NCBI RefSeq assembly: GCF_000426545.1
Contig: NZ_AUFO01000007.1
Span: forward strand, 1 to 64,000
DNA from: Paenibacillus massiliensis subsp. panacisoli DSM 21345
GTDB lineage: Bacteria > Bacillota > Bacilli > Paenibacillales > Paenibacillaceae
DNA length: 64,000 nt
Reading direction: 5' to 3'
The notes beneath the pieces were generated by a model. It had not been told where the DNA came from and ran no database searches. It saw only the letters and a list, made by a program, of their open reading frames with translations. Position 1 is the stretch's first letter; the number at the start of each line of letters is the position of its first letter. Below, in pieces: positions 1 to 64,000 of this stretch. The position numbers and the translations under genes are program-made.

Positions 1-330
1 TTTGGTGTAGCGGCCTCGCAGTACCCTGCCCATGCATTTCAAACCGCTACCGCAGACCGTGGCAAAGAGTTTGCCTGTTACGCCAGCCTGGAAGCCACTC
101 ATGGCCTAGAGGTGTATTTCGCAGATCCGTACTCCTCCTGGCAACGCGGTTCGAATGAGAATGCCAATGGCCTCTTACGAGAGTTTTTCCCCAAAGGGAC
201 GGATTTCGCACAAATCACGGATGAAGCGCTGGAGACCGCTCTGCGCTTGATTAATCTCAGACCACGAAAATGCTTGGGGTGGAGAACCGCTCACGAATCC
301 TTTTCAGAGGAACTGTCGCACTTGGCTTGA
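1..330 (+). CDS. IS30-family transposase, C-terminal part
   Basis: This is the end of a DDE transposase of the IS30 type; the start lies outside the window. The visible ~109 residues carry the second catalytic aspartate (ADRGKEF) and the third acidic residue in GSNENANGLLREFFPKGTDF, which is the IS30 family signature. The gene stops at TGA 328-330. The probable right inverted repeat (around 310-337, CTGTCGCACTTGGCTTGACA) overlaps the stop, as is usual for this family. The element ends inside the 3' part of the next gene and has evidently cut off the left end of the cassette array. Whether the copy is complete to the left cannot be seen. Confidence 0.88.
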   Translation, partial: FGVAASQYPAHAFQTATADRGKEFACYASLEATHGLEVYFADPYSSWQRGSNENANGLLREFFPKGTDFAQITDEALETALRLINLRPRKCLGWRTAHESFSEELSHLA

Positions 331-813
331 CAATCCGTCAATATCAAAATTAAATTCTAATTCATTGGCATCCATTATGCTTTTAAGGTGCTCGAATTTT
401 TGTATTAATTCTCTAGAAAATTCAAAAATCTGAGCCCGTAGAAAGATAAACTTATTTGAACTTTCGATAGTCTGATCATTGAAAGGGGATTGCTCAGTTA
501 ACCAAATTATTCTGTCGGCCTCGTGGATTACTTCAACATAGTAACCGCCACAACCAAATATTCCGCAGGTGCATGTAAATAAAGGATATATTCCCGGATT
601 AAGTAAGGATTTAAAAAATTCTTCTACTATAAATACTTCATCTTCATCTAGTTTATTCTCATTAATATATAAGAGGAGTCTCCAATCAACTATAGGAACC
701 ATTCGACCTTTTACTCTTGTAATATTCTTGTATGTTTTTCTGGTCTCTATTTTCATCTCTATAGACAACTTATCTGGTTTGAATTCCCTATCTTTCTTTG
801 AGTGAAGCTCCAT
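304..813 (-). pseudogene. Cassette A: hypothetical protein, 3' end replaced by IS30
   Basis: A 169-residue reading frame with a good ribosome binding site (GAGGTG 4-5 nt before ATG at 813). I do not recognise the family. A cysteine-rich stretch (CTCGIFGCGG, about residue 82-91) resembles short Cys motifs in several bacterial proteins of unknown function and could bind metal. The last ~9-11 residues are encoded by the IS30 right end, so the natural C-terminus, the stop codon and the downstream recombination site are lost. The gene start lies 48 bp from the inverse core at 861, like the other cassette genes. The protein may still be made as a hybrid. Confidence 0.6.
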
Positions 814-860
814 ATTTCACCTCTGTCTTTTACGATCCTTATAAGTCATTGCAGTATTTC

Positions 861-1023
861 GCTTAACGTTCTTGTGTTCACGAGCCCGAGAGACTTAAGG
901 GAGCGTAGCGACTGGGTGCGAAGCACTTAGTCTCGCAGGGTTGTCTGCCTGATCCACTTCTTCGCCTAACTCTTCGGGCAGACCAAGGGGGGGTGTCCCC
1001 TGCAGCGTGAACACGGGTTATCA
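861..1023 (-). repeat. attC-like recombination site 1 (long type)
   Basis: Starts with inverse core GCTTAAC (861-867) and ends with core GTTATCA (1017-1023). After the first core comes a 7-nt spacer and the arm TGTTCACG; before the last core comes the matching arm CGTGAACA and a 3-nt spacer. The arms differ from most other sites but remain complementary. The middle folds into further stems (GTTGTCTG..., GGGGG...CCCC). The stop codon of the next gene lies in the GTTATCA core. Confidence 0.72.
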
Positions 1024-1506
1024 GATGTTGTCATCTCTATTGTCAGTTAATCTAATAAGTTTATTGTTATACAATTGTAATCTCTCTTCGAAACTAATAC
1101 GACTTCTTTCAAAATCTCTTGTCCATTTGTACATCATCTTTAACATTTTTATATCTGGTTTATAATGACTCTTTTCAATACCGAGTTTTTGTTTTAGAAA
1201 CCGTATAAAAATTCTAAGCTTCCGTTTCCATAATGGTGTATCAAGAAAAATTATTGTATCAGCCATATCAAATAAGCATCGATATGATTCTCTATCTGTT
1301 CCTTCGAATATCCAAGATCCCCTACTGTCAATATTGTTAATTACCGCAATTTGTTCTTCCTGTGTTCGTTTATATCTTTCATTTTCTATTTGATGATGAA
1401 CAATACAGTCAAGTTCAAACCATGGAATACCTAATGTCTTTGATAATCTCTTGGCTAATGTTGTTTTACCACTTGCTACTATACCAATTATCAAAATTTT
1501 GTTCAT
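1021..1506 (-). CDS. Cassette B: P-loop AAA-type nucleotide kinase, FlaR/topology-modulation-like
   Basis: A 161-residue protein beginning MNKILIIGIVASGKTTLAKR, with the Walker A motif GIVASGKT at residues 8-15. The layout (Walker A, then WFELDCIVHHQ, then a WIFEGTDR segment and a FLDTPLWKRKLRIF stretch) matches small AAA proteins annotated as DNA topology modulation protein FlaR or adenylate-kinase-like. The substrate is unknown. The start at 1506 is chosen because AGGAG lies 11 nt upstream (1518-1522); an earlier in-frame ATG at 1569 lies inside the recombination site and has no such signal. The stop TGA overlaps the core of site 1. No promoter fits between the gene and site 2. Confidence 0.8.
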   Translation of the reverse strand: MNKILIIGIVASGKTTLAKRLSKTLGIPWFELDCIVHHQIENERYKRTQEEQIAVINNIDSRGSWIFEGTDRESYRCLFDMADTIIFLDTPLWKRKLRIFIRFLKQKLGIEKSHYKPDIKMLKMMYKWTRDFERSRISFEERLQLYNNKLIRLTDNRDDNI

Positions 1507-1548
1507 TTGAGGTTTTGCTCCTAATAAATTTTGCACTTTGGCAATTTC

Positions 1549-1716
1549 CGATAACGTTCTCGTATTCACGACGCCGAGAGGCTTAAGGGAACAAAGTTCC
1601 CCGGCTGCGCTTGCGTAGTTGCCTCGTAGGTGTGTTCGCCTGACTCCACTTCTTGTCGATTTATTCAGGCGAAGCTAGGAGCTGTTAGGCTCCGCCGTGT
1701 GAATATATTGTTATCG
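1549..1716 (-). repeat. attC-like recombination site 2 (long type)
   Basis: Inverse core CGATAAC (1549-1555) and core GTTATCG (1710-1716). Arms TATTCACG and GTGAATA with spacers of 7 nt (GTTCTCG) and 4 nt (TATT). The core on its right belongs to cassette C and matches the far end of that cassette over 15 of 16 bases. Confidence 0.72.
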
Positions 1717-2280
1717 GATATCCCCTCTTACAGTGCGGCTTAAAAATGATATTATTGAAGAACTCTTAGATAGCAATGAGTTTATTTTTATGAGATCTTG
1801 AATAAACAATTCAATTTTGCTTTCTACTTCATCAATGAACTCATTTACAGTGATACAGATATTTTTCTCTTTGTCTCTATTTGAATTGATAAAGTAATTA
1901 TCTTTATAGACAATGAAATCACCAAAATCTCCCGCTTCATAAAACAACTCTGATATGTAAACATAATCATTGATCCTTCTAAACTCTAACCAGACCCATG
2001 GGCTTTCAATATAATGTATAGCAACATAATCAGATATTTGCTTCTTAAACGACTTAGCCACCAAGTATAGCTGTTCAAAATGTATCAAAAGTGCCTCTGA
2101 GAATATTTCAGGGTTTTTACCTATTGTCTCCTCTGAAGGGTATGGAAGATAGTAATAATCTCCCAACCTAACATTGAATTCACCGTAAATGTTCTTAAAT
2201 TCTCTTTCTAATTCTTCAAGATCTGCTAACCTTAATTCATCCTCGTAATATACTTTGTATATTATTTTTATTTTTACCAT
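1711..2280 (-). CDS. Cassette C: hypothetical protein
   Basis: A 189-residue soluble protein, acidic and rich in aromatic residues (for example GDYYYLPYPSEET and SPWVWLEFRRINDYVYISELFYEAGDF). No signal peptide or membrane segment is visible. I do not recognise a family; the composition would fit a small immunity or SMI1-like protein, but that is only inference. The TAA stop lies in the core GTTATCG of site 2. The start is only 22 bp from the next inverse core, and the purine-rich AAGGA directly before ATG is a poor ribosome site, so the start is uncertain. The cassette ends (1710 and 2308) are complementary over 15 of 16 bases. Confidence 0.65.
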   Translation of the reverse strand: MVKIKIIYKVYYEDELRLADLEELEREFKNIYGEFNVRLGDYYYLPYPSEETIGKNPEIFSEALLIHFEQLYLVAKSFKKQISDYVAIHYIESPWVWLEFRRINDYVYISELFYEAGDFGDFIVYKDNYFINSNRDKEKNICITVNEFIDEVESKIELFIQDLIKINSLLSKSSSIISFLSRTVRGDIR

Positions 2281-2301
2281 TCCTTAATTTAAGGGGATTT
2301 C

Positions 2302-2396
2302 CGATAACGTTTCTGTATTCACGACCCGACGTATGTCGGAGTCCGGCGAATGCCGTACCCAGGGCGTATGCCCGCAGCGTGAATATTATGTTATGT
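2302..2396 (-). repeat. attC-like recombination site 3 (short type)
   Basis: Inverse core CGATAAC (2302-2308), core GTTATGT (2390-2396). Arms TATTCACG / CGTGAATA pair perfectly; spacers are 7 nt (GTTTCTG) and 4 nt (TTAT). The centre holds two small stems, one with GACGTATGTC and one around GGCGAATGCC. Confidence 0.75.
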
Positions 2397-2421
2397 GGTG
2401 TACCGGCCTTCTTGAATCTAC

Positions 2422-2817
2422 TTACAAATGATCGCTTCTGTATTTACTTATGTGCTCTTCTAATGTCTTTCTCGCTTCTTCATAGATTCTAATCACTTCA
2501 TCCAATTCATTCTTCAACTCTTTATGTTCTTTCCAATATTCTTTCTCCACTTTGAGTATCGAACAAAATAAATCTCCGATATATAAATTTCCTGATCCGA
2601 ATGGGTTCTGTATTAATTGCTCTAAGGCTAGAGGTAAAAGAAAATCTAGATTCATTTGTTGCCCAATCAAAAGTCTTAAATCTTCATTATTCAATTCACA
2701 AAGAGGTTTATTCCTTAATCGATGTACTTGGATCACTAATGAAGAAGCAAAATTCGGTTCGCCCCAATATTTTCCTTCAAGTTCTTCAAGGGTTTTGGTT
2801 AGATCTATTTGTTGCAT
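2422..2817 (-). CDS. Cassette D: contact-dependent inhibition immunity protein, CdiI family
   Basis: A 131-residue protein with the run KYWGEPNFASSLVIQVHRLR, then RNKPLCELNNEDLRLLIGQQ and a segment PLALEQLIQNPFGSGNLYIG. This pattern (W.EP...SSLV..CHRLR.KPL.....EDLR..IGQ......P.ALE.L..NP...GD.Y.GDL) is that of proteins annotated as contact-dependent growth inhibition system immunity protein (CdiI_2-type family). Such proteins neutralise a toxin domain delivered by a neighbouring cell. No toxin gene is nearby, so this would be an orphan immunity gene. A ribosome site AGGGTG lies 5 nt before ATG. The gene lies between sites 3 and 4, 38 bp from the upstream core. Confidence 0.82.
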   Translation of the reverse strand: MQQIDLTKTLEELEGKYWGEPNFASSLVIQVHRLRNKPLCELNNEDLRLLIGQQMNLDFLLPLALEQLIQNPFGSGNLYIGDLFCSILKVEKEYWKEHKELKNELDEVIRIYEEARKTLEEHISKYRSDHL

Positions 2818-2854
2818 GGCTTCACCCTCTTAAATAAATGGTTTCCGTTATGTC

Positions 2855-2969
2855 ACATAACGTTCCTGTATTCATGGACCCCGAAGGGGTTGTCTGCTGA
2901 AATGCTTCCTGAAATCCTTCTCGTAGACCAAGGCTCCAAAGGAGCCGCTGCTTGAATATTATGTTATAC
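2855..2969 (-). repeat. attC-like recombination site 4 (short type)
   Basis: Inverse core ACATAAC (2855-2861) complements core GTTATGT at the other end of cassette D. Core GTTATAC (2963-2969) belongs to cassette E. Arms TATTCATG / CTTGAATA; spacers 7 nt (GTTCCTG) and 4 nt (TTAT). The centre has stems CCCCGAAGGGG and GGCTCC-AAA-GGAGCC. It is closely similar to site 7. Confidence 0.75.
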
Positions 2970-3018
2970 GACGGAATCGCTTCTCTGATTGACCAAAATC
3001 TTCTTTTCTTCTTTAACT

Positions 3019-3225
3019 TTATTCGGGATCTGCTTTATGTTCCAATAAATCTCCAGGCTGGCATCCCAATGCTGTACATAATTTATCAATTACTTCTAAC
3101 GATACATACTCGTTTGTATTGAGCTTTGCCATCGTCGCCGATGAAATACCCGTCATTTTCAATAAATCTTGTTTCTTAATTTCTCTGTCAATCAACAATT
3201 TTTGAAATGGTTTATAACTTATCAT
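3019..3225 (-). CDS. Cassette E: XRE/Cro-CI family repressor
   Basis: A 68-residue single-domain helix-turn-helix protein starting MISYKPFQKLLIDREIKKQD; the DNA-contact helices lie around LLKMTGISSATMAKLNTNEY. The end (CTALGCQPGDLLEH) is typical of the short HTH_26/YozG-like Cro/CI repressors. The start at 3225 is supported by AAGGAGT about 6 nt upstream; an upstream ATG at 3291 lacks one. It is divergent from the gene at 3397, and the shared intergenic region holds three copies of an A+T palindrome, so autoregulation and control of its neighbour are likely. Confidence 0.85.
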   Translation of the reverse strand: MISYKPFQKLLIDREIKKQDLLKMTGISSATMAKLNTNEYVSLEVIDKLCTALGCQPGDLLEHKADPE

Positions 3226-3270
3226 TGGGTACTCCTTCATATCCGTATTGAATTTTTCTTTAATTATATG

Positions 3271-3337
3271 AAAATATATTTCCTTAATCAAAAATATATT
3301 TGATATGTCTTGAATATATTTTTCGTTATGATAAAAT
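3271..3337. promoter_or_regulatory. Divergent promoter with three AAATATATTT repeats
   Basis: The palindromic motif AAATATATTT or close variants occurs near 3272, 3292 and 3313, about 20 bp apart, or roughly two helical turns. A plus-strand promoter can be proposed as TTGAAT (3310-3315), 16 bp, TAAAAT (3332-3337), so the third motif lies between -35 and -10. By position these are candidate operators for the XRE repressor encoded beside them. The inference rests on spacing and symmetry only. Confidence 0.5.
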
Positions 3338-3396
3338 AATATTCAACAAGTTAAATTTTTGTTCGCAAAATAAAATATAACGGAGTGTGATCATTT

Positions 3397-3684
3397 ATGC
3401 ATCATTCTTTAGAAGTCTTACTTGATTCGTTGATACGTAATCGAATTGAAGCCTTATATAGCGATCTTCTCAAGAACAACACCATTTATAATCAATTCTC
3501 ATCTGATCGAAATCTTTACTTCAAACAGTTACATGAACTTCTACCTCAGGAAATGCATAAAACTCTATTTCTTTACGATGATGCAGACCTCTCAGTTCAA
3601 ACAATCCTAGAACGTGAAATCTACTTGCAAGGTTTTAAGGATGCTCTTCAATTACATAATGAATTAAATATAACTTCTAATTGA
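3397..3684 (+). CDS. Cassette E: small hypothetical protein, DUF6809-like
   Basis: A 95-residue helical protein, the only cassette gene on the plus strand. The end (SVQTILEREIYLQGFKDALQ) resembles the conserved tail of DUF6809-type proteins found with XRE regulators in Bacillota phages and islands, with the pattern ..RE.F..GF..G. The function is unknown. A ribosome site GGAG lies about 10-12 nt before ATG, and a strong terminator follows immediately. Together with the divergent repressor it makes a self-contained regulated unit within one cassette. Confidence 0.7.
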   Translation: MHHSLEVLLDSLIRNRIEALYSDLLKNNTIYNQFSSDRNLYFKQLHELLPQEMHKTLFLYDDADLSVQTILEREIYLQGFKDALQLHNELNITSN

Positions 3685-3704
3685 GAGCCAAACGGCTCTC
3701 TTTT
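3683..3704 (+). terminator. Rho-independent terminator of cassette E plus-strand gene
   Basis: Perfect stem GAGAGCC (3683-3689) / GGCTCTC (3694-3700), loop AAAC, followed by TTTT. It overlaps the stop codon of the gene at 3397 and ends 15 bp before the inverse core of site 5. Confidence 0.88.
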
Positions 3705-3718
3705 CATTTGATTCTGTC

Positions 3719-3883
3719 GTATAACGTTCCTGTATCCACGACGTCCCACCGACTTAAGCGACCAACGGGAGCGGCCGCGATACGGTTAGTCGGTGCGGAT
3801 GTGTCCGCTGATTCTGCTTCCCTGCCGATCGCTTCAAGCGGACCGAGGGCTGTCAGGCCCGAAGCGTGGATATGATGTTAGCA
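3719..3883 (-). repeat. attC-like recombination site 5 (long type)
   Basis: Inverse core GTATAAC (3719-3725) complements core GTTATAC at 2963, with the match running on to 15 of 16 bases (GTTATACGACGGAATC against GTTATACGACAGAATC). Core GTTAGCA (3877-3883). The arms are TATCCACG / CGTGGATA: a T-to-C change on one side is matched by A-to-G on the other. Spacers are 7 nt and 4 nt. The first ~90 bp are nearly identical to site 8. Confidence 0.78.
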
Positions 3884-3898
3884 GATGTTAATGTCATC

Positions 3899-4516
3899 TT
3901 AGAATTGCTTCAAAAGTTCTTCTCTTGCTTTGATTAACCACGGATGGACTAATTTCAATTTGTCTCTTTGTTCCCATATGTTATTTAAATAGATTAGTAT
4001 TCCTTCTGTTATTTTGTGTTCATCCACTTTCGTTCGTATGTCCTTCAAATATTGATGGTCTCCTGGAAGTTCCCATGAGATCTTATCAGAAATAAATAAG
4101 ACTTTATCCAATAAAGAGGAATGTGGCTTCATAGTTGTATGACACTCTACTGCACTTAACATTTCTTGATCATCAATTTTAAATATTTCAATAGCCATTG
4201 CTTTTGATAGCTTTTGATGTACGATTCGGGCATAAGTTCTCTCTTCCGGCAAGATTTCTATTGAAAGCACTTCTGCAACATGTAACATTTCTTTCACTGG
4301 AATGACATTACTTATATCATGAAGAAGTCCTACTTGCTCCGCTTTCAATGGATCTACATTATATAATTGAGCAACTCGTCTTGCTTCAGCTGCGACTTTC
4401 AATGTATGCTCCAATGTTTCTTTGTCATTATGTATTGTGAAAAACTTCTGGATATCATACTTTAGGTCATTCGTTAATTTAAAGTTTGGCACAAACTGTT
4501 CAAGTATGGTGTTCAT
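3899..4516 (-). CDS. Cassette F: HD-domain phosphohydrolase, YqeK-like
   Basis: A 205-residue HD-superfamily protein. The metal-binding residues are visible as H in LEHTLKVA (about residue 37), HD in GLLHDISN (about 66-67) and D in LLDKVLFISDKISWE (about 143). This arrangement is like YqeK, which in Bacillus hydrolyses diadenosine tetraphosphate; the true substrate is unknown. The ribosome site AAAGGGGA lies 10 nt before ATG. The cassette ends (3877 and 4552) match over about 15 of 17 bases (GTTAGCAGA..TTAATG). Confidence 0.82.
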   Translation of the reverse strand: MNTILEQFVPNFKLTNDLKYDIQKFFTIHNDKETLEHTLKVAAEARRVAQLYNVDPLKAEQVGLLHDISNVIPVKEMLHVAEVLSIEILPEERTYARIVHQKLSKAMAIEIFKIDDQEMLSAVECHTTMKPHSSLLDKVLFISDKISWELPGDHQYLKDIRTKVDEHKITEGILIYLNNIWEQRDKLKLVHPWLIKAREELLKQF

Positions 4517-4545
4517 GTTTTTGGGTTCCCCTTTGCATTAATTTC

Positions 4546-4638
4546 TGCTAACGTTCCTGTATTCATGAACCACGGAGGGGTTGTCTGGCGAATGCCAGAT
4601 CAAGGGCGAATGTCCGCAGCGTGAATATTATGTTAGAT
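4546..4638 (-). repeat. attC-like recombination site 6 (short type)
   Basis: Inverse core TGCTAAC (4546-4552), core GTTAGAT (4632-4638), which is a perfect match to the integron core consensus GTTRRRY. Arms TATTCATG / CGTGAATA; spacers 7 nt (GTTCCTG) and 4 nt (TTAT). The centre holds a stem CTGGCG-AAT-GCCAG. Confidence 0.75.
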
Positions 4639-4659
4639 GATGTTGCTAGCTTCTTTGAA

Positions 4660-4974
4660 TCACTCACTATATGATCTTGAGGCTTTAATCAATTCATCTT
4701 CTTCATCAAAAACTCCCAACACTCTGTCAATATCACTTACTTCATAGCTTCTGACTACAATAAGCTGTTGCATATGAAGACCTGGTGGGTCAATGTTTGG
4801 TCTAGATAAGTTATTTAATAATCTTTCTGGTGTATATAAAATGCTCCATCTTTTGGAACCATCCGTGAAATACATCGTGATTTCTATCCAATTCCATTCT
4901 TCTGGATTATCAGTTTCAACCTCATCATCGAAATGCCATCTTAATAACCTTGATCTTAAATTCAGTTCTTTCAC
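4660..4974 (-). CDS. Cassette G: hypothetical protein
   Basis: A 104-residue soluble protein containing WNWIEITMYFTDGSKRWSIL and YTPERLLNNLSRPNIDPPG. I do not recognise the family; the size and acidic beta-rich look would fit an immunity-type protein, but there is no direct evidence. The start is GTG at 4974 with GAGGTG 8 nt upstream. The cassette ends at 4632 and 5016 match as GTTAG.TGA..TTGCTAG, with mismatches at the same inner positions as in the other cassettes. Confidence 0.65.
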   Translation of the reverse strand: MKELNLRSRLLRWHFDDEVETDNPEEWNWIEITMYFTDGSKRWSILYTPERLLNNLSRPNIDPPGLHMQQLIVVRSYEVSDIDRVLGVFDEEDELIKASRSYSE

Positions 4975-5009
4975 AATGTTTTCACCTCTCTTTGTAACCT
5001 AGCAATTTC

Positions 5010-5123
5010 AGCTAACGTTCCCGTATTCATGAACCCCAAAGGTTGTCTGCTGAAATGCCTCTTCGAAATCCACCTCGCAGACCAAGGCTCCAATGGAGCC
5101 GCCGCTTGAATATTATGTTATGA
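5010..5123 (-). repeat. attC-like recombination site 7 (short type)
   Basis: Inverse core AGCTAAC (5010-5016), core GTTATGA (5117-5123). Arms TATTCATG / CTTGAATA; spacers 7 nt (GTTCCCG) and 4 nt (TTAT). The centre is nearly the same as in site 4, including the stem GGCTCC / GGAGCC. Confidence 0.75.
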
Positions 5124-5144
5124 GATGTCATTGACCTCTTCGAA

Positions 5145-5477
5145 TCAACCCCAAAACATTCCGTTATGCCCCTCGTCCACTATCTTTAATTGCGTTTCAA
5201 AATCTTGATTCGGTTCGATATCATCTATGAAATGCCATTTATTTTTACTATCTTGCCAATAGACTTTCCATTTGCTTTTTTCATCTATTCTGAACTGAGC
5301 TACTGGCATCTGCACCCATATATCACTTTTGTAGCCTTGTCTTTCTTCTATTAGTGTCACATTGTTTCCTCTGATCTTGTAACTGACTTTAATCTGGTTT
5401 TTCAAATGAACTGGTACTTTGTTTTGTGTGTAACTGTCCATAATTTTCATAATCCGCTTCTTCGTAAAATCATCCAT
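5145..5477 (-). CDS. Cassette H: DUF3024 domain protein
   Basis: A 110-residue protein whose whole length fits DUF3024: VSYKIRGNNVTLIEERQGY, the central PVAQFRIDEKSKWKVYWQDS, KWHFIDD, and the C-terminal ending HNGMFWG. The function of the domain is unknown; members are small cytosolic proteins found scattered in Bacillota. A ribosome site AGGAGAG lies about 8 nt before ATG at 5477. The cassette ends (5117 and 5536) match as GTTATGAGA..TCATTG. Confidence 0.82.
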   Translation of the reverse strand: MDDFTKKRIMKIMDSYTQNKVPVHLKNQIKVSYKIRGNNVTLIEERQGYKSDIWVQMPVAQFRIDEKSKWKVYWQDSKNKWHFIDDIEPNQDFETQLKIVDEGHNGMFWG

Positions 5478-5529
5478 TTATGGCTCTCCTGTCTTATCCG
5501 TTTTACTCTGTTTATATCACAATGATGTC

Positions 5530-5699
5530 TCATAACGTTACTGTATCCACGACGTCCCACCGACTTAGGCGACCAACGGGAGCGGCCGCGATGCGGTTAG
5601 TCGGTGCGGATGTGTCCGCCTGAATCCAACTTCCCAACTACTCTCCTTCTAGCGGACCGAGGAGCCGTTAGGCTCCGATGCATGGATATGATGTTATAT
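5530..5699 (-). repeat. attC-like recombination site 8 (long type)
   Basis: Inverse core TCATAAC (5530-5536), core GTTATAT (5693-5699). Arms TATCCACG / CATGGATA; spacers 7 nt (GTTACTG) and 4 nt (TGAT). It shares with site 5 a long nearly identical block (GACGTCCCACCGACTTA...CGGTTAGTCGGTG), then diverges near the second half. Confidence 0.75.
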
Positions 5700-5723
5700 G
5701 ATTGGGATGCCTACTCGAATTAC

Positions 5724-6233
5724 TTAACAATTCGGAATCTCGAAAGTTTGTGAAATCACTTTTTGTAGTCCTAAGCCATCAATCTCAATAGTCTCTTGTT
5801 CTTCGAAGAACTCAATATTATGTTCTTCATAGTATTTCTTCCAAAATCTCACTGCTGGTTTATTTTCCACTAGTTGACCGATACTAATTTTTCCTTTTAA
5901 TTGCTTAAATACTTTCTCTATTCCTAACGAAGCAATTCTATTACCGCGATATTTCCTTAATAAAAATAATTCCTGTATTGTAAAATTAACTCCTTCTGGA
6001 ACAAACGGAGGGGAACAAACTAATATGAAGCCAATTGGTTTGCCTAGATGCATAACAAAAAATGGATGCAACTCCTCTCTCTCTAGGTACAGGTAAGTAT
6101 TTGTTGGATCAAATTTCCCATCATCTTTTAGATCTTCACAGGTATATTCTGATAAGTCATACAAATATAAATTATACAAATTCAAAAAAGTATCGGCTTG
6201 ATCTTTTGTTATTTTTGTAATCTCAATATCCAT
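5724..6233 (-). CDS. Cassette I: GNAT family N-acetyltransferase
   Basis: A 169-residue acetyltransferase. The acetyl-CoA binding region is visible as IQELFLLRKYRGNRIASLGI (R-x-x-G-x-x pattern, about residues 86-105) followed by VENKPAVRFWKKYYEEH, the usual N-terminal helix of motif B with FW/FY. The acceptor substrate is unknown. The start is taken at ATG 6233 because AGAGGTG lies 9 nt upstream; the in-frame GTG at 6245 is inside that ribosome site. GNAT enzymes are frequent cargo of gene cassettes. Confidence 0.85.
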   Translation of the reverse strand: MDIEITKITKDQADTFLNLYNLYLYDLSEYTCEDLKDDGKFDPTNTYLYLEREELHPFFVMHLGKPIGFILVCSPPFVPEGVNFTIQELFLLRKYRGNRIASLGIEKVFKQLKGKISIGQLVENKPAVRFWKKYYEEHNIEFFEEQETIEIDGLGLQKVISQTFEIPNC

Positions 6234-6274
6234 TTGAAATGACACCTCTTTTTTATATTCTTTGCCCCCCTTTC

Positions 6275-6392
6275 ATATAACGTTCCTGTATTCAGGAACC
6301 CCGAAGGGGTTGGCTGTATGCAACCGCTTCCCCCAAATTATCTACGGCAGACCCAGGGCCGAACGGCCCGCAGCGTGAATATTATGTTATCT
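6275..6392 (-). repeat. attC-like recombination site 9 (short type)
   Basis: Inverse core ATATAAC (6275-6281) complements GTTATAT at 5693. Core GTTATCT (6386-6392) has no partner further right. Arms TATTCAGG / CGTGAATA; spacers 7 nt (GTTCCTG) and 4 nt (TTAT). Stems CCCCGAAGGGG and GGGCC-GAAC-GGCCC lie in the centre. Confidence 0.75.
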
Positions 6393-6412
6393 GCTGTTTC
6401 TCTCTTTTTCGA

Positions 6413-6679
6413 TTAATCAGTTAGCAAATCTTTCAATAACCATTCATTATTGTTTCCGTCTTTCGAAACAAACCAAATATGACTATACTTTTCCTGTTTA
6501 TATATTGCACTTTTGTATTTAAGAAAATCACTCATTCCATATACAGGAGAAGCATTTCTGATTAACAGGGCTATAGGGTAATTACGTATATGATATCTTA
6601 TACGGTGATTTTTGCGAAGAAAAATTTGGTGAAAAAGGGGGGATCTTCTGCACCCCAAGGGAATCAAGCAACCTTCCAA
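6413..6679 (-). pseudogene. Cassette J: hypothetical protein, 5' part missing or broken
   Basis: An 88-residue frame whose C-terminal half (MSDFLKYKSAIYKQEKYSHI, then WFVSKDGNNNEWLLKDLLTD) looks like a normal soluble protein, while the first ~30 residues are unusual and no convincing ribosome site precedes the ATG at 6679. The expected inverse core complementary to GTTATCTGCTG is not found upstream. The cassette therefore appears to have lost its promoter-proximal end, and this is the right edge of the array. No family recognised. Confidence 0.45.
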
Positions 6680-6711
6680 TGTCTTCTTAATTCTTTACCC
6701 AAGCTGTAATA

Positions 6712-7020
6712 CTAATCAATTTGTTCTGATGAATAATAATAAACCATTGAACCAGCCACTATTTCGCTTGGCGATCCCCCTTTCCCCAAACAAATACCAA
6801 TATTCTTTTTACCCGCAATTGAATGGTTGATCTGAGAAGAAACAACATCATATATCCGCTCTTCTCCATCCACTGTTTTAATCACGATCTGATCACCGAT
6901 AATCTCTTGGATTTTTGAAGGAAGAAGATCATCCAACTCTTCATTCGCCCCCATCACGATAGTTCCGTATTCAGGTGTATCGAAGACCAAACCTACGCCA
7001 AACAACATCTTTGTTTCCAT
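6712..7020 (-). CDS. Hypothetical protein
   Basis: A 102-residue protein with an excellent ribosome binding site (AAGGAGGT 6 nt before ATG). It is beta-rich, with a run VIKTVDGEERIYDVVSSQIN and a glycine-rich tail. No signal peptide or membrane segment. I do not recognise it. It lies between the broken cassette J and the terminator of the iron operon, and could be a remnant of the array flank or an independent gene. Confidence 0.6.
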   Translation of the reverse strand: METKMLFGVGLVFDTPEYGTIVMGANEELDDLLPSKIQEIIGDQIVIKTVDGEERIYDVVSSQINHSIAGKKNIGICLGKGGSPSEIVAGSMVYYYSSEQID

Positions 7021-7185
7021 TCTCTGACCTCCTTATCTCTAATCTATGAATAGCTCGCTCCTGATCCTGATACACTTTTTTCGTTATCATGTTTGTATAT
7101 TTTAATCTCGTGATTTCAATCAGTTCATTTGGCTGCATTATATTCAGGATATTCTCCACTAATCCAATGCATCTTGGATATACGT

Positions 7186-7213
7186 AAAAAGGGGAGTCAC
7201 AGTTCAACTCCCC
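7186..7213 (-). terminator. Terminator of the siderophore operon
   Basis: Stem GGGGAGT (7191-7197) / ACTCCCC (7207-7213) followed on the minus strand by TTTTT (7186-7190). It lies directly after the stop codon of the AraC-type regulator gene. Confidence 0.88.
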
Positions 7214-8935
7214 TCACCCCAACAACGCCTGCTCAATCTGATCCACAATCCCATTAATCCCCATCGGCCCATAACAACCAATCCACATTGCCGCATCTAC
7301 CGAATGCACTCGTTGCTCTTCGCCCCGACCAAGCATCCCCAAAACTCGCTGCTCTGTCGCAGATATCCCATCCTGCATAAGTTCATTACTTAGCAAAAAG
7401 TAGTGACTTGCCTGCACTGCTGGTAATCTCTCAACCGAGATATGATAGGCTGTGTCGGAGGTATCTGCGACAAATAACGGAACAGGCAGACCTAGATCAC
7501 GGTACAGCACAGCCCCTGTGCGATGAGCGGCGGAATGCACGCGAACGAGAGAGTCCAGCGGGCGGATCAGAGCGACGCTTTTGCCTGCCAATACGGAAGC
7601 TAATTCCTCAGACAACAAAGCCGTTCTACGAAGATAATCCGCAATAATCTGCTTGCCTTCTGCTCGTTTACCTGTCAGTTCACCGAACAGACTAAGGATT
7701 GTCTGCCAGTTTTCATTACGTTTGAACATCAGTACAGGAGCAACCCCACTTAACCGTTCAAGATACTGCTCATGCACCTCAGTGCAGATAATAAGATCCG
7801 GTGCAAGTCGTTCTACGGCAGGCAAATCGGGGTATTCATACGTACCCAGTAATTCGGTGTCCTGGAGACCTGCCCGAAGGGACTGTGGGAAAGATAACAC
7901 GCTGCTTCCTAGTCCAACACTCCCTACCGGAGACAAGCCCAGCGCCAGCAAATGATCTGCATACTGCACATCAAGGACAGCGATACGTTGTGGTGTTTCG
8001 GTGACAGTGTACTCCCCTTGCATATGGCAGATGACCGGTCCTTGGGCTGATTCATAGGATGAAGCTGTGCGGTTTTGCAGTAGAGCTTTCGCATAGTCTG
8101 CATCGGTTCTCGAAGAGGCAGCATGCCGGTAATGCAGCGGTGGGACGCCAACATACTTTTTAAACGCCCTGCTAAAATAATACATATCCCGATAGCCCAG
8201 CTTGTCGGCAATTTCTCCTATGGAAGCATCCGTATGACGTAGCATGCGTGAGGCACTTTCCATGCGTAGCTGAATGACGTACTCCATCGGTCCGAGGTGC
8301 TTTTCTTGTTTGAAGCGGCGCTGCAACTGTCTTACACTACAGCCCGCGAGGGTAGCCAGATCTTTCAGCTCCAGATTTTGACGATAATGCGACGCAATGT
8401 AGGAAGCGACCACATCCACCATGTCGGGCTCCGCTCCCCCCTGACCATGTTCATATGCCATGATCAGTTCGTAGATCATCCCCTGGAGCAAAGCATTGGC
8501 ATAAAATCGTTCCAGCCCTTCGCCACGGCGCCATTTGGCAACGATTTTTTCGGCGTTTTCGATCCATTCGGCATGGGCTACCGAGTTTTGTACAAATGAT
8601 CTACGCAGCGGATGTTTTCGGTACGAAGGCATAACAATAGAGGCTCCCTCCATAGAAGAAGCCTTGTACTTGATCACCATATAATGAATGTCCTCTGATC
8701 TGGCCGTCAGCGTGTAGGATGATCCCTTCACCGCATGACAGGCAAAAGAAGCTCCAATGTGGCAACCCTCGCCATCCATTGCAAGTTCCCCTTCCCCTCC
8801 GTATGCCAGCAGCAGTACATTAGAAGTTACATTTGTTTCGTGTAAAATGCTGCCTGTCTGCAAAGTACCGCTATATCCGTCAAGCATCTTGATTGCTGTA
8901 TCACTCCAACCACTTGTCTGTTCTTGCAGCGGCAT
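7214..8935 (-). CDS. AraC regulator fused to iron-siderophore binding domain (Btr-like)
   Basis: A 573-residue fusion. An N-terminal cupin-like half (about 1-165) is followed by two AraC helix-turn-helix motifs (about 175-275: LKDLATLAGCSVRQLQRRFK and GEIADKLGYRDMYYFSRAFKK). The C-terminal ~290 residues form a FecB/FeuA-like periplasmic-binding domain (from TETPQRIAVLDVQYADHLLA). The architecture is that of Bacillus Btr (YbbB), which senses ferri-bacillibactin and activates its uptake genes. The start at 8935 is preferred because AGGAG is 9 nt upstream; the ATG at 8944 abuts that site. It is the last gene of the operon, 45 bp after the FhuF-like gene. Confidence 0.87.
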   Translation of the reverse strand: MPLQEQTSGWSDTAIKMLDGYSGTLQTGSILHETNVTSNVLLLAYGGEGELAMDGEGCHIGASFACHAVKGSSYTLTARSEDIHYMVIKYKASSMEGASIVMPSYRKHPLRRSFVQNSVAHAEWIENAEKIVAKWRRGEGLERFYANALLQGMIYELIMAYEHGQGGAEPDMVDVVASYIASHYRQNLELKDLATLAGCSVRQLQRRFKQEKHLGPMEYVIQLRMESASRMLRHTDASIGEIADKLGYRDMYYFSRAFKKYVGVPPLHYRHAASSRTDADYAKALLQNRTASSYESAQGPVICHMQGEYTVTETPQRIAVLDVQYADHLLALGLSPVGSVGLGSSVLSFPQSLRAGLQDTELLGTYEYPDLPAVERLAPDLIICTEVHEQYLERLSGVAPVLMFKRNENWQTILSLFGELTGKRAEGKQIIADYLRRTALLSEELASVLAGKSVALIRPLDSLVRVHSAAHRTGAVLYRDLGLPVPLFVADTSDTAYHISVERLPAVQASHYFLLSNELMQDGISATEQRVLGMLGRGEEQRVHSVDAAMWIGCYGPMGINGIVDQIEQALLG

Positions 8936-8980
8936 TTCTCTCATCTCCTGACAATCGCATAGGTATAATCATTGCTGTTG

Positions 8981-9757
8981 TCATTGTAGTTGAGATTCTT
9001 TCTCATTGTCAATTTTCGGACATTTGAGACAATATTCCCCTGACATCTGGTAGTAAAAGCAGCAGGTGATCCGCTCACTTTTGGCAACATGCACATTGTC
9101 TTTACAATCGGTAAAACGGGTCAACGGGTTCTTTCTCTCACCAAACACTTGCCCCGATGCCACCTGCGTCAAATAGGAGAAGTCCTCTTGAATGATCTTA
9201 CGTTCCTGCTCCGTCTCACCTTCATCAGGAGCGAATAGTCGCCCGATCCGTACCATGATATTCTCCCAGAGAATACTCATCGAAAGGGGTGCAATCGTAG
9301 CAAGTGTCTTTAACAGAGGTGTCAGTTGAACTGCAAACATCTCCTGGACCGCCTTTTCCCGCCATATGTCCCGGTCCCCAGTCAGTTCTTCAGCCCGAAG
9401 CTCGTTCACCGCTAGAAAAGGAAATCGTGTACCCTCCTCATGTTCTTTGAGTTTCGGATGATAGAGAAAGGTGTTCTCCAGCTCAAAGGTTACATGCTGA
9501 TGATGAAACGTCATCGCGGTCACCAGCGGAGCCGTCCATAGATAGCCAAGTCGCTTGGCTAACATGGAAGCAGCAACCTTCATGTCTGGTGCATCGATAT
9601 AATGTTGAAACCAACTGATATACTCTCGGCACGCCTCTTCGTCATGCAGCTCACTCAGCGCAATGCTACGGACACTATGTTGAGGCGGCTCGCCAAGCAA
9701 AATCGAATGATCCTCCACCGTCTCTTTCCATATGTCTGTCGAGAGATATCGGCTCAT
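8981..9757 (-). CDS. FhuF-like ferric-siderophore reductase
   Basis: A 258-residue cytosolic protein. The C-terminal cysteine pattern CCFYYQMSGEYCLKCPK (CC-x9-C-x2-C) is the [2Fe-2S] site of FhuF, which releases iron from imported siderophores by reduction. The N-terminal body is typical of the IucA/IucC C-terminal / FhuF family (SMSILWENIMVRIGRLF). It starts one base after the stop codon of the binding protein gene and is probably translated by coupling, since the ribosome site is weak. Likely role: intracellular iron release for the siderophore taken up by the upstream protein. Confidence 0.87.
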   Translation of the reverse strand: MSRYLSTDIWKETVEDHSILLGEPPQHSVRSIALSELHDEEACREYISWFQHYIDAPDMKVAASMLAKRLGYLWTAPLVTAMTFHHQHVTFELENTFLYHPKLKEHEEGTRFPFLAVNELRAEELTGDRDIWREKAVQEMFAVQLTPLLKTLATIAPLSMSILWENIMVRIGRLFAPDEGETEQERKIIQEDFSYLTQVASGQVFGERKNPLTRFTDCKDNVHVAKSERITCCFYYQMSGEYCLKCPKIDNEKESQLQ

Positions 9758-9758
9758 A

Positions 9759-10799
9759 TTAGTTCGATCCGAGCAGGGCTTCCGAAGCCTGATCTACAAT
9801 CAGATTAATCGCAAGCGGTCCGTAGTACGCGATCCATAGTGTGGAGTTTACATCATACGTACGGTTATTTTTCACAGCATCAAGAGACTTCCATACCGGA
9901 TTGTTCACCATCGCCTCTGCTTCTACGGCAAACAGCTCATCCGACAGGACAAAATAACGATCTGCTCCAATCTCAGGAACTTTCTCCATCGAGACTTCTA
10001 CGGAAGTATCATCCTTGATTCCCTCAACGAGTGCAGGCATTTTCAAGCCCAGATCATTATACAGAATAACACCTGTACGGTGCTCGAGGCCATGAACACG
10101 AATGCCTTCTTTACGCGGACGAATCAGCGCTACCGTCTCATCACCCAGCTTCTCAGCCAGTTTCGTTTTCATTCCTGCCACTTTCTCTTCATATGCTGTA
10201 CGTACTTTCTCTGCCTCGTCCTGCTTGCCAGTAATTTTAGCCACTGTAGCTAACGTATCGCGCCAGTCTTCGTAGAAATCGAGTACCAGGATAGGTGCAA
10301 TTTTACTCACACTCTCATAATGCTTCTCTTGGAAGTCGGTCATGATGATCAAATCTGGATCTAAGGCTACGATGGCTTCCAGGTTCGGCTCGTCCCGTGT
10401 ACCCAGAACTTCAACGCCATTCGCCTGATCACCCAAGTATTCTGGAAAATCAGTGTTCCCTCCAGCGATAACACTACCTGCCGGCTTTTCGCCAACCGCT
10501 AACATTTGATCCAAAAACTTAACATCCAGCACGGCAACTTTCTTCGGTTTTTCGTTTAGCGTGATGTCGCCCATCATACCCTTGATCGTTACTGGAAAAG
10601 CGCCGTCGGTCTTCGTTTCTGTACTCGCAGGTGTATCCGAAGGTGTTGCCGCGGATTGTTTACCGCTATCTGTACCTGCTCCGGCACCACACGCCGTCAG
10701 GACTAGAATCAGGGCCAACATCAAGCCCATCAGTAATCGTGATTTGTGAGCAGCATAGCCTTTGCTTCCGGCCGCTTGCCCGTTTGTTCCTTGTTTCAT
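9759..10799 (-). CDS. Iron-siderophore ABC transporter substrate-binding lipoprotein (FeuA/FecB family)
   Basis: A 346-residue lipoprotein: signal peptide LLMGLMLALILVLTACGAG with lipobox LTAC, then a low-complexity linker, then a class III binding fold (KKVAVLDVKFLDQMLAVGEK; LEAIVALDPDLIIMTDFQEK; VALIRPRKEGIRVHG). Its sequence resembles the C-terminal half of the AraC fusion downstream, suggesting both bind the same ferric siderophore. The start at 10799 has AAGGAGG upstream; the in-frame ATG at 10904 is too far. A Fur box lies 28-46 bp before the start. The matching permease genes are not in this window. Confidence 0.9.
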   Translation of the reverse strand: MKQGTNGQAAGSKGYAAHKSRLLMGLMLALILVLTACGAGAGTDSGKQSAATPSDTPASTETKTDGAFPVTIKGMMGDITLNEKPKKVAVLDVKFLDQMLAVGEKPAGSVIAGGNTDFPEYLGDQANGVEVLGTRDEPNLEAIVALDPDLIIMTDFQEKHYESVSKIAPILVLDFYEDWRDTLATVAKITGKQDEAEKVRTAYEEKVAGMKTKLAEKLGDETVALIRPRKEGIRVHGLEHRTGVILYNDLGLKMPALVEGIKDDTSVEVSMEKVPEIGADRYFVLSDELFAVEAEAMVNNPVWKSLDAVKNNRTYDVNSTLWIAYYGPLAINLIVDQASEALLGSN

Positions 10800-10826
10800 T
10801 TGTAAATCCTCCTTATGCATACTAGC

Positions 10827-10845
10827 GATAATGATTTTCATTATC
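10827..10845 (-). promoter_or_regulatory. Fur box
   Basis: The 19-mer GATAATGATTTTCATTATC is near palindromic and matches the classical Fur consensus at 17 of 19 positions (the two differences are central). It lies directly upstream of the siderophore-binding lipoprotein gene, so the operon at 10799-7214 should be repressed by Fur when iron is plentiful. Confidence 0.88.
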
Positions 10846-10950
10846 GAAACATAAAGAGAGCATAAACGATCTGTGCATCGTGTTACCATGTACTTTTGCG
10901 ACACTTCAGTCGGACTAATGCGACATCATGATTCATGTTTTACCAATCCA

Positions 10951-11229
10951 TTATCCACCTTTTAATTTCTCAGCAATATAAGCATGCAGACGGTAAATGT
11001 CTGAAAGAAGCTCTTCTTCCTCCGGCGTATTTCCATACTCCCCGAGCCAACGTGGTGTGCGGATATGCCAATCCTCTGTCAGGTATTGCTTGTCATCGCG
11101 ATACTCTAAAATATGTTCCAGGAAATATTCCAGAGAGCCGAAGGATTGTTTCTGATTATCGCTGATAATGGATTGTGTGTTCTCAATGATTGTATGTAAC
11201 ATTTGTTGAATATGCCCTTCTGGAGTCAT
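10951..11229 (-). CDS. Hypothetical protein
   Basis: A 92-residue acidic helical protein (MTPEGHIQQMLHTIIENTQS...EYGNTPEEEELLSDIYRLHA). Strong ribosome site GGAGGA 6-8 nt before ATG. No signal peptide or membrane segment; no family recognised. It begins 26 bp after the TetR gene stop and is probably co-transcribed with it. Confidence 0.65.
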   Translation of the reverse strand: MTPEGHIQQMLHTIIENTQSIISDNQKQSFGSLEYFLEHILEYRDDKQYLTEDWHIRTPRWLGEYGNTPEEEELLSDIYRLHAYIAEKLKGG

Positions 11230-11255
11230 AGTTGATCTCCTCCAAAGGAATATTT

Positions 11256-11825
11256 TTAAGGATTCATATCCAGATTTCGTTCAAGCATTGCTCCTATACG
11301 TTCAGCCATCACGGAAGGTGGGAGAGGCTTTTCATGTGTAAACCACCATTCCACGACTCCAACGATAGCTCCCCCCACAAACTGAACCTCCACAAGTTGA
11401 TCTTTCATTAATTCGGTGTTCATAGTACCTGGAATGCTCTCGTTCCCCTTCTGTAATTCATGGATAAAAAAGTCCAGAAACTGCTTACGAAAAAAAGAAC
11501 TGCCTTTACTCACCAGCAATGCGGAGAAAAATAAAAAGTGCTTCTCAAAATATTCAAACCACATGAATACCATGTTGTTATAACCCATGTCTATCTCCGT
11601 AGATTCACAGACTTCACGCAAATTCTCAATATGCTCTGTGATGAGTTTATTCAGAAGATCAAATTTATCTGTGTAATGAAGATAGATCGTTCTCCGGCTG
11701 ATATCCGCTTTGTCGGAAATGTCCTGGATCGTAATATGATCAAAATCTTTGTTCATCATCAGTTCAATAACCGCCGTTTTGATAGCTTCTTGGGATTTGC
11801 GTATCCTTCGATCCACCTTTACCAC
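11256..11825 (-). CDS. TetR/AcrR family transcriptional regulator
   Basis: A 189-residue repressor. The N-terminal domain has the TetR helix-turn-helix (ITIQDISDKADISRRTIYLH YTDK, about residues 32-56) and the C-terminal ligand domain is of the TetR_C_8-like short type. The start is GTG at 11825 with GGGTGAT just upstream. It is divergent from the NAD(P)-binding gene at 12003, the usual arrangement for a TetR repressor and its target; an inverted repeat in the shared spacer is a candidate operator. Confidence 0.87.
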   Translation of the reverse strand: MVKVDRRIRKSQEAIKTAVIELMMNKDFDHITIQDISDKADISRRTIYLHYTDKFDLLNKLITEHIENLREVCESTEIDMGYNNMVFMWFEYFEKHFLFFSALLVSKGSSFFRKQFLDFFIHELQKGNESIPGTMNTELMKDQLVEVQFVGGAIVGVVEWWFTHEKPLPPSVMAERIGAMLERNLDMNP

Positions 11826-11962
11826 TTCATATCACCCTTTTTCTTCATTGATAATACGCAGTCTCAAACCATCTGTGCACAAATGCACGCAATCCAGCTT
11901 TTTAGCCATTGCAAGATTTTTATTTGTGTATACCATTATACATATATGATAAATAATACACT

Positions 11963-11982
11963 ACTGTGCACTAATTCACAGT
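11963..11982. promoter_or_regulatory. Candidate TetR operator
   Basis: Inverted repeat ACTGTG (11963-11968), 8 bp, CACAGT (11977-11982) in the divergent spacer between the TetR gene and the NAD(P)-binding gene. Another related half (CTGTGCAC) occurs near 11872. Assigned to TetR by position and symmetry only. Confidence 0.5.
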
Positions 11983-12002
11983 AAGAAATGGAGTTTAACC
12001 AT

Positions 12003-12703
12003 ATGAAAATTGCAGTAATTGGGGCTACCGGAGGAACAGGAAAAAAAGTGATCGAACGCGCCCTTGGATTAGGGCATGAAGTTATTGCTGTTGCTCGTCG
12101 TCCCGAAGCCATTTCTTCAACAGAAGGACTTACTGTTAGAAAAGGGAATGTGTTCGATTTACCTGTTATGATTCAGGCGATTTCAGGGGCAGAGGCTGTC
12201 ATCAGTTGTATAGGCCCTCCCCTCAACGTATCATCCACTTCCGCCAAGAAGGGCTTGGGTAATCTCAGCGCCTCTTTACGTACAATTAAGGCTAATTTCT
12301 CACCAGGAACGGTCATGTCTGAAGGAATTCCAAATATCATTACGGCCTGTCAGCGTACAGGGTTAAACGTATTGTGATGCAAAGCGGCATTAATTTGAGC
12401 GATGGTGGAGAGCTTTCTTATGTCAGCAGTCTCGCCGTGCGTCTGATGCGCCGTATTTTTTGGAAGGCCATTCAGGATAAAAGTATTGCGGAACAAGCGC
12501 TCATCCAAAGTGAGCTCGATTGGGTCATCGTTCGTGCATCCGTGCTTCAGTATGCGGAAGGGAACTTGAAATATACGGCTGGCCCACTCGCTCGCATCAA
12601 TCCACTTGGTGCACTTCCTTTTGCAGATTGTGCTGATGGGCTAGTACGTGCGGCAGCCAGCCAGCCCGATTGGACCGGGAAAATTGTGAATATAGGGAGA
12701 TAA
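12003..12703 (+). pseudogene. NAD(P)-binding oxidoreductase, NmrA/SDR-like, frameshifted
   Basis: The N-terminal part (MKIAVIGATGGTGKKVIERA, Rossmann motif GATGGTG) runs to a stop at 12377. The rest (from VKRIVMQSGINLSDGGE through WTGKIVNIGR) continues in the next frame to 12703. Reading ...QRTG then VKRIVMQSG restores the family sequence, which places a 1-base loss in the G-run at about 12358-12361. The two halves together make a normal ~230-residue NAD(P)H-binding protein. The ribosome site GGAG lies 8 nt before ATG 12003. It is either a recent pseudogene or a sequencing error in a homopolymer. Confidence 0.82.
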
Positions 12704-13192
12704 GTAGTTCGGATTGGAGGTTTGTTTAATTTCTTATATGCTCTATGTAGGCCATTGTTCAAAACCAATAAATCGATGCCCCAATGAGTACGGAAACATC
12801 GATTCATATCATCTAACTATGAGGTGAGGCTTGGTTGGCCCCAATCCCTGACTTTCATGTGAAGCCATATTCAGCTCATCCTGGTCACTTCCTATTCAAT
12901 TCCAGATCATATCCTTCACCAGACATAACGGTTGCCTGCCTTCCCGTAGCTCTCATCACTGCATTTCCTATTACTGCACCTTCTTTCCAACCAACTCTTG
13001 TTTGATTCTGCGAATCTGGTTGAGGCGGTTCTGCACATGAGCGACAAAAGCTTGAATGATTGCGGCTAGAGATACCGTCTCTCCTTTGAAGTTAATGCCG
13101 GTTTCTCCCATTCTTCGTTAAGTTCAGCACGATCATCAGCATCAAGATGGATTCCAGTTAGTCATCTCTTCTATTTACTTCCGCTAAGTCTT
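12704..13192. other. Gene-poor stretch with one decayed fragment
   Basis: Apart from the 46-codon fragment at 12971-13111, no start with a ribosome site, RNA signature or clear terminator is seen. The mixed fragments here and at 13863-14020 suggest that this area has been accumulating and losing genes. Confidence 0.4.
12971..13111 (-). pseudogene. Small C-terminal gene fragment
   Basis: A 46-codon open frame (MGETGINFKGETVSLAAIIQ...QELVGKKVQ) of normal protein-like composition, with no ribosome site and an upstream region that does not continue in frame. It looks like the end of a lost gene. Family not recognised. Confidence 0.35.
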
Positions 13193-13774
13193 TTAACTTC
13201 GACTTAACTTCTTGAATGCCGAGTACTCCTTCTCGGAGTTCATATAACTTAGTATCATTTCCGCACATGCAGCTGAACTTAATTCTTCCGTGTTTACTTC
13301 CAGATCATACTCATCATAGGCGTATATGTAATCGAACTGGGAATGGGCTAGACCTATCTCGCGATCCCCCCTGCTTTGCTCTCTTCTGGTGAGTTCTTCT
13401 TTGGAGCAGTGAACACCAACAAACAATATCGGATAATCGGCAAGCAAATCATAAAATTCGTTAAACCACTTGTCATCGCTGATAACCGTATCCACAATTA
13501 CATTCAGGCCCAGCTCCGAAAATAATTTAATGGTAGAATAGTACAATGAGCCAATCGGGCCAAAAAGGATATCTGACATCACACCCGGCTCCACTTCTCT
13601 TGTTGGTTTCATATCTGGATATGTCGTATCGATGAACTGATCATAATTTTGGAAAAATTGATCTACTGACAGATGATGCAACGGCATTTCTGCCTGCTTT
13701 TTCATTTCCAGCGCAATGCTTGTCTTTCCTGAACTTGACGTTCCGTTTAAAAAGATAATGAGTCCTTTTTCCAT
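13193..13774 (-). CDS. Chloramphenicol phosphotransferase-like kinase
   Basis: A 193-residue P-loop protein with Walker A GTSSSGKTS at residues 11-19, DQFF after it, the VDTVISDD segment and the lid-like region CSKEELTRREQSRGDREIGL with its arginines. This is the pattern of the CPT family (chloramphenicol 3-O-phosphotransferase), whose Bacillota members are annotated but mostly untested, so real resistance activity is open. ATG at 13774 is chosen because AAGGGTG lies 6 nt upstream; the ATG at 13780 directly abuts the ribosome site. Confidence 0.82.
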   Translation of the reverse strand: MEKGLIIFLNGTSSSGKTSIALEMKKQAEMPLHHLSVDQFFQNYDQFIDTTYPDMKPTREVEPGVMSDILFGPIGSLYYSTIKLFSELGLNVIVDTVISDDKWFNEFYDLLADYPILFVGVHCSKEELTRREQSRGDREIGLAHSQFDYIYAYDEYDLEVNTEELSSAACAEMILSYMNSEKEYSAFKKLSRS

Positions 13775-13862
13775 ATACATCACCCTTATCTATAAAATTG
13801 GTGCCGCTTTAGCTGAGCCTTTCTCCTCTTAATATCTCCTTTGAATTACTGCTTCACTGCCA

Positions 13863-14020
13863 TCATTCATTCCAAAATCCAACGATTTTCTGGTTTACCA
13901 GATCCGCTTACTCGTGATTAATCGCATGACCTGTATCTCGAATGATCTCATAATCTAACTGGTTGCGCTGCAGCTTATGTATTGCTTTTGGATAGTTAGA
14001 GAGGATGTCATGTTCCAGTT
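13863..14020 (-). pseudogene. Alpha/beta hydrolase C-terminal remnant
   Basis: On the minus strand the frame reads KLEHDILSNYPKAIHKLQRN then QLDYEIIRDTGHAINHE, a stop, then ADLVNQKIVGFWNE and a second stop. DTGHAINHEQ...FW is the typical end of an alpha/beta hydrolase, with the catalytic histidine in GHAIN. Only the last ~50 residues remain and one codon (Q to TAA) is nonsense, so this is dead sequence. Confidence 0.65.
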
Positions 14021-14059
14021 TTCAAAGCAATTGCTTTGACTGCTTTCAACTAGATAACA

Positions 14060-14428
14060 CTAATCCAGTATATTTCGCTCCACAAAATCCAAAAAATCTC
14101 TTTGCATCGAGCCAAGAGGAAGAATTACTTTCATAATTCTGAACCTACAACGCTGCCCCTTGATGCTAAATGACCATCCTGCAGCAGACAGGGAAGCATC
14201 CTTATACTTTTGATCCTCTAGCTCAGCTACTTCGTACTCAACTTTATCTACCACTCTAGTAGAAAATAGATTGAGATACAGGATAATCACTCTATCCTGG
14301 CTTATTAGCAATATAGCCCGGCTTGTACGAGCCGAAAAGCTTTGAGGCGTTGCATAGCAAGCTAGCATATCCGGTTCTCTGTGAGGTTCGGATAGCCTGT
14401 TAATCAATTTCTTGGTGATGAATAGCAT
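14060..14428 (-). CDS. Hypothetical protein, possible PH-like domain
   Basis: A 122-residue protein. The middle (SRAILLISQDRVIILYLNLF) and the alternating strands after it, ending in a helix (MQRDFLDFVERNILD), resemble bacterial PH/YokE-like domains, but the match is weak. The ribosome site is poor (AAAGGTA). Function unknown. Confidence 0.5.
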   Translation of the reverse strand: MLFITKKLINRLSEPHREPDMLACYATPQSFSARTSRAILLISQDRVIILYLNLFSTRVVDKVEYEVAELEDQKYKDASLSAAGWSFSIKGQRCRFRIMKVILPLGSMQRDFLDFVERNILD

Positions 14429-14573
14429 GGTCAGATACCTTTACCTTTCTACCTTTTACTTTTCTGCCATTTACCTTTTGATTGGGGTGTTCTGACACCT
14501 ACCTATCCAAAAGAAAACAACAGAAGCAACAATCTAGCCATCGAGTATTAGTCACCTCAAGGCTCAGATTCTG

Positions 14574-15155
14574 CTACTGCTGCTCTACGGGCTCAGCATC
14601 AAATTGAGCTGCATGCACCTGGATATCCATTTCATGTCCATCATTCGTTGTGACATATACTTTCCAGTCGGTTGGAACCTCCGGCTCAGTAGGTAGCTGA
14701 AAGACAAGATTCGCTTGCGTTCCTGCTTGGACTTCTTCTACTTGATCATCCTCCGTACCTGATTGCTTTAGATGAAATATCACCATACCCGACGCATTTT
14801 TATTATCCACCTGTACTCTCAGGTATGAGCCATTGGAGGCGAGTGTTGTGAATGAATTCTCGAAGCTGTTCAATCCTCGATGTCGTGTATCCACAAATAT
14901 TACTTCGTCAGGTTCGTTCGCGATGGACTCCAGCAGCGCTTTGTCTTGAATGAGTACAGGTAGGCTATCTGAATCACTGGTCTGCTCATCTACATACGAT
15001 GAACTGTGGGAACTCGTCTGCACAGCAGGGGTTGAAGAAAGTGTCTCTGAATCCACGCTACTCCACATGACGTTCTGACGAATGAGAAGTGATCCGACCA
15101 CGATTACCCCGATGCCTAGCACAACGGCCGGGATATATCTTTTATTGAGTTTCAT
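14574..15155 (-). CDS. Membrane-anchored hypothetical protein
   Basis: A 193-residue protein with one N-terminal membrane segment (YIPAVVLGIGVIVVGSLLI, about residues 7-25), a Ser/Thr-rich linker, and an extracytoplasmic beta-rich domain ending at VHAAQFDAEPVEQQ. The topology suggests an exported domain tethered to the membrane. No clear lipobox or enzymatic motif. No strong ribosome site. No family recognised. Confidence 0.6.
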   Translation of the reverse strand: MKLNKRYIPAVVLGIGVIVVGSLLIRQNVMWSSVDSETLSSTPAVQTSSHSSSYVDEQTSDSDSLPVLIQDKALLESIANEPDEVIFVDTRHRGLNSFENSFTTLASNGSYLRVQVDNKNASGMVIFHLKQSGTEDDQVEEVQAGTQANLVFQLPTEPEVPTDWKVYVTTNDGHEMDIQVHAAQFDAEPVEQQ

Positions 15156-15216
15156 GGCTATATGGGACGCATGTGTACATCATTGGGTTCACGCCCCTCC
15201 CTCCTTCCGTTCATAT

Positions 15217-15729
15217 CTAGTCAAGTGTCTCATAACGGATGGCATGTAACAAGGCCAGCGGCATCCGATCACCCTCGTGCTCTACTGCATTTCCTGGCAG
15301 CGCCGGGCCGAGTGGTCCAATCGCACTGATACGTTCAGCCGCACTTGCTGCCGATGCACAGCTCGAAGGGTCCTCCACCAGATTGAGCAGGCATTCGTTG
15401 ATCGCTCCATGCGGAGAATCATTGCCATAGATCAGGATTAGGGAGTTATAAGGAGCCAGTAGCACCTCAAGCCCTTCCGGCAGATGCTCGGTAAATGCAT
15501 GATGGGGACTGTAGTCATTTCGCATATAATTTATGAATTCCTGACGTTCCTTCGGTCCCCGGATATAGTGAGCCTCCATGAAATCCTCATCCAGATCGGA
15601 CAGTCCCGACTGCTGCTCAAATAACGAAGCATGCCGCTCATCGTTCGCATCCCGCACAATGGCTATGTATGACATAAATTCCTCGTCTGTAGCAAAATTC
15701 CCTGCCCAAATCGTCACAATATGCCGCAT
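15217..15729 (-). CDS. Imm22-like immunity protein
   Basis: A 170-residue soluble protein. The first half (IVTIWAGNFATDEEFMSYIA ... SLFEQQSGLSDLDEDFMEAH) matches the pattern of immunity protein 22 (hv.iW.G.f.s.eel..Y......D....F....gl...DeDf.E). Such proteins protect against polymorphic toxins from related cells. No toxin gene is adjacent. A good ribosome site AAGGAGAT lies 3-6 nt before ATG. The C-terminal half (LLAPYNSLILIYGNDSPHGA...) has no obvious match and may be family-specific. Confidence 0.65.
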   Translation of the reverse strand: MRHIVTIWAGNFATDEEFMSYIAIVRDANDERHASLFEQQSGLSDLDEDFMEAHYIRGPKERQEFINYMRNDYSPHHAFTEHLPEGLEVLLAPYNSLILIYGNDSPHGAINECLLNLVEDPSSCASAASAAERISAIGPLGPALPGNAVEHEGDRMPLALLHAIRYETLD

Positions 15730-15925
15730 CGTTATCTCCTTATGAAGAGTTATGTAGGGTTAGATTACATCTTTCAAATGAAGGGGTCGCACTGAAGAAA
15801 GCGTAATCAAATGCATTCCTTCTAGTGTACCTAATATGTACAACCTTTTCAAATCTTTGTACTATTCTTTGTTCTTTACTCTCTGTTCTTTGTACTTTTT
15901 TCTATTCTTTGTTCTTGTTCTTTGT

Positions 15926-16636
15926 TTAGTTCCTTATCCTCTTCTGATTCACCAAGGTTCGTGCTTTATAGAAAATCCAAGTACTCAACAATGACTCTTG
16001 ATCTCTATGAACTGCTATTTTATCGGAGAAATAAAAGTCATCTAAGGATACACTGATCTTCCCGATCGGGACTACAGGTTCTTTGCAGATCCATTCATCA
16101 AATTGCACATGCCCCTGCCCAGACATTTCAAACGGTTCTTTGGGAAGTAAATACAGCATGCCGTCCGTCCACGGATGATTCTGTAGTGTAGACTCATTAA
16201 TGGAATAGTAATGATAGTTCGTGTGTCGTCCTTTAATGCACCCATTTCGAAAACTCCCGATCACTGCCCCTCGATCAAGTACAGCAAAGAACATAGACCA
16301 TATAAGGTCTGTCGTTGCAAATACAGCTGTAGCTAGTTCATTGTTATACAGTGTCTGCTCCCGCGGTTCGAAGCTACTGATATGATGATGATTGGAGCCA
16401 TGAAATACATATTCGCCCTTCGCGGATACATACTGAAGAAAACGGTGCTTAGGGAATTCTAAAGTATATTCCATAAGCCGCCCTTCATGGACGGATTGGA
16501 GGAGCTCTTCATATTTCTCCATTTCGTTCTTAGTAAAGACAGCTGTGGGAGAAGGATACATCAATATCGATAGAATCAATGAAATCATCTGCTCTGATAT
16601 ACCCTCCCTAGCCAAAGAAGTCTCCCACCCATTCAC
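15926..16636 (-). CDS. Hypothetical protein with PARP-like HGS motif
   Basis: A 236-residue soluble protein. The segment EYVFHGSNHHHISSFEPREQ followed by ATAVFATTDLIWSMFFAVLD recalls the HGS...Y/A-T pattern at the NAD-binding core of ADP-ribosyltransferase folds, and homologous-looking hypothetical proteins occur in Bacillota. This is a motif-level impression only; a catalytic glutamate could not be assigned. The ribosome site is weak, so the start is uncertain. It could also be a non-enzymatic protein. Confidence 0.5.
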   Translation of the reverse strand: MNGWETSLAREGISEQMISLILSILMYPSPTAVFTKNEMEKYEELLQSVHEGRLMEYTLEFPKHRFLQYVSAKGEYVFHGSNHHHISSFEPREQTLYNNELATAVFATTDLIWSMFFAVLDRGAVIGSFRNGCIKGRHTNYHYYSINESTLQNHPWTDGMLYLLPKEPFEMSGQGHVQFDEWICKEPVVPIGKISVSLDDFYFSDKIAVHRDQESLLSTWIFYKARTLVNQKRIRN

Positions 16637-16794
16637 TCATCACGCTGACTGAATCTACTGCTCACAAGACATTCTCATAAACGTAAGATGCTAGTATGTG
16701 CATTTCACGGAGCTGTTTATAGCCGTATCATCAGCTCATACTCCATACTGCTCACACTACCTGCTCACGAACAATTAGGCCGCACTAGACTCGA

Positions 16795-17691
16795 TTATGC
16801 TCCCTCGCCGAATCGCTTGCGATAGCCACATTTGCGGCATAGCTCCTCCACAGCCTGTCTATTGGAAAATCCATAATAGATCCGGTTCGCGCGGTCACCA
16901 TCCACGATGCTGCTGAAGGACTGCTCATATACATTACCCAAATTAATGACGCCTTCACCATCCAGACAGCATGGCACGACGGTACCGTCGACCAGAATCG
17001 CCGCTTGACTACGGAGCGCATGGCAGAAGCCACGGCCATCATCCTCTGGCGCGTCCAGACTTGGCCATTCGAACTCGTGATCCTGGTTCAGATAGACATT
17101 CGGGGCGATTTTGAGACCTTTACCAGGCTCGACCTTTTCCTCGATTCGAAAATCCAGGTTGAATTCCTGCTCAAGCATCTCCAGTGTCTCCCGGTTACGC
17201 TGGCGCTCCATATTCGTAATGTTGTCCTGGGTCAGGTTCCAGAGACGGAACGAGATCAGGACATTATGCTTCACCGCTTCACGGACAAATGACAAAATAT
17301 GTCCCACGTACCCCTCACGATCCACCGAGCCCTCGTGACCGTCAAAGCTGTGCAGCGAGAAGTTCATTTGCCGCAAAGCCGGCTGTCCGAGCAGCTTATG
17401 AGCCGTCTTCGGCAGTAGGGTGCCGTTCGTCGTTATATTCACCTTCAAGCCCTTTTCATGGGCAGATTCCAGCAATAGATCGATCTTCGGATGCAGTAGC
17501 GGCTCACCCTTGACGTGCAGATAGATATGATCCGTATGTGGCTTGACCTGATCCAGTACGGTGCGAAAGGTATCGGGATCAATGAATTTTTTGACCCGCT
17601 GTGTCTGCGGACAGAAGCTGCAGGCCAGGTTACAGATGCTTGTAATCTCAATGTATACTTTCTTGAACTTTTTCAAAATCCTAGTCCCCAT
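16795..17691 (-). CDS. Radical SAM/SPASM domain protein
   Basis: A 298-residue radical SAM enzyme. The [4Fe-4S] motif CNLACSFC (CxxxCxxC) is at residues 18-25, followed by the GEP motif (KGEPLLHP) and the NITTNGTLL strand. A SPASM-type region near the end carries CCLDGEGVINLGN and CRKCGYRKRF, which would bind one auxiliary cluster. Such proteins modify peptides or act in cofactor or sugar chemistry; no precursor peptide or partner is visible next to it. The ribosome site is weak. A monocistronic gene is likely. Confidence 0.85.
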   Translation of the reverse strand: MGTRILKKFKKVYIEITSICNLACSFCPQTQRVKKFIDPDTFRTVLDQVKPHTDHIYLHVKGEPLLHPKIDLLLESAHEKGLKVNITTNGTLLPKTAHKLLGQPALRQMNFSLHSFDGHEGSVDREGYVGHILSFVREAVKHNVLISFRLWNLTQDNITNMERQRNRETLEMLEQEFNLDFRIEEKVEPGKGLKIAPNVYLNQDHEFEWPSLDAPEDDGRGFCHALRSQAAILVDGTVVPCCLDGEGVINLGNVYEQSFSSIVDGDRANRIYYGFSNRQAVEELCRKCGYRKRFGEGA

Positions 17692-18202
17692 TCTTACATT
17701 CTCAGGGCCCTACGGGCCGCTATCCAAGTGCTATGATTATACCGGGTTCTGGACCTAAGGTAAACCGTCGGCTGCTGTCACTCATCCCTGACCGGCTTTG
17801 TTAAGCCCTCAACTGCAGTGACGCCCACACCTGCACAACATTGCTGCCGCAGACTTTAGTTAGCTACTCCATTGCTACATACGCAAGGTTCCTGCAAAAT
17901 CGTTCCCCTCTCCTATATCTATCCCAACGATTAAATTGTCGAAACCATATACCTGATCTGATCCCTCATAGATTGCTTAATAATCCCCAAAAAACAATAA
18001 AAGATCAGGAACAGAGCCTGTACCTCCCTTCCTGATCTTTACTGAATTTGTTCATTAGAGCTGTATAGTTACTTTTAGCTTATACTGGTCCTTTTGGCTT
18101 GCTGAACTGTTTTGCTTAAAAATTCATTCTTGTAGCTTATTGCTATATCCCTTACTTCAGCCACACTAATGTTAACACTCGATAGGTACAGTGTGTACGC
18201 CT
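17692..18202. other. Non-coding stretch with bgl terminator
   Basis: No gene with a plausible ribosome site was found. The only clear element is the terminator at 18000-18040. The part 17692-17990 is likely the upstream region of the radical SAM gene plus unassigned DNA. Confidence 0.5.
17991..18040 (-). terminator. Terminator after bglA
   Basis: Long stem AAAGATCAGGAA (18000-18011) / TTCCTGATCTTT (18029-18040). On the minus strand it is followed by TTATTGTTTTTT, giving a strong Rho-independent terminator about 160 bp past the bglA stop. Confidence 0.75.
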
Positions 18203-19687
<1,485 letters not shown>

Positions 19688-19759
19688 TTATATGCTTAGT
19701 ATTCCTCATGTACGTTGTATTCCACTACGCACTGGCCTCTCTTCGCTGCGCCTTCTCAG

Positions 19760-19795
19760 AAAAAGGAGATGAACACGAACCCTGTGCCCATCTCC
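19760..19795 (-). terminator. Intra-operon terminator between bglP and bglA
   Basis: Stem GGAGATG (19765-19771) / CATCTCC (19789-19795), followed on the minus strand by TTTTT (19760-19764). It follows the bglP stop and precedes bglA, and could act as a partial terminator. Confidence 0.7.
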
Positions 19796-19847
19796 AATGA
19801 TTGATGCTAATACATCTCACATGTCATCTGGTTAAGGTACTAGCGCG

Positions 19848-21770
19848 TTAAGCCAGTACAGTCAGCAGCTTATCTCCCGAGTGAATGGAGCCCCCAGACC
19901 CACTGCCTACAACATCGGCAAATTGTCCTGTATTAGCAATTACGATGGGGGTAACCAGCTCATAGCCTGCCGCCTGAATGGCGTCCATATCAAATTCCAC
20001 AAGCAGATCGCCGATGCTGATCCGTTGACCGTCCTGCACATGCACGGTGAAATGCTCACCCTTCAGCTTCACGGTATCTTGACCGATATGAATCAGCAGC
20101 TCTACTCCGTCATCCGAAACGAGACCGATCGCATGCTTTGTACGATATACAGTCTTTACCACACCATTCACTGGGGATACGACCTTACCTTGGGTAGGAC
20201 GAATGGCAATGCCTTTTCCCATATGCTCACCAGCAAACGTCACATCTTGAATATCCTTCAGCTGTACGACCTCACCAGTCATTGGGCTAGCGATCTCATG
20301 TTGGCCACTAGTAACAGACTGTGGTTTGTTCTCAGGAGCTGGCGTCGACTCAGCTTGTACTTGCTCCTTGAAGCCGAACAGGTATACGAGCAGGAAGCCA
20401 AGTGCAAAAGCTACCACGACTGCAACAATCGACATCAGGAAGGAGCTATCTACTCCTGTCTCTGGATTAATCATGCTTGGGAAACCAAAGATACCAAGTC
20501 CGCCGATCATGAAGGTCTTTGTACCCGCGATACCCAGAATTCCTCCGCCAACCGCTGCTGCGATACAGCTCATGATGAACGGACGCTTCAGAGGAAGCGT
20601 TACCCCGTAGATCGCTGGCTCGGTTACCCCGAAGATCCCGGAGATGAAGGCAGGAATACTAAGCGACTTGAGCTTCTGATTGCGAGTCTTCAGCATGACG
20701 CCCAGCACAGCACCAGTCTGAGCAAAGGAAGCAGCGAATACCATCGCGAGAACCGGGTCTTGCTTCAGTGTAGACAGGTTGAGGATCGCCACTGGCACCA
20801 AGCCCCAGTGCAGACCGAACAATACGAATACTTGCCACAGACCACCCAGGATGATACCAGTAATTGTCGGGCTCAGATTATAAATCCAGATAGCTCCTGC
20901 ACCGATCAGTTGACCCGCCCAGGTAGAGATTGGACCAATAACAATGAATGTAGCAGGTACAATGACGAGCAGCGTGAAGAAGGGAACCAGGAACGTCTTG
21001 ACGACATTCGGAATCACTTTCTTAAAGAAGTTCTCAATCCGAACAGCCACATAAGTTGCCACGATAATAGGAATAACTGATGAGGAATAGGTCATTAGTA
21101 TGACCGGAATGCCCAGGAACGTAATGTGCACCGGCGATTCGAACAGTGAGCCTGAGAATAACGTGTACAGTGCATCACCACCGGTCAGCGTAGACAGCGT
21201 CGGATAGACAAGGGTCGCCCCGATGGCCATTCCGAGAAACGGCGAGCCGCCGAATTTCTTGATGGCTGTATAACCCAGGAAGATCGGGAAGAAGTAGAAC
21301 AAGGAATCCCCGGTAGCATTCAGCAAATGATAGGTTCCCGAGGTATTGCTAAGCCAACCGAAGGACACGAACATAGCGGCGAAGCCCTTGATCATCCCTG
21401 TAGCGGCCAATAATCCGAGAAGCGGTGTAAATACACCGGAAATCATATCGATAAAGCGGCTGAACAAGCTTACTTTTTGACCGTCATTTGTGCTCTCATC
21501 CTCTACAAAGCCCTCCGTTGGGAGATTCCCCACTTTGACCACAGCCTTGTAGACATCTGGTACCTCGTTGCCGATGACGACCTGGTATTGACCTCCGCTT
21601 TGCATAACTGTAATAACGCCAGGGAGATTTTTAAGCTCCTCTGTCTTGGCAACGCTTTCATTCTTAAGTTTGAAGCGCAACCGAGTGACGCAGTGGAACA
21701 CACTATTTACATTTTCGGGACCACCGACGCGCTGCAAAATATCTTTGGCTAATTGATCGTAGTTGCTCAT
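19848..21770 (-). CDS. bglP: PTS beta-glucoside transporter EIIBCA
   Basis: A 640-residue membrane phosphotransferase. Domain order is IIB (about 1-85, phospho-cysteine in VFHCVTRLRF), IIC (about 100-455, multiple membrane segments with the GITEPAIYG-like motif FGVTEPAIYGVTLPLKRPFI), then IIA (about 490-640, phospho-histidine in LLIHIGQDTVKL). It takes up and phosphorylates beta-glucosides (salicin, arbutin, cellobiose type). The start MSNYDQLA at 21770 fits the family better than the ATG at 21779. Its leader holds a RAT antiterminator and terminator, so it should be induced by substrate through a BglG/LicT-type protein; none is encoded here. Confidence 0.93.
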   Translation of the reverse strand: MSNYDQLAKDILQRVGGPENVNSVFHCVTRLRFKLKNESVAKTEELKNLPGVITVMQSGGQYQVVIGNEVPDVYKAVVKVGNLPTEGFVEDESTNDGQKVSLFSRFIDMISGVFTPLLGLLAATGMIKGFAAMFVSFGWLSNTSGTYHLLNATGDSLFYFFPIFLGYTAIKKFGGSPFLGMAIGATLVYPTLSTLTGGDALYTLFSGSLFESPVHITFLGIPVILMTYSSSVIPIIVATYVAVRIENFFKKVIPNVVKTFLVPFFTLLVIVPATFIVIGPISTWAGQLIGAGAIWIYNLSPTITGIILGGLWQVFVLFGLHWGLVPVAILNLSTLKQDPVLAMVFAASFAQTGAVLGVMLKTRNQKLKSLSIPAFISGIFGVTEPAIYGVTLPLKRPFIMSCIAAAVGGGILGIAGTKTFMIGGLGIFGFPSMINPETGVDSSFLMSIVAVVVAFALGFLLVYLFGFKEQVQAESTPAPENKPQSVTSGQHEIASPMTGEVVQLKDIQDVTFAGEHMGKGIAIRPTQGKVVSPVNGVVKTVYRTKHAIGLVSDDGVELLIHIGQDTVKLKGEHFTVHVQDGQRISIGDLLVEFDMDAIQAAGYELVTPIVIANTGQFADVVGSGSGGSIHSGDKLLTVLA

Positions 21771-21899
21771 CCTGATCATCTTCCTTTCTGATCAGCAATT
21801 GTGCACCATCGTTCATGAGATGGGTACGAATTGCTCATGGTCGTAAATGCTACTTAGGTTACAAGGAAAATTCGAAGCTCTAACCAACCGCCCTTTTAG

Positions 21900-21913
21900 A
21901 TAAAGCGCTTACA
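21900..21913 (-). promoter_or_regulatory. cre-like site in bglP leader
   Basis: On the minus strand TGTAAGCGCTTTAT matches the CcpA site consensus TGWAAGCGNTWWCA at 12 of 14 positions. It lies 130 bp before bglP and downstream of the RAT/terminator, where bound CcpA could block elongation. Confidence 0.55.
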
Positions 21914-22025
21914 AGTTCTGCTTGAATAGATTCCCACTAGAAGCAAAGATCTATCCTTGCAGAAGATACTTGAAAAAACGCAGCCTGCATGGCAGGTTCA
22001 TCCAAAGTGCGAATATTACTGACGC

Positions 22026-22071
22026 AAAAAGGCAAAACCATACCTTTTGTCCAAAGGTATCGGTTTTGCCT
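22026..22071 (-). terminator. Leader terminator of bglP operon
   Basis: Stem AGGCAAAACC-G-ATACCTTT against AAAGGTAT-GGTTTTGCCT (22030-22071) followed on the minus strand by TTTTT (22026-22030). Its upstream arm shares GCAAAACC with the RAT sequence, so antiterminator and terminator are mutually exclusive. Confidence 0.88.
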
Positions 22072-22089
22072 GATTTAACAGTAACACCC
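22058..22089 (-). promoter_or_regulatory. RAT antiterminator (BglG/LicT type)
   Basis: On the minus strand the 32-nt segment begins GGGTGTTACTG and ends CAGGCAAAACCGATA, which fits the RAT consensus (GGATTGTTACTG...CAGGCAAAACCTAAA) with the two halves forming the usual imperfect hairpin. It overlaps the terminator at 22026-22071. A phosphorylation-controlled antiterminator would bind here and allow read-through into bglP when beta-glucosides are present. Confidence 0.88.
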
Positions 22090-22111
22090 GATCTTTGTAT
22101 GCGTTTTCTTA

Positions 22112-22140
22112 ATACTAACGTACCATCTTCGATTATGCAA
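22112..22140 (-). promoter_or_regulatory. Promoter of bglP operon
   Basis: On the minus strand TTGCAT (22135-22140), 17 bp, TAGTAT (22112-22117). The RAT begins about 22 nt after the -10 box, a normal distance for this leader type. Confidence 0.65.
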
Positions 22141-22213
22141 TAGGTCTCGCAAAATTTTTATAAAGGTAGGGCTGATGGCACACTCGCTCCTACCAATCCC
22201 CCTAGAAAACGCC

Positions 22214-23146
22214 TTATAATTCCCGGGTGAGAATGAGCAACCTGCTATCCACGTTGACAATCTTCGTTCCGTTGCTCAGCTCTATCATCGGCGTATCCCA
22301 ATGGGTATGTCCGCAGAATACCACCGTCTCCGGCCCAGCTACCAGCTCATCGTGAATCAACACTTCCCCTTGCAGCCCCTGCTCGGCTAAGCCTGGGCTC
22401 TGATGCAATAGAAGTACATCCGGCTGGCGCTGCAGCAGCAAGCGCACGGAGCGCAGGTACGACGCCGGGTCCATGCGATTCGGCTTATCCTGACGCCCGA
22501 TAATACCGCCAACTCCAGCAATCTGCAGCTGATCCGCACTCACGATGGATGGTGAGGCGATATGTTGTATCCCTTCCTCCAACTGAAGCCTCCGGGCTAC
22601 CTCTATACTGACGAGATCGTGGTTGCCATCCACGCCGATGACCCAGTTGAAAGCCTGTCGGAACGCTAGCCATACAGGAAGGGGATCCCCACTTGCCCCC
22701 CTCCGCCCTCGCTGTGCATACAGATCTCCACACAGCAGTACTCCTGCTCGCTCTGGGCGAATGTTGGGAAATTCCACAGCCAGCAAGAGTCTGATATGCG
22801 CTGGTAGCACTTCCCCGAGCAGGAGATCAGCTTGAAATATATTCGTAGACGGTTCATTATGCACAGTATTCTCTACTGCTGCCTCTTCTGCACTCTGCTG
22901 TGTATCCATACCTGCAGATGTCGTTACAGATGTCGAATTAGTATGCAATTCTCCAGAAGAGGAGCGACTTACAATACCTTGCAGATCTGAAGCTACAATT
23001 AGAGCATCCAGTGATGTAGGCAATCCGGTCACTGTGCCATGCAGGATCGGAAGCCAAGCTTCCTGGACGGTTCCTCCCGTCCCTGCATTGATATATGGAT
23101 ACTGATCCAGCGGATCGTTACTTAGACGTACAATATTCAAGGCCAT
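22214..23146 (-). CDS. Metallophosphoesterase family protein
   Basis: A 310-residue calcineurin-like protein. Visible motifs are LLCGDLYAQ (GD), GVDGNHDLV (GNHD), VLLLHQSPG (H) and FCGHTHWDTP (GHTH). The first motif, normally D-x-H, reads ASDLQG here, so one metal ligand is glutamine. An insertion of about 50 residues rich in Ser/Thr/Glu separates motif I and motif II. ATG at 23146 follows AAAGGAGG by 7 nt. The substrate is unknown. It is transcribed toward the bgl operon but ends before the bgl promoter. Confidence 0.82.
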   Translation of the reverse strand: MALNIVRLSNDPLDQYPYINAGTGGTVQEAWLPILHGTVTGLPTSLDALIVASDLQGIVSRSSSGELHTNSTSVTTSAGMDTQQSAEEAAVENTVHNEPSTNIFQADLLLGEVLPAHIRLLLAVEFPNIRPERAGVLLCGDLYAQRGRRGASGDPLPVWLAFRQAFNWVIGVDGNHDLVSIEVARRLQLEEGIQHIASPSIVSADQLQIAGVGGIIGRQDKPNRMDPASYLRSVRLLLQRQPDVLLLHQSPGLAEQGLQGEVLIHDELVAGPETVVFCGHTHWDTPMIELSNGTKIVNVDSRLLILTREL

Positions 23147-23278
23147 ACAGCAGCCTCCTTTCATCCTTCGACCTACTAGTACTTTGACCAGCTCAAAATA
23201 CTCCTTATTATATATTCCACATTTTCCCTAATGAGTGTATACTTGAACATTATAACCTGACAAAGGAAGTTGTGTCTT

Positions 23279-23686
23279 ATGAAAATGCCTGTTCTGCTTA
23301 ATGTCTTCCGCATTCTGCTTGGTGGACTTATTGTGCTCATGACGTTATCTACTGCCTTGGTATTATTTCTTCTCCCGCAGGAGCACACCTTCTCTCCCGT
23401 CCTTGGATCACAGGAAATTCCTTTCTACATCTGGATTATGTTCCGAACCTTGCTGATCCTGCTCCCACAGACGCTAGCCTTTATATTCATTACTCAGCGC
23501 AAATACAAGCTCAGTGTCACTATGCTCGCCACAGGCTGCGTTATTGCCTTGTTCAGTATAACTGGCATCTCGTTGCCGATTCAGCTTGGATTGCTTCTGG
23601 TACTACTGCTTCATGGCCCCAGCAAACAGTACATGCAGGCCAAGGCTCCAAGCTTGAATTCATCTATGAACAGACTTCAATCCTAG
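23279..23686 (+). CDS. Small integral membrane protein
   Basis: A 135-residue protein with about four membrane segments (LLNVFRILLGGLIVLMTLST; IWIMFRTLLILLPQTLAFIF; VTMLATGCVIALFSITGI; and LPIQLGLLLVLLLHG). ATG at 23279 follows AAAGGAAG by about 10 nt. No family recognised. It is divergent from the metallophosphoesterase. Confidence 0.7.
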   Translation: MKMPVLLNVFRILLGGLIVLMTLSTALVLFLLPQEHTFSPVLGSQEIPFYIWIMFRTLLILLPQTLAFIFITQRKYKLSVTMLATGCVIALFSITGISLPIQLGLLLVLLLHGPSKQYMQAKAPSLNSSMNRLQS

Positions 23687-23803
23687 CGTCCCAGGCCAAC
23701 ATCTCACTTGCCCTCTCCTTCAACGCTCTGCCAGGACACGCCACATTGCCTCTTCTAGTGGTGTTGTCCTGTGCCTGTTATAGCCCTTTCTCTACTATAT
23801 TCC

Positions 23804-24733
23804 CTACTCTCCTATGTCCCTTCCTATCACTGTTGCCCCGTGTCCATGCCTCCCTATCTTCTGCTTCCTGTAGGCTAGCGGGGTCATGTTCATCGCTTTT
23901 CCGAATTGATAGATGAAGTAGCTTGTGCTATTGAAGCCCACCTGATACGCCACATCCGTGACATTAGTTTCAGGCTGCTGCAGCAGCAGCAGGCTTTGTT
24001 GAATCCGATAATCCATCACATAAGTTACAGGTGTCCGCTTCAGAAATCGCTTGAAATACCGGCAGCATTCCGCCCTGCTCAGCTGTCCCGCTCCTGCAAT
24101 ATCCTCCAAGCTAATTCCTTCCGCAAAATGTTGATGTATATGGTCCAGCATATCCTTCATTCTGCGATTTTTCAGCATTTCTCCTTCCTTATACTCCAAA
24201 GGAAACCCGTAACTCAGCAGGCCCTTCCATATATGCGCCAACTGAATCGTGATATCCAGCTCATAATGAGCAGGTCGCTGCTCAATCAGACGATCGATTT
24301 CCATGATGGCCTCTGCAATGCTATGAGCCCAATGCTCTTGAGTATGCAGCATAAGATAAGGTAAATTCGTCGCTTCTATATACGGGTATACATAAGCGCC
24401 AAATAGCTCCTGTGAGACCATAAAGCTCGGGGACACATTCAGACAGATATACACACATCCCGAGTCGCGATAATCCGTTACCTGATGAAGTCGGCCGCTA
24501 TTGATAAATAAGCCGTCCCCTTCGTTCACGATCACTTTGTCTTCTTGAATGTGGAATATGGCCTGTCCCTTAACGACCAGAACGAACTGAAACTCCTCAT
24601 GCCAGTGCAACGGGATATATCCGTTTATATGGTGACTGATCGTTGTGCGGTAGCTTGCGAGAGGCAATACGGTCGTACGATGCTTGGTCAGCTCTCTATG
24701 CTGTTGATCAATGGTAAAATCCTTAATTTGCAT
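23804..24733 (-). CDS. AraC family regulator with cupin domain
   Basis: A 309-residue regulator. The N-terminal cupin (PLHWHEEFQFVLVVKGQAIF; about 20-130) has the H-x-H and E of a sugar-sensing arm. The C-terminal double helix-turn-helix (SLEDIAGAGQLSRAECCRYF and VTDVAYQVGFNSTSYFIYQF) is AraC-type. It is divergent from the EamA exporter at 24852 and probably controls it. A ribosome site GAGGATG precedes ATG. Confidence 0.88.
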   Translation of the reverse strand: MQIKDFTIDQQHRELTKHRTTVLPLASYRTTISHHINGYIPLHWHEEFQFVLVVKGQAIFHIQEDKVIVNEGDGLFINSGRLHQVTDYRDSGCVYICLNVSPSFMVSQELFGAYVYPYIEATNLPYLMLHTQEHWAHSIAEAIMEIDRLIEQRPAHYELDITIQLAHIWKGLLSYGFPLEYKEGEMLKNRRMKDMLDHIHQHFAEGISLEDIAGAGQLSRAECCRYFKRFLKRTPVTYVMDYRIQQSLLLLQQPETNVTDVAYQVGFNSTSYFIYQFGKAMNMTPLAYRKQKIGRHGHGATVIGRDIGE

Positions 24734-24851
24734 GCCGCATCCTCAATATCCTTATATTTTTCGTTCTGATTATAGTATATATTAATACATTTTCTCTTTA
24801 TCATAGTCAACGACAGATACTATTTTGATATTTCAATGGAGCGATTAAACT

Positions 24852-25760
24852 ATGAGTAGAGGAAGAGGAATATTTTTCATCATTACTGGAGCTATCTTTT
24901 GGGGGATTGGCGGCACCGTTGCCAAAAAGCTATTTCAACAATACGGGATCGATATGGGCTGGCTCGTTACGATTCGCCTGCTGATTGCAGGCGGTCTGCT
25001 CCTTGGAGTGCACACTTGCAAAAGAGGGTTAGCTGCCACCTTTGATATCTGGAGTCATCGCAAGCTATCCATGCAGCTTATTATATTCGGAGTAGTAGGC
25101 ATGCTCGGAGTTCAATATACTTATATGGCTTCTATCGACAGGGGAAATGCTGCAGTAGCGACATTGCTACAATATTTGGCTCCAGTCATGATTATGATCT
25201 ATGTAGCCATCCGTAAGTACGCAATGCCGACAAGGAAGGACCTGTATACTGCAGTTCTGGCTTTGCTGGGTTGCTTTCTCTTACTGACAAATGGATCACT
25301 ATCACAACTATCGGTACCGCCAGATGCAGTGATCTGGGGCGTACTATCCGGGGTTGCGCTCGCCTTCTATACTCTATATGCTGTTCGTTTTCTGGAGTCC
25401 TACGATTCGCTTGTTATTGTGGGCTGGGCGATGATGATCGGAGGAGCTGCGTTAAGCATCATCCACCCGCCTTGGCACATGGGTGCTGCGAACTTACCGT
25501 TGGAGGCCTATATTTATTTGATCTTCGTGATCCTGTTCGGTACGATGCTGGCTTTTTGGATGTATGTCGAAAGCTTGAATAGCTTATCCCCCAAGGAATC
25601 AAGTCTTCTGGGCAGTCTGGAGCCACTTGCCGCCGTATTAACGACTGTGTTCTGGCTGCAGGATTCCTTCGGATGGGTACAATGGCTTGGGACCGTCTGT
25701 ATCCTTGTTATGGTGCTTTTCTTGACAGTGAAGGGAGAAGCTACATTAGAGAAGGCTTGA
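24852..25760 (+). CDS. EamA/DMT family exporter
   Basis: A 302-residue membrane protein with about ten membrane segments in two EamA repeats ([20 protein letters not shown] at the start; [20 protein letters not shown] beginning the second). Members export amino acids, purines or other small metabolites; the substrate is not predictable here. GGAG lies 10 nt before ATG. A divergent AraC regulator is its likely controller, and a terminator follows at 25799. Confidence 0.88.
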
Positions 25761-25798
25761 GCAACAAAGGTCTCGTTAGTGGAGTTATGGAGTTACAG

Positions 25799-25830
25799 AA
25801 AGAAGCCCCGACATTGCTGAGGCTTCTTTT
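25799..25830. terminator. Bidirectional terminator
   Basis: Stem AGAAGCC (25801-25807) / GGCTTCT (25821-25827) flanked by A-rich and T-rich sequence on both sides. It lies between the convergent EamA gene and the sugar-binding protein gene. Confidence 0.8.
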
Positions 25831-25892
25831 CGCTTCTATGTGCTCTGCTATTTTCGACTTGAACCCTGTTATCTTCTCTTCCGTGAGACCTG

Positions 25893-27389
25893 CTATTTCT
25901 TCCCGAGCGCTTCATAGGAAGCCTTATACTCGGCAGCCATGGCATCCCCGCCGCTGTCTCTCCAATGCTGGATCTGTGCTCTCCAGCCCGCCTCGTCGAT
26001 ATTCCCCATGATGAACTTCGTCTGGGCATCCGTAATCAGCTGCTCCAGCTCACCACCACGCTCTACAAAAGTCTGCGATCGCAGTGTCAGCACAGGATTA
26101 GGCACGATATGCTGCTCATTTCCGTATACGATCTGCTTGTTCTTATTGAACAGCTCACCCTCCTTGGGCTTCCGCTCCATGTTGTAATGCTCCCCGCGCT
26201 GCGGGAATGTATCCCGATAAGGCTTCACCTCCTGAGCATCCTTATCCCGATCAATAATGACTGTGTATTCACCTTCCACCTGATAGTGGATGCCCTCCAC
26301 TCCTTTATTAATCAGATTCACCATCTCTGGCTCGAATAATTGATTGATGAACGTTAGGATTCGGTCTAATTCTTCCTCGCTGGTTACTTTGGAGGTAGGG
26401 ATCGCCAGGAAGCCTGTATTACCACTCTCACCGGGTACCCGAATGCCATCCGGTCCCTGAAGTGGGGCCACATCCATGACTGCACCAGGGACTACCTTAT
26501 CCAGCTTGGTCTGCACAGACTGAGCGTTGCCGCCAGATATGCGCAGGTTGGCTCTGCCCGATTCATAAGCCTTGTTCAATTCGGAGGAATCCACGACGGC
26601 AAAGTCCTGATTGATCAGTCGTTCCTCATACAGCCTTCTAAGCAGCTTCATCACCTCGAAGAAGGTCTCATCCTCAAATTCGGGATAAAAGTTACCATCG
26701 GCATCCATGCCCCACTTGTTCGGCGCTCCTTGAGAGACAGCCAGCCGGGTGATCGTGGAGGCCGTGCCCTGATTGTAGCCTTTATCGAGCATCATGCCAT
26801 AGGTATCGCGCTTGCCATTACCATCGGGATCACCCTCGGTGCTGAATTTGATGATTTCATACCAGTCCTCCAGCGTCACCGGTGCCTCAAAGCCGCCCTG
26901 ATCCAGCCAGTCCTTGCGATAGCTTACAATCGCGCGCCCCATATCGCGGAAGAGAGGTACTCCGTACACACGCCCATCGACGCTAATGTTATCGTAGTAG
27001 GCTTGCGGCTGCGCAGCCAAATGCTCGTATTTGGGCAAATGGTCCGTAATATCCCAGAACAGTCCTGCCTCCAGCGAGTTGATCGTCGTTGGGGTGTAAT
27101 TCAGCTTAATCAGCTTGGGAAGCTCATTGGAGGCGACCATGACGTTGACCTTCTCATCGTAGGCCGAGTGCGGAATCCATTGAATTCGCAGATCCGTCTG
27201 TGTGAACTCCCGCAGCTTTTCCTCTAATGGATTGGTGGAATTCGGAATCTCACCGACCTGATTCACGACCAGGGTAAGGGGATAGGGTCCGTCACCGAGC
27301 TCTGCTCCCTGATCTCCCGCACCGCATGCACTCAGTATACTTACCGCCAGTAGCGCGGATACAACCTTGCCAGCCCATCTTTTGTTCAT
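25893..27389 (-). CDS. Sugar ABC transporter substrate-binding lipoprotein, LplA/YtcQ-like
   Basis: A 498-residue lipoprotein: signal peptide VVSALLAVSILSACGAG with lipobox LSAC, then a large type II sugar-binding fold (NPLEEKLREFTQTDLRIQWI; VYGVPLFRDMGRAIVSYRKD; DPDGNGKRDTYGMMLDKG). The DPDGNG segment, typical for this class, likely binds calcium. Third gene of the transporter operon, after two permeases (45 bp gap). It captures oligosaccharides for the CUT1 system; similar ones import plant-derived oligosaccharides. GGAGGG precedes ATG. Confidence 0.9.
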   Translation of the reverse strand: MNKRWAGKVVSALLAVSILSACGAGDQGAELGDGPYPLTLVVNQVGEIPNSTNPLEEKLREFTQTDLRIQWIPHSAYDEKVNVMVASNELPKLIKLNYTPTTINSLEAGLFWDITDHLPKYEHLAAQPQAYYDNISVDGRVYGVPLFRDMGRAIVSYRKDWLDQGGFEAPVTLEDWYEIIKFSTEGDPDGNGKRDTYGMMLDKGYNQGTASTITRLAVSQGAPNKWGMDADGNFYPEFEDETFFEVMKLLRRLYEERLINQDFAVVDSSELNKAYESGRANLRISGGNAQSVQTKLDKVVPGAVMDVAPLQGPDGIRVPGESGNTGFLAIPTSKVTSEEELDRILTFINQLFEPEMVNLINKGVEGIHYQVEGEYTVIIDRDKDAQEVKPYRDTFPQRGEHYNMERKPKEGELFNKNKQIVYGNEQHIVPNPVLTLRSQTFVERGGELEQLITDAQTKFIMGNIDEAGWRAQIQHWRDSGGDAMAAEYKASYEALGKK

Positions 27390-27433
27390 TACCAGCCCTC
27401 CATAGCAGTTGGATTGGATGATTCAGATTCTTA

Positions 27434-28306
27434 CTAGCCTTTGACCGAGCCCAGCATCACTCCCTTGGCAAAATGCTTTTGCAGGAAGGGGTACACGAGG
27501 AGGATCGGGAAGGTGGCAAATACGATTACCGCCATCCGAACCGTCAGCGGCTGCACGTCGGTCTGATCGAAGTTCGCGTCGCCTACGCGGCTTTGTGCCA
27601 AGATAACAATCTCCCGCAGCAGCACCTGAATAGGCCATTTCCGGTTATCGTTGATGTAGAGAATCGCACTGAAGAACTGGTTCCAGTGAGCCACCGCGTA
27701 GAAGAGACCAAATGTCGCCATAGCAGGCAGTGACAGGGGAATGACAATCTTAATAAGCACCTGGAGCTCATTGCAGCCGTCGATCTTGGCCGAGTCCTCC
27801 AGACCATCCGGGATCTGCTGGAAGAAATTCTTCAGTACGATCAGATTGAAGGCACTGATGGCGCTTGGAATCATCAGGGACCATAGCGTATTCGTCAGCT
27901 GTAGCCCGCTTACCACAAAGTACGTGGGGATCATCCCCCCGCTGAACAGCATAGTGAACAGCACGCCCAGCAGGATCATATTTCGTCCCCGCAGATTCGG
28001 CTTGGACAGCGGGTAGGCCATGAGAGAGGTAAATACGAGATTGATCAAGGTGCCCACAACGGTAATATAGACGGAGACCATCATACTGCGCGGAAGCGTA
28101 TCTGATGAGAAGATATACTGGTAGGAGACTGTGGACCACTCCTTGGGCCACAAGATCAAGCCTCCTCTCGCTACCTCAGCCGGGCTTGCGAAGGACACTG
28201 CCAGTACATAGACGAATGGCAGCACACATACAACAGCGGTGAGCGCAAGCAGCGTATAATTCACTACATCAAATAGTCGATTCCGCCACGACTTGTCTTG
28301 GATCAT
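27434..28306 (-). CDS. Sugar ABC permease, YtcP/LplC-like
   Basis: A 290-residue inner-membrane permease with six membrane segments and the EAA loop (IPDGLEDSAKIDGCNELQVL), followed by KIVIPLSLPAMATFGLFYAV. It pairs with the permease encoded upstream. ATG at 28306 has AAAGGAG 9-11 nt upstream; the GTG at 28318 overlaps that site. The ATPase is not encoded here, as usual for CUT1 systems of this group that share an MsmX-like ATPase. Confidence 0.88.
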   Translation of the reverse strand: MIQDKSWRNRLFDVVNYTLLALTAVVCVLPFVYVLAVSFASPAEVARGGLILWPKEWSTVSYQYIFSSDTLPRSMMVSVYITVVGTLINLVFTSLMAYPLSKPNLRGRNMILLGVLFTMLFSGGMIPTYFVVSGLQLTNTLWSLMIPSAISAFNLIVLKNFFQQIPDGLEDSAKIDGCNELQVLIKIVIPLSLPAMATFGLFYAVAHWNQFFSAILYINDNRKWPIQVLLREIVILAQSRVGDANFDQTDVQPLTVRMAVIVFATFPILLVYPFLQKHFAKGVMLGSVKG

Positions 28307-28359
28307 GGCTTTCAACACTCCTTTGGGAGGAAGCTTGGAATGGATATCACTGAGTACAC

Positions 28360-29331
28360 TTAATACACGCCCTCTTCACCGAACCTTTTGGCAAGCCAGT
28401 TAGCCCCCAATACCAGAATGAGCCCAACCAGCGACTTGAATAGACCGACAGCAGCACTGTAGCTGTACTGTGCCTGAGTCATCCCCTTGGTATAGACATA
28501 CGTATCGAATACATCACCGACCTCCCGGTTGGTAGGGGCAATCATCAGGAAGATCTGCTCGAAGCCCGTATCCAGAAAGTTCCCCAGTCGCAGAATCAGC
28601 AAAATCACGATCGTGCTGCGAATGGCAGGCAATGTAATATGCCAGAGCTGGCGCCATCTGCTGGCCCCATCAATGCGGGCTGCTTCATATTGCTGCAGAT
28701 CGACTCCTGCAAGTGCAGCCAGGAAGATTACCGTCCCCCAGCCTACTTCCTTCCAGATCGACTGCGAAATAATCATCGTTCGGAACCAATCTGCCTCCAG
28801 CAGGAAGGCGATCTTGTCGCCCGTAAGGCGATAGATCAGCTCATTCAGAATCCCGTTCTCGGTCGTGAACAGAATATAGAAGATTCCGACCACCACCACC
28901 CAAGACACGAAATGCGGAATGTAAATAAAGGTCTGCACAAAACGCTTGAAACGATGATGCCGCACCTCATTGAGCATGAGAGAAAGGATGATCGGCAGCG
29001 GGAAAAAGAAAATCAGATTGTACAGTGCCAAAATGAATGTATTGCGGAACAGCATCCAGAATTGCGGCTCACTGAAAAAGCGTTCGAAATGCTTGAACCC
29101 CACCCACGGGCTACCAAAGAAGCCCAAATGCGGTCTGTAGTCCTGAAAAGCCATCGAGATGCCGTACATGGGTACATATTTGAAAATAACAAAATACAGC
29201 ACGCCTGGGAGCAGCATCAGATACATCCATTTATCCCGGACCAGATCCTTGATCAGCTGCTGCCGCTTCTGTCTGCGAAGATCACGTCGAAGTGATGGTC
29301 TACTGCCGTTCAGCGCTTCATTCGCATTCAT
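28360..29331 (-). CDS. Sugar ABC permease, YteP/LplB-like
   Basis: A 323-residue permease with six membrane segments after a basic N-terminus (RPSLRRDLRRQKRQQLIKDL). The EAA motif is LQQYEAARIDGASRWRQLWH, followed by ITLPAIRSTIVILLILRLGN. First gene of the three-gene transporter operon; GGGGGAG lies before ATG. A perfect cre-type palindrome lies 37 bp upstream of the start. Confidence 0.9.
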   Translation of the reverse strand: MNANEALNGSRPSLRRDLRRQKRQQLIKDLVRDKWMYLMLLPGVLYFVIFKYVPMYGISMAFQDYRPHLGFFGSPWVGFKHFERFFSEPQFWMLFRNTFILALYNLIFFFPLPIILSLMLNEVRHHRFKRFVQTFIYIPHFVSWVVVVGIFYILFTTENGILNELIYRLTGDKIAFLLEADWFRTMIISQSIWKEVGWGTVIFLAALAGVDLQQYEAARIDGASRWRQLWHITLPAIRSTIVILLILRLGNFLDTGFEQIFLMIAPTNREVGDVFDTYVYTKGMTQAQYSYSAAVGLFKSLVGLILVLGANWLAKRFGEEGVY

Positions 29332-29367
29332 TTCATTGACTCCCCCTCCTGCTTCGCCGAGGTTATT

Positions 29368-29381
29368 TGTAAGCGATTACA
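29368..29381. promoter_or_regulatory. cre-type palindrome upstream of sugar transporter
   Basis: TGTAAGCGATTACA is a full match to the CcpA consensus TGWAAGCGNTWWCA and nearly symmetrical. Position (37 bp before the first permease) suggests catabolite repression; a LacI-type operator is an alternative. Confidence 0.72.
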
Positions 29382-29570
29382 GATTCAATTATTTCTTGAT
29401 CGCCCTATGTACGTCTATACGCCGTTCATGACTTCATGAGAAGACCCATGGTAGTAGCGTTCTCTGGCATGCATTGTGCCGGAAATGACCTAGGAGTGTG
29501 CCTATTTAAACTTTCAGCATGCTAGGGTCATGCAGAATAATCGTTAGCTCTCCTAGCTATCCTATCTCCC

Positions 29571-32018
29571 CTAGCCTCCTTTATCCCGGTATTGTCCTGG
29601 CGTCATACCGAAGGCCTTGCGGAAGGCGCGAATGAAGGCGCTAATATTGGTATACATGACCTTGTTGCCGATCTCGGCAATTTTCATATCCGTCGTATCC
29701 AGCATCACCTTGGCCTGATTCATTCGATACGTGAGCAGATATTCACTGAAGGTACTGCCGACCTCTCTCTTGAACACTCGGCTCAGATAGACCGGATGAA
29801 AGCTCATGACCGTAGCACAATAGTCCAGCGAAATATCCTGATCGAATTGCTCATGAATGATGCTGACCATCTTGTGCGCGATATTGACGAATTGTCCTTC
29901 TGTCCTTTCAGATAGCATCGCGCGTATCGGCTCAAACAGCTTCGTATGGAACCAGTGGACGATCTCCTCCTTGGTCTGAAGACGAAATAGCTGCTTCAAG
30001 GTGCGCTCACTTTCCAGCACGGTGAGTGTCGATATCCCCTGCTCCTGCACCATCTTCAGAATCTTGGAGGCCAGTTGCAGCAGCAGCAAATGACGCTGAC
30101 GAAGCAGCTCGCCCTTGCCCAGAATCTCTCCCAGATACTGCTCGAATACCTCCTGAGCCGGCTCTAATCTTTGCTCCCGCAGAAAACCGATCAAGCGATC
30201 CTCCAGGGCCCGAAGGTGGGTGTAAATCGCTGTTTGGCTCTCTCCGTTCTTCTCTACATCCTCGAAATGAACGACGATGTCGGCGCCGAGACGAAAGCGA
30301 AGGGATAAAGCAGAGATACTCTCCTCGTAGGCTCTTACGGTATCAGAGAGTATGCTGAAAGACGAGCTGATGCCTATGCTCACCTGCAGTCCCAGATAAT
30401 GCTTCACCTGCTCTCTAATCCGTTCGGCCCTGTGTAGGAACTGCTCCCGGCAGACGGCTGCATCATCGGAATCGGACGTTAGCAGAGTCACCTGGGACTG
30501 GTATACACTGATGGGCGTGAATCGTTCTCGTTCTGGTAGCAGCTCTGCAACGATATTGCTAATCGCAAATAGCAGCAGCTCCCGCTCCTCCTCCTGAAAG
30601 CGCGTATTTTGCAGGTTGTCTATCTCCAAGGCAAGGACACCAAGCCGCCTCCAGTCTGATGGAAAGCCATATCGTTCTGCCTGTCCTTGCTCCTGCTCCC
30701 CGGACATTTGGCCCGTGAATAGCTTGAGTACGTAGAACTCTCGCAAATAATTCGCCTGCGCTCGCATCTGTTGATCCAGCTCCTCATTGGTTCGCGCCAG
30801 GAAATGCAGGCTGCTATGGATATAATCAAGCTCGTCCGTCCTTCTCTCCCCGTGCTCATCACGGGAGCGTCGATCCAGACTCTTGGCTGCATGGAACAGC
30901 CTGTGGATCGGTCGATACATCTTCCGGCTTCCTAGCAATGCAAAAGCCAGCACAGTGATGAGCAGCAGTAAGCACATAGTTACTGTCAACACAGCCATCT
31001 TGCGCGTCTCCTCAGTCACTTGCTTCGGTGAGACGAGAGACACATAGGACCAGCCATTATATTCGGAGCTGTTATATATAACGCGGACCTCATCCCCATG
31101 GATATTCGCCAGGAATGTGCCATGAAGAGCAGCCGTACGTGCCTGCTCAGCGGCAATTCTGCGGTTAATGCCGCCGTACTCCTCCGCGTCAGCGTCAGTT
31201 GACATCAGGTCTTCACCTTGACGATTGATAATGAACTGGCGTGTAAGCGGATGGTTCGGAATTAGCATGCTACGCAGCTCGTCCTTATTGATCTCCAGGA
31301 TGAGCATTCCTGTAGGACTCGTGTGCCGCTTTGGCTGGAGCGGGATCTTATGAATGAGCTGCAGCGTATCCGATGCGGCAGAGGCCGTAACTGTGATTTC
31401 ATCGGCATCTGCGCGCTCGGTCATGGGTTCGTTACGAGATGTGACTCCGCTACTTGAGATACCTTGGGTAGCTGTGTTTCTTGTGGTATTTCCCAAGTCA
31501 TCCGAGCCTATCACAGGAGAAATATCTAGTGTGTCTGTGGGTACGATTGCGGATGTTCTCGGCTGTGTATACCACAAGATATTGTCCTTTCTGCTCAGTA
31601 TGTCACCCCAACGCTGCTCCGCTTCTCCAGGCTCCAGCTGCTTCAGTCCATAGAGATCCACCTTCCACCCGTGTTCAAGATTGACCAGTTGGACCTGATT
31701 TAGTACAGCCTGGCTTTGTAAATTGAACATCTCCAGCATGAGCTTCCTCACCTCAACGAAATCCTTACTAGTGAGCTGCTGCTTCATAACCGTATTGAAT
31801 TGCGTGGATTTTTCGAACTGCAGGGCTGCATTCTCCATAGATCTAAGCAGTTGCTCCACTCGCATCTGCGTCTGGTTCAGCAGATGGACGTTGCTTTGAT
31901 TCACCTTCTCTTCCATATCACGCGCAGCGGCATAATATAAAAAAATCCCGATCACAATCGTCGGGACAGCGCCTAACAGCAAGCTGAAGGTGGCGATCTT
32001 CAACATATATTTGTTCAT
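29571..32018 (-). CDS. Membrane-bound AraC family regulator, YtdP-like
   Basis: An 815-residue protein: membrane segment (FSLLLGAVPTIVIGIFLYYA, about 9-28), an extracytoplasmic sensor of about 340 residues, a second membrane segment (VTMCLLLLITVLAFALLGS), a HAMP-like and long linker region, and a C-terminal AraC helix-turn-helix pair (ISLDYCATVMSFHPVYLSRV; KIAEIGNKVMYTNISAFIRA). The design lets an external sugar signal act directly on DNA binding. It sits next to the sugar transporter operon and probably activates it. ATG at 32018 follows AAGGAG by 9 nt; upstream in-frame ATGs lack signals. Confidence 0.88.
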   Translation of the reverse strand: MNKYMLKIATFSLLLGAVPTIVIGIFLYYAAARDMEEKVNQSNVHLLNQTQMRVEQLLRSMENAALQFEKSTQFNTVMKQQLTSKDFVEVRKLMLEMFNLQSQAVLNQVQLVNLEHGWKVDLYGLKQLEPGEAEQRWGDILSRKDNILWYTQPRTSAIVPTDTLDISPVIGSDDLGNTTRNTATQGISSSGVTSRNEPMTERADADEITVTASAASDTLQLIHKIPLQPKRHTSPTGMLILEINKDELRSMLIPNHPLTRQFIINRQGEDLMSTDADAEEYGGINRRIAAEQARTAALHGTFLANIHGDEVRVIYNSSEYNGWSYVSLVSPKQVTEETRKMAVLTVTMCLLLLITVLAFALLGSRKMYRPIHRLFHAAKSLDRRSRDEHGERRTDELDYIHSSLHFLARTNEELDQQMRAQANYLREFYVLKLFTGQMSGEQEQGQAERYGFPSDWRRLGVLALEIDNLQNTRFQEEERELLLFAISNIVAELLPERERFTPISVYQSQVTLLTSDSDDAAVCREQFLHRAERIREQVKHYLGLQVSIGISSSFSILSDTVRAYEESISALSLRFRLGADIVVHFEDVEKNGESQTAIYTHLRALEDRLIGFLREQRLEPAQEVFEQYLGEILGKGELLRQRHLLLLQLASKILKMVQEQGISTLTVLESERTLKQLFRLQTKEEIVHWFHTKLFEPIRAMLSERTEGQFVNIAHKMVSIIHEQFDQDISLDYCATVMSFHPVYLSRVFKREVGSTFSEYLLTYRMNQAKVMLDTTDMKIAEIGNKVMYTNISAFIRAFRKAFGMTPGQYRDKGG

Positions 32019-32185
32019 ATTCTCTTGCTCCTTCGGTGATGAGCCTTGGCTTTCATACCGTGAGCCTGTGCTTGAACATGCAAGGCCCATCCACGCTCCG
32101 CGACAGGGAGCATGAACAGGCCTGCTGGTCATGGGCTACAATTCCATATCTATGACATGTAACCAAGAAATAGAACCTACGGAAA

Positions 32186-32240
32186 TAAAGAAAGGACAAA
32201 AGATGATCAACATGACCATCCTGCCCTTCCCTTCTTTATA
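32186..32240 (-). terminator. Possible terminator of the aldo/keto reductase gene
   Basis: An imperfect long stem (ATAAAGAA...TTCTTTAT arms with an inner GATG...CATC) about 45 bp after the reductase stop. Mismatches make it a weak candidate. Confidence 0.4.
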
Positions 32241-32285
32241 GAACTGTGGTCAACACGTGATAAGTGAACGGTTCAAGCTAAGTTG

Positions 32286-33155
<870 letters not shown>

Positions 33156-33244
33156 TCAAATGTATAATGACAAACGGCCACAATTTACTAGAACCGGACA
33201 TCACAGCAGGTGATTTACGCTTGCAGCCGTTTTGCATTACACTA

Positions 33245-33275
33245 AGCTTATTACCTTCGAGTTACACTAAGTCAA
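33245..33275 (-). promoter_or_regulatory. MerR-type promoter with 19-bp spacer
   Basis: On the minus strand TTGACT (33270-33275), 19 bp, TAAGCT (33245-33250). The spacer holds the palindrome CTTAGTGTAACTCGAAG (33255-33271), pairing as CTTnGnGTnACnCnAAG. An overlong spacer with a central palindrome is the hallmark of MerR-activated promoters such as those of AdhR-type regulators. Confidence 0.72.
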
Positions 33276-33302
33276 TCGAATATTTATTAAGGAGGATTAC
33301 AT

Positions 33303-33752
33303 ATGCATACTGTCAAAGAAGCGGCAAGGATTACGGGGCTCACTGAGCATGCTGTACGTTTTTACACAGATAAAGGGCTGGTGCCAAGCTTACAGCGCAA
33401 TGAGAATAATATCCGCCTGTTCGATGGAGAATCCATCAACTGGTTGTATGGTGTCAAATGCCTCAAGCAATCCGGAATGCCGATCGAAGTCATCAAGTTG
33501 TACGTTGATCTCTGTATTGAAGGGGATGCCACTATTAAGCAGCGCTTCGAAATCATGATGGAGCAAAGAGAAGCGGCACTCCTTCAGCTTGAAGAAGCCA
33601 AGCAGCGCGTAGCCCACTTGGAAGAGAAGACCGCTCTGTACCAGGCCATTCTGGAGGATCGGGCCCCGGACATAACCAATCCCGCTATTTGGGACAAAAT
33701 TCGGCATATGCATTGTGACGTATTTTATTCGCCCACTGTCGGGAAGGCGTAG
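33303..33752 (+). CDS. MerR family regulator
   Basis: A 149-residue regulator: winged helix domain at residues 1-70 (TVKEAARITGLTEHAVRFYT; NNIRLFDGESINWLYGVKCL), then a dimerisation coiled coil (MMEQREAALLQLEEAKQRVA). No cysteine pair typical of metal sensors, so a small organic signal is more likely. It starts after GGAGG and is divergent from the aldo/keto reductase, its probable target. Confidence 0.9.
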   Translation: MHTVKEAARITGLTEHAVRFYTDKGLVPSLQRNENNIRLFDGESINWLYGVKCLKQSGMPIEVIKLYVDLCIEGDATIKQRFEIMMEQREAALLQLEEAKQRVAHLEEKTALYQAILEDRAPDITNPAIWDKIRHMHCDVFYSPTVGKA

Positions 33753-33847
33753 AGAAAGTATTCATAACTGTATCAACCATCTTGAGCAGTAAAGAATGAA
33801 GTCTATATCCTTCTGTATTGCGCTCATATAGCACGCTGGTTCAATGA

Positions 33848-33898
33848 AAATAGCGACCGTTCGGGACTTTGTTCTCTCGTCCCTGACTGTCGCTATTT
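33848..33898. terminator. Bidirectional terminator
   Basis: Stem AAATAGCGAC (33848-33857) / GTCGCTATTT (33889-33898), with an inner GGGAC / GTCCC stem. It lies between two converging genes. Confidence 0.75.
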
Positions 33899-33967
33899 CA
33901 TGTCTTCATTCTGTCCACTAATGAATCTCCCAGCACTTACCGTGTAAGGCAGGGGTGTACAGAGGAC

Positions 33968-34348
33968 TCAAATCTCTTGAGGTGGGAACTGGCCTTCGTC
34001 ATAGGACAGCTTCAGCGTTTGTAGAGCCCATGATGAGGTCTCTCCGAGCAGCAGGCTCATCGCGATGAGCTCCAGATCATCGGAAATATAGGCCGAGACG
34101 TCTGGACTGGACATGACCCGATAAGACTGCTTGAAGGCTTGCTCGCGTAGAGAATGAATAGCAGCCAGCTCCTGCTCGGACAGCTGTTCACGAGACTTCT
34201 CCAGACGCTCGAACTCCGCTACCCACTGCTGGTCGAATTCTGGCTCCTCCCGTCCTTCCAGTGCCTCTTCCTCATTCAGCTCTCGCAGGAACTCATAATA
34301 TTCAGGGGTTATGGCGCGATTATGCCATTGTCGAAATAATTCATTCAT
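33968..34348 (-). CDS. Hypothetical acidic protein
   Basis: A 126-residue highly acidic, helical protein (ITPEYYEFLRELNEEEALEG; EKSREQLSEQELAAIHSLRE). The helical pattern is somewhat like the effector-binding TipAS domain of MerR regulators, but the match is weak and no DNA-binding domain is present. Ribosome site AGAGGTAGGA precedes ATG. Function unknown. Confidence 0.55.
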   Translation of the reverse strand: MNELFRQWHNRAITPEYYEFLRELNEEEALEGREEPEFDQQWVAEFERLEKSREQLSEQELAAIHSLREQAFKQSYRVMSSPDVSAYISDDLELIAMSLLLGETSSWALQTLKLSYDEGQFPPQEI

Positions 34349-34413
34349 CGTCTATCCTACCTCTCTGTTTCCGTCCGCGTTTTTGATTATGTTAGGCCGA
34401 TATAGCAATAACC

Positions 34414-35760
34414 TCAAGAGAGCTTGACGTAAAAGGTAGCTCCCTCTCCGAGCAAGCTTTTGGCATAAATCTCTCCCTTGTGATGTCTGACGATAGATCG
34501 GGCGATCGCAAGTCCCAGTCCATATCCGCCTTGCTTGCGGTTACGTGAGGCGTCTGTACGATAGAACCGATCAAATATTCGCTCCAGATGCTCCGGTGCA
34601 ATCCCTTCTCCGCTATTGGTCACAGCCAGAACTACGTCATTATGCTGCTTGGCCAGCGACACCTCCACCGTCCCTTTCGACTGCGAGTACTTGATAGCAT
34701 TATCGAGCAGGATTAGAACCACCTGTATGATCTGCTCACGATTACCATGCACCGTCAGCTTCGGCTCAACGGCATATTCAAGCCGGATATCCTTCTCGAA
34801 CATGACCGCTTCCATGGTCAGAACAATATTCTCTACCGCCTCACTTATGTTGAAGGTCGTCTGAATGAGATCAGGCCGCGAATGCTCCATCTCCGTCAGA
34901 TACAGCAGATCATTCGTCAGCTTGGCCATCCGCTCCGTCTCGGACTTGATGTAATGCAGCCATTTCGCCTGAGACTGAATCGTCTCCTCGGAATTCGCAA
35001 GCAGTACATCCGTATTCGTGTTAATCACCGCAAGCGGTGTCTTGAGCTCATGTGAGGCATCTGCAATGAACTGCTTCTGCTTCTCGAACGCTTCCTTCAC
35101 CGGCGCTATAGATCTATTGGCAAAATACCGACTCAGGAAATAAATCACGACTAGCATAACCAACCCTACCAGTGTGAAGGTATAGATCAGATTGTTCAGT
35201 ATTCCCTGACGGGAGGTCACATCCATGAACACATACATATGTCCTGCATCATTGGACATCGAGGTGTACATCCACACATTTCCATTTAGCTTGAATTGGC
35301 CCTCATTGCGCGCCTGCTTGATAGCAGCCTGAAGGGCTTCCGTGTAGAAGGAGTCCTCCATGTCGATCAGCTTGGAGGATACACTTGTCTGCTGTCGGTC
35401 CACATCGGTCTGGATCATGAAGGAGACAGAACGCTGTGGAGGTCCCTCCCCCTGCATGCCACCACCAGATTCATTTCCCCCTGCTGGGCGCGTTGGCTGA
35501 TCAGCTGCACCAGTCCCACTGTCCACATTACCTTGCACGCCGCGATTTCCAGGCTCTCTCGCTCCTCCTCCACTCCCAGGCATATGTGAAGGGTCATCAG
35601 GCATTCGGTAGAAATCCGAGACACGATACAACTCCATGCGAATGTCCCGGTACACGTTCTGATACGTGATGATATAAATGGTAGCGAATGATACAAGCAT
35701 CATGACAGATATGAAGATCAGATTAACAAGCAGGAAGCGATTTCTAAGCTTGTTGAACAT
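34414..35760 (-). CDS. Sensor histidine kinase
   Basis: A 448-residue membrane kinase with two membrane segments (LVNLIFISVMMLVSFATIYI at 13-32 and TFTLVGLVMLVVIYFLSRYF at about 190-209). Between them is a sensor of about 155 residues whose middle is a Gly/Pro-rich stretch (about residues 56-107). H-box FIADASHELKTPLAVI, N-box LILLDNAIKYS, G1 TNSGEGIAPEH, G2 GYGLGLAIA. The gene overlaps the response regulator stop by one base. It probably senses an envelope or cell-surface cue for the VTC/DUF4956/carbohydrate-binding genes that follow on the other strand. Confidence 0.92.
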   Translation of the reverse strand: MFNKLRNRFLLVNLIFISVMMLVSFATIYIITYQNVYRDIRMELYRVSDFYRMPDDPSHMPGSGGGAREPGNRGVQGNVDSGTGAADQPTRPAGGNESGGGMQGEGPPQRSVSFMIQTDVDRQQTSVSSKLIDMEDSFYTEALQAAIKQARNEGQFKLNGNVWMYTSMSNDAGHMYVFMDVTSRQGILNNLIYTFTLVGLVMLVVIYFLSRYFANRSIAPVKEAFEKQKQFIADASHELKTPLAVINTNTDVLLANSEETIQSQAKWLHYIKSETERMAKLTNDLLYLTEMEHSRPDLIQTTFNISEAVENIVLTMEAVMFEKDIRLEYAVEPKLTVHGNREQIIQVVLILLDNAIKYSQSKGTVEVSLAKQHNDVVLAVTNSGEGIAPEHLERIFDRFYRTDASRNRKQGGYGLGLAIARSIVRHHKGEIYAKSLLGEGATFYVKLS

Positions 35761-36437
35761 TAAGTCGTCACCTCAAGCACATAACCTACACCCCGAATGG
35801 TACTGATCCGTACACGGGACTGCAGGAAGGTCAATTTTTTGCGTAAAAAAGAAATATAGACCTCTACGTTGTTGTACTCCACCTCCGAATCGAACCCCCA
35901 CAGCTTCTCGATGATCTGTTCCTTCGAGGTAACCGCCTGCTTGCGAGTAATCAGCAGCTCCAGCAGCTCTCCCTCCTTGAGGTTGAGCTTCATTTCCTTG
36001 CCTTCTACCATCAGCTTGAGATGCGTTTTGTTCAGCTCAATATCCCCGAATTTCATGGCATCCTCCGGGATGACCTCCCCCTTGCGTCGTAAGGCTGCAC
36101 GAATGCGGGCCAACAACTCTTCGGTTGCGAATGGCTTAGCAATATAATCATCAGCCCCATAATCCAGTCCGCTTACCTTATCCGAGAGCTCTCCCTTGGC
36201 TGTGAGCAGAATGACTGGAGTATGCTCTCCATTAGCCCGCAATGTCTTCAGTACAGTCAAGCCATCCAGCTTCGGCATCATGATGTCCAGCAGCAGCAGA
36301 TCATAAATGCCGCTCTGTGCATAATCCAGCGCATCCCTGCCGTCATGTACCATATCCACCGAATAGTTATTCTTCTTCAGGATCTGAGATACCGCCTCTG
36401 CTAAATGCAGCTCATCCTCAGCTATCAATATTCTCAT
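35760..36437 (-). CDS. OmpR-family response regulator
   Basis: A 225-residue regulator. Receiver domain (1-118) has the acidic pair EDE at 7-9, phospho-Asp in LLLLDIMMPKLDG (about 51), T in VILLTAKGE and K in DYIAKPF. The C-terminal winged helix (about 130-223) ends VRISTIRGVGYVLEV. First gene of the two-gene operon, with AAAGGGTG before ATG. It is divergent from the VTC cluster 590 bp away, which it may control. Confidence 0.93.
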   Translation of the reverse strand: MRILIAEDELHLAEAVSQILKKNNYSVDMVHDGRDALDYAQSGIYDLLLLDIMMPKLDGLTVLKTLRANGEHTPVILLTAKGELSDKVSGLDYGADDYIAKPFATEELLARIRAALRRKGEVIPEDAMKFGDIELNKTHLKLMVEGKEMKLNLKEGELLELLITRKQAVTSKEQIIEKLWGFDSEVEYNNVEVYISFLRKKLTFLQSRVRISTIRGVGYVLEVTT

Positions 36438-37028
36438 GCTTCGTCACCCTTTATGTCTGTATTTATCGCAACGGTTATTGGAGGCGATTATCTTCTTCGC
36501 ACGAATCACAAGACCTTTCATGCCTGGTCCACCTCGTGAATGGCCTGCTACTTAATGTATTACTGGCTTTTGTATTACCGCCTGCTGTATTGCTATTCAT
36601 TATAACAAGGCAACCTTGAAAATACCTTAATGATGTACCTATGTTCCTAGCTTCGATAAGTTAATATATCTTTCTGTTTATTTGCTTAATTTGCTAATCC
36701 GCTTATCTACTTTTTTGCTTTTGTTCTAATTTCGATTGTGTTGAGCGGGCTGTTCCATTTATTCGTATGGAAGCATCAGAGTATCACAAGGATCTGTTAA
36801 AGGAGGATTAATAGCTTTTATTAGATGAAGGTAAAAAACATTGACGCTATGTAAACATATTTAAGATTCATTAAAGGTTCGACCTCTAAGATACAGATAT
36901 CAAAGCAAGACAGCATCACAACACAAACGCACAGCACAGATGCAATTCACCACAGGCAACTCAAGCAAGTGCATCACTTGGGGTGATCCCTGACCTACCA
37001 ACTTCCATTTAGAAAGGATTGACTACAT
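36438..37028. other. Divergent regulatory region of two-component system and VTC cluster
   Basis: About 590 bp without a supported gene. TTGACG (36841-36846) followed by A+T-rich TAAGAT (36862-36867, only 15 bp apart) is a weak promoter candidate for the plus strand. The run around 36847-36880 (GTAAACATATTTAAGATTCA) has repeat-like half-sites of the kind OmpR-type regulators bind. A ribosome-site-like AAAGGAGGATTAATAG near 36799 is not followed by a frame. Confidence 0.4.
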
Positions 37029-37808
37029 ATGGCTATTGAAGTGTTCAACCGCTATGAAAGCAAGTATCTGCTCGACTACACCGCATATCAGAGATTACTG
37101 ACCGACCTGCTTCAGTATATGGAGCTGGATGATTACAACAAGCAGCATGAGTTCTACTCTATCAGTAATCTGTACTTTGATACTCCCAGCAACACCTTGA
37201 TTCGCACCAGCCTCTCCAAGCCCAAATACAAGGAAAAGCTGCGTCTGCGAGCCTACGGAGTGCCTGCCGACAATGCGAAGGTGTACCTGGAGATCAAGAA
37301 GAAGGTGTTCGGATTGGTGAACAAGCGCAGAACTGCCTTGAAGCTAAATGAGGCGTATGAATTCGTCAGAACCGGGACTGCTCCGCAACTGGCTGATTAC
37401 ATGAACCCTCAGGTTGTGGAGGAGATCAAGTATTTTCTAAGCTTGTACAACCTGGAGCCCAAGGTCTATCTGGCTTATGAGCGTAAAGCCCTGTTCGATA
37501 AGAGCAGTCGTGATCTGCGTATCACCTTCGACACCAACATACGCAGTCGCCGCTTCGACCTCAAATTGGAGGATGGCGATTATGGAGCTCCCCTTGTAGA
37601 AGACGGACGCTGGCTGATGGAGGTCAAGGCCGAGAAGACTGTTCCACTATGGCTCTCCCGAATGCTCTCCGATCACGGATTGTACCGGACGAGCTTCTCC
37701 AAGTATGGCAATGAGTATAAGAAAATGCTGCGCAATGGCAGTCAGGCAGAGACAGATCTGCATATCCCGCATAACCCAAGAGAAATGGAGCGTGTTCTAT
37801 ATGCTTGA
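37029..37808 (+). CDS. VTC-domain protein (polyphosphate polymerase-like)
   Basis: A 259-residue cytosolic protein of the VTC/CYTH-like tunnel family. The typical basic and acidic residues are seen in NRYESKYLLDYTAY, KYKEKLRLRAYG, VYLEIKKKVFGLVNKRRTAL and the late WLMEVKAEKTVPLWLSRML. In yeast the domain makes polyphosphate; in bacteria the family is found with DUF4956 and carbohydrate-binding proteins and its product is unproven. Ribosome site AAAGGATTGA precedes ATG. The stop overlaps the start of the next gene. Confidence 0.88.
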   Translation: MAIEVFNRYESKYLLDYTAYQRLLTDLLQYMELDDYNKQHEFYSISNLYFDTPSNTLIRTSLSKPKYKEKLRLRAYGVPADNAKVYLEIKKKVFGLVNKRRTALKLNEAYEFVRTGTAPQLADYMNPQVVEEIKYFLSLYNLEPKVYLAYERKALFDKSSRDLRITFDTNIRSRRFDLKLEDGDYGAPLVEDGRWLMEVKAEKTVPLWLSRMLSDHGLYRTSFSKYGNEYKKMLRNGSQAETDLHIPHNPREMERVLYA

Positions 37809-38487
37809 TACTTTATTTAACTCAACCGTGAGTGATTCCACCCTGACGCTGGGAACATCCATATTAACGATCTGCATTGCCATTCTATTAGGCGCCATCA
37901 TCAGCTTGACCTACATGAAGACTAATACAGGGGCCCACTCGCAAAGCTTTACCTTAACCATGGTCATTCTGCCTGTCATCGTCGCCATCATCATTCTGCT
38001 CATTGGCAGCAATATTGCACGAGCATTCAGTCTGGCTGGAGCCTTCTCTATCATTCGTTTCCGAAGCGCACCTGGTGATCCGAAGGATATTGCCTATGTC
38101 CTGTTCACGATGGCAGCTGGTCTGGCTTGTGGTGTCGGTGCTTTTGAATACGCCGTACTATTCACTCTGATTCTATGTGTGCTGATGTTCGTCCTGAGCA
38201 AAGTGAACTTTGGTGCCCGCAAGCACCAGCAGAAGCTGCTGAAGGTGACCATACCGGAGAATCTCAGCTATGAAGAAGCGCTCGATGAAGTGTTCAAGCA
38301 GTACAATGTCGGCTATGAGCTGCGCAAAATCAAGACAACCGAGCTCGGCAGTCTGTATGAGCTGGTGTATGCAGTCACGCTCCATCCAGCTACGAACCAG
38401 AAGGAATTCCTGGACGCGATTCGCTGTCGTAACGGGAATCTGGACCTCTCACTCACGATGAATCCGACACCGATGGCTGAGTACTAA
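37801..38487 (+). CDS. DUF4956 membrane protein
   Basis: A 228-residue protein. The N-terminal half has about four membrane segments (LTLGTSILTICIAILLGAII; FTLTMVILPVIVAIIILLIG; DIAYVLFTMAAGLACGVGAF; ALLFTLILCVLMFVLSKV-like), including the conserved loop AFSLAGAFSIIRFRSAPGDP. The C-terminal half is a soluble ferredoxin-like domain. ATG at 37801 overlaps the previous stop codon (ATGCTTGA), so the two are translationally coupled. The family is the fixed partner of VTC proteins; likely a membrane channel or assembly factor for the VTC product. Confidence 0.9.
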   Translation: MLDTLFNSTVSDSTLTLGTSILTICIAILLGAIISLTYMKTNTGAHSQSFTLTMVILPVIVAIIILLIGSNIARAFSLAGAFSIIRFRSAPGDPKDIAYVLFTMAAGLACGVGAFEYAVLFTLILCVLMFVLSKVNFGARKHQQKLLKVTIPENLSYEEALDEVFKQYNVGYELRKIKTTELGSLYELVYAVTLHPATNQKEFLDAIRCRNGNLDLSLTMNPTPMAEY

Positions 38488-38615
38488 TTCATTGATCCAT
38501 TGATTGTATCCAAGTGAGTCTTAATCAACGAGTCTTATCCATTGATAAATGTAATGTTTAACCCGGATCGCATGTATTGCTCCAAATCACTAGTTCATTT
38601 CTGAAAGGATGATCC

Positions 38616-40868
38616 ATGATGAAGAAAATAATTGCAGGCAGCAAACTTTGGTCGATTGTGATGATTACCGCTTTGGTTACCGCTTGCGGAGGGCCAACAG
38701 GCACTTCCGCAACTACGACCTCCGGCGTAGCAGCCTCTCAAGTAAGTGCCGCGGCGGTGGCCAGCTCTAGCCAGGCGAAGCAGGCTACCTTCGCAAGTCT
38801 CGTGAGCTTCGATACAGCGGATCAGACAGCTACCTGGTCAGCCAGTGAGGCAACAACCATCACCATGAATGGTACGACTGCCTCGATCTCCGGCAACGGA
38901 GCAAGCGCTGAGGGTGGACAAGTAACGATCACCGAGGCTGGTACCTATGTGCTAAAGGGGGAGCTGCGTGACGGACAGATTCTCGTCAATGTCGCTGACA
39001 AAGGCACGGTACAGCTCGTCCTGAACGGAGTGACCATACACAATGAGGATAGCGCCGGAATCTTCGTGCAAAAAGCGGGCAAAGCCATCATTACACTTGC
39101 GGATGGCACAGTAAATACAGTCACTGACGGTGCTAAATATGTGTATGCTGATGCTGCAACAGACGAGCCGGATGCCGCGATCTTCAGTAAGGCAGATCTA
39201 ACCTTCAATGGAACGGGCAAGCTGAATGTGACAGCAAACTACAATGACGGGATCACGAGCAAGGATGAGCTGCGAATCGTCAGCGGAGAGTTCAACGTGA
39301 AGGCAGCCAATAATGGTATTAAGGGCAAGGATCTCGTGGCGATTCAAGCCGGTACCTTTACTATTGAGGCAGAGAATGACGGGATCAAGTCCACCAATGA
39401 CACCGAAGCAGACAAAGGCTTCGTCGCTCTTCAGGCAGGTACCTATCATATCCAAAGCGCTCATGATGCCATCCAGGCTGAGACAGTGCTTGTGATCGAA
39501 GATGGAACATATCAGCTAGTCACAGGTGGAGGCAGCGCCAATGCAGAGGTGAAAACAGAGCAAATGCCTGGGGGCCGAGATGGATTTGGTGGTAGTGACT
39601 TTGGAGATAGCGGTATGACTCCACCGGAAATGGGCACGCCTCCAGAAGGTGCTCCTTCTGATGGCACTCCTCCCGAGGGGCTCCCAGACAACTCTACTCC
39701 CGACAGCAATAGTCAGGCTGGAACAGCAACAGACAGCAGCACTACAGGTACAACGGTGACAACGGAAGACACAGAAAGCACCAGCGCGAAGGGCCTCAAG
39801 GCAGGCACGGATCTGATGATTCACGGCGGCTCCTTCACCATTGATGCCAAGGACGATGCATTGCACAGCAATAGTAGCCTGACCGTGAATGACGGACAGC
39901 TCAGCCTCGCTACCGGTGATGATGGACTTCATGCCGATGCAGCGCTCACCATTAATGGTGGAACCATTAAAGTAACACAAAGCTATGAGGGGCTGGAGGC
40001 CTCGATCATCACCCTCAATGGTGGTGATGTACGGATTACAGCCTCCGATGATGGTGTTAACGCAGCTGGCGCCGAAGATCTAGTGACAGACACAAGTACA
40101 GATAGCTTAGCAACGACCAGTAATGTATCTGCTTCAGCTAGCACTTCCACCTCTTCCATGAGCAGACCTGGTGGACCGGGACAGGCGACCAATGATGCGC
40201 TCTATATTCACGGCGGCACATTGACAGTGAATGCCGATGGTGATGGCCTGGATTCGAACGGCTCCATCTACATGACAGGCGGTACCGTCATTGTCAACGG
40301 TCCTACCTCCAATGGTAATGGCGCTCTGGATTACGATGGTAGCTTCGAGATGAGCGGTGGATATCTGGTAGCAGCCGGAAGCTCGGGCATGGCGCAAGCT
40401 ATCTCTGATACTTCCAGCCAGAATGCCATTTCGATGACCTTTACCGAGCAGCAGCAAGCGGGCACACTGGTGCATCTGGAGGACAACAGCGGCAACTCGA
40501 TCCTGACCTTCGCCCCGGCTAAAAACTATCAATCCATCGTCATTAGCTCACCAGAGCTTAAGGCCGACGGCTCCTATGTTCTCTATTCTGGTGGTACCTC
40601 CACAGGAACAGCAAAGGATGGACTGTATAGTGGCGGTACTTACAGTGGCGGCACCAAAGTAGTCTCGTTTACCGCATCAGGAAATGTAACCTGGTTGAAC
40701 GAGTCTGGAGTCACAGAAGCTCGCAGCGGTATGGGTGGCCCTGGCGGCATGGGCGGCGGCCAAGGCGGGCCTGGTGGTGGAAGAACAAGATCTCAAGGCG
40801 ATGACGCAAGCTCGGATTCTAAATCGAACACAGGCTCGGGCTCTACTACGGGTACCTCCACTAATTAA
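38616..40868 (+). CDS. Cthe_2159-like carbohydrate-binding beta-helix lipoprotein
   Basis: A 750-residue exported lipoprotein: lipobox VTAC at residues 21-24, a Ser/Ala linker, then repeated beta-helix turns with the recurring pattern LTVNDGQLSLATGDDGLHAD / GTFTIEAENDGIKSTND. The DDG(L/I/V) turns are typical of the Cthe_2159-type domain known to bind pectin and calcium. Two proline- or serine-rich insertions (about residues 330-390 and 495-525) and a Gly-rich tail (GMGGPGGMGGGQGGPGGG) make it longer than the usual family member. It follows the VTC-DUF4956 pair in the same direction. Likely surface attachment to plant polysaccharide or a structural surface protein. Confidence 0.85.
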   Translation: MMKKIIAGSKLWSIVMITALVTACGGPTGTSATTTSGVAASQVSAAAVASSSQAKQATFASLVSFDTADQTATWSASEATTITMNGTTASISGNGASAEGGQVTITEAGTYVLKGELRDGQILVNVADKGTVQLVLNGVTIHNEDSAGIFVQKAGKAIITLADGTVNTVTDGAKYVYADAATDEPDAAIFSKADLTFNGTGKLNVTANYNDGITSKDELRIVSGEFNVKAANNGIKGKDLVAIQAGTFTIEAENDGIKSTNDTEADKGFVALQAGTYHIQSAHDAIQAETVLVIEDGTYQLVTGGGSANAEVKTEQMPGGRDGFGGSDFGDSGMTPPEMGTPPEGAPSDGTPPEGLPDNSTPDSNSQAGTATDSSTTGTTVTTEDTESTSAKGLKAGTDLMIHGGSFTIDAKDDALHSNSSLTVNDGQLSLATGDDGLHADAALTINGGTIKVTQSYEGLEASIITLNGGDVRITASDDGVNAAGAEDLVTDTSTDSLATTSNVSASASTSTSSMSRPGGPGQATNDALYIHGGTLTVNADGDGLDSNGSIYMTGGTVIVNGPTSNGNGALDYDGSFEMSGGYLVAAGSSGMAQAISDTSSQNAISMTFTEQQQAGTLVHLEDNSGNSILTFAPAKNYQSIVISSPELKADGSYVLYSGGTSTGTAKDGLYSGGTYSGGTKVVSFTASGNVTWLNESGVTEARSGMGGPGGMGGGQGGPGGGRTRSQGDDASSDSKSNTGSGSTTGTSTN

Positions 40869-41461
40869 GTACCATACATGGGCGACAGACTATTCATCCC
40901 TCATCACATAGAACAACATTTATAGAACAGTTCTTATAAATCAACACTTATAGATCCAACAGTTATAGATCAATTCCCAGGTAACTCTAACAATAACGCA
41001 GTAAGGCAGTGCCCTTGGTAGGTCCTTCTACCGGGGAGACTGCCTTGTTTTTTATTATCCGAGCAGCTCGGCTCAGCCCCCTGATCCAATCCACTAGAAG
41101 ACTCAGAACACATGATTCGATTTACGAAGCTGTTATTCGCTCATAATCCGAGCACACACTACCGATAATATGATTTTGTAAGGGATGATTCATCCGCCTG
41201 CTCATATACATAGAACAAGTCTTGAGGTAAAATGGAAACTGTTCGGTTACAGAAATCGTATATACTTAGATGTAGCTGTCCTATACATATGTCATGCGTC
41301 AACACATGAGTCAATGACCAAGACATTGTACCCATGTCAGAATGACAGGGTGTCTCTCACAAGAGCCATCATGCGTCATTATCCATAGGTATTAGCTGTG
41401 GATCGCTCCGAGCTGTTAGCTCGTGAGATCAGTCTTTTGCAAACGGGGGAAGTAACACATT
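40869..41461. other. Intergenic stretch with terminator
   Basis: No supported gene. After the terminator at 41003-41053 the rest (41054-41461) probably holds the promoter of the permease gene at 41462. Short direct repeats (TTATAAATCAACA / TTATAGATCCAACA) near 40930-40970 look like chance or minor repeats. Confidence 0.45.
41003..41053 (+). terminator. Terminator of the VTC cluster
   Basis: Stem AAGGCAGT (41003-41010) / ACTGCCTT (41039-41046) with an inner CTTGGTAG...CTACCGGGG stem, followed by GTTTTTT. Confidence 0.88.
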
Positions 41462-42487
41462 ATGGAAACGTTGCGCGTATTTTTTGCCAATGCAGTGGTC
41501 CGCAGAATATTATTCCTTCTGCTGGTCGTGCTGCTCTTAGTCAGCCTGAGGCATATGCTCAGCCTGCTACTCTTGCTCTTTCTGGTGACATTCGTCATGG
41601 GGCGCCTTCAGGAGCTTGTCACACGGAAGCTCAGTCGTTTATTCCCCGTCTCACCGGTGCTAGTTATTATCTTCCTGTATTTGCTGCTAGTCGGTGGGCT
41701 GCTTTACGGGATATTCAATTACATGCCCAAGCTGGTTACGCAGCTGATCGCCGTCATTGGCAGCATTAGTCATTTTCTGGACACACCGCACAATAACGAG
41801 ATCATACGGTATCTGATCAGTCTCCTGGAGAAGGGCGATATTAACTATCAAGCTTATCTTGGGAATGCCATAGCCTATATCACTACTCTCGGTAAATGGC
41901 TGCAGATTATCCTGATCGTTATTATTCTCAGCTTCTTCTATCTACTGCAAAGAAAGACGATCGTCCAGTTTACCGAGAAATTCCGTACTAGTAAAATTAG
42001 CTGGGCTTATAAGGAATTTGCATATTTCGGGCAACGATTTACTTCCTCTTTCGGTAAAGTAATCGAGGTTCAGCTGATGATTGCCCTCTTCAATACCGTG
42101 TTCACGATGATCGGGTTGTGGCTGTTCGGCTATCCATATTTGTTCGCATTGACGATTATGGTATTCCTGCTGAGTCTGATTCCCGTAGCAGGGGTTATCA
42201 TTTCTCTGATTCCGATCAGCATTATCGGTTTTCAGGTGGGCGGCTTCATGCTAGTGGTCTGGACTTTCGTCATGATCATGGCAGTACACGCGCTAGAGAC
42301 GTACTTCCTGAATCCGCGACTATACGCCCATAAGACTAAGCTGCCAATGTTCTACACGTTCTTGATTCTGATCTTCTCCGAGCATTATTTAGGCATCTGG
42401 GGACTGATTATCGGTATCCCGATCTTCATGTTCCTGCTGGATATTCTGGAGGTTGAACAGGGTCCCAAGAAGCCTACGAACGTATAA
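41462..42487 (+). CDS. AI-2E family transporter (YueF-like permease)
   Basis: A 341-residue membrane protein with about eight membrane segments. The C-terminal half (LFALTIMVFLLSLIPVAGVI; VVWTFVMIMAVHALETYFLN PRLY; WGLIIGIPIFMFLLDIL) fits the AI-2E permease family, with the conserved PxxG and E-x4-P elements. Family members include the E. coli AI-2 exporter TqsA and sodium/proton exchangers; the substrate here is unknown. A terminator follows. Confidence 0.85.
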   Translation: METLRVFFANAVVRRILFLLLVVLLLVSLRHMLSLLLLLFLVTFVMGRLQELVTRKLSRLFPVSPVLVIIFLYLLLVGGLLYGIFNYMPKLVTQLIAVIGSISHFLDTPHNNEIIRYLISLLEKGDINYQAYLGNAIAYITTLGKWLQIILIVIILSFFYLLQRKTIVQFTEKFRTSKISWAYKEFAYFGQRFTSSFGKVIEVQLMIALFNTVFTMIGLWLFGYPYLFALTIMVFLLSLIPVAGVIISLIPISIIGFQVGGFMLVVWTFVMIMAVHALETYFLNPRLYAHKTKLPMFYTFLILIFSEHYLGIWGLIIGIPIFMFLLDILEVEQGPKKPTNV

Positions 42488-42803
42488 TTACGAGTACCAC
42501 TAAGCTTTCAGATCTCTATTGAGACCGCCCTAAACAAACAGGCGCTTCGCTCTATACCAGCGGAGGGCCTGTTTTCAGTTCCATACCGTGTCTGCAAAAA
42601 TAAAACAAAACGAAGAAGCATCATCATCGTCATTTTCCCATATGCATATGTTGCATATAGCCACAATGTGATTTCATGTAGATCTGCATTCTTCATAGTT
42701 CGATTAGTAACACTATAAATGCAATATACAGACAATTAGAACCATTTCAAATCATATATATTGTTGAATGAATGTTGCTTGATGGATTTAAGAAAATTGC
42801 CAC
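42488..42803. other. Intergenic stretch between converging genes
   Basis: Contains the terminator at 42536-42575. No other supported feature; the rest is A+T-rich and without a ribosome site. Confidence 0.5.
42536..42575 (+). terminator. Terminator of the AI-2E gene
   Basis: Stem AAACAGGC (42536-42543) / GCCTGTTT (42567-42574), followed by T. Confidence 0.75.
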
Positions 42804-43649
42804 TTAGATTCGTTTGGCAATGTCCCGTATATTCTCGGCGTAGGCTGCAAGCTGCTGCATCGAAGCAGCGATCTCCTCTGTTCCTGCGGCCTGATTCCCG
42901 CTCAGCTCCGAGCAAGCAGTGAGCTTGACTCGTAGCTCATGGATGTGACTATGAATAGAAGTCAGCATCTCCTCCACCTCACTGGACGTAGTACTACTTG
43001 AGTCTGCCATCGTACGAATCTCCTTCGCCACAATCCCGAAGCCTCTCCCAGCTTCTCCTGCATGGGCAGCCTCAATCGCTGCATTAATGCCGAGCAGACG
43101 TGAATTATCGGCGATACTGCGAATGAAGCGAAGCATGCTGTCAGCCCGCTCCAGCTCCGTGAGCACCTGACCTCCCAGCTCATTCAGCACATGTACTTCT
43201 GACATCAGTGTATTGGCTGCTCCTGCTATGCCATCCGACAATTCCCGAATTTCAGATGAGCTATCGGCCAGCTTCTCAGCGGCTCCTTCAAGCGTTAACT
43301 GGTTGTGCAGACTGATTCCCATCGTCAAAATACCGAAACATTGCTGGTGTTCATTATGGAGGGGCATGGATATCGATTTGAAGGGATAGCCGTAGACCTC
43401 CTCCGGTACACTGACTGTAATCATACTATTCGTATCCAGAGCCTTTCGAATACCTCCCGTTGGTGGAATCGGGGCCCCAAGCTTGAGGCCTATGTCCAAC
43501 TTTTCTCCGGGCAGATAATATATAAATTTCTCTTGATCCGTTAGGGCAAACATTACATCCGAAGGAATCAGTCTCTGCACCAATGGCAAAGTTGCCGCTA
43601 AGGAGCTCAGCATATGCTCTAGGCTGTTTGACGCGTCTTTATTTGTCAT
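42804..43649 (-). CDS. Soluble methyl-accepting chemotaxis-like protein
   Basis: A 281-residue protein without membrane segments. The N-terminal ~115 residues form a ligand-binding domain (FALTDQEKFIYYLPGEKLDI; PFKSISMPLHNEHQQCFGIL). The C-terminal part is a shortened MCP signalling hairpin; its tip is LGINAAIEAAHAGEAGRGFG, followed by IVAKEIRTMADSSS. This is a known class of small cytosolic receptors in Bacillota. ATG at 43649 is preferred as GAGGATGGTGG lies just upstream. The signal is unknown. Confidence 0.85.
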   Translation of the reverse strand: MTNKDASNSLEHMLSSLAATLPLVQRLIPSDVMFALTDQEKFIYYLPGEKLDIGLKLGAPIPPTGGIRKALDTNSMITVSVPEEVYGYPFKSISMPLHNEHQQCFGILTMGISLHNQLTLEGAAEKLADSSSEIRELSDGIAGAANTLMSEVHVLNELGGQVLTELERADSMLRFIRSIADNSRLLGINAAIEAAHAGEAGRGFGIVAKEIRTMADSSSTTSSEVEEMLTSIHSHIHELRVKLTACSELSGNQAAGTEEIAASMQQLAAYAENIRDIAKRI

Positions 43650-43784
43650 ATCCACCATCCTCATTTCTCATGCTTACATTACAAGTCTACTAAGTATATC
43701 GGCTACCAGATTGATTTAATATGCGCTTATTTACAGCTGAATCACACAGAATATGCAACTTCGAAAAATGTAAATATAAGTCAT

Positions 43785-43823
43785 AGAAAGCGCTTGCAAT
43801 TCTTGGGGATTTTGCTATATGAT
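43785..43823 (+). promoter_or_regulatory. Pectate lyase promoter overlapped by a cre site
   Basis: AGAAAGCGCTTGCA (43785-43798) matches the CcpA consensus closely and overlaps a -35 box TTGCAA (43794-43799). A -10 TATGAT lies at 43818-43823 (18 bp) or TATATG at 43816-43821 (16 bp). Binding by CcpA would block the polymerase, giving catabolite repression of the lyase. A leader of about 210 nt with several small hairpins follows. Confidence 0.65.
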
Positions 43824-44036
43824 GTTGCCATGAACGTTAGCAGCCTAAGTCTTGCACCGAGATAAGACGGTCTATATCTTGAGGGCGACAGGAGGGGTGT
43901 CCGGAATTGATCGTGTTCACAGCTTATACAGCTGCAACCAGAGCATGCTTATGCCAATCCATCAAATGATGGGGTAATCCATCTGTGATGGCTGATCGTC
44001 CTTCTTCTTTTAATCTCTATGAAATGAGGTACGTAC

Positions 44037-45545
44037 ATGAAGAAAAACTATTGGAACATGCTGATCGCGTCTGCCCTTGCTGCCGTCTTATCTCTTAGTG
44101 TAGTGCTGCCAGTCGGTGCTGAAGATGCCATTTCTGAAAACGTTAACATTTCTCCTGCCGTTAATGGAGTTACATCGGACGTGTATGCCAGTAGCCTGAC
44201 TCTCGCCGGGGCCAACAGCGTCTATGATCTGAAGGGCTTCTCAAGCGGGAATACCGGGGGCGGGATCGTCGCCGAGAGCAATACGACGCTGTATAAAAAA
44301 GTGTATACGGCCTCAGATTTGGCTGCAGCTTTGAAGAAGAACTCCGGCGTCAAGGTTGTAGAGATTATGAACGACCTCAATCTGGGCTGGAATGAACTGC
44401 CGACCGATGCCAAAAAGTCACCTTTTGCTGCACATAACTCTCCTCTCACCCATCCTGTGCTGCTGCAGACCGGAGTCAGTAAGGTAACCATTGATGGCTT
44501 CGATGGACTGACCATCTTCTCTGCGAACGGCTCCAAGATCAAGCATGCTGCCTTCACGATCAAACGGAGTTCCAACGTCATCATCAGGAACCTTGAATTC
44601 GATGAGCTCTGGGAATGGGACGAGTCCAGCAAGGGTGATTATGACAAGAACGACTGGGACTATGTCACAGTGGAAGAGAGCGACAAGGTATGGATTGATC
44701 ACTGTACCTTCAACAAAGCCTACGACGGGTTAGTTGATTCCAAAAAAGGAACGTCTGGTGTAACTGTGTCGTGGTCCCTCTTCAAAGGGGACGACCGTTC
44801 CTCTAATAGCTGGGTAACCCAGCAGATTAACGCTTTGGAAGCCAATCGCTCCGCATACCCCATGTACGATTATCTGCGTAGCAGCGCTGTTGGTCTGAGC
44901 AAGAATGATATCATTGCCGTGGCTAGCTCCCAGAAAAAAGGACATCTCGTCGGTGCCAATGAGCTAGCGTCAGATAACCCTGATCTGAGCATTACACTGC
45001 ATCATAATTATTATGTAGACCTGCAGGATCGCTTGCCTCGTCTTCGCGGCGGAAATGCACACGTGTACAATGTCGTTGCAGATAGCTCCGCTGCAGAGCA
45101 GGCGAGCAAGATCATTACTCCTGCGATGGCAAGTGCCATCTCCTCCAAAGGATATAAATTTGGCGTTACCAGTAACGGGGCAATCTCTACCGAAGGTGGA
45201 GCTGTACTTGTCGAGAAATCACAGCTCATTGGCATTCAGTATCCGCTACGCAACAATCAGAAAAATGCATCGAATGCCACATACACTGGCAAGATTAAGG
45301 CTGTAGATACCATCTACACCTTTAACGGCCAGACATTCCGTGGAGGCAGCGAGACGGCTAACAGCCCATTAGCACCTATACCAGCAACGGTAATCCCCTT
45401 CTCGTGGTCAGGCATCTCCTCACTGCCTTACAGCTACAGTCCGGAGGACCCTGCTGGGCTGAAGACTCTGCTTAGCGGCAATAACGGAGCAGGTGCAGGA
45501 AAGGTGTCATGGGATAAGCAGAACTGGCTCAAGACATCCTACTAG
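44037..45545 (+). CDS. Secreted pectate lyase, PL1
   Basis: A 502-residue exported enzyme with signal peptide (MLIASALAAVLSLSVVLPVGA, cleavage after VGA about residue 28). The PL1 parallel beta-helix is shown by VWIDHCTFNKAYDGLVDSKK (WIDH motif with the calcium-site aspartates) and by RLPRLRGGNAHVYNVV with the catalytic arginine (RxPRxR). It cleaves polygalacturonate by beta-elimination, calcium-dependent. Longer than the basic 400-residue PL1; the extra length is in the segment 270-310 and the tail. Controlled by the cre-overlapped promoter upstream. Confidence 0.92.
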   Translation: MKKNYWNMLIASALAAVLSLSVVLPVGAEDAISENVNISPAVNGVTSDVYASSLTLAGANSVYDLKGFSSGNTGGGIVAESNTTLYKKVYTASDLAAALKKNSGVKVVEIMNDLNLGWNELPTDAKKSPFAAHNSPLTHPVLLQTGVSKVTIDGFDGLTIFSANGSKIKHAAFTIKRSSNVIIRNLEFDELWEWDESSKGDYDKNDWDYVTVEESDKVWIDHCTFNKAYDGLVDSKKGTSGVTVSWSLFKGDDRSSNSWVTQQINALEANRSAYPMYDYLRSSAVGLSKNDIIAVASSQKKGHLVGANELASDNPDLSITLHHNYYVDLQDRLPRLRGGNAHVYNVVADSSAAEQASKIITPAMASAISSKGYKFGVTSNGAISTEGGAVLVEKSQLIGIQYPLRNNQKNASNATYTGKIKAVDTIYTFNGQTFRGGSETANSPLAPIPATVIPFSWSGISSLPYSYSPEDPAGLKTLLSGNNGAGAGKVSWDKQNWLKTSY

Positions 45546-45578
45546 ATTTGCCTATTATCGAGAAGCGACAAACCCTAT

Positions 45579-45690
45579 GGTGGTTTGGTGGTTTGGTGGT
45601 TTGGTGGTTTGGTGGTTTGCTGGTTTGCTGGTTTGCTGGTTTGCTGGTTTGCTGGTTTGGTGAGTTGGTGAGTTGGTGAGTTGGTGTGCC
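45579..45690. repeat. Octamer tandem repeat in three blocks
   Basis: A perfect 8-bp phase is kept for 14 units: five GGTGGTTT (45579-45618), five GCTGGTTT (45619-45658), three GGTGAGTT (45659-45682) and one degenerate GGTGTGCC. The block structure suggests growth by slippage. It lies between the pectate lyase stop and the DUF3892 gene and has no gene in it. Confidence 0.92.
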
Positions 45691-45786
45691 CGATGGACTC
45701 AATGAACTTGGTATAGTCCCCCTTCGATATGGGGACGATACGCATAGCCAAGATCAGCTTATAAAAGATAAGGAGTTGTTCGACTC

Positions 45787-46110
45787 ATGCAATCTAACCA
45801 ATCTAACCAACCTAATCAACTTAATCAACTTAATCAACCTATTCAAACCACACAGTCCATGCAGCCACTCCAATCAAACACCAATACGCGCGAGACCTTC
45901 GTCGCTGTACAAAAAAACGGTGACGGTGATCTGACTGCATTTCAGACCTCAGGCGGGCGCGTATTGGATTATCAGCAAGCACTGCTGGAGGTTCAGAATG
46001 GTACCATCGCTGGGGTCAACGTATTCAAGGGAAAAGACGGGGATGCCTATATCCGCGGTGATGCTGACGGAGATCCGACCAATAATCTGGACCAGCTTCC
46101 CCTATTCTGA
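45787..46110 (+). CDS. DUF3892 protein with Asn/Gln repeat head
   Basis: A 107-residue protein. Residues about 33-105 are a DUF3892 domain (ETFVAVQKNGDGDLTAFQTS; GGRVLDYQQALLEVQNGTIA; GDAYIRGDADGDPTNNLDQL). The first ~30 residues are a low-complexity N/Q tract encoded by a 9-nt repeat (for example CTTAATCAA), so length variation would keep the frame. AAGGAG lies about 10 nt before ATG. Function unknown; small cytosolic protein. Confidence 0.85.
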   Translation: MQSNQSNQPNQLNQLNQPIQTTQSMQPLQSNTNTRETFVAVQKNGDGDLTAFQTSGGRVLDYQQALLEVQNGTIAGVNVFKGKDGDAYIRGDADGDPTNNLDQLPLF

Positions 46111-46145
46111 TTTTATTTCAGAAGACATCAAGAGAAACGACTCTG

Positions 46146-46185
46146 ACGCCATTCATTGCATCACGATGAATGGCGTTTGACCTTT
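46146..46185 (+). terminator. Terminator of DUF3892 gene
   Basis: Stem ACGCCATTCAT (46146-46156) / ATGAATGGCGT (46166-46176), followed by TTGACCTTTT. Confidence 0.82.
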
Positions 46186-46384
46186 TACAAGCCGCAAAGA
46201 TTACTTAATCTACGACAAGATTATTACCTTCCAAGTAGACTCATACAGCAACAACTAGATTGAACCTGCAAAAATAACTCCTTCTATTCATAGTGCACCT
46301 ACTTGTAGGCACCTTTGTGGATGATTTGATGATAATCACCATTGCAAAGCATAACGAACTGAAATATATGGGCTGTAATGTAGC

Positions 46385-46412
46385 AAATCCAGGGCTAAGC
46401 CCTGGATTTTGT
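46385..46412. terminator. Orphan terminator hairpin
   Basis: Stem AAATCCAGGGC (46385-46395) / GCCCTGGATTT (46399-46409), followed by TG and T-rich sequence. It has A-rich sequence on the other side and may work both ways; no intact gene ends here, so it may be left over from the decayed TetR gene. Confidence 0.7.
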
Positions 46413-46465
46413 TGTGTTACAAAGCTCCGTACTACTGTGTCATCAGAAAGTCTGCTTAAAATAGT

Positions 46466-46675
46466 TCAACACATAAAATAGAAGAGTATATCTTCTTTAT
46501 TCGGGAAAAGCTTAAAGAAGGTCACGCGCGACACCTCACCCAATCGACAGTTATTATCCACCCTCACTTCATGGCGCATACGTCCCTGCATGAAATGCAG
46601 GCTGCTCCATAGATCGTAATTTTGGACTTCGCTGTCTTCATTCTCCACCAGGAAGTGTTGTAAAGACATTCGCAT
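46466..46675 (-). pseudogene. TetR-family regulator remnant
   Basis: The frame ends in EVSRVTFFKLFPNKEDILFYFMC, which is the recognition helix and following loop of a TetR repressor (VS..TFF..FP.KEDIL). The part before it does not form the expected first helices and the whole ligand domain is absent, so this is a broken copy. Confidence 0.6.
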
Positions 46676-46883
46676 CTCTGGTTCAAAATTTTGAAGATTT
46701 GGTGTAAATTACCCTCTCTTATTGGAAAAACCTGATTCGAATTTCCAAATAACGTATATGTACAAGTATATCCTCGTTGCTCTGATAGCTGTTACGCCAG
46801 ATTGAACTGGATGATGAGCGCTGCGTCTAATTGGTTAAGCATTAGTCCAATTCATTAAAGAACTACAAGGAGGCTACACAAAG

Positions 46884-47786
46884 ATGTTCAAACGTATGGA
46901 TGAGATTGCAATTGAAATTCCTAATGTCGGAAAGCCAGACCCTAATGCTGCTGCTGCGGTACAGGAGCTTCTTGGCGGGAAATTCGGTGAAATGTCGACT
47001 CTGAACAACTACCTCTTCCAGTCGTTCAACTTCCGCTCCAAAGAAAAGTTAAGACCTTTCTATGATCTGATCATGAGTATTACCGCGGAGGAATTGGGCC
47101 ATGTCGAGCTTGTCTCTCACGCGATAAATAAATGTCTGCAAGGATCTACCTTCCTTCAGGACCCCGACCGCTCACCGCTGGACGGCGTAAAGGATGCTCG
47201 CTTATCCTACCACTACTTAGCCGGAGGCCAAGGAGCCTTGCCTGTCGATTCAATGGGCAACCCGTGGAACGGTACTTATGTCTTCAATAGCGGTAACCTT
47301 GTGGAGGATTTGCTCCACAACTTCTTCCTGGAATGCGGAGCCAGAACCCACAAGATGAAAGTATACGAGATGACAGACCATCCAGCGGCCCGTGAAGTAA
47401 TCGGCTACCTGCTGGTCCGTGGCGGCGTTCACGTCGTGGCTTATGCCAAGGCACTTGAAGTGGCTACCGGGGTCAACGTTACAAAGCTGGTGCCTATTCC
47501 CTCATTGAACAACAAAGCCTTCAATGAAGCACGCAAGTATGAGGACAAAGGGACACACACGAAGCTGTATACGTGGAGTGACAAGGATTTTACAACGATT
47601 GATCAGATCTGGAAAGGTACTCATCCTGAGGATGGCTCCACATTGGAGGTCGTGCATGGTGTTCCAGCAGGTGCTCCCATTCCAGAGGCTCCAGCAGTGG
47701 AAGAAGAATTTGCCCCCGGTATATCCAAGGACGAATTCAACGAAATCGCCAAGCGGCTCAAGCAGGCAGGAAATATCACAAGCTAG
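46884..47786 (+). CDS. Manganese catalase
   Basis: A 300-residue ferritin-like di-manganese catalase. The metal ligands are visible in the helices with SITAEELGHVELVSHAIN (E-x2-H), and the second pair in NFFLECGARTHKMKVYEMTD and RGGVHVVAYAKALE. It breaks down hydrogen peroxide without heme. Length is normal. The ribosome site AAGGAGG precedes ATG. A terminator follows. Similar proteins are found in spore coats (CotJC type) and in vegetative cells. Confidence 0.92.
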   Translation: MFKRMDEIAIEIPNVGKPDPNAAAAVQELLGGKFGEMSTLNNYLFQSFNFRSKEKLRPFYDLIMSITAEELGHVELVSHAINKCLQGSTFLQDPDRSPLDGVKDARLSYHYLAGGQGALPVDSMGNPWNGTYVFNSGNLVEDLLHNFFLECGARTHKMKVYEMTDHPAAREVIGYLLVRGGVHVVAYAKALEVATGVNVTKLVPIPSLNNKAFNEARKYEDKGTHTKLYTWSDKDFTTIDQIWKGTHPEDGSTLEVVHGVPAGAPIPEAPAVEEEFAPGISKDEFNEIAKRLKQAGNITS

Positions 47787-47884
47787 ACCAGCTGGCAGCT
47801 GAAGGATAACACAGGGCTGTAATTCATTGAGGAGCTCCTTAGCTCAATAGCTAACCATGATTCGTTGTAGGCTACGTCATTCGC

Positions 47885-47932
47885 AACAGCAGGAGATTGT
47901 TGTTGCAACGAATTCTCTCCTGCTGTTGTTTT
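47885..47932. terminator. Terminator between catalase and DJ-1 gene
   Basis: Stem AACAGCAGGAGA (47885-47896) / TCTCCTGCTGTT (47916-47927), followed by GTTTT. Serves the catalase gene and probably also the converging DJ-1 gene. Confidence 0.85.
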
Positions 47933-47941
47933 CAATATCGT

Positions 47942-48529
47942 TCATGCTTCTTCTACAACAATTCCCTGTGTCTCGTAGGGATAATCAATGCCTCGCTTCA
48001 CCTGCTCCTTCGCTTCCTTACCCAGTATTAACTCAACCATATACAGTCCAAGGTCAATCGAGGTGGATACACCGCCAGCTGTGATTACGCCCCCATCCTG
48101 TACGATTCTAGCCTGCACAACCTCGCTTACATAGGGTTCGAGCAACGCATATTGCAGCGGATGGGTAGTTGCCTTAATATCCTGAAGTAGTCCAGCTGCC
48201 CCGAGCAGCAGAGAGCCTGTACAGACAGAGATCAGATATTGCGCGTGCTCGGCCTTCCTCAGCGAAGCTACAAACTCCTCATCATACCGCAATTGGCGTG
48301 TACCCATTCCACCCGGAATGAATACAGCATCATATTCTGACAGATCAGGATTGACGTTGTCGATCTTGATGGTAAGGCCGAGCTCATCACGAACCTCTGT
48401 ATGGCGGGCACAAATATCAAAGGTTGCGTCCCTCGTGATGTCAAAATGCCGTAATTTTGTGATCACATCATAAAACCCTATGAAATCCAGGAAAGTAACC
48501 CCATCAAACAGCACGAGAGCAAACTTCAT
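47942..48529 (-). CDS. DJ-1/PfpI family protein, isonitrile hydratase-like
   Basis: A 195-residue protein of the class I glutamine-amidotransferase-like fold. The nucleophile elbow is ISVCTGSLLLGAAGLL with cysteine at about residue 101, and VFIPGGMGTRQL precedes it. The CTGS elbow is like isonitrile hydratase and ThiJ-type proteins rather than proteases. A substrate cannot be assigned. It starts 11 bp after the TAG of the GNAT pseudogene. Confidence 0.85.
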   Translation of the reverse strand: MKFALVLFDGVTFLDFIGFYDVITKLRHFDITRDATFDICARHTEVRDELGLTIKIDNVNPDLSEYDAVFIPGGMGTRQLRYDEEFVASLRKAEHAQYLISVCTGSLLLGAAGLLQDIKATTHPLQYALLEPYVSEVVQARIVQDGGVITAGGVSTSIDLGLYMVELILGKEAKEQVKRGIDYPYETQGIVVEEA

Positions 48530-48540
48530 AGCAAGACCTC

Positions 48541-48914
48541 CTACTCCACAAAAATACGAGCCATATAATATTCATCCACGTGTTGTCCACGAATGCGAAT
48601 GGAGTTCCTCTGCCTAGCCCTTGGCTCGAGTATTCACGCAATACACCGATAACCAGATAGGCACTATGACGAATCTGCGCCAATTCACTGCCCCGTGCAA
48701 CTAGATGACCTACCAGACGCCCTTCGTCCTCCGCTACAAGAATGGTTGAATGCTCAGCATCCAGCAATGGCTGGTTGATGAATCGATGCTGCTCGACTGA
48801 AGTCGTTCGCTCATCAGGCTCCAGCAGCATGAATTCGCTCTCCTGATCCAGCGTATAGCATAATTGAAGATGCTGTTCCAGATCAGCTTCTGTTAACGGC
48901 CTGATCTTTATCAT
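48541..48914 (-). pseudogene. GNAT acetyltransferase with internal deletion
   Basis: The 5' part (MIKIRPLTEADLEQHLQLCY ... YLVIGVLREYSSQGLG) is a good GNAT N-terminus with AAGGGGAAAT before ATG 48914. After GLGRG, the family's C-terminal tail NSIRIRGQHVDEYYMARIFV appears in another frame and ends at TAG 48541. About 40 residues of the acetyl-CoA binding core are missing, with a frame change at the joint near 48600-48610. The gene cannot make a working enzyme. Confidence 0.75.
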
Positions 48915-49020
48915 ATGTATATTTCCCCTTCTCATGAATACACCCTGTTTATCACATTCCCCTAACATTGTAGCAGAAGCACAGGTTTTTCATTGTGACA
49001 TGGGACTCCTCCGGCAGCGC

Positions 49021-49473
49021 TTAATATTCCCGCTTGTTCCCCTTTTTCACATGTTCCCATTCAACCTCAACGTTATGCCGAACCTGCTTCAGCAGTCGAT
49101 AAATCGTCTGGGTCTCTTCCTCGGAAAGGCCTGCAAGCGCCGTGCTATTGGAATATTCCCCTTCTCTTCGCAAAACAGGATAGAGACTTGTCCCCTTCTC
49201 CGTGGGATAGAGCTTTTTGATCTTCTTATTCTTATCATCATCCCTCTTCTCAATGAAGCCTTGCAGCTCCAGCTTAGCTATGGCACGAGCCGCTGTCGTA
49301 CGATCCACCTTGAGCATCTCTGCTACCTTCTCCTGAATCGTTCCAGGGTTCTCACATATTCGCACGAGATATAGGTACTGTCCTTTGGTTAACTCAAACT
49401 CCTTGAATTCAATATTGCTGATTGAGTCTAATGCTCTTGCGATCATTCCGATTTCACGGAGAATTTCTGGCAT
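49021..49473 (-). CDS. MarR family regulator
   Basis: A 150-residue regulator. The winged helix is centred on TIQEKVAEMLKVDRTTAARA with the wing FIEKRDDDKNKKIKKLYPTE. ATG at 49473 follows AAGGGG by about 7 nt; the ATG at 49500 overlaps an operator-like repeat. Divergent from a GNAT-YczE gene pair, which it likely represses together with itself. Confidence 0.9.
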   Translation of the reverse strand: MPEILREIGMIARALDSISNIEFKEFELTKGQYLYLVRICENPGTIQEKVAEMLKVDRTTAARAIAKLELQGFIEKRDDDKNKKIKKLYPTEKGTSLYPVLRREGEYSNSTALAGLSEEETQTIYRLLKQVRHNVEVEWEHVKKGNKREY

Positions 49474-49491
49474 ACACACACCCCTTGTTTT

Positions 49492-49528
49492 TTGTTGCAT
49501 TTACAACAATAATCATTTCGTATATACT
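49492..49528 (+). promoter_or_regulatory. Divergent promoter with MarR-type operator
   Basis: Inverted repeat TTGTTG (49492-49497), 6 bp, CAACAA (49504-49509). It overlaps the -35 box of a plus-strand promoter TTTACA (49500-49505), 17 bp, TATACT (49523-49528). It is also just upstream of the MarR start, so one site could control both directions. Confidence 0.65.
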
Positions 49529-49578
49529 CTTCTTGCAACCTAGTTTTATTATGACGTGGTGCGCGTACTAAATCCAGA

Positions 49579-50040
49579 GTGGATGAACACGAAGTGAATG
49601 TGAAGAGAATAACAGAGGACTTTGATCTGCAGCGTGTGATGAACATTCGCAAGGAAGTATTTGTCCTTGAACAAGGCGTTCCCCTGGAGGACGAATTTGA
49701 CGAGTTCGATGTATTGGATGGCTCATGTGAGCATGTATTGGTATATCATGAACTGCTTCCGGTAGGAACAGGCCGAGTCCGGCAAGTAGACGGGACGGGG
49801 AAGCTGGAGCGTATCTGTATCCTTTCCTCCTATCGCAAGTATGGACTTGGCAAGGTGATCATTCAGGCACTGGAGGAAGTGGTGCGAGAACAAGGTCTCT
49901 CCCAGGTGAAGCTCCATGGACAGACCCAGGCCGAAGGCTTCTACCAGAAGCTAGGATATCGGACAGCATCGGATGTCTTCATGGAGGACGGTATTCCTCA
50001 CGTGCTGATGACGAAGACGCTCTCCCCTACATATGCGTAG
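49579..50040 (+). CDS. GNAT family N-acetyltransferase, ElaA/YjcF-like
   Basis: A 153-residue enzyme. RKEVFVLEQGVPLEDEFDEF is the ElaA/YjcF N-terminal signature; acetyl-CoA binding residues lie in ICILSSYRKYGLGKVIIQAL (R-x-x-G-L-G). FYQKLGYRTASDVFMEDGIP ends it. The start is uncertain: GTG at 49579 or GTG at 49594 or 49600, none with a strong ribosome site. The last codons overlap the next gene. Confidence 0.85.
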   Translation: MDEHEVNVKRITEDFDLQRVMNIRKEVFVLEQGVPLEDEFDEFDVLDGSCEHVLVYHELLPVGTGRVRQVDGTGKLERICILSSYRKYGLGKVIIQALEEVVREQGLSQVKLHGQTQAEGFYQKLGYRTASDVFMEDGIPHVLMTKTLSPTYA

Positions 50041-50668
50041 AGCAGGCACCTTACGATATATCTGGTTTGTAATCGGCATAATGATCCTTACGCTTGGGGT
50101 TTCTCTCACCATTCAATCCAATCTGGGAGCCTCACCCTTTGATGCGCTACTTGTTGGGTTATCTCAAGAGGTGGGACTTACGGTAGGCAGTTGGGAATTA
50201 ATTATTGCTATTATTTTGATCGCATTCAATGCATGGCTGGAAAGACGGAGGCCAGAAATACTAGGACTGCTGAGTGCTTTTCTGACAGGGCTCGGGATTG
50301 ATATGTGGCTATGGGGATTGGAGAAGATACTTACCCCTGACCCATGGAGCCTGTGGATTAACCAGCTGCTGTGCTTTGCCGCTGGTCTAGTTATCACAGG
50401 ACTCGGCACTGCAATATATTTGGTTACCCGCATGGCTCCAATCCCTGTGGATCGACTAACCCTGAATCTTCAAAAGCTGCTTCACACGAACATACAGCTA
50501 TCCCGAACGTTGGTGTATATTCTATTCCTATCTCTCGCTTTGCTACTTCATGGTCCTATTGGGCTGGGGACGATATTAACGGTATGCTTTGGCGGGTGGA
50601 TTCTGGGTTTCTTTATGTCTTTTACTGGGAGGAAGCTTCGCTTGAGAGCATCACATAAAAACACCTGA
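50033..50668 (+). CDS. YczE/YyaS/YitT family membrane protein
   Basis: A 211-residue protein with five or six membrane segments (YIWFVIGIMILTLGVSLTIQ at the start, then SNLGASPFDALLVGLSQEVG, the family's conserved loop). Overlaps the GNAT gene by 8 bases, so it is translationally coupled to it. The family includes a factor needed for antibiotic synthesis enzymes in Bacillus; no function can be fixed here. Confidence 0.85.
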   Translation: MRRAGTLRYIWFVIGIMILTLGVSLTIQSNLGASPFDALLVGLSQEVGLTVGSWELIIAIILIAFNAWLERRRPEILGLLSAFLTGLGIDMWLWGLEKILTPDPWSLWINQLLCFAAGLVITGLGTAIYLVTRMAPIPVDRLTLNLQKLLHTNIQLSRTLVYILFLSLALLLHGPIGLGTILTVCFGGWILGFFMSFTGRKLRLRASHKNT

Positions 50669-50757
50669 AAATCCAAATAATGAATTGAACCACAGTTGAC
50701 AGGTTGAGAGCCAATAGCTGCTCGACCCCACTGGCCCATAATGAGGAGGTTCAATGA

Positions 50758-51738
50758 ATGAGAAGGTCCCTATATATCCTGAGTTCACTAGTATTGGCTG
50801 GAATGATTAGCATAAGCACTACATGTCCTGTAGGAGCAACTAGCGCTGCTGCAACTGCTTCCACTGCTATAACTGCCATAGCTGTGGACGCTAGCAAAGT
50901 TAATCCCTTTTCCAATACTCATTTGGCAGAGGGAAACACCGCAATGCAACCGGAAGGGTTAGCTGCAACCGAAATGCACAATACACATAAGCCACAGAAG
51001 CAGCAAGCACTTACCTTTGTTCTCGTCCATGGAGCATGGGCAGATGCTGCTTTCTGGGATCGGACGGCTGAAGCTCTACGCAAGCAAGGACATACTGTCT
51101 ATGCTCCTGAATACGCTGGCCATGGCAGCCTCTATAACCCCCGCGTTACTCACGATCAAATCGCTGACTCTGTCGTCAAATATATTAAGGACAAACGTCT
51201 CAAGCATTTTATACTCGTCGGTCACAGCTTTGGGGGATCTGTCATTCAAAAGGTGGCCGAGCAGGTACCTGAGCGAATTCAGCGTCTGGTCTTCTGGGAT
51301 GCCTTCGTCGTGCCTGACGGGCAAAGTGTGGCCGAGCAATTCCCGGCACCACTGCGGCAAGCATTCCAACAGCTGCTGGACGCCTCCGGCAACCATACGA
51401 TCAATCTGCCCTTTCCCGTCTTCCGAGACACCTTTGTGAACACAGCCACCTTGCGGCAGGCCAAAGATATCTACAGGAAGGTTAAGCCTGAGCCGGGCGG
51501 ACCTCTTTTTGAACCACTAGAGCTCAAGACCTTTTATCAGCTAGGGATGATCCCCAAGAGCTATCTCTTTTTGACGTCCGACATAGCACTACCGCAGACG
51601 CCTTTCGGGTTCCATCCCTCACAGAGCAGTCATCTTGGTCAATACCGCCTTATTGTTGGCAAAGGTGACCATATGACATCAGCCTTCGTCCACCCTACCT
51701 ATCTTGCACATAAGCTGTATGAGGCAAGCCGGGACTGA
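50758..51738 (+). CDS. Exported alpha/beta hydrolase
   Basis: A 326-residue protein with signal peptide (SLYILSSLVLAGMISISTTC PVGA) and a ~50-residue linker, then an alpha/beta hydrolase (from about residue 82). FVLVHGAWADAAFWD is the oxyanion loop, LVGHSFGGSVIQKV holds the nucleophile serine, and GKGDHMTSA the histidine. The size and loops fit the MhpC/salicylic-acid-binding-like esterase group. GAGGAGGT precedes ATG. Substrate unknown. Confidence 0.85.
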   Translation: MRRSLYILSSLVLAGMISISTTCPVGATSAAATASTAITAIAVDASKVNPFSNTHLAEGNTAMQPEGLAATEMHNTHKPQKQQALTFVLVHGAWADAAFWDRTAEALRKQGHTVYAPEYAGHGSLYNPRVTHDQIADSVVKYIKDKRLKHFILVGHSFGGSVIQKVAEQVPERIQRLVFWDAFVVPDGQSVAEQFPAPLRQAFQQLLDASGNHTINLPFPVFRDTFVNTATLRQAKDIYRKVKPEPGGPLFEPLELKTFYQLGMIPKSYLFLTSDIALPQTPFGFHPSQSSHLGQYRLIVGKGDHMTSAFVHPTYLAHKLYEASRD

Positions 51739-51999
51739 GCTCAAGCGGCACCCCAGGATTCTCCCTTCCACAAACTCACATGTCAGCAAGCGACAGTCAT
51801 CCCACAACTGGGGTTAACTATCGCTTGCTGCGAATCACTTATAAATTTAGTAAAGCTATCCGGTTATGGGTTGTCAGACACTAAATTCAAATGCTCAGTT
51901 CTTGCCTCCAGTTCATATGCTAAGCTCACATGCTTAGTCGACATGCCAAGTTCATGACCCGGCTCATTCACTCAGTTGCTCAGCCCACATGTTTGACGA

Positions 52000-54900
52000 T
52001 CATTTAGGCTCTCTACCCCAAATTAGCTGCCCAGCCACATAGACCGGAATCTCCGGACGCTCGATGTAAGCGGTTGCTGAAGAGTTGAAAGAATAATCAT
52101 CAGCCTGATTATAGTTACTCCAGTCGTTCTTCACGATGCGCACTTGAATGTCCAGACTTTGGCCTGCAGACAGGGTACCTGCTCCTGCTCCAAAGCCAAT
52201 CTCGGCGTAGGTATCTGCCGTGACGGAAGGCTGGGTTACCTTCTTGAAGCTTCCTTTCAGATGTTCTGCCCCGACAGTAGACCAGTCGAAGAAGATCTGC
52301 TGTCCCTGCTCTCCGTTAGCTGTATAGTAATAACGCAGAGTGACATCCGACAGCGCCATAGGCTCACTTCCTGTGTTCGTTAGACGAATCCTCGGATTCA
52401 GTGTGTTGGAAGCAGGTGCTGTCGTTCCATTGTAGGCTGCCACCTTCAGCGCCCCATCGGGAAGCGGGGTAGTTGGCGTTGAGTCCAGTACATTTAAGGT
52501 CAACGTAGCAGGATTGCCACTGCTGAAATGGAAGACCAGTGCATGGTTCCCCTTCGTCAATTCGGCCAGATAGTCCTTCAAGATCGTGACTGTCGAGCCG
52601 ACAACGGTGTAATCACGGCCTTCGACAAGTGTGGCTGCACCGCTGCGAACATCAGTCAGTGTATTCCCATTAGGTGTGATAGTAACCTTCACATCGCCCG
52701 CCACCTCGGGATTGAGATCGAAGGTTGCGCTTTGTGGAGTAATGGATGCCGATTGCCCTGGCAGCTGCGGCGTATTCGTCGGATCGGCATATAGAATCCC
52801 CCGCCCGTTCGTGCCCAGATATACGCGTCCATAGATTCTCGGATCGCCTGTAATGGCTACATTTATAGATGCATATTGATGTGCATCATCGTTAATACGA
52901 ACCCAGCTTGCGCCAGCATCATCCGAGCGGAACACACCGCGCACATCATCGACCTTGGCGCTTGTATAGATTGCCATGTAATCCTGACCTGGCGCTGCCT
53001 TACCAAAGCCTACCACATTAGCCTCCTGCACATTGGAGAGCTTGGTGAAGCTGGCTCCCGAATCCGTCGAATGCCATAATCCGTACAATCCGTCCCTCGA
53101 GCCTCCTGCTAGCCAGATATCCCCTTCACGTCCTGGCATGGCCTTGAAGTCCAGGTCACCGCTGGCCGGTAATCCCGTTGCCGCTGTCGCTGTGAAGGTA
53201 GCTCCCCCGTTGTTACTTACATAGAAGGTCCCAGCCGAGAAGCCATAGAATTTATCCGGATTCACCCGATCCGAAGCTACCTTGGCACCTGCTGGAATAC
53301 CCGTGCTGAGCGTCCACGAGTTACCTGAATTTGTTGTGTAGTACACGCCTTCAGCAAGACTCCAGACGATAGCCTCTCCATCCGCAGCCAAGGCTACTGT
53401 GCCTCCGCCTTCCTTGGTCTGAGGATGGTTGGCAGTGTACCAGTTCGCTCCTCCGTCACGGGAGAGACCAAAGATTTTGGCAGTCGGATAATTGGCATCC
53501 ACTCCTCCAGCTCTTACGACAAAGCCAGGGTCCAGTTCAGCATAATCCAGACTGAATGAGTTAGAGGGATTCAAGTGCATTCTGGTCGGCACTGCATCCA
53601 GTTGAGTATGCCTAAATCCGCTGATATCAGCCAAGGCACTGATTAACGGGGCCCCCGTAGGCGGACTGATCAAATCTCGAACGTACGTCTCCTCTATCCC
53701 CTTGGCCATAACTGAAATGTCTATTTTGCCATTAGGCTCGTCCCAATTGGTGACATTGTCACTTCCGTATAGTGTAGCCCCGGTTCCATACATCATCCGA
53801 TCACTATCGAACGGGTCAATCTCCAGATCACCGATCATCCAGCCGAGCTTAGGTGTAGTCTCCGGTGGAGCAGGATGCGAGCCAAAGTCAAGCCAAGGAG
53901 CCGCTGATATATCTTGCTTGTACTTGAGCTTGCGGCTTGGATACCCGTCCCATTCCCAGATTGGGCTCCATGTCTCTCCGCCGTTAGTGCTCCGATAGAT
54001 CTGTTCATCGGGCCACCAGGCATTCAACGAAGCGACCATCACGGTGTCAGGGTTCTGTGCATCCACAGTCAGGCCGCCGAATCCAAAGTGCAGATCAGGA
54101 TCATTCGATTTGAGTGGGCTGACGTCTGTCCAGACACCTGTGGCTGTATCCAACTTCCATACCGCCCCTTTCTCCCCACGATACGGTCCCGCTCCGTCAA
54201 TGTAGCTGATATACAAGTCACCGTTCGCGGACAGCACACCATGGTGCGGTATATAGCCTGCAGGCTGGCCCGGAATTGCGGTCCATGTCACGCCCCCGTC
54301 TGTGCTGCGGAACACATTATTGCTCTTATCTGCGACACCAACATATATCGTCTGAGTAGCAGTGCCCGGCGCACTTGAGGTCTTGTCGAAGGTAATCCAG
54401 GATAAGCCCACGATGTCACCCTGATAGGAGTCCCCAGGAACCTCAATATAGGTGCCCGGATTCGGGAAAGCATTTACTTGCGTCCATGTCGCTCCATAAT
54501 CACTGCTCTTCCATAATCCATTGCCGCTACGTGCTCCAAAGTACAAAATATTATTCTTATTGGGATCAACAGCCAGCCGCTCTCCCATCGACCGTCCAGG
54601 CATATTGCCGCCTACCTTGAACGGAAGCTGTGTCTCTGCCCAGGTATTCCCTCGATCTGTAGAGCGCAATATATATCCATTATCGGGGTCCCAATCATTC
54701 GTGTACGTCCCCACAGCCATGTATACCCGATCAGGATCGACAGGGTCCGTGGCTAGCGCATCGACCCCATTTTTGTTCCAGTCCTCGAATCCGACCCAAT
54801 CGGTTAGCGGTATCCAGCTTTCGTCACTGGGATTCCAGCGATAGGCGCCTCCTATGTCAGTTCGTGCATAGATCAGATCCTTTTCGCTTTCATTAAAAAT

Positions 54901-55071
54901 AATGCCTGGAATAAACCCGCCACCTCCACCTGTGACTACACTTTTCCACGCATAGGATTCACTAGGTGCCGCCTCCAGCGAATTTGGAAGCGCTAACATA
55001 AATGAAGAGCCTAATAGTGCCGTCGCCAGCACCATCGTTCCCCATTTGCGACCCTTTCTTAGCCTCGACAT
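52000..55071 (-). CDS. Secreted xyloglucanase, GH74-X2-CBM3
   Basis: A 1023-residue modular enzyme. Signal peptide (WGTMVLATALLGSSFMLALP, to about residue 35), then GH74 (about 36-760) as two propellers with BNR-like turns (STDRGNTWAET; SSDYGATWTQV; STNGGETWSPI) and the catalytic aspartate regions ARTDIGGAYRW and GDLEIDPFDSDRMMYGTGAT. Then an X2 immunoglobulin-like module (SITPQSATFDLNPEVAGDVK) and a C-terminal CBM3 (LKVAAYNGTTAPASNTLNPR) with the aromatic residues for cellulose binding. It cuts the xyloglucan backbone. ATG at 55071 follows AAAGGAGGGA; the ATG at 55146 is too far. Confidence 0.93.
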   Translation of the reverse strand: MSRLRKGRKWGTMVLATALLGSSFMLALPNSLEAAPSESYAWKSVVTGGGGGFIPGIIFNESEKDLIYARTDIGGAYRWNPSDESWIPLTDWVGFEDWNKNGVDALATDPVDPDRVYMAVGTYTNDWDPDNGYILRSTDRGNTWAETQLPFKVGGNMPGRSMGERLAVDPNKNNILYFGARSGNGLWKSSDYGATWTQVNAFPNPGTYIEVPGDSYQGDIVGLSWITFDKTSSAPGTATQTIYVGVADKSNNVFRSTDGGVTWTAIPGQPAGYIPHHGVLSANGDLYISYIDGAGPYRGEKGAVWKLDTATGVWTDVSPLKSNDPDLHFGFGGLTVDAQNPDTVMVASLNAWWPDEQIYRSTNGGETWSPIWEWDGYPSRKLKYKQDISAAPWLDFGSHPAPPETTPKLGWMIGDLEIDPFDSDRMMYGTGATLYGSDNVTNWDEPNGKIDISVMAKGIEETYVRDLISPPTGAPLISALADISGFRHTQLDAVPTRMHLNPSNSFSLDYAELDPGFVVRAGGVDANYPTAKIFGLSRDGGANWYTANHPQTKEGGGTVALAADGEAIVWSLAEGVYYTTNSGNSWTLSTGIPAGAKVASDRVNPDKFYGFSAGTFYVSNNGGATFTATAATGLPASGDLDFKAMPGREGDIWLAGGSRDGLYGLWHSTDSGASFTKLSNVQEANVVGFGKAAPGQDYMAIYTSAKVDDVRGVFRSDDAGASWVRINDDAHQYASINVAITGDPRIYGRVYLGTNGRGILYADPTNTPQLPGQSASITPQSATFDLNPEVAGDVKVTITPNGNTLTDVRSGAATLVEGRDYTVVGSTVTILKDYLAELTKGNHALVFHFSSGNPATLTLNVLDSTPTTPLPDGALKVAAYNGTTAPASNTLNPRIRLTNTGSEPMALSDVTLRYYYTANGEQGQQIFFDWSTVGAEHLKGSFKKVTQPSVTADTYAEIGFGAGAGTLSAGQSLDIQVRIVKNDWSNYNQADDYSFNSSATAYIERPEIPVYVAGQLIWGREPK

Positions 55072-55319
55072 GACAATCCCTCCTTTTTCATAGTGGATGA
55101 ATTTGTTCAACCTCTGAGAAAATAAGAAATGAATGCTCATCATCACCTCACTTCCTTCAGCATGCCAGGAACATGATGCGACTGAACGATCTGTTGCTTC
55201 CTGCGGAATTATCCCTATCCACGGAAGTTGTCCAATGCGCCGGTTAAGAAAGGAATTATTTTCCTTTCAACATCTTAACACAAACCATTCCTCGCATCCA
55301 TAGTTTCAGCTCAAAAAAA

Positions 55320-55332
55320 GTAAAAGTTTTAC
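55320..55332. promoter_or_regulatory. 13-bp palindrome upstream of xyloglucanase
   Basis: GTAAAAGTTTTAC is a perfect odd-length palindrome in an A+T-rich stretch, 8 bp from a minus-strand TTGACT (55337-55342). Possible operator for a dedicated regulator; inferred from symmetry and position only. Confidence 0.4.
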
Positions 55333-55341
55333 ATTTTTAGT

Positions 55342-55381
55342 CAAAATAAAAACACTGTATGCCGCATCGCACACAGTGTTC
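55342..55381 (-). terminator. Terminator of amino acid permease gene
   Basis: Stem AACACTGT (55349-55356) / ACAGTGTT (55371-55378), loop of 14, followed on the minus strand by TTTTATTTT. Confidence 0.8.
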
Positions 55382-55481
55382 TTCACTCCTCTATACTTGC
55401 ATATTTCCTACCTACGTATCTCATATACCCACTTAATTTTCGCTACCCGCTCTGCTTACATTGGCTTGTGGATCAAGTATA

Positions 55482-57107
55482 TTAAGGCTTGTCAGGCCTT
55501 TCCTGCTCCTGTTGAGCCTTTGCAGAGTGCGACGACTCGGACTCCTCCACTATGGGGTGATGCATATTCGCATCATAAGTCTCCTTGCTTGATCCCTTTC
55601 GTCCATTCCGTTCACTCCCTACCTGTCGGACTGGAGTCAGCTCTTCAGCCAGCTCTGCTGACACTGGAGTATAGGCTGGAGCAGGAACTGGACCTTGCAG
55701 CTTGGACCGCAGCGTTATGGCTTCCACGCTACTGCCGGCTGTGAGCCGCCTACGCTGCAGCAGTGCGCGAGATAGATATATCGCAGTGAACAAGGCCATG
55801 AACGACAAACCTGCTATCAAGCCTCCTCCCTGCCCCGGAATCAGTGGCATACTCACGATAATGACAAGCAGACCTGCAATCGCGATCCACGAGGTATACG
55901 GGAACCCGCGCATTGGTTGGGAGGCAGCCAGAGGGCCTCTGTTCCTGAGACGTAATCTGTAGTGACTTAGCAGCATCATGACATATGAGAATAACAGGGC
56001 GAAGCCGCCTGAACTGACCAGAAACAAGTAAACGCTTTGCGGCAGGAGCAACCCAAAGCCAAGTGCAGCCAGCATGCCACTACCGGAGATGAGAATCCCG
56101 CGATAAGGGATATCAGATCGGTCCTTCATCCAGCGTGGTGTGTGCCCTTCCTCTGCCAGTGAGCGCAGCATCCTGCCTAAGCCAAACACGGAAGCCAGCA
56201 TCGTCGAGAGAATCGCAGAGACGAGCACAATGTTCATGACTGTGCCAGCCCAACCGAGACCATAGACTTGAAGCGCGGACACGAATGGGCTAATATGCTC
56301 CGATATCCGCTGTGGCGGCATCAGCATGAACAAAGAGACCATCGCTAGCAAATACAAGGTTACCAACGTAATCAACGTATACCGGATCGCCTTCGGAACG
56401 ATAATGTCCGGCCGAGTCGTCTCGGAGGCTGCCAGACCAAGCACCTCAAAGCCCGCATAGGTGAACATGACCATCAGCATGCTACCGGCAACCCCACGAA
56501 TCCCACCAGGCAGCCACGCGCCATGGGCCAGCTCATCTACGCCCAATGGACGTTGCTGTCCCGAAAAGGTCACCGCGACCAGAATTCCAGCTACGACGAC
56601 GAAGCCCATTATGGCCGCCAGCTTCACCGCCGCAAGCCCACTCTCCAGCTGACTGAGCCGCTTCGCACCCAGCAGGTTCAACAAGGTGACAGTGATAATG
56701 ATTAGCGCTCCGACTAGTGGTAGCGAAATCCCAGGGTACCAGCCTTGCAGGAGAATCGAAGCTGCCGTAGCTTCGCTAGACATCGCAAGCACCAGTCCAC
56801 TCCAATAGACCCAGCCTACAATGAAGCCTGCCCCCTTTCCGAAAGCCTGCTCTGCATAGCTACGGAATGACCCTGCTGCTGGTTGCCCCACGGTCATTTC
56901 AGACAACGCAGAGAGAATGAAATACACGAGAATTCCGCCAAGGATATACGCGAGTAGCACCGACGGTCCTGCTGCGCGAATAGCAACAGATGATCCCAGA
57001 AAGAAAGACCCACCGACCACGGTTCCCAGCGCCAGCATCGTCAAATGCCACACCGACAATCCTTTATTGTGTTGATTATTATATGTCTGCTTATCGTGAG
57101 CCTCCAT
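55482..57107 (-). CDS. Amino acid permease, APC superfamily
   Basis: A 541-residue membrane protein with 12 membrane segments. GLSVWHLTMLALGTVVGGSF is the first-helix APC signature (GxxxG at the unwound substrate site), and later segments follow the normal pattern. The extra C-terminal ~90 residues are hydrophilic (SSVEAITLRSKLQGPVPAPA; SSKETYDANMHHPIVEESES) and probably cytosolic, unusual for the family. ATG at 57107 follows GGGAGGAG; an earlier in-frame ATG at 57266 is unlikely. Substrate unknown; divergent from yjfB. Confidence 0.88.
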   Translation of the reverse strand: MEAHDKQTYNNQHNKGLSVWHLTMLALGTVVGGSFFLGSSVAIRAAGPSVLLAYILGGILVYFILSALSEMTVGQPAAGSFRSYAEQAFGKGAGFIVGWVYWSGLVLAMSSEATAASILLQGWYPGISLPLVGALIIITVTLLNLLGAKRLSQLESGLAAVKLAAIMGFVVVAGILVAVTFSGQQRPLGVDELAHGAWLPGGIRGVAGSMLMVMFTYAGFEVLGLAASETTRPDIIVPKAIRYTLITLVTLYLLAMVSLFMLMPPQRISEHISPFVSALQVYGLGWAGTVMNIVLVSAILSTMLASVFGLGRMLRSLAEEGHTPRWMKDRSDIPYRGILISGSGMLAALGFGLLLPQSVYLFLVSSGGFALLFSYVMMLLSHYRLRLRNRGPLAASQPMRGFPYTSWIAIAGLLVIIVSMPLIPGQGGGLIAGLSFMALFTAIYLSRALLQRRRLTAGSSVEAITLRSKLQGPVPAPAYTPVSAELAEELTPVRQVGSERNGRKGSSKETYDANMHHPIVEESESSHSAKAQQEQERPDKP

Positions 57108-57284
57108 AACTCTCCTCCCGTACTTGTGTATACGAGAAGTATTTGCATGCAGCGTTATGCTTAACCAAAGTTTTTGCCTTGTCTTGCCATACGGCATACA
57201 AATGCTGGTAATTACAAGATTTGCAGACCATAACCGATATATACACATGTACAACACTACTCTCAATGGAAGGAGGTGTACACG

Positions 57285-57461
57285 ATGGATATTGGAGCTT
57301 TATCCATGGCCATGAGCCAGGGCTCACTTGCTCAAGCAGCCAGTCTGAAAATGCTGTCCGTGTCTAAGAACATGGCAGAGCAGCAGGGTCAGCAATTAGC
57401 AGAAATGATCCAGAGTGTACCCCACCCGAATCTGGGTCAGCAGCTGGATATTCGCGTCTAA
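57285..57461 (+). CDS. yjfB: YjfB family putative motility protein
   Basis: A 58-residue protein (MDIGALSMAMSQGSLAQAAS ... MIQSVPHPNLGQQLDIRV) that matches the small YjfB family along its whole length. Members are found near motility genes in Bacillota but the role is not known. AAGGAGGTG about 5 nt before ATG is a very strong ribosome site. A terminator follows directly, so the gene is probably monocistronic. Confidence 0.9.
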   Translation: MDIGALSMAMSQGSLAQAASLKMLSVSKNMAEQQGQQLAEMIQSVPHPNLGQQLDIRV

Positions 57462-57482
57462 GGCAGGAGAAATGTAAGCAAC

Positions 57483-57516
57483 AAGGCCGAGCAGGTGTAC
57501 CCTGGTCGGCCTTTTA
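57483..57516. terminator. Terminator between yjfB and PaaX-like gene
   Basis: Stem AAGGCCGA (57483-57490) / TCGGCCTT (57506-57513), followed by TTA. It sits between two converging genes. Confidence 0.88.
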
Positions 57517-57520
57517 TTAT

Positions 57521-58312
57521 TCACACAAGAAATTGATAATAATCCGAAGAACTGGGAATGAGAGTAGCAAACGACTGAAATGAACGATACAACTCGGCAA
57601 TTACACGGCGTCCCATCCAATCCTCTGGAAGCAGAGCAATCGGGAGCATCGGGTCTCTAAGGCTGAGCTCGCTAATAACCTCTCCAATGTGCAGATAAAG
57701 AACAAATAGCTCGAGCGGGTCCATCCCACCCCTGATCTCCTGATTCAAAGCCGGCAGGAACTCGGCCTGGTACCAATGCCACTTCTCTTGGTACAGGTGA
57801 TGAATATCTCCTAGTGGCCAGATTTTAGTTGCCCGCTCAGGGGTAATGTCTCCAAATAGCATCGCTGCTTCAGAGATCGTGACGTATTCATTCATCGAGG
57901 ACGCATGAATCCAGGGCAGAAGCTGCTTGCTATAATCCCAAGGCGAGACATAGACACCTTTGTACAGTTGACCAAATCCAAGCTGTAGTAGATGTAAGCG
58001 GAATTGGTCTCTTTTTACCCTCTCATGCTCCGGTACCTCAAAATGTACAAAACACCACTTTTGATTCCAATCCACATCGTATTGCCATGGCTTCCGATTC
58101 ACGAAGGATAAGAACTGCTCCCCTTTGTCTACAATGGAATACAGAGAACGCTCCTCCGCCTGAATATACTTTTCTTTCTTCATTCGTGATAAAACGTTAC
58201 GGATCGACTGTTCCTTATAACCACGCTTGGTATAGATTTGAACCAATTCCTTGGTATGCATACAACGCTTTTTTGTCAGCAGGAAAAGGATCTGTTTTTC
58301 AATAGACAGCAT
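57521..58312 (-). CDS. PaaX-like transcriptional regulator
   Basis: A 263-residue regulator. N-terminal winged helix (MHTKELVQIYTKRGYKEQSI RNVLSRMKKEKYI) followed by the PaaX-type central domain (WCFVHFEVPEHERVKRDQFR; HLLQLGFGQLYKGVYVSPWD) and a C-terminal helical domain (LELFVLYLHIGEVISELSLR DPMLPIALLPEDWMG). PaaX represses phenylacetate degradation genes by binding phenylacetyl-CoA; no such genes are nearby, so the target is probably different. Divergent from the UPF0173 gene. Confidence 0.85.
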   Translation of the reverse strand: MLSIEKQILFLLTKKRCMHTKELVQIYTKRGYKEQSIRNVLSRMKKEKYIQAEERSLYSIVDKGEQFLSFVNRKPWQYDVDWNQKWCFVHFEVPEHERVKRDQFRLHLLQLGFGQLYKGVYVSPWDYSKQLLPWIHASSMNEYVTISEAAMLFGDITPERATKIWPLGDIHHLYQEKWHWYQAEFLPALNQEIRGGMDPLELFVLYLHIGEVISELSLRDPMLPIALLPEDWMGRRVIAELYRSFQSFATLIPSSSDYYQFLV

Positions 58313-58385
58313 TCGTTAATTGAACTCCTTCCAAAATACTCGCTTACATCATACTACAATAGTTTGAACCCAAAGGAAATAAAGT

Positions 58386-58414
58386 TTGACAAGAAAAGAA
58401 AACAAAAATATAAT
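58386..58414 (+). promoter_or_regulatory. Consensus sigma-A promoter of UPF0173 gene
   Basis: TTGACA (58386-58391), 17 bp, TATAAT (58409-58414): a perfect consensus. The transcript would start near 58421, about 40 nt before ATG. A promoter this strong is usually controlled by a repressor, and the divergent PaaX-like gene is a candidate. Confidence 0.88.
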
Positions 58415-58461
58415 CACACTGACGTCGAAAGACAAAATAAAAGTATGTGGAGGGAGTAAAA

Positions 58462-59157
58462 ATGAACCTTACTTTTCATGGGCACTCTTGTATTCAAATT
58501 TCGGACAAGGAGCACTCGATCATCATCGACCCATTCCTGAGCGGCAACCCTGCTGCCAAGACCAAGCCAGAGGACATACAGGTTGAATATATTTTACTTA
58601 CACACGGGCATACAGATCACACCGCAGATGCAGAAGCGATCGCTAGAGCTAACGATGCAACGATTATCGCTACTTTTGAGCTTGCTACCTATTACTCCTG
58701 GAAAGGAGTGAAGACGATCGGAATGAACATGGGTGGCACTGTGGATCTCGGATTTGCCACAGCCAAGCTAGTTCACGCGTTCCACAGCTCATCAATCGTA
58801 TCGGATGATTCCCAGAGCATCGTCTATGCAGGCATGCCCGGCGGATTTATCATAGATTGGAACGGAACTACACTTTATCATGCCGGAGATACCTCCTTGT
58901 TCGGTGATTTGAAAATGTTCGGCGAGCTTCACGATATTGATTACGCGATACTGCCGATTGGTGATTTCTATACCATGGGACCGAAGGATGCTCTGATTGC
59001 GGCCAAGTGGCTGCAAGCCAAGAACGTGATCCCGGTCCATCACAGTACATTCCCAGGCATCGTTCAGGATGCCGTCGCCTTCGCCTCTCAGCTGAAGGAG
59101 CAAGGTATCGGAGGCTTTGCACTTCAGCCCGGAGACCAGCTTACACTTGAGAAATAA
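58462..59157 (+). CDS. UPF0173 metal-dependent hydrolase (YtkL-like)
   Basis: A 231-residue metallo-beta-lactamase-fold protein. Metal motifs are THGHTDHTAD (HxHxDH, residues about 47-52), the H of AFHSSS and the D of YHAGDTSLFGD, with PVHHSTFP near the end. The family is widespread in Bacillota and its substrate is unknown. ATG at 58462 follows GGAGGGAG. Driven by a perfect consensus promoter. Confidence 0.9.
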   Translation: MNLTFHGHSCIQISDKEHSIIIDPFLSGNPAAKTKPEDIQVEYILLTHGHTDHTADAEAIARANDATIIATFELATYYSWKGVKTIGMNMGGTVDLGFATAKLVHAFHSSSIVSDDSQSIVYAGMPGGFIIDWNGTTLYHAGDTSLFGDLKMFGELHDIDYAILPIGDFYTMGPKDALIAAKWLQAKNVIPVHHSTFPGIVQDAVAFASQLKEQGIGGFALQPGDQLTLEK

Positions 59158-59420
59158 ATGAACAAGCCCATCATCTATCTAGAGATACATTGACTCCAAT
59201 ATAGATGATGGGCCATTCAATGTTATATCTGATTGTTACGAATGTCCAAGGACATCACCTGCTGCAGGAACTGGCTGTGCTTCTCCTTTTTCAGCAGAGC
59301 TTTCATCGGTTGAGCCTGCTTGTCTGGTGGGTCCGTACCCTCACAGCAAGAATACGTCTGCATACAAAAAAGGACGGCATTTACCGTCCCATTGTCCTGA
59401 ATCTTGTTGTGGCTGTTCAA
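59158..59420. other. Intergenic stretch with long inverted repeats
   Basis: GCCCATCATCTAT (59166-59178) pairs with ATAGATGATGGGC (59200-59212), 13 of 13. A second small stem is GGACGG-CATTTA-CCGTCC near 59371-59388 and has AAAAAA on its left, so it fits a minus-strand terminator for the protease gene. The first stem lacks a T-run and could protect the transcript end. Confidence 0.55.
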
Positions 59421-60494
59421 TCACGTTAAATTGCTATATTCGTGGGTAAGGTACATCATTCCTGCAAGGAAAGCTGCAAGCATTACATACCCGATTCCAA
59501 ATTTCCAGCGCGTAACGGCAGGCACCTCGTAGTAGGCATCGTTCTCATAGAGAGCGGAATCCACCTGACAGTGCACACGCAAATACATGCCATCCTCCTT
59601 CGGGACCTGCTCTATGCTAGTCGTATAGACCTGCTTCACAATGCCCTGCTGCTTGAGAGGAATCGTGCCCTCAAGCTCCATACTATCCCACCGTAATTTG
59701 ACGAATTGCTGCCCATCGAGGGTACTATAGGACGTCCAATCCAGCCCACGTCGATGATGTGGCCCAGGTAGCGGAAAGCCTTGATCCAGCAGATGCTGCA
59801 CCGGGATCAGGAAGCTGTCCTTATCCTCCAGATCAATCTCATTCTTCTCTTTCTTGATATACTTCTTATATAAATCATAAGCAAAGAGAGCCCAAATGAT
59901 GAAGAACAGGAAGGATTTCAAATAAATAATAGCTACAAGTCCCCCAATAAGACCAATCAGCCATAACCAGCGAGTTACCGCTGTAGCAATTCGCCCCCCA
60001 TCCAGCGGGTGAATAGGCAGCAAATTAATCAGATTCAGAAAAAAGCCTACATAAGAAATCGCATAGAGCAACTGGTGATCAAGGATATGAGCGAGAGCAA
60101 ATACAGCCGTAGCCCCTACCGTTCCCCAGAGCGGACCGCCAAAAGCCATATAAGCTTCAGTGGCAGCATCACGGGGATGACGCCGCATATTAATCAGCGC
60201 CCCTACGAATGGAATAAATACAGGTGCTGATACCGGAAGTCCTTTACGCTTGGCGGCAATGACATGCCCCAGCTCATGTATGAACAGCAGCAGCACGAAG
60301 CCAGCTGCAAAGCCCCATGGATATAACAAAGCATACGCTCCGATCGAGGCTGCCATGGATACCAGAGCTCCACCGAATTTACCCAGCTTGAACAGCGCGA
60401 GTAGAGATTTCCCTTTAGCTAGGAGAAATACAGCAAGCGCGCCAAGCTGAAGCCATGTCGAGCCTGTCTTCCTTGTTTCCTGCTTCAAGTCCAT
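59421..60494 (-). CDS. Site-2 protease family membrane protein
   Basis: A 357-residue intramembrane metalloprotease. HELGH zinc motif in LLLFIHELGHVIAAKRKGLP (about residue 93), and the second motif NLINLLPIHPLDGGRIATAV with the third ligand D. It has about six membrane segments plus a ~110-residue C-terminal cytosolic or external domain before a last membrane segment. The partner substrate is unknown; members process anti-sigma factors or membrane proteins. ATG at 60494 is preferred over the GTG three bases earlier. Confidence 0.88.
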   Translation of the reverse strand: MDLKQETRKTGSTWLQLGALAVFLLAKGKSLLALFKLGKFGGALVSMAASIGAYALLYPWGFAAGFVLLLFIHELGHVIAAKRKGLPVSAPVFIPFVGALINMRRHPRDAATEAYMAFGGPLWGTVGATAVFALAHILDHQLLYAISYVGFFLNLINLLPIHPLDGGRIATAVTRWLWLIGLIGGLVAIIYLKSFLFFIIWALFAYDLYKKYIKKEKNEIDLEDKDSFLIPVQHLLDQGFPLPGPHHRRGLDWTSYSTLDGQQFVKLRWDSMELEGTIPLKQQGIVKQVYTTSIEQVPKEDGMYLRVHCQVDSALYENDAYYEVPAVTRWKFGIGYVMLAAFLAGMMYLTHEYSNLT

Positions 60495-60611
60495 CACATT
60501 CCTTTCCCGGGTGTAGCCAATTATTGCTATCTGATTATTAAAACCCAGGGAAAGTATTCATGTCAAATGCTGTGAAAAATGGCCACCCGAGCTTCACAAA
60601 TTACACACGGT

Positions 60612-61790
60612 TTATGCCTCGTTAAGTGCGCGTACCAAAGCCTGCAAATTATCCTTCATAATCGAGAGGTAATCACGATTGTTCTGCTCATCCTCAGCTG
60701 TCAGCCCTTCAAGTGGGTTTAGCACATCCGTCTTAGCCCCCACCTCGTCGGCAATCGTCTGCGCGATCTTCGGATCTACCAATGTCTCGAAGAAGATCGT
60801 CTTCACCTGATGCTCTCGTACGAAGCTCACAACCTCGGCCATCTGTCCCGGGGATGGCTCTTGCTCTGGCGACAGTCCAGAGATCGGTACCTGCACCAGT
60901 CCGTATTGCTGGGCCAGATATGCGAACGCAGCATGCTGGGTCACAAATTCCTTCCGCTTGGCCTGCTGGAGCTGGGCGCTAAACTCTTTATCAAGCTCCT
61001 GTAGCTTGGCTACATAGGCAGCCGCATTCTTCTCATAGTCTGCCTGATGAGCTGGGTCCTTGTTGATCAGTCCATCACGGATGGCCTCTACCTGCTTTTG
61101 GGCCAGCGCTGGACTTAGCCATACATGCGGATCAAGTGCGTAATCATGGTGATGGCCTTCTGCCCCGTGCTCATGATCGTGGCTGTGCTCTGCTGCAACT
61201 TCGGATGCATGGTGGTCATGGGCTTCAGTCGCTGCTTCAGCTCCGTGATCATGCCCATGATCTGCCGTATCATGTGAACCCTCAGCCTCGTGGTCGTGGA
61301 CATGCTCTGCTGTGGCCTCTGCAGCATGCTCATGATCATGCGCGTTCGCTCCCTCGCCCTCATGCTCATGCTCTTCTCCTTCTGTACCTTCCATCAATTG
61401 CAGTCCATGGCTCGCCTCCACGACAACACGCTTATCGTTCGCTGTGCTCTCCAGTGCCTGCTCAGCCCAGCCTTCCACAATACCGTTATATACGAAGACA
61501 TCAGCTTCCTGAATCTTCGCCATTTCCTTGGCACTTGGTTCCCAATCATGCGGCTCCGTACCGCTCGGAACGAGCATCGTTACGTCAGCGTGCTCTCCGG
61601 CTACCTGCCGTGTAAATTCATACATCGGGTAGAAGGTGGTCACAACTTTAATCGCAGCCGCTTCATTCCCTGCATTCACGGCTTTCGATGTGTCATCGCT
61701 CGTCGTACCAGCGGTATTAGAACCGCAGCCTGTCAGAATGAATGCTGCACCCGCAGCGGTAATAAATGATTTTTTCAACCATGAGTTCAT
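60612..61790 (-). CDS. znuA: Zinc ABC transporter substrate-binding lipoprotein
   Basis: A 392-residue lipoprotein: lipobox LTGC at residues 19-22, cluster A-I fold (VVTTFYPMYEFTRQVAGEHA; LVPSGTEPHDWEPSAKEMAK with the first metal histidine). Then comes an unusually long His/Asp/Glu-rich loop (about residues 135-225, with many HDH, HEH, HDHE repeats), then YALDPHVWLSPALAQKQVEA. Downstream metal ligands lie in VTQHAAFAYLAQQYGLVQVP and FFETLVDPKIAQTIADEVGA. Third gene of the operon behind two Zur boxes. The loop is a zinc-collecting chain. Confidence 0.92.
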   Translation of the reverse strand: MNSWLKKSFITAAGAAFILTGCGSNTAGTTSDDTSKAVNAGNEAAAIKVVTTFYPMYEFTRQVAGEHADVTMLVPSGTEPHDWEPSAKEMAKIQEADVFVYNGIVEGWAEQALESTANDKRVVVEASHGLQLMEGTEGEEHEHEGEGANAHDHEHAAEATAEHVHDHEAEGSHDTADHGHDHGAEAATEAHDHHASEVAAEHSHDHEHGAEGHHHDYALDPHVWLSPALAQKQVEAIRDGLINKDPAHQADYEKNAAAYVAKLQELDKEFSAQLQQAKRKEFVTQHAAFAYLAQQYGLVQVPISGLSPEQEPSPGQMAEVVSFVREHQVKTIFFETLVDPKIAQTIADEVGAKTDVLNPLEGLTAEDEQNNRDYLSIMKDNLQALVRALNEA

Positions 61791-61952
61791 AATTCGATCT
61801 CCTTTGCGTTATATATAGACTTTCTTCACCAGCAACTTGACCAGATAAAATATAGTGTAGAGCCGCTGTCCTTTAACGGTTACGCTTCTCAGACCATTCA
61901 ACCTGAAATGATCCGCGGAGCGTGGTCGCTCTGAGCATTAACGCGCTGATCA

Positions 61953-62855
61953 TTAATGCTCTGCCGTTTTACGAACATCCTGCTTATGAGCAGGTACGTA
62001 TGCCCGGATTGGCCCGGCTTCTGGAACCGACCTGCTAGTGAAGCTCTTGCTGACCATCCGAATCAGCTTCTTCAATGAAATTCCTGCGATCAGAAAGAGC
62101 AGCAGTACGAAAGCAATCGTACCTCCTGGTGGTGTACTGAACTCATAGGATGCCGTCAGTCCAGTGAAGACACCTGTAAGCCCAATAATCATGGCAATGA
62201 CTAATGCCGACTGAAAGCCTGGGGCAATACGGATCGCAAGAGCTGCAGGCAGCACAATTAGCGCAGACACCAGCAATACACCAACAATTGGCATGGCTGC
62301 GGCCACAATCATCCCGGTAAGTACACTGAAGCTATAAGAGATAAGATTTACAGGGAGCCCACTGGTTCTGGCGGTCTCCTCATCGAAGGTGATCAGATAG
62401 AGCGGTCTGCGGAACACAAAGAAGTACAGCCCTCCAACGACAGCGACGAATAGCATCAGGAACAGCTCTGTACTGTTGACAGCTACGACCGAGCCGAATA
62501 GATAGGAGGAGAAGCTCTTACTAATCTTCTGATCCAGACTCATGATAATGACAGCCGATGATAGTCCACCTACCATAATGATGGCGATGGAGATCTCACT
62601 GTAGGCTTTATAGAATTTCCGTACAAATTCGACGATGAACGCCCCTAGCACCGCGATCAGAAATCCACTGATGGTAGGATTCATTTGCAGATACGCTCCA
62701 CCAGCAATCCCTGCCAGCGAGACATGCGAAAGCATATCCGCCATAAGCGCCTGACGTCGCAGCATCAGATACACACCGAGCACTGAGGCTACAAGTGCAA
62801 TGAGTCCACCGGCGTAAAATGCCCTCTGCATGAAGTCGTAGTGCAGCATTTCCAT
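61953..62855 (-). CDS. znuB: Zinc ABC transporter permease
   Basis: A 300-residue permease with about eight membrane segments (FMQRAFYAGGLIALVASVLG; ADMLSHVSLAGIAGGAYLQM; ALIVLPAALAIRIAPGFQSA). It is the membrane channel for ZnuA-delivered zinc. ATG at 62855 follows AAAGGAGG by 7 nt and lies 67 bp inside the znuC frame, so the two are coupled. The C-terminal ~40 residues are hydrophilic. Confidence 0.92.
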   Translation of the reverse strand: MEMLHYDFMQRAFYAGGLIALVASVLGVYLMLRRQALMADMLSHVSLAGIAGGAYLQMNPTISGFLIAVLGAFIVEFVRKFYKAYSEISIAIIMVGGLSSAVIIMSLDQKISKSFSSYLFGSVVAVNSTELFLMLFVAVVGGLYFFVFRRPLYLITFDEETARTSGLPVNLISYSFSVLTGMIVAAAMPIVGVLLVSALIVLPAALAIRIAPGFQSALVIAMIIGLTGVFTGLTASYEFSTPPGGTIAFVLLLFLIAGISLKKLIRMVSKSFTSRSVPEAGPIRAYVPAHKQDVRKTAEH

Positions 62856-63508
62856 CCTCCATCCTCCTTTCGCTCCAGCTCGATTAGCCGATCAATATAT
62901 GGCTCTACCTCAGACAGTCCATGAGTCACCATAACCACAGTCCGTCCATGCTCCTTGACCTGATGATCAAGCAGCTCATAAAATCCTTCTCGACTCGCCT
63001 GATCCATGCCTGTTGTCGGCTCATCCAGCACAAGCAGATCCGGCTCCTGAGCCAACGCCCGTGCAATGCAAATCCGCTGCTTCTGTCCTCCGGACAGCTC
63101 GCCAATTTTACGTTGACGCAGCTCCCACATGCCCACTTGTCGCAATGCGTCCTCGGTCAGTTGCTCATCTCTGCGCTGAAGTCGCCGTAGCCACGAGCCC
63201 GTCACATGCCTGCCTGAGCGTACGAATTCAAATACCGAGCTGGGGAAGCCGCTGTTGAATGCAGCAATCTGCTGCGGGACATAACCAATAACCAGCTTCT
63301 GTCCTTCTTTATTCTTCGTGGTCAGATATACATTGCCACGCCATGGCTTCAGCAGACCAAGCATCAGCCTCAGCAGCGTAGACTTCGAGGCCCCGTTTGG
63401 CCCGGTGACAGCAACCATCTCACCACTATGTATCTCTAGCGTAGCCTGCTCCAGTGACGGCACATCATCATAGCCGAAGACTACATTTTCCAAAGAAGCT
63501 ATTACCAT
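62789..63508 (-). CDS. znuC: Zinc ABC transporter ATP-binding protein
   Basis: A 239-residue ATPase. Walker A GPNGASKST (residues 36-44; the usual third glycine is replaced by A-S, GPNGASKST), signature LSGGQKQRICIARALAQEPD, Walker B LLVLDEPTTGMD, and H in VMVTHGLSEV. First gene of the operon; the 3' end overlaps znuB by 67 bp. Two Zur boxes lie upstream. The tail after VEPYIDRLIELERKE is short and likely dispensable. Confidence 0.92.
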   Translation of the reverse strand: MVIASLENVVFGYDDVPSLEQATLEIHSGEMVAVTGPNGASKSTLLRLMLGLLKPWRGNVYLTTKNKEGQKLVIGYVPQQIAAFNSGFPSSVFEFVRSGRHVTGSWLRRLQRRDEQLTEDALRQVGMWELRQRKIGELSGGQKQRICIARALAQEPDLLVLDEPTTGMDQASREGFYELLDHQVKEHGRTVVMVTHGLSEVEPYIDRLIELERKEDGGWKCCTTTSCRGHFTPVDSLHL

Positions 63509-63589
63509 GATACGTCCTCCGTTCTCTATACGATTTGTCCTGCACTATCCATTGAAGACTCCTCGTATCTCGTATCCAATCTATTAATT

Positions 63590-63604
63590 ATGTAATTATT
63601 ACGA
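63590..63604 (-). promoter_or_regulatory. Zur box 1
   Basis: ATGTAATTATTACGA matches the Bacillus Zur consensus TCGTAATNATTACGA at 13 of 15 positions. It lies about 80 bp upstream of znuC. Confidence 0.75.
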
Positions 63605-63663
63605 TTAAATAAATTCAAAAAAATAAATGCCTTCCCAATCATGGCAAAGTGCATTTCTAAAAA

Positions 63664-63678
63664 ACGTAATTATTACTA
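63664..63678. promoter_or_regulatory. Zur box 2
   Basis: ACGTAATTATTACTA matches the consensus at 13 of 15. It is 74 bp from box 1, in the spacer between znuC and zur. Confidence 0.72.
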
Positions 63679-63719
63679 ATAGAGCATATCAGCTTTTAAC
63701 CTTTAGGTCAACACCCATA

Positions 63720-63745
63720 GAAAAAGAGCGGCCACGATCCGCTCT
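63720..63745 (-). terminator. Terminator of zur
   Basis: Stem AGAGCGG (63725-63731) / CCGCTCT (63739-63745), followed on the minus strand by TTTTTC. It separates zur from the znu operon. Confidence 0.85.
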
Positions 63746-63895
63746 CCTCTATCCGTGTCATATTCATTTGTGACATGATTGAATGCCGTTCTCTCGTTGC
63801 TAGCTGCAGTCGTGTACACATCTTGAGCCTAAATTGCCTAGTTCTTTGCTTTGGAGAAATATAGACTGTGGACATATCAGAGCTATGAACTAATG

Positions 63896-64000
63896 TCAGG
63901 ATTGAACCGGTGCTTGCTGACATTCCTCACATACCCCGTATACCTCGAACCGATGGTTCACAATCTTGAAGGAGCCTGGCAGCTTGAGCGCTTGCTCCAT
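63896..64000 (-). CDS. zur: Fur-family regulator, probably Zur, C-terminal end
   Basis: The last 34 residues of a Fur-family protein (MEQALKLPGSFKIVNHRFEV then YGVCEECQQAPVQS). FKIVNHRFEVYGVC..C is the typical end, with the CxxC that binds structural zinc. The gene starts outside the window, and the M at the edge is internal. Position next to zinc uptake genes and Zur boxes makes Zur more likely than Fur or PerR. Confidence 0.85.
   Translation of the reverse strand: MEQALKLPGSFKIVNHRFEVYGVCEECQQAPVQS

Follow-up and report, generated by a model that had tools for sequence, protein, structure and literature searches.

A Paenibacillus integron-like array with cassettes probably moved by a non-IntI tyrosine recombinase

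The window analysed here, the whole stretch of 64,000 nucleotides from a Paenibacillus genome, very probably contains an integron-like array of nine sites and ten gene units, eight complete and two truncated, whose cassettes are moved by a recombinase outside the IntI family; the gene for this recombinase has most likely been deleted at this locus, leaving a scar at positions 6580-6681. The system appears to work like an integron, yet not to belong to the IntI family, and we infer the recombination itself from sequence comparison. The preliminary description of this DNA had recognised integron cassette architecture, which is upheld by the pairing of each unit's own ends, by exchange across species and by a recombinase at the array heads of relatives.

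Sites and gene units of the window array

The array stretch (860-6393, minus strand) features nine attC-like elements (Table 1). They are conserved hairpins of 95-172 bp with flanks counted, and in their alignment the TAAC and GTTA cores and the inner stem line up, which confirms the core layout described earlier. A model built from the nine sites recovers exactly those nine in the window and no tenth, while four further sites were found at the start of another contig (C3) of the same genome, the fourth being weak (E 0.07). No Rfam family matched positions 1-12000 at the gathering threshold. Ten gene units had been counted between the nine elements. The nine elements stand, but the units comprise eight complete and two truncated ones, and the array is complete at neither end. 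On the left it is cut off by an ORF resembling an insertion sequence (named by eye), which occupies the start of the contig (1-330).

Table 1 Features of the array and its flank (window positions; coordinates of sites include 4 nt of flank per side)
Feature	Position	Strand	Basis
Leftmost cassette, truncated	331..866	-	ORF 304-813 runs into insertion-sequence-like end; cut inferred
attC-like site 1	860..1024	-	Site model and alignment
Cassette, kinase-like P-loop protein (ORF 1021-1569)	867..1554	-	ORF, Pfam, end pairing
attC-like site 2	1548..1717	-	Site model and alignment
Cassette, 189-aa protein without Pfam match (ORF 1711-2280)	1555..2307	-	ORF, end pairing
attC-like site 3	2301..2397	-	Site model and alignment
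Cassette, CdiI_3 immunity-like protein (ORF 2422-2817)	2308..2860	-	ORF, Pfam, end pairing
attC-like site 4	2854..2970	-	Site model and alignment
Cassette, HTH_26 regulator (ORF 3019-3291)	2861..3724	-	ORF, Pfam, end pairing
attC-like site 5	3718..3884	-	Site model and alignment
Cassette, HD-domain protein (ORF 3899-4516)	3725..4551	-	ORF, Pfam, end pairing
attC-like site 6	4545..4639	-	Site model and alignment
Cassette, 104-aa protein without Pfam match (ORF 4660-4974)	4552..5015	-	ORF, end pairing
attC-like site 7	5009..5124	-	Site model and alignment
Cassette, DUF3024 protein (ORF 5145-5477)	5016..5535	-	ORF, Pfam, end pairing
attC-like site 8	5529..5700	-	Site model and alignment
Cassette, GNAT acetyltransferase (ORF 5724-6245)	5536..6280	-	ORF, Pfam, end pairing
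attC-like site 9	6274..6393	-	Site model and alignment
Head-cassette remnant, attC kept	6281..6579 (about)	-	Start likely lost; read from sequence
Remnant of leader between integrase and attI	6580..6639	-	Leader alignment to relatives
Remnant of integrase 5' leader	6632..6681	-	Leader alignment to relatives
Flanking 102-aa gene	6712..7020	-	At most 1.1 kb upstream of integrase match, same strand, in 13 other genus genomes

The top Pfam match of the kinase-like ORF is AAA_18, slightly below its cut-off. The HTH_26 cassette also holds a diverging 95-aa ORF (plus strand, 3397-3684) and has full-length homologues (90 and 91%) in the arrays of G037 and G016.

The custom site model was also run on relatives, as had been proposed, and matches 74/75 genomes of the genus, 169/245 sampled genomes of the family, 88/149 of the order and 4/299 of the phylum, two of these four belonging to this genus. 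Such an array had been called unexpected in a Paenibacillus-like genome; the genus-wide count shows that the sites are the rule. Some arrays contain 35-39 sites within 38-41 kb. Among the cargo genes, some match phage-defence families (the scan took the longest 148 of the 254 non-redundant ORFs).

Site structure, end pairing and exchange of cassettes

The own two ends of all eight complete window cassettes are complementary at 13-16 of 17 nt, which is the signature of a mobile cassette. Across 155 cassettes from 11 loci (188 sites, a set to which six were later added), the variable ends have their partner in the gene unit and not in the element. Eleven positions after GTTA pair at 64-93%, compared to 27-52% for nine of them with shuffled partners; the two remaining positions, which have conserved bases, reach 67 and 93% after shuffling.

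The complete site set numbers 406 (185 of 185 matches, 212 of 215 and the nine window sites; from the 215, one match cut at the stretch end, one weak and one opposite-strand match were dropped). Within a locus, all site matches share a strand, bar one weak match. The typical make-up of attC, with inverted R and L repeats, spacers that stay unpaired and a variable top, is present: TAAC..GTT was found in 365/406 sites, a perfect 6-bp L stem in 288 of these 365 and spacers of 4/7 in 251. The middle half of site lengths spans 90-129 bp. In fixed register, the L stem of the inner stem covers about eight positions, one of them paired in half, with no clear extra-helical bulge. Asymmetry was observed at outer-stem nt 10-11 instead.

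Intervals of 60-2600 bp numbered 365, of which 331 have GTT at both ends; a slightly different filter yields 336. Among the latter, A stands opposite C at outer-stem nt 11 in 275/336 cassettes and at least five of six pairs form at nt 12-17 in 223/336. In beta-proteobacterial integrons the same mismatch occurs in 6/25 cassettes, near-duplicates among them, in a control that used a rough site finder and kept 25/57 intervals where at least two of the first three bases paired. An extended outer stem was considered as a wholly new trait and rejected: beta-proteobacterial cassettes also pair past the 7-nt box, fading at about nt 12-13, so that only the two-part interrupted stem and the A-C mismatch are claimed as distinct. 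The longest ORF runs against the array direction in 42/331 cassettes.

Near-identical cassettes were observed in different species, with homology ending at GTT. For 61 full-length homologous pairs (at least 90%; pairs and genomes are related to each other and the counts are not independent), mean identity in 40-nt windows at the cassette start is 0.88 inside and 0.56 outside (random pairs 0.44 and 0.56). At the cassette end, the values are 0.78 inside and 0.48 outside (random pairs 0.55 and 0.44). Identity outside the start is at least 0.8 in 7/61 pairs and outside the end in 5/61, indicating that some pairs share neighbours. The members of the best pair (99.8%) have the same rank in both arrays. 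Exchange with breakpoints at G/TT, suggested earlier as a matter for strain comparison, is thus found between species rather than between strains of one, as different neighbours with breaks at GTT. These comparisons indicate that gene and attC move as a unit with G/TT boundaries.

The linked recombinase and its scar in the window

In 18/31 array loci, a tyrosine recombinase gene on the same strand as the cassettes precedes the first site, and it is followed by an attI-like site in 17/18. The first cassette starts 113-151 bp past the end of the integrase match and shows 12-16 of 17 own-end matches in 15/18 loci; in the other three (G025, G053 and G013) it does not pair with the first site found. 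Judged from sequence, the attI-like site lies beside the integrase and the first cassettes begin there. At 4/18 loci (G024, G025, G064 and G013) the integrase matches in two pieces, suggesting that a sizeable share of the copies may be non-functional. In the order sample, sites occur in 53/54 recombinase-bearing genomes versus 35/95 genomes without the recombinase.

The linked recombinase resembles IntI and shares its SPLD tail, but is devoid of the IntI-specific insert of about 40 residues. The distance between the motifs GKGxKxR and HxxRH is 59-61 residues in 20 measurable of 23 new rows and 99-100 in 14 measurable of 17 IntI rows, and alignments to IntI4 and IntI1 both show a gap at the insert position. 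An added N-terminal stretch is weakly similar to HARP. In the tree, which has long branches and only three Xer-type outgroup rows, the 17 IntI rows group at 100/99 without the new rows and the linked recombinases fall outside the IntI clade. Most of the 23 new rows are database relatives of the linked recombinase P0001 or come from order genomes, and were included irrespective of gene neighbourhood. P0001 reaches 205 bits on TIGR02249, below the cut-off of 265, and no such match above the cut-off was obtained in any of the 75 genus genomes, including that of the window. The IntI genes of five control genomes account for eight matches above it (365-508 bits). The top NCBIfam match of P0001 is NF040815 (recomb_XerA_Arch; 214, cut-off 220), and its scores on the XerC, XerD and XerA models nearly equal that on the integron model. 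An AlphaFold model, on which no claim rests, is of middling quality (pLDDT 78.7, pTM 0.48); in Foldseek it comes closest to IntI4 and archaeal Xer proteins, with TM-scores of 0.38-0.55 over the nine top matches. A search for a tyrosine recombinase with the integron-specific insertion had been proposed: the recombinase is there, at array heads, but the insertion is lacking. Together with its place in the tree, this bears out the separate lineage of cassette system considered in the preliminary description.

No P0001-type recombinase was detected at E 1e-40 in the assembled genome of the window. Upstream of the array, the leader between integrase and attI and the integrase 5' leader are both retained as remnants, and their overlap at CCCTTTTT is likely a deletion junction. 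The former aligns in ten loci of relatives from 19-45 nt past the end of the integrase match. Both leaders align to the scar (6580-6681) above all 50 shuffles in 10/10 loci tested, i.e. those of the 18 integrase loci that share the leader type. Since the integrase 5' leader is fused to the attI leader, the recombinase gene has likely been deleted here, and the rightmost unit is read as a remnant. Its start is likely gone, since inspection of the sequence by eye gave no GTTA partner for its end. An 88-aa ORF with a TTG start (6413-6679) spans the fusion and probably does not represent a gene. In the leader remnant, a promoter pointing into the array is predicted (TTCGCA-17-TATCAT, 6618-6590), and a similar stretch is present in aligned leaders of relatives, but promoter-like sites are not more numerous there than in shuffles (two against a mean of 2.5). 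No LexA-like box (GAACnnnnGTTC) was found in 10 loci when as much as 300 nt before the integrase was searched. A comparison of flanks gives matches at only four other loci, indicating that the arrays are not all in one genomic place.

Alternative explanations and relation to known integrons

It is extremely unlikely that the elements are dispersed MITE-like repeats which lie between genes by accident and belong to no cassette system. Conserved hairpins of this length would suit such repeats, but not their common strand within a locus, ends that pair within the gene unit, the sharing of gene and element as a unit with breaks at GTT, or the integrase and attI-like site at the array head. We also consider it very improbable that the array is an ordinary CALIN, i.e. 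classical IntI cassettes that came in from Gram-negative bacteria or were stranded when a true intI gene was lost. The cassette logic is the same, the window array itself has no integrase, and a few CALIN in Firmicutes are reported with IntegronFinder 2.0 in passages of PMC9024848. Against this stand the absence of TIGR02249 matches above 265 bits from the genus compared to the control scores, the different recombinase at array heads, a deletion scar that matches leaders of this non-IntI recombinase, and sites that are nearly genus-wide but all but absent from the phylum sample.

The cassettes could instead be moved by host Xer recombinases, as dif-like modules, with the linked recombinase as a passenger. 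Its Xer scores and the sites in 35/95 genomes that lack it would fit. However, sites and recombinase co-occur strongly (53/54), the gene is fixed at the array head, where the attI-like site and first cassette are found, and the sites are hairpins with R and L stems, mostly of 90-129 bp, unlike short dif-like sites of about 28 bp. This explanation is likewise very improbable. Under the preferred reading, a tyrosine recombinase outside the IntI family likely captures and excises cassettes. Like IntI, it would act on a site folded as a single strand, joining attI to attC and attC to attC, and the conserved A opposite C at nt 11 may help strand choice. Cassettes would be read from a promoter between integrase and attI, and the window array would now be fixed unless the recombinase is supplied from elsewhere.

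Like sedentary chromosomal integrons, the system features tandem cassettes mostly in one direction, G/TT boundaries, mixed cargo, attC-like sites built of R and L stems with spacers left unpaired, an attI-like site at the integrase, and complementarity of a cassette's own ends, also seen in the classical control. It differs in its recombinase, which lacks the IntI-specific insert, falls outside the IntI clade and carries the weakly HARP-like stretch, in the location of the recombinase gene on the cassette strand, and in the two-part outer stem with its nt 11 mismatch. In the Treponema chromosomal integron, as described in part of PMC3607928, the integrase is likewise transcribed toward attI, in cassette direction; it is named intI there. 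As it stands, the window array corresponds to a CALIN (at least two attC sites less than 4 kb apart, no integrase), with nine sites in 5.5 kb that were recognised by the custom model, but these sites are of a lineage with a non-IntI recombinase. XerA and XerC/D share the catalytic domain without insert, whereas the linked recombinase has the SPLD tail, the N-terminal extension and the linkage to cassettes and an attI-like site.

Passages of the literature describe complete integrons as extremely rare in Firmicutes (PMC9024848) and the IntI-specific domain as necessary for integron recombination (PMC9668308). Paenibacillus is mentioned twice in PMC4909258, for a weak protein match and among taxa listed as weakly related. 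The matches listed for the open-licence PMC literature included no description of Paenibacillus integrons.

The array architecture is that of integrons that spread antibiotic resistance, but with a recombinase likely of another kind. We lean towards a second broad integron class in Bacillota and Bacteroidota, with insert-less recombinases, a HARP-like N-terminal domain and attC sites whose recombined strand is marked by the nt 11 A-C mismatch. If so, either cassettes can recombine without the IntI-specific insert or folded-site recombination arose twice, and the class would have gone unseen because integron finders require the insert. An insert-less recombinase at array heads opens the role of the insert to experiment, and sites in 88/149 order genomes point to a large cassette pool in Gram-positive bacteria.

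The findings also supply a marker by which the system can be sought in other phyla. Chryseobacterium plasmids and at least one further Bacillota genome carry related recombinases together with similar cassettes. Among eight other Bacillota recombinase loci (40 shuffles each), only G648, from outside the order, exceeds every shuffle, with six tandem cassettes from +114. G494 ties the shuffle maximum and has two good units directly behind the recombinase gene; cassettes behind the recombinases of G423, G642, G383, G467, G410 and G486 are not above the shuffles. One Chryseobacterium plasmid carries five tandem cassettes behind a related recombinase, and two such plasmids are alike through the integrase end and leader and diverge exactly after GTT.

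Attachment sites and cassette ends

Gene units in the window are separated by nine related elements of 95–172 bp, including flanks of 4 nt, which start with TAAC and end with GTTA. Their inner stem opens 4 nt past TAAC and closes 7 nt short of GTTA. Across the 31 array loci compared, TAAC..GTT was present in 365 of 406 attC-like sites; a perfect 6-bp stem was found in 288 of these 365, 251 with spacers of 4 and 7. The length is 87–164 nt for 90% of the sites, and one published account gives 57–142 nt and two R boxes of 7 nt for attC sites (PMC2727003).

In all eight complete window units, the nucleotides following GTT are complementary to those preceding AAC at 13–16 of 17 positions. Analysis of 155 cassettes from 11 loci assigned this complementarity to a cassette's own two ends; the two ends of one element pair much like shuffled pairs. 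Own-end complementarity is what a putative site split between both ends of a mobile circle predicts. Among 336 cassettes, the start motif GTTA-NNN-GA[AC]A occurs in 274, A lies opposite C at nt 11 of the outer stem in 275, and at least five of the six further outer-stem positions past nt 11 are paired in 223. By these counts, the predicted outer stem is of a fixed design.

A search model derived from the nine window sites matched 74 of 75 genomes of the genus, 169 of 245 sampled family genomes (16 of 19 genera), 88 of 149 sampled order genomes (21 of 38 genera) and 4 of 299 phylum-sample genomes, the window's own genome being counted in each survey. The last four comprise two genomes of the window's genus and two with single weak matches. 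The number of sites in a genome is a minimum, as a share of its candidates was scored: 38 (genus), 11 (family), 19 (order) and 9 (phylum) per genome.

Coordinates of the features discussed (G, genome; C, contig; L, stretch of a contig or plasmid)
Location	Strand	Feature
Window 1-330		Presumed end of an IS30-type transposase gene (IS30-like by eye)
Window 860-6393	minus	Nine attC-like elements and gene units
Window 2861-3724		HTH_26 cassette
Window 6580-6639		Aligns to stretch shortly 3' of integrase
Window 6632-6681		Aligns to integrase 5' leader (6647-6681 in G016)
Window 6716-7058		Aligns to sequence directly upstream of a G001 integrase
L032:1-1195 (start of C3)		Insertion-sequence-like, IS3-like by eye
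L032:1772-4962		Three cassette proteins resembling the DinB family by eye
G000:C18:35823-36659 (window's genome)		359-aa Xer-like recombinase, unlinked to array
G001:C1:426850-427944 and 463778-464875		Two apparently intact recombinase genes
L164:5140-5327 and 7235-7422 (Chryseobacterium plasmid)		Identical-type 188-bp unit, 97% alike
G447:C131:3596-3695		Weak single site match outside the family
G519:C1:1939440-1939658		Weak single site match outside the family

The recombinase and its relatives

In 18 of the 31 loci, the cassette strand encodes a recombinase of about 370 aa that lies upstream of the first site; in four of these loci it is in two pieces. It was not found in the fetched stretch of the other 13, eight of which are second arrays of genomes already in the set. 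Among the 149 order genomes, sites occur in 53 of 54 that bear the recombinase versus 35 of 95 that lack it (Fisher p = 2e-15). A conserved stretch 3' of the integrase terminates in GTTA in 17 of 18 loci, and the cassette starting at this attI-like GTTA pairs with its own end at 12–16 of 17 positions in 15 of 18. The first cassette begins 113–151 bp past the end of the integrase match. As described for the Treponema integron (PMC3607928), the integrase is transcribed in cassette direction.

No match in the 75 genomes of the genus exceeded the cut-off of the integron-integrase model TIGR02249 (265 bits); the top-scoring matches adjoin arrays. P0001, a recombinase of the new type, scored 205 bits in two pieces, while five control genomes yielded eight IntI matches of 365–508 bits, six of them spanning the full model at 467–508. 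The stretch from GKGxKxR to HxxRH comprises 59–61 residues in the new recombinases (20 measurable of 23 rows) and 99–100 in IntI (14 measurable of 17). IntI forms a single clade (support 100/99) in the tree, and the new recombinases stand apart, grouped with a Chryseobacterium plasmid recombinase on long branches, their placement being approximate. The N-terminal part resembles HARP weakly (16.5 bits for P0001; 24.9 for P0112, another such protein, versus a cut-off of 25). Some of these proteins bear the NCBI name 'site-specific tyrosine recombinase/integron integrase', which is the description of a XerA model. Since IntegronFinder is described as identifying IntI through PF00589 together with an IntI-specific profile (PMC9668308), it would likely miss these recombinases.

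The preliminary description had read the array as integron-like. On most of the sequence tests run, those for extra-helical bases and for a promoter excepted, the system behaves like an integron. It is no member of the IntI family, because the two defining integrase tests, both run, gave negative results. Catalysis, strand choice and expression are putative for this system.

Some 36 kb separate the two recombinase genes of G001, and both have an attI-like site and cassettes of their own. In six genomes (G037, G053, G039, G049, G001 and G040), a second array follows the first at a distance of 0.84–0.98 Mb, a seemingly similar spacing; the recombinase was not found within the stretch fetched around these second arrays.

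Recombinase homologues (E 1e-40) were detected in 28 of 299 phylum-sample genomes, 27 of them outside the window's genus. In G648, six tandem cassettes begin 114 bp past the recombinase gene, and all six show the A–C mismatch at nt 11. Both cassettes of G494 have this feature as well, with a score that ties its shuffles; six of the eight phylum-sample loci examined do not exceed their own shuffles. A Chryseobacterium plasmid carries five tandem units 3' of its recombinase, three of which have the nt 11 mismatch. It matches a second Chryseobacterium plasmid, whose recombinase is 95% alike, through gene end and leader, and the two diverge exactly after GTT, which is the neatest natural sign of insertion right after GTT. 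The paired ends of the 188-bp unit present twice on the former plasmid leave no space for a gene, and it is apparently an empty cassette.

Shared cassettes and cargo

Among 331 cassettes bounded by GTT on either side (median length, about 824 bp), 145 homologous pairs were found, defined by at least 75% identity across at least 75% of the longer cassette; 61 full-length pairs reach at least 90% identity. The pairs are not independent, and a few have both members in one genome. In the top pair (99.8%), the two cassettes hold equal ranks in their arrays, which may reflect inheritance; other near-identical pairs differ in rank, e.g. G033 versus G064 (99.4%). Per-base identity in the 61 pairs, with gaps disallowed, was 0.74–1.0 inside the start and 0.51–1.0 inside the end, compared to 0.23–0.59 beyond the conserved core and 0.28–0.59 beyond the next unit's start motif. 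Mean identity of the outside 40-nt windows was 0.56 (start) and 0.48 (end), against 0.56 and 0.44 for random pairs; likeness extends outside the start in seven pairs and outside the end in five. Different species have cassettes in common as whole units. The HTH_26 cassette of the window has full-length homologues (90 and 91%) in arrays of two other species, G037 and G016, both of which carry the recombinase. This unit, whole in both species, also contains a 95-aa ORF on the opposite strand, which could form an antagonist couple with the HTH_26 gene.

The longest ORF runs along the array in 288 of 331 cassettes and against it in 42, and is absent in one. The 148 longest of 254 non-redundant cassette ORFs matched 78 Pfam families and 78 PADLOC models. 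Among the best 25 of 78 of each, the most frequent cargo includes APH, DUF5677, TIR and HNH, followed by Mrr and GNAT. The matches listed include ThsB-like (two), NucC, AbiJ, GajA and PD-T4-6 (one each) as well as transposase families.

Probable recombinase loss and array ends in the window

In the window's own genome, the new recombinase was not found at E 1e-40, and the top integron-model match is a XerD-like protein (70 bits). The window aligns to sequences from both sides of the integrase gene of relatives, namely its 5' leader and a stretch shortly 3' of it. Both alignments were obtained with each of the 10 loci tested, scoring higher than any of 50 shuffles per locus. The two alignments overlap at CCCTTTTT. 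The part that aligns to G001 (6716-7058) holds a 102-aa gene, which lies on the same strand, at most 1.1 kb upstream of the integrase match, in 13 of 32 other genomes bearing it, several of these integrase matches being partial. The simplest reading of the scar is a single deletion between short repeats that took out the recombinase gene. The start of the head cassette seems to have been lost as well. Upstream of the integrase in the loci displayed, e.g. in G001, a hairpin is followed by a T run, which could be a terminator or attenuator; the T run supplies one of the two halves of the window's deletion junction.

The genome is assembled in 43 contigs, the window being C4:1-64000. Since its first 330 bases resemble a transposase-gene end, the left end of the window is an assembly break. 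Contig C3 opens with what we take to be an IS3-type element, followed on the plus strand by four further sites and a few more gene units. On both contigs the array-side end falls within an insertion-sequence-like gene, of a different type in each case, so that the two array parts may connect via more than one element. Three of the C3 cassette proteins look DinB-like by eye.
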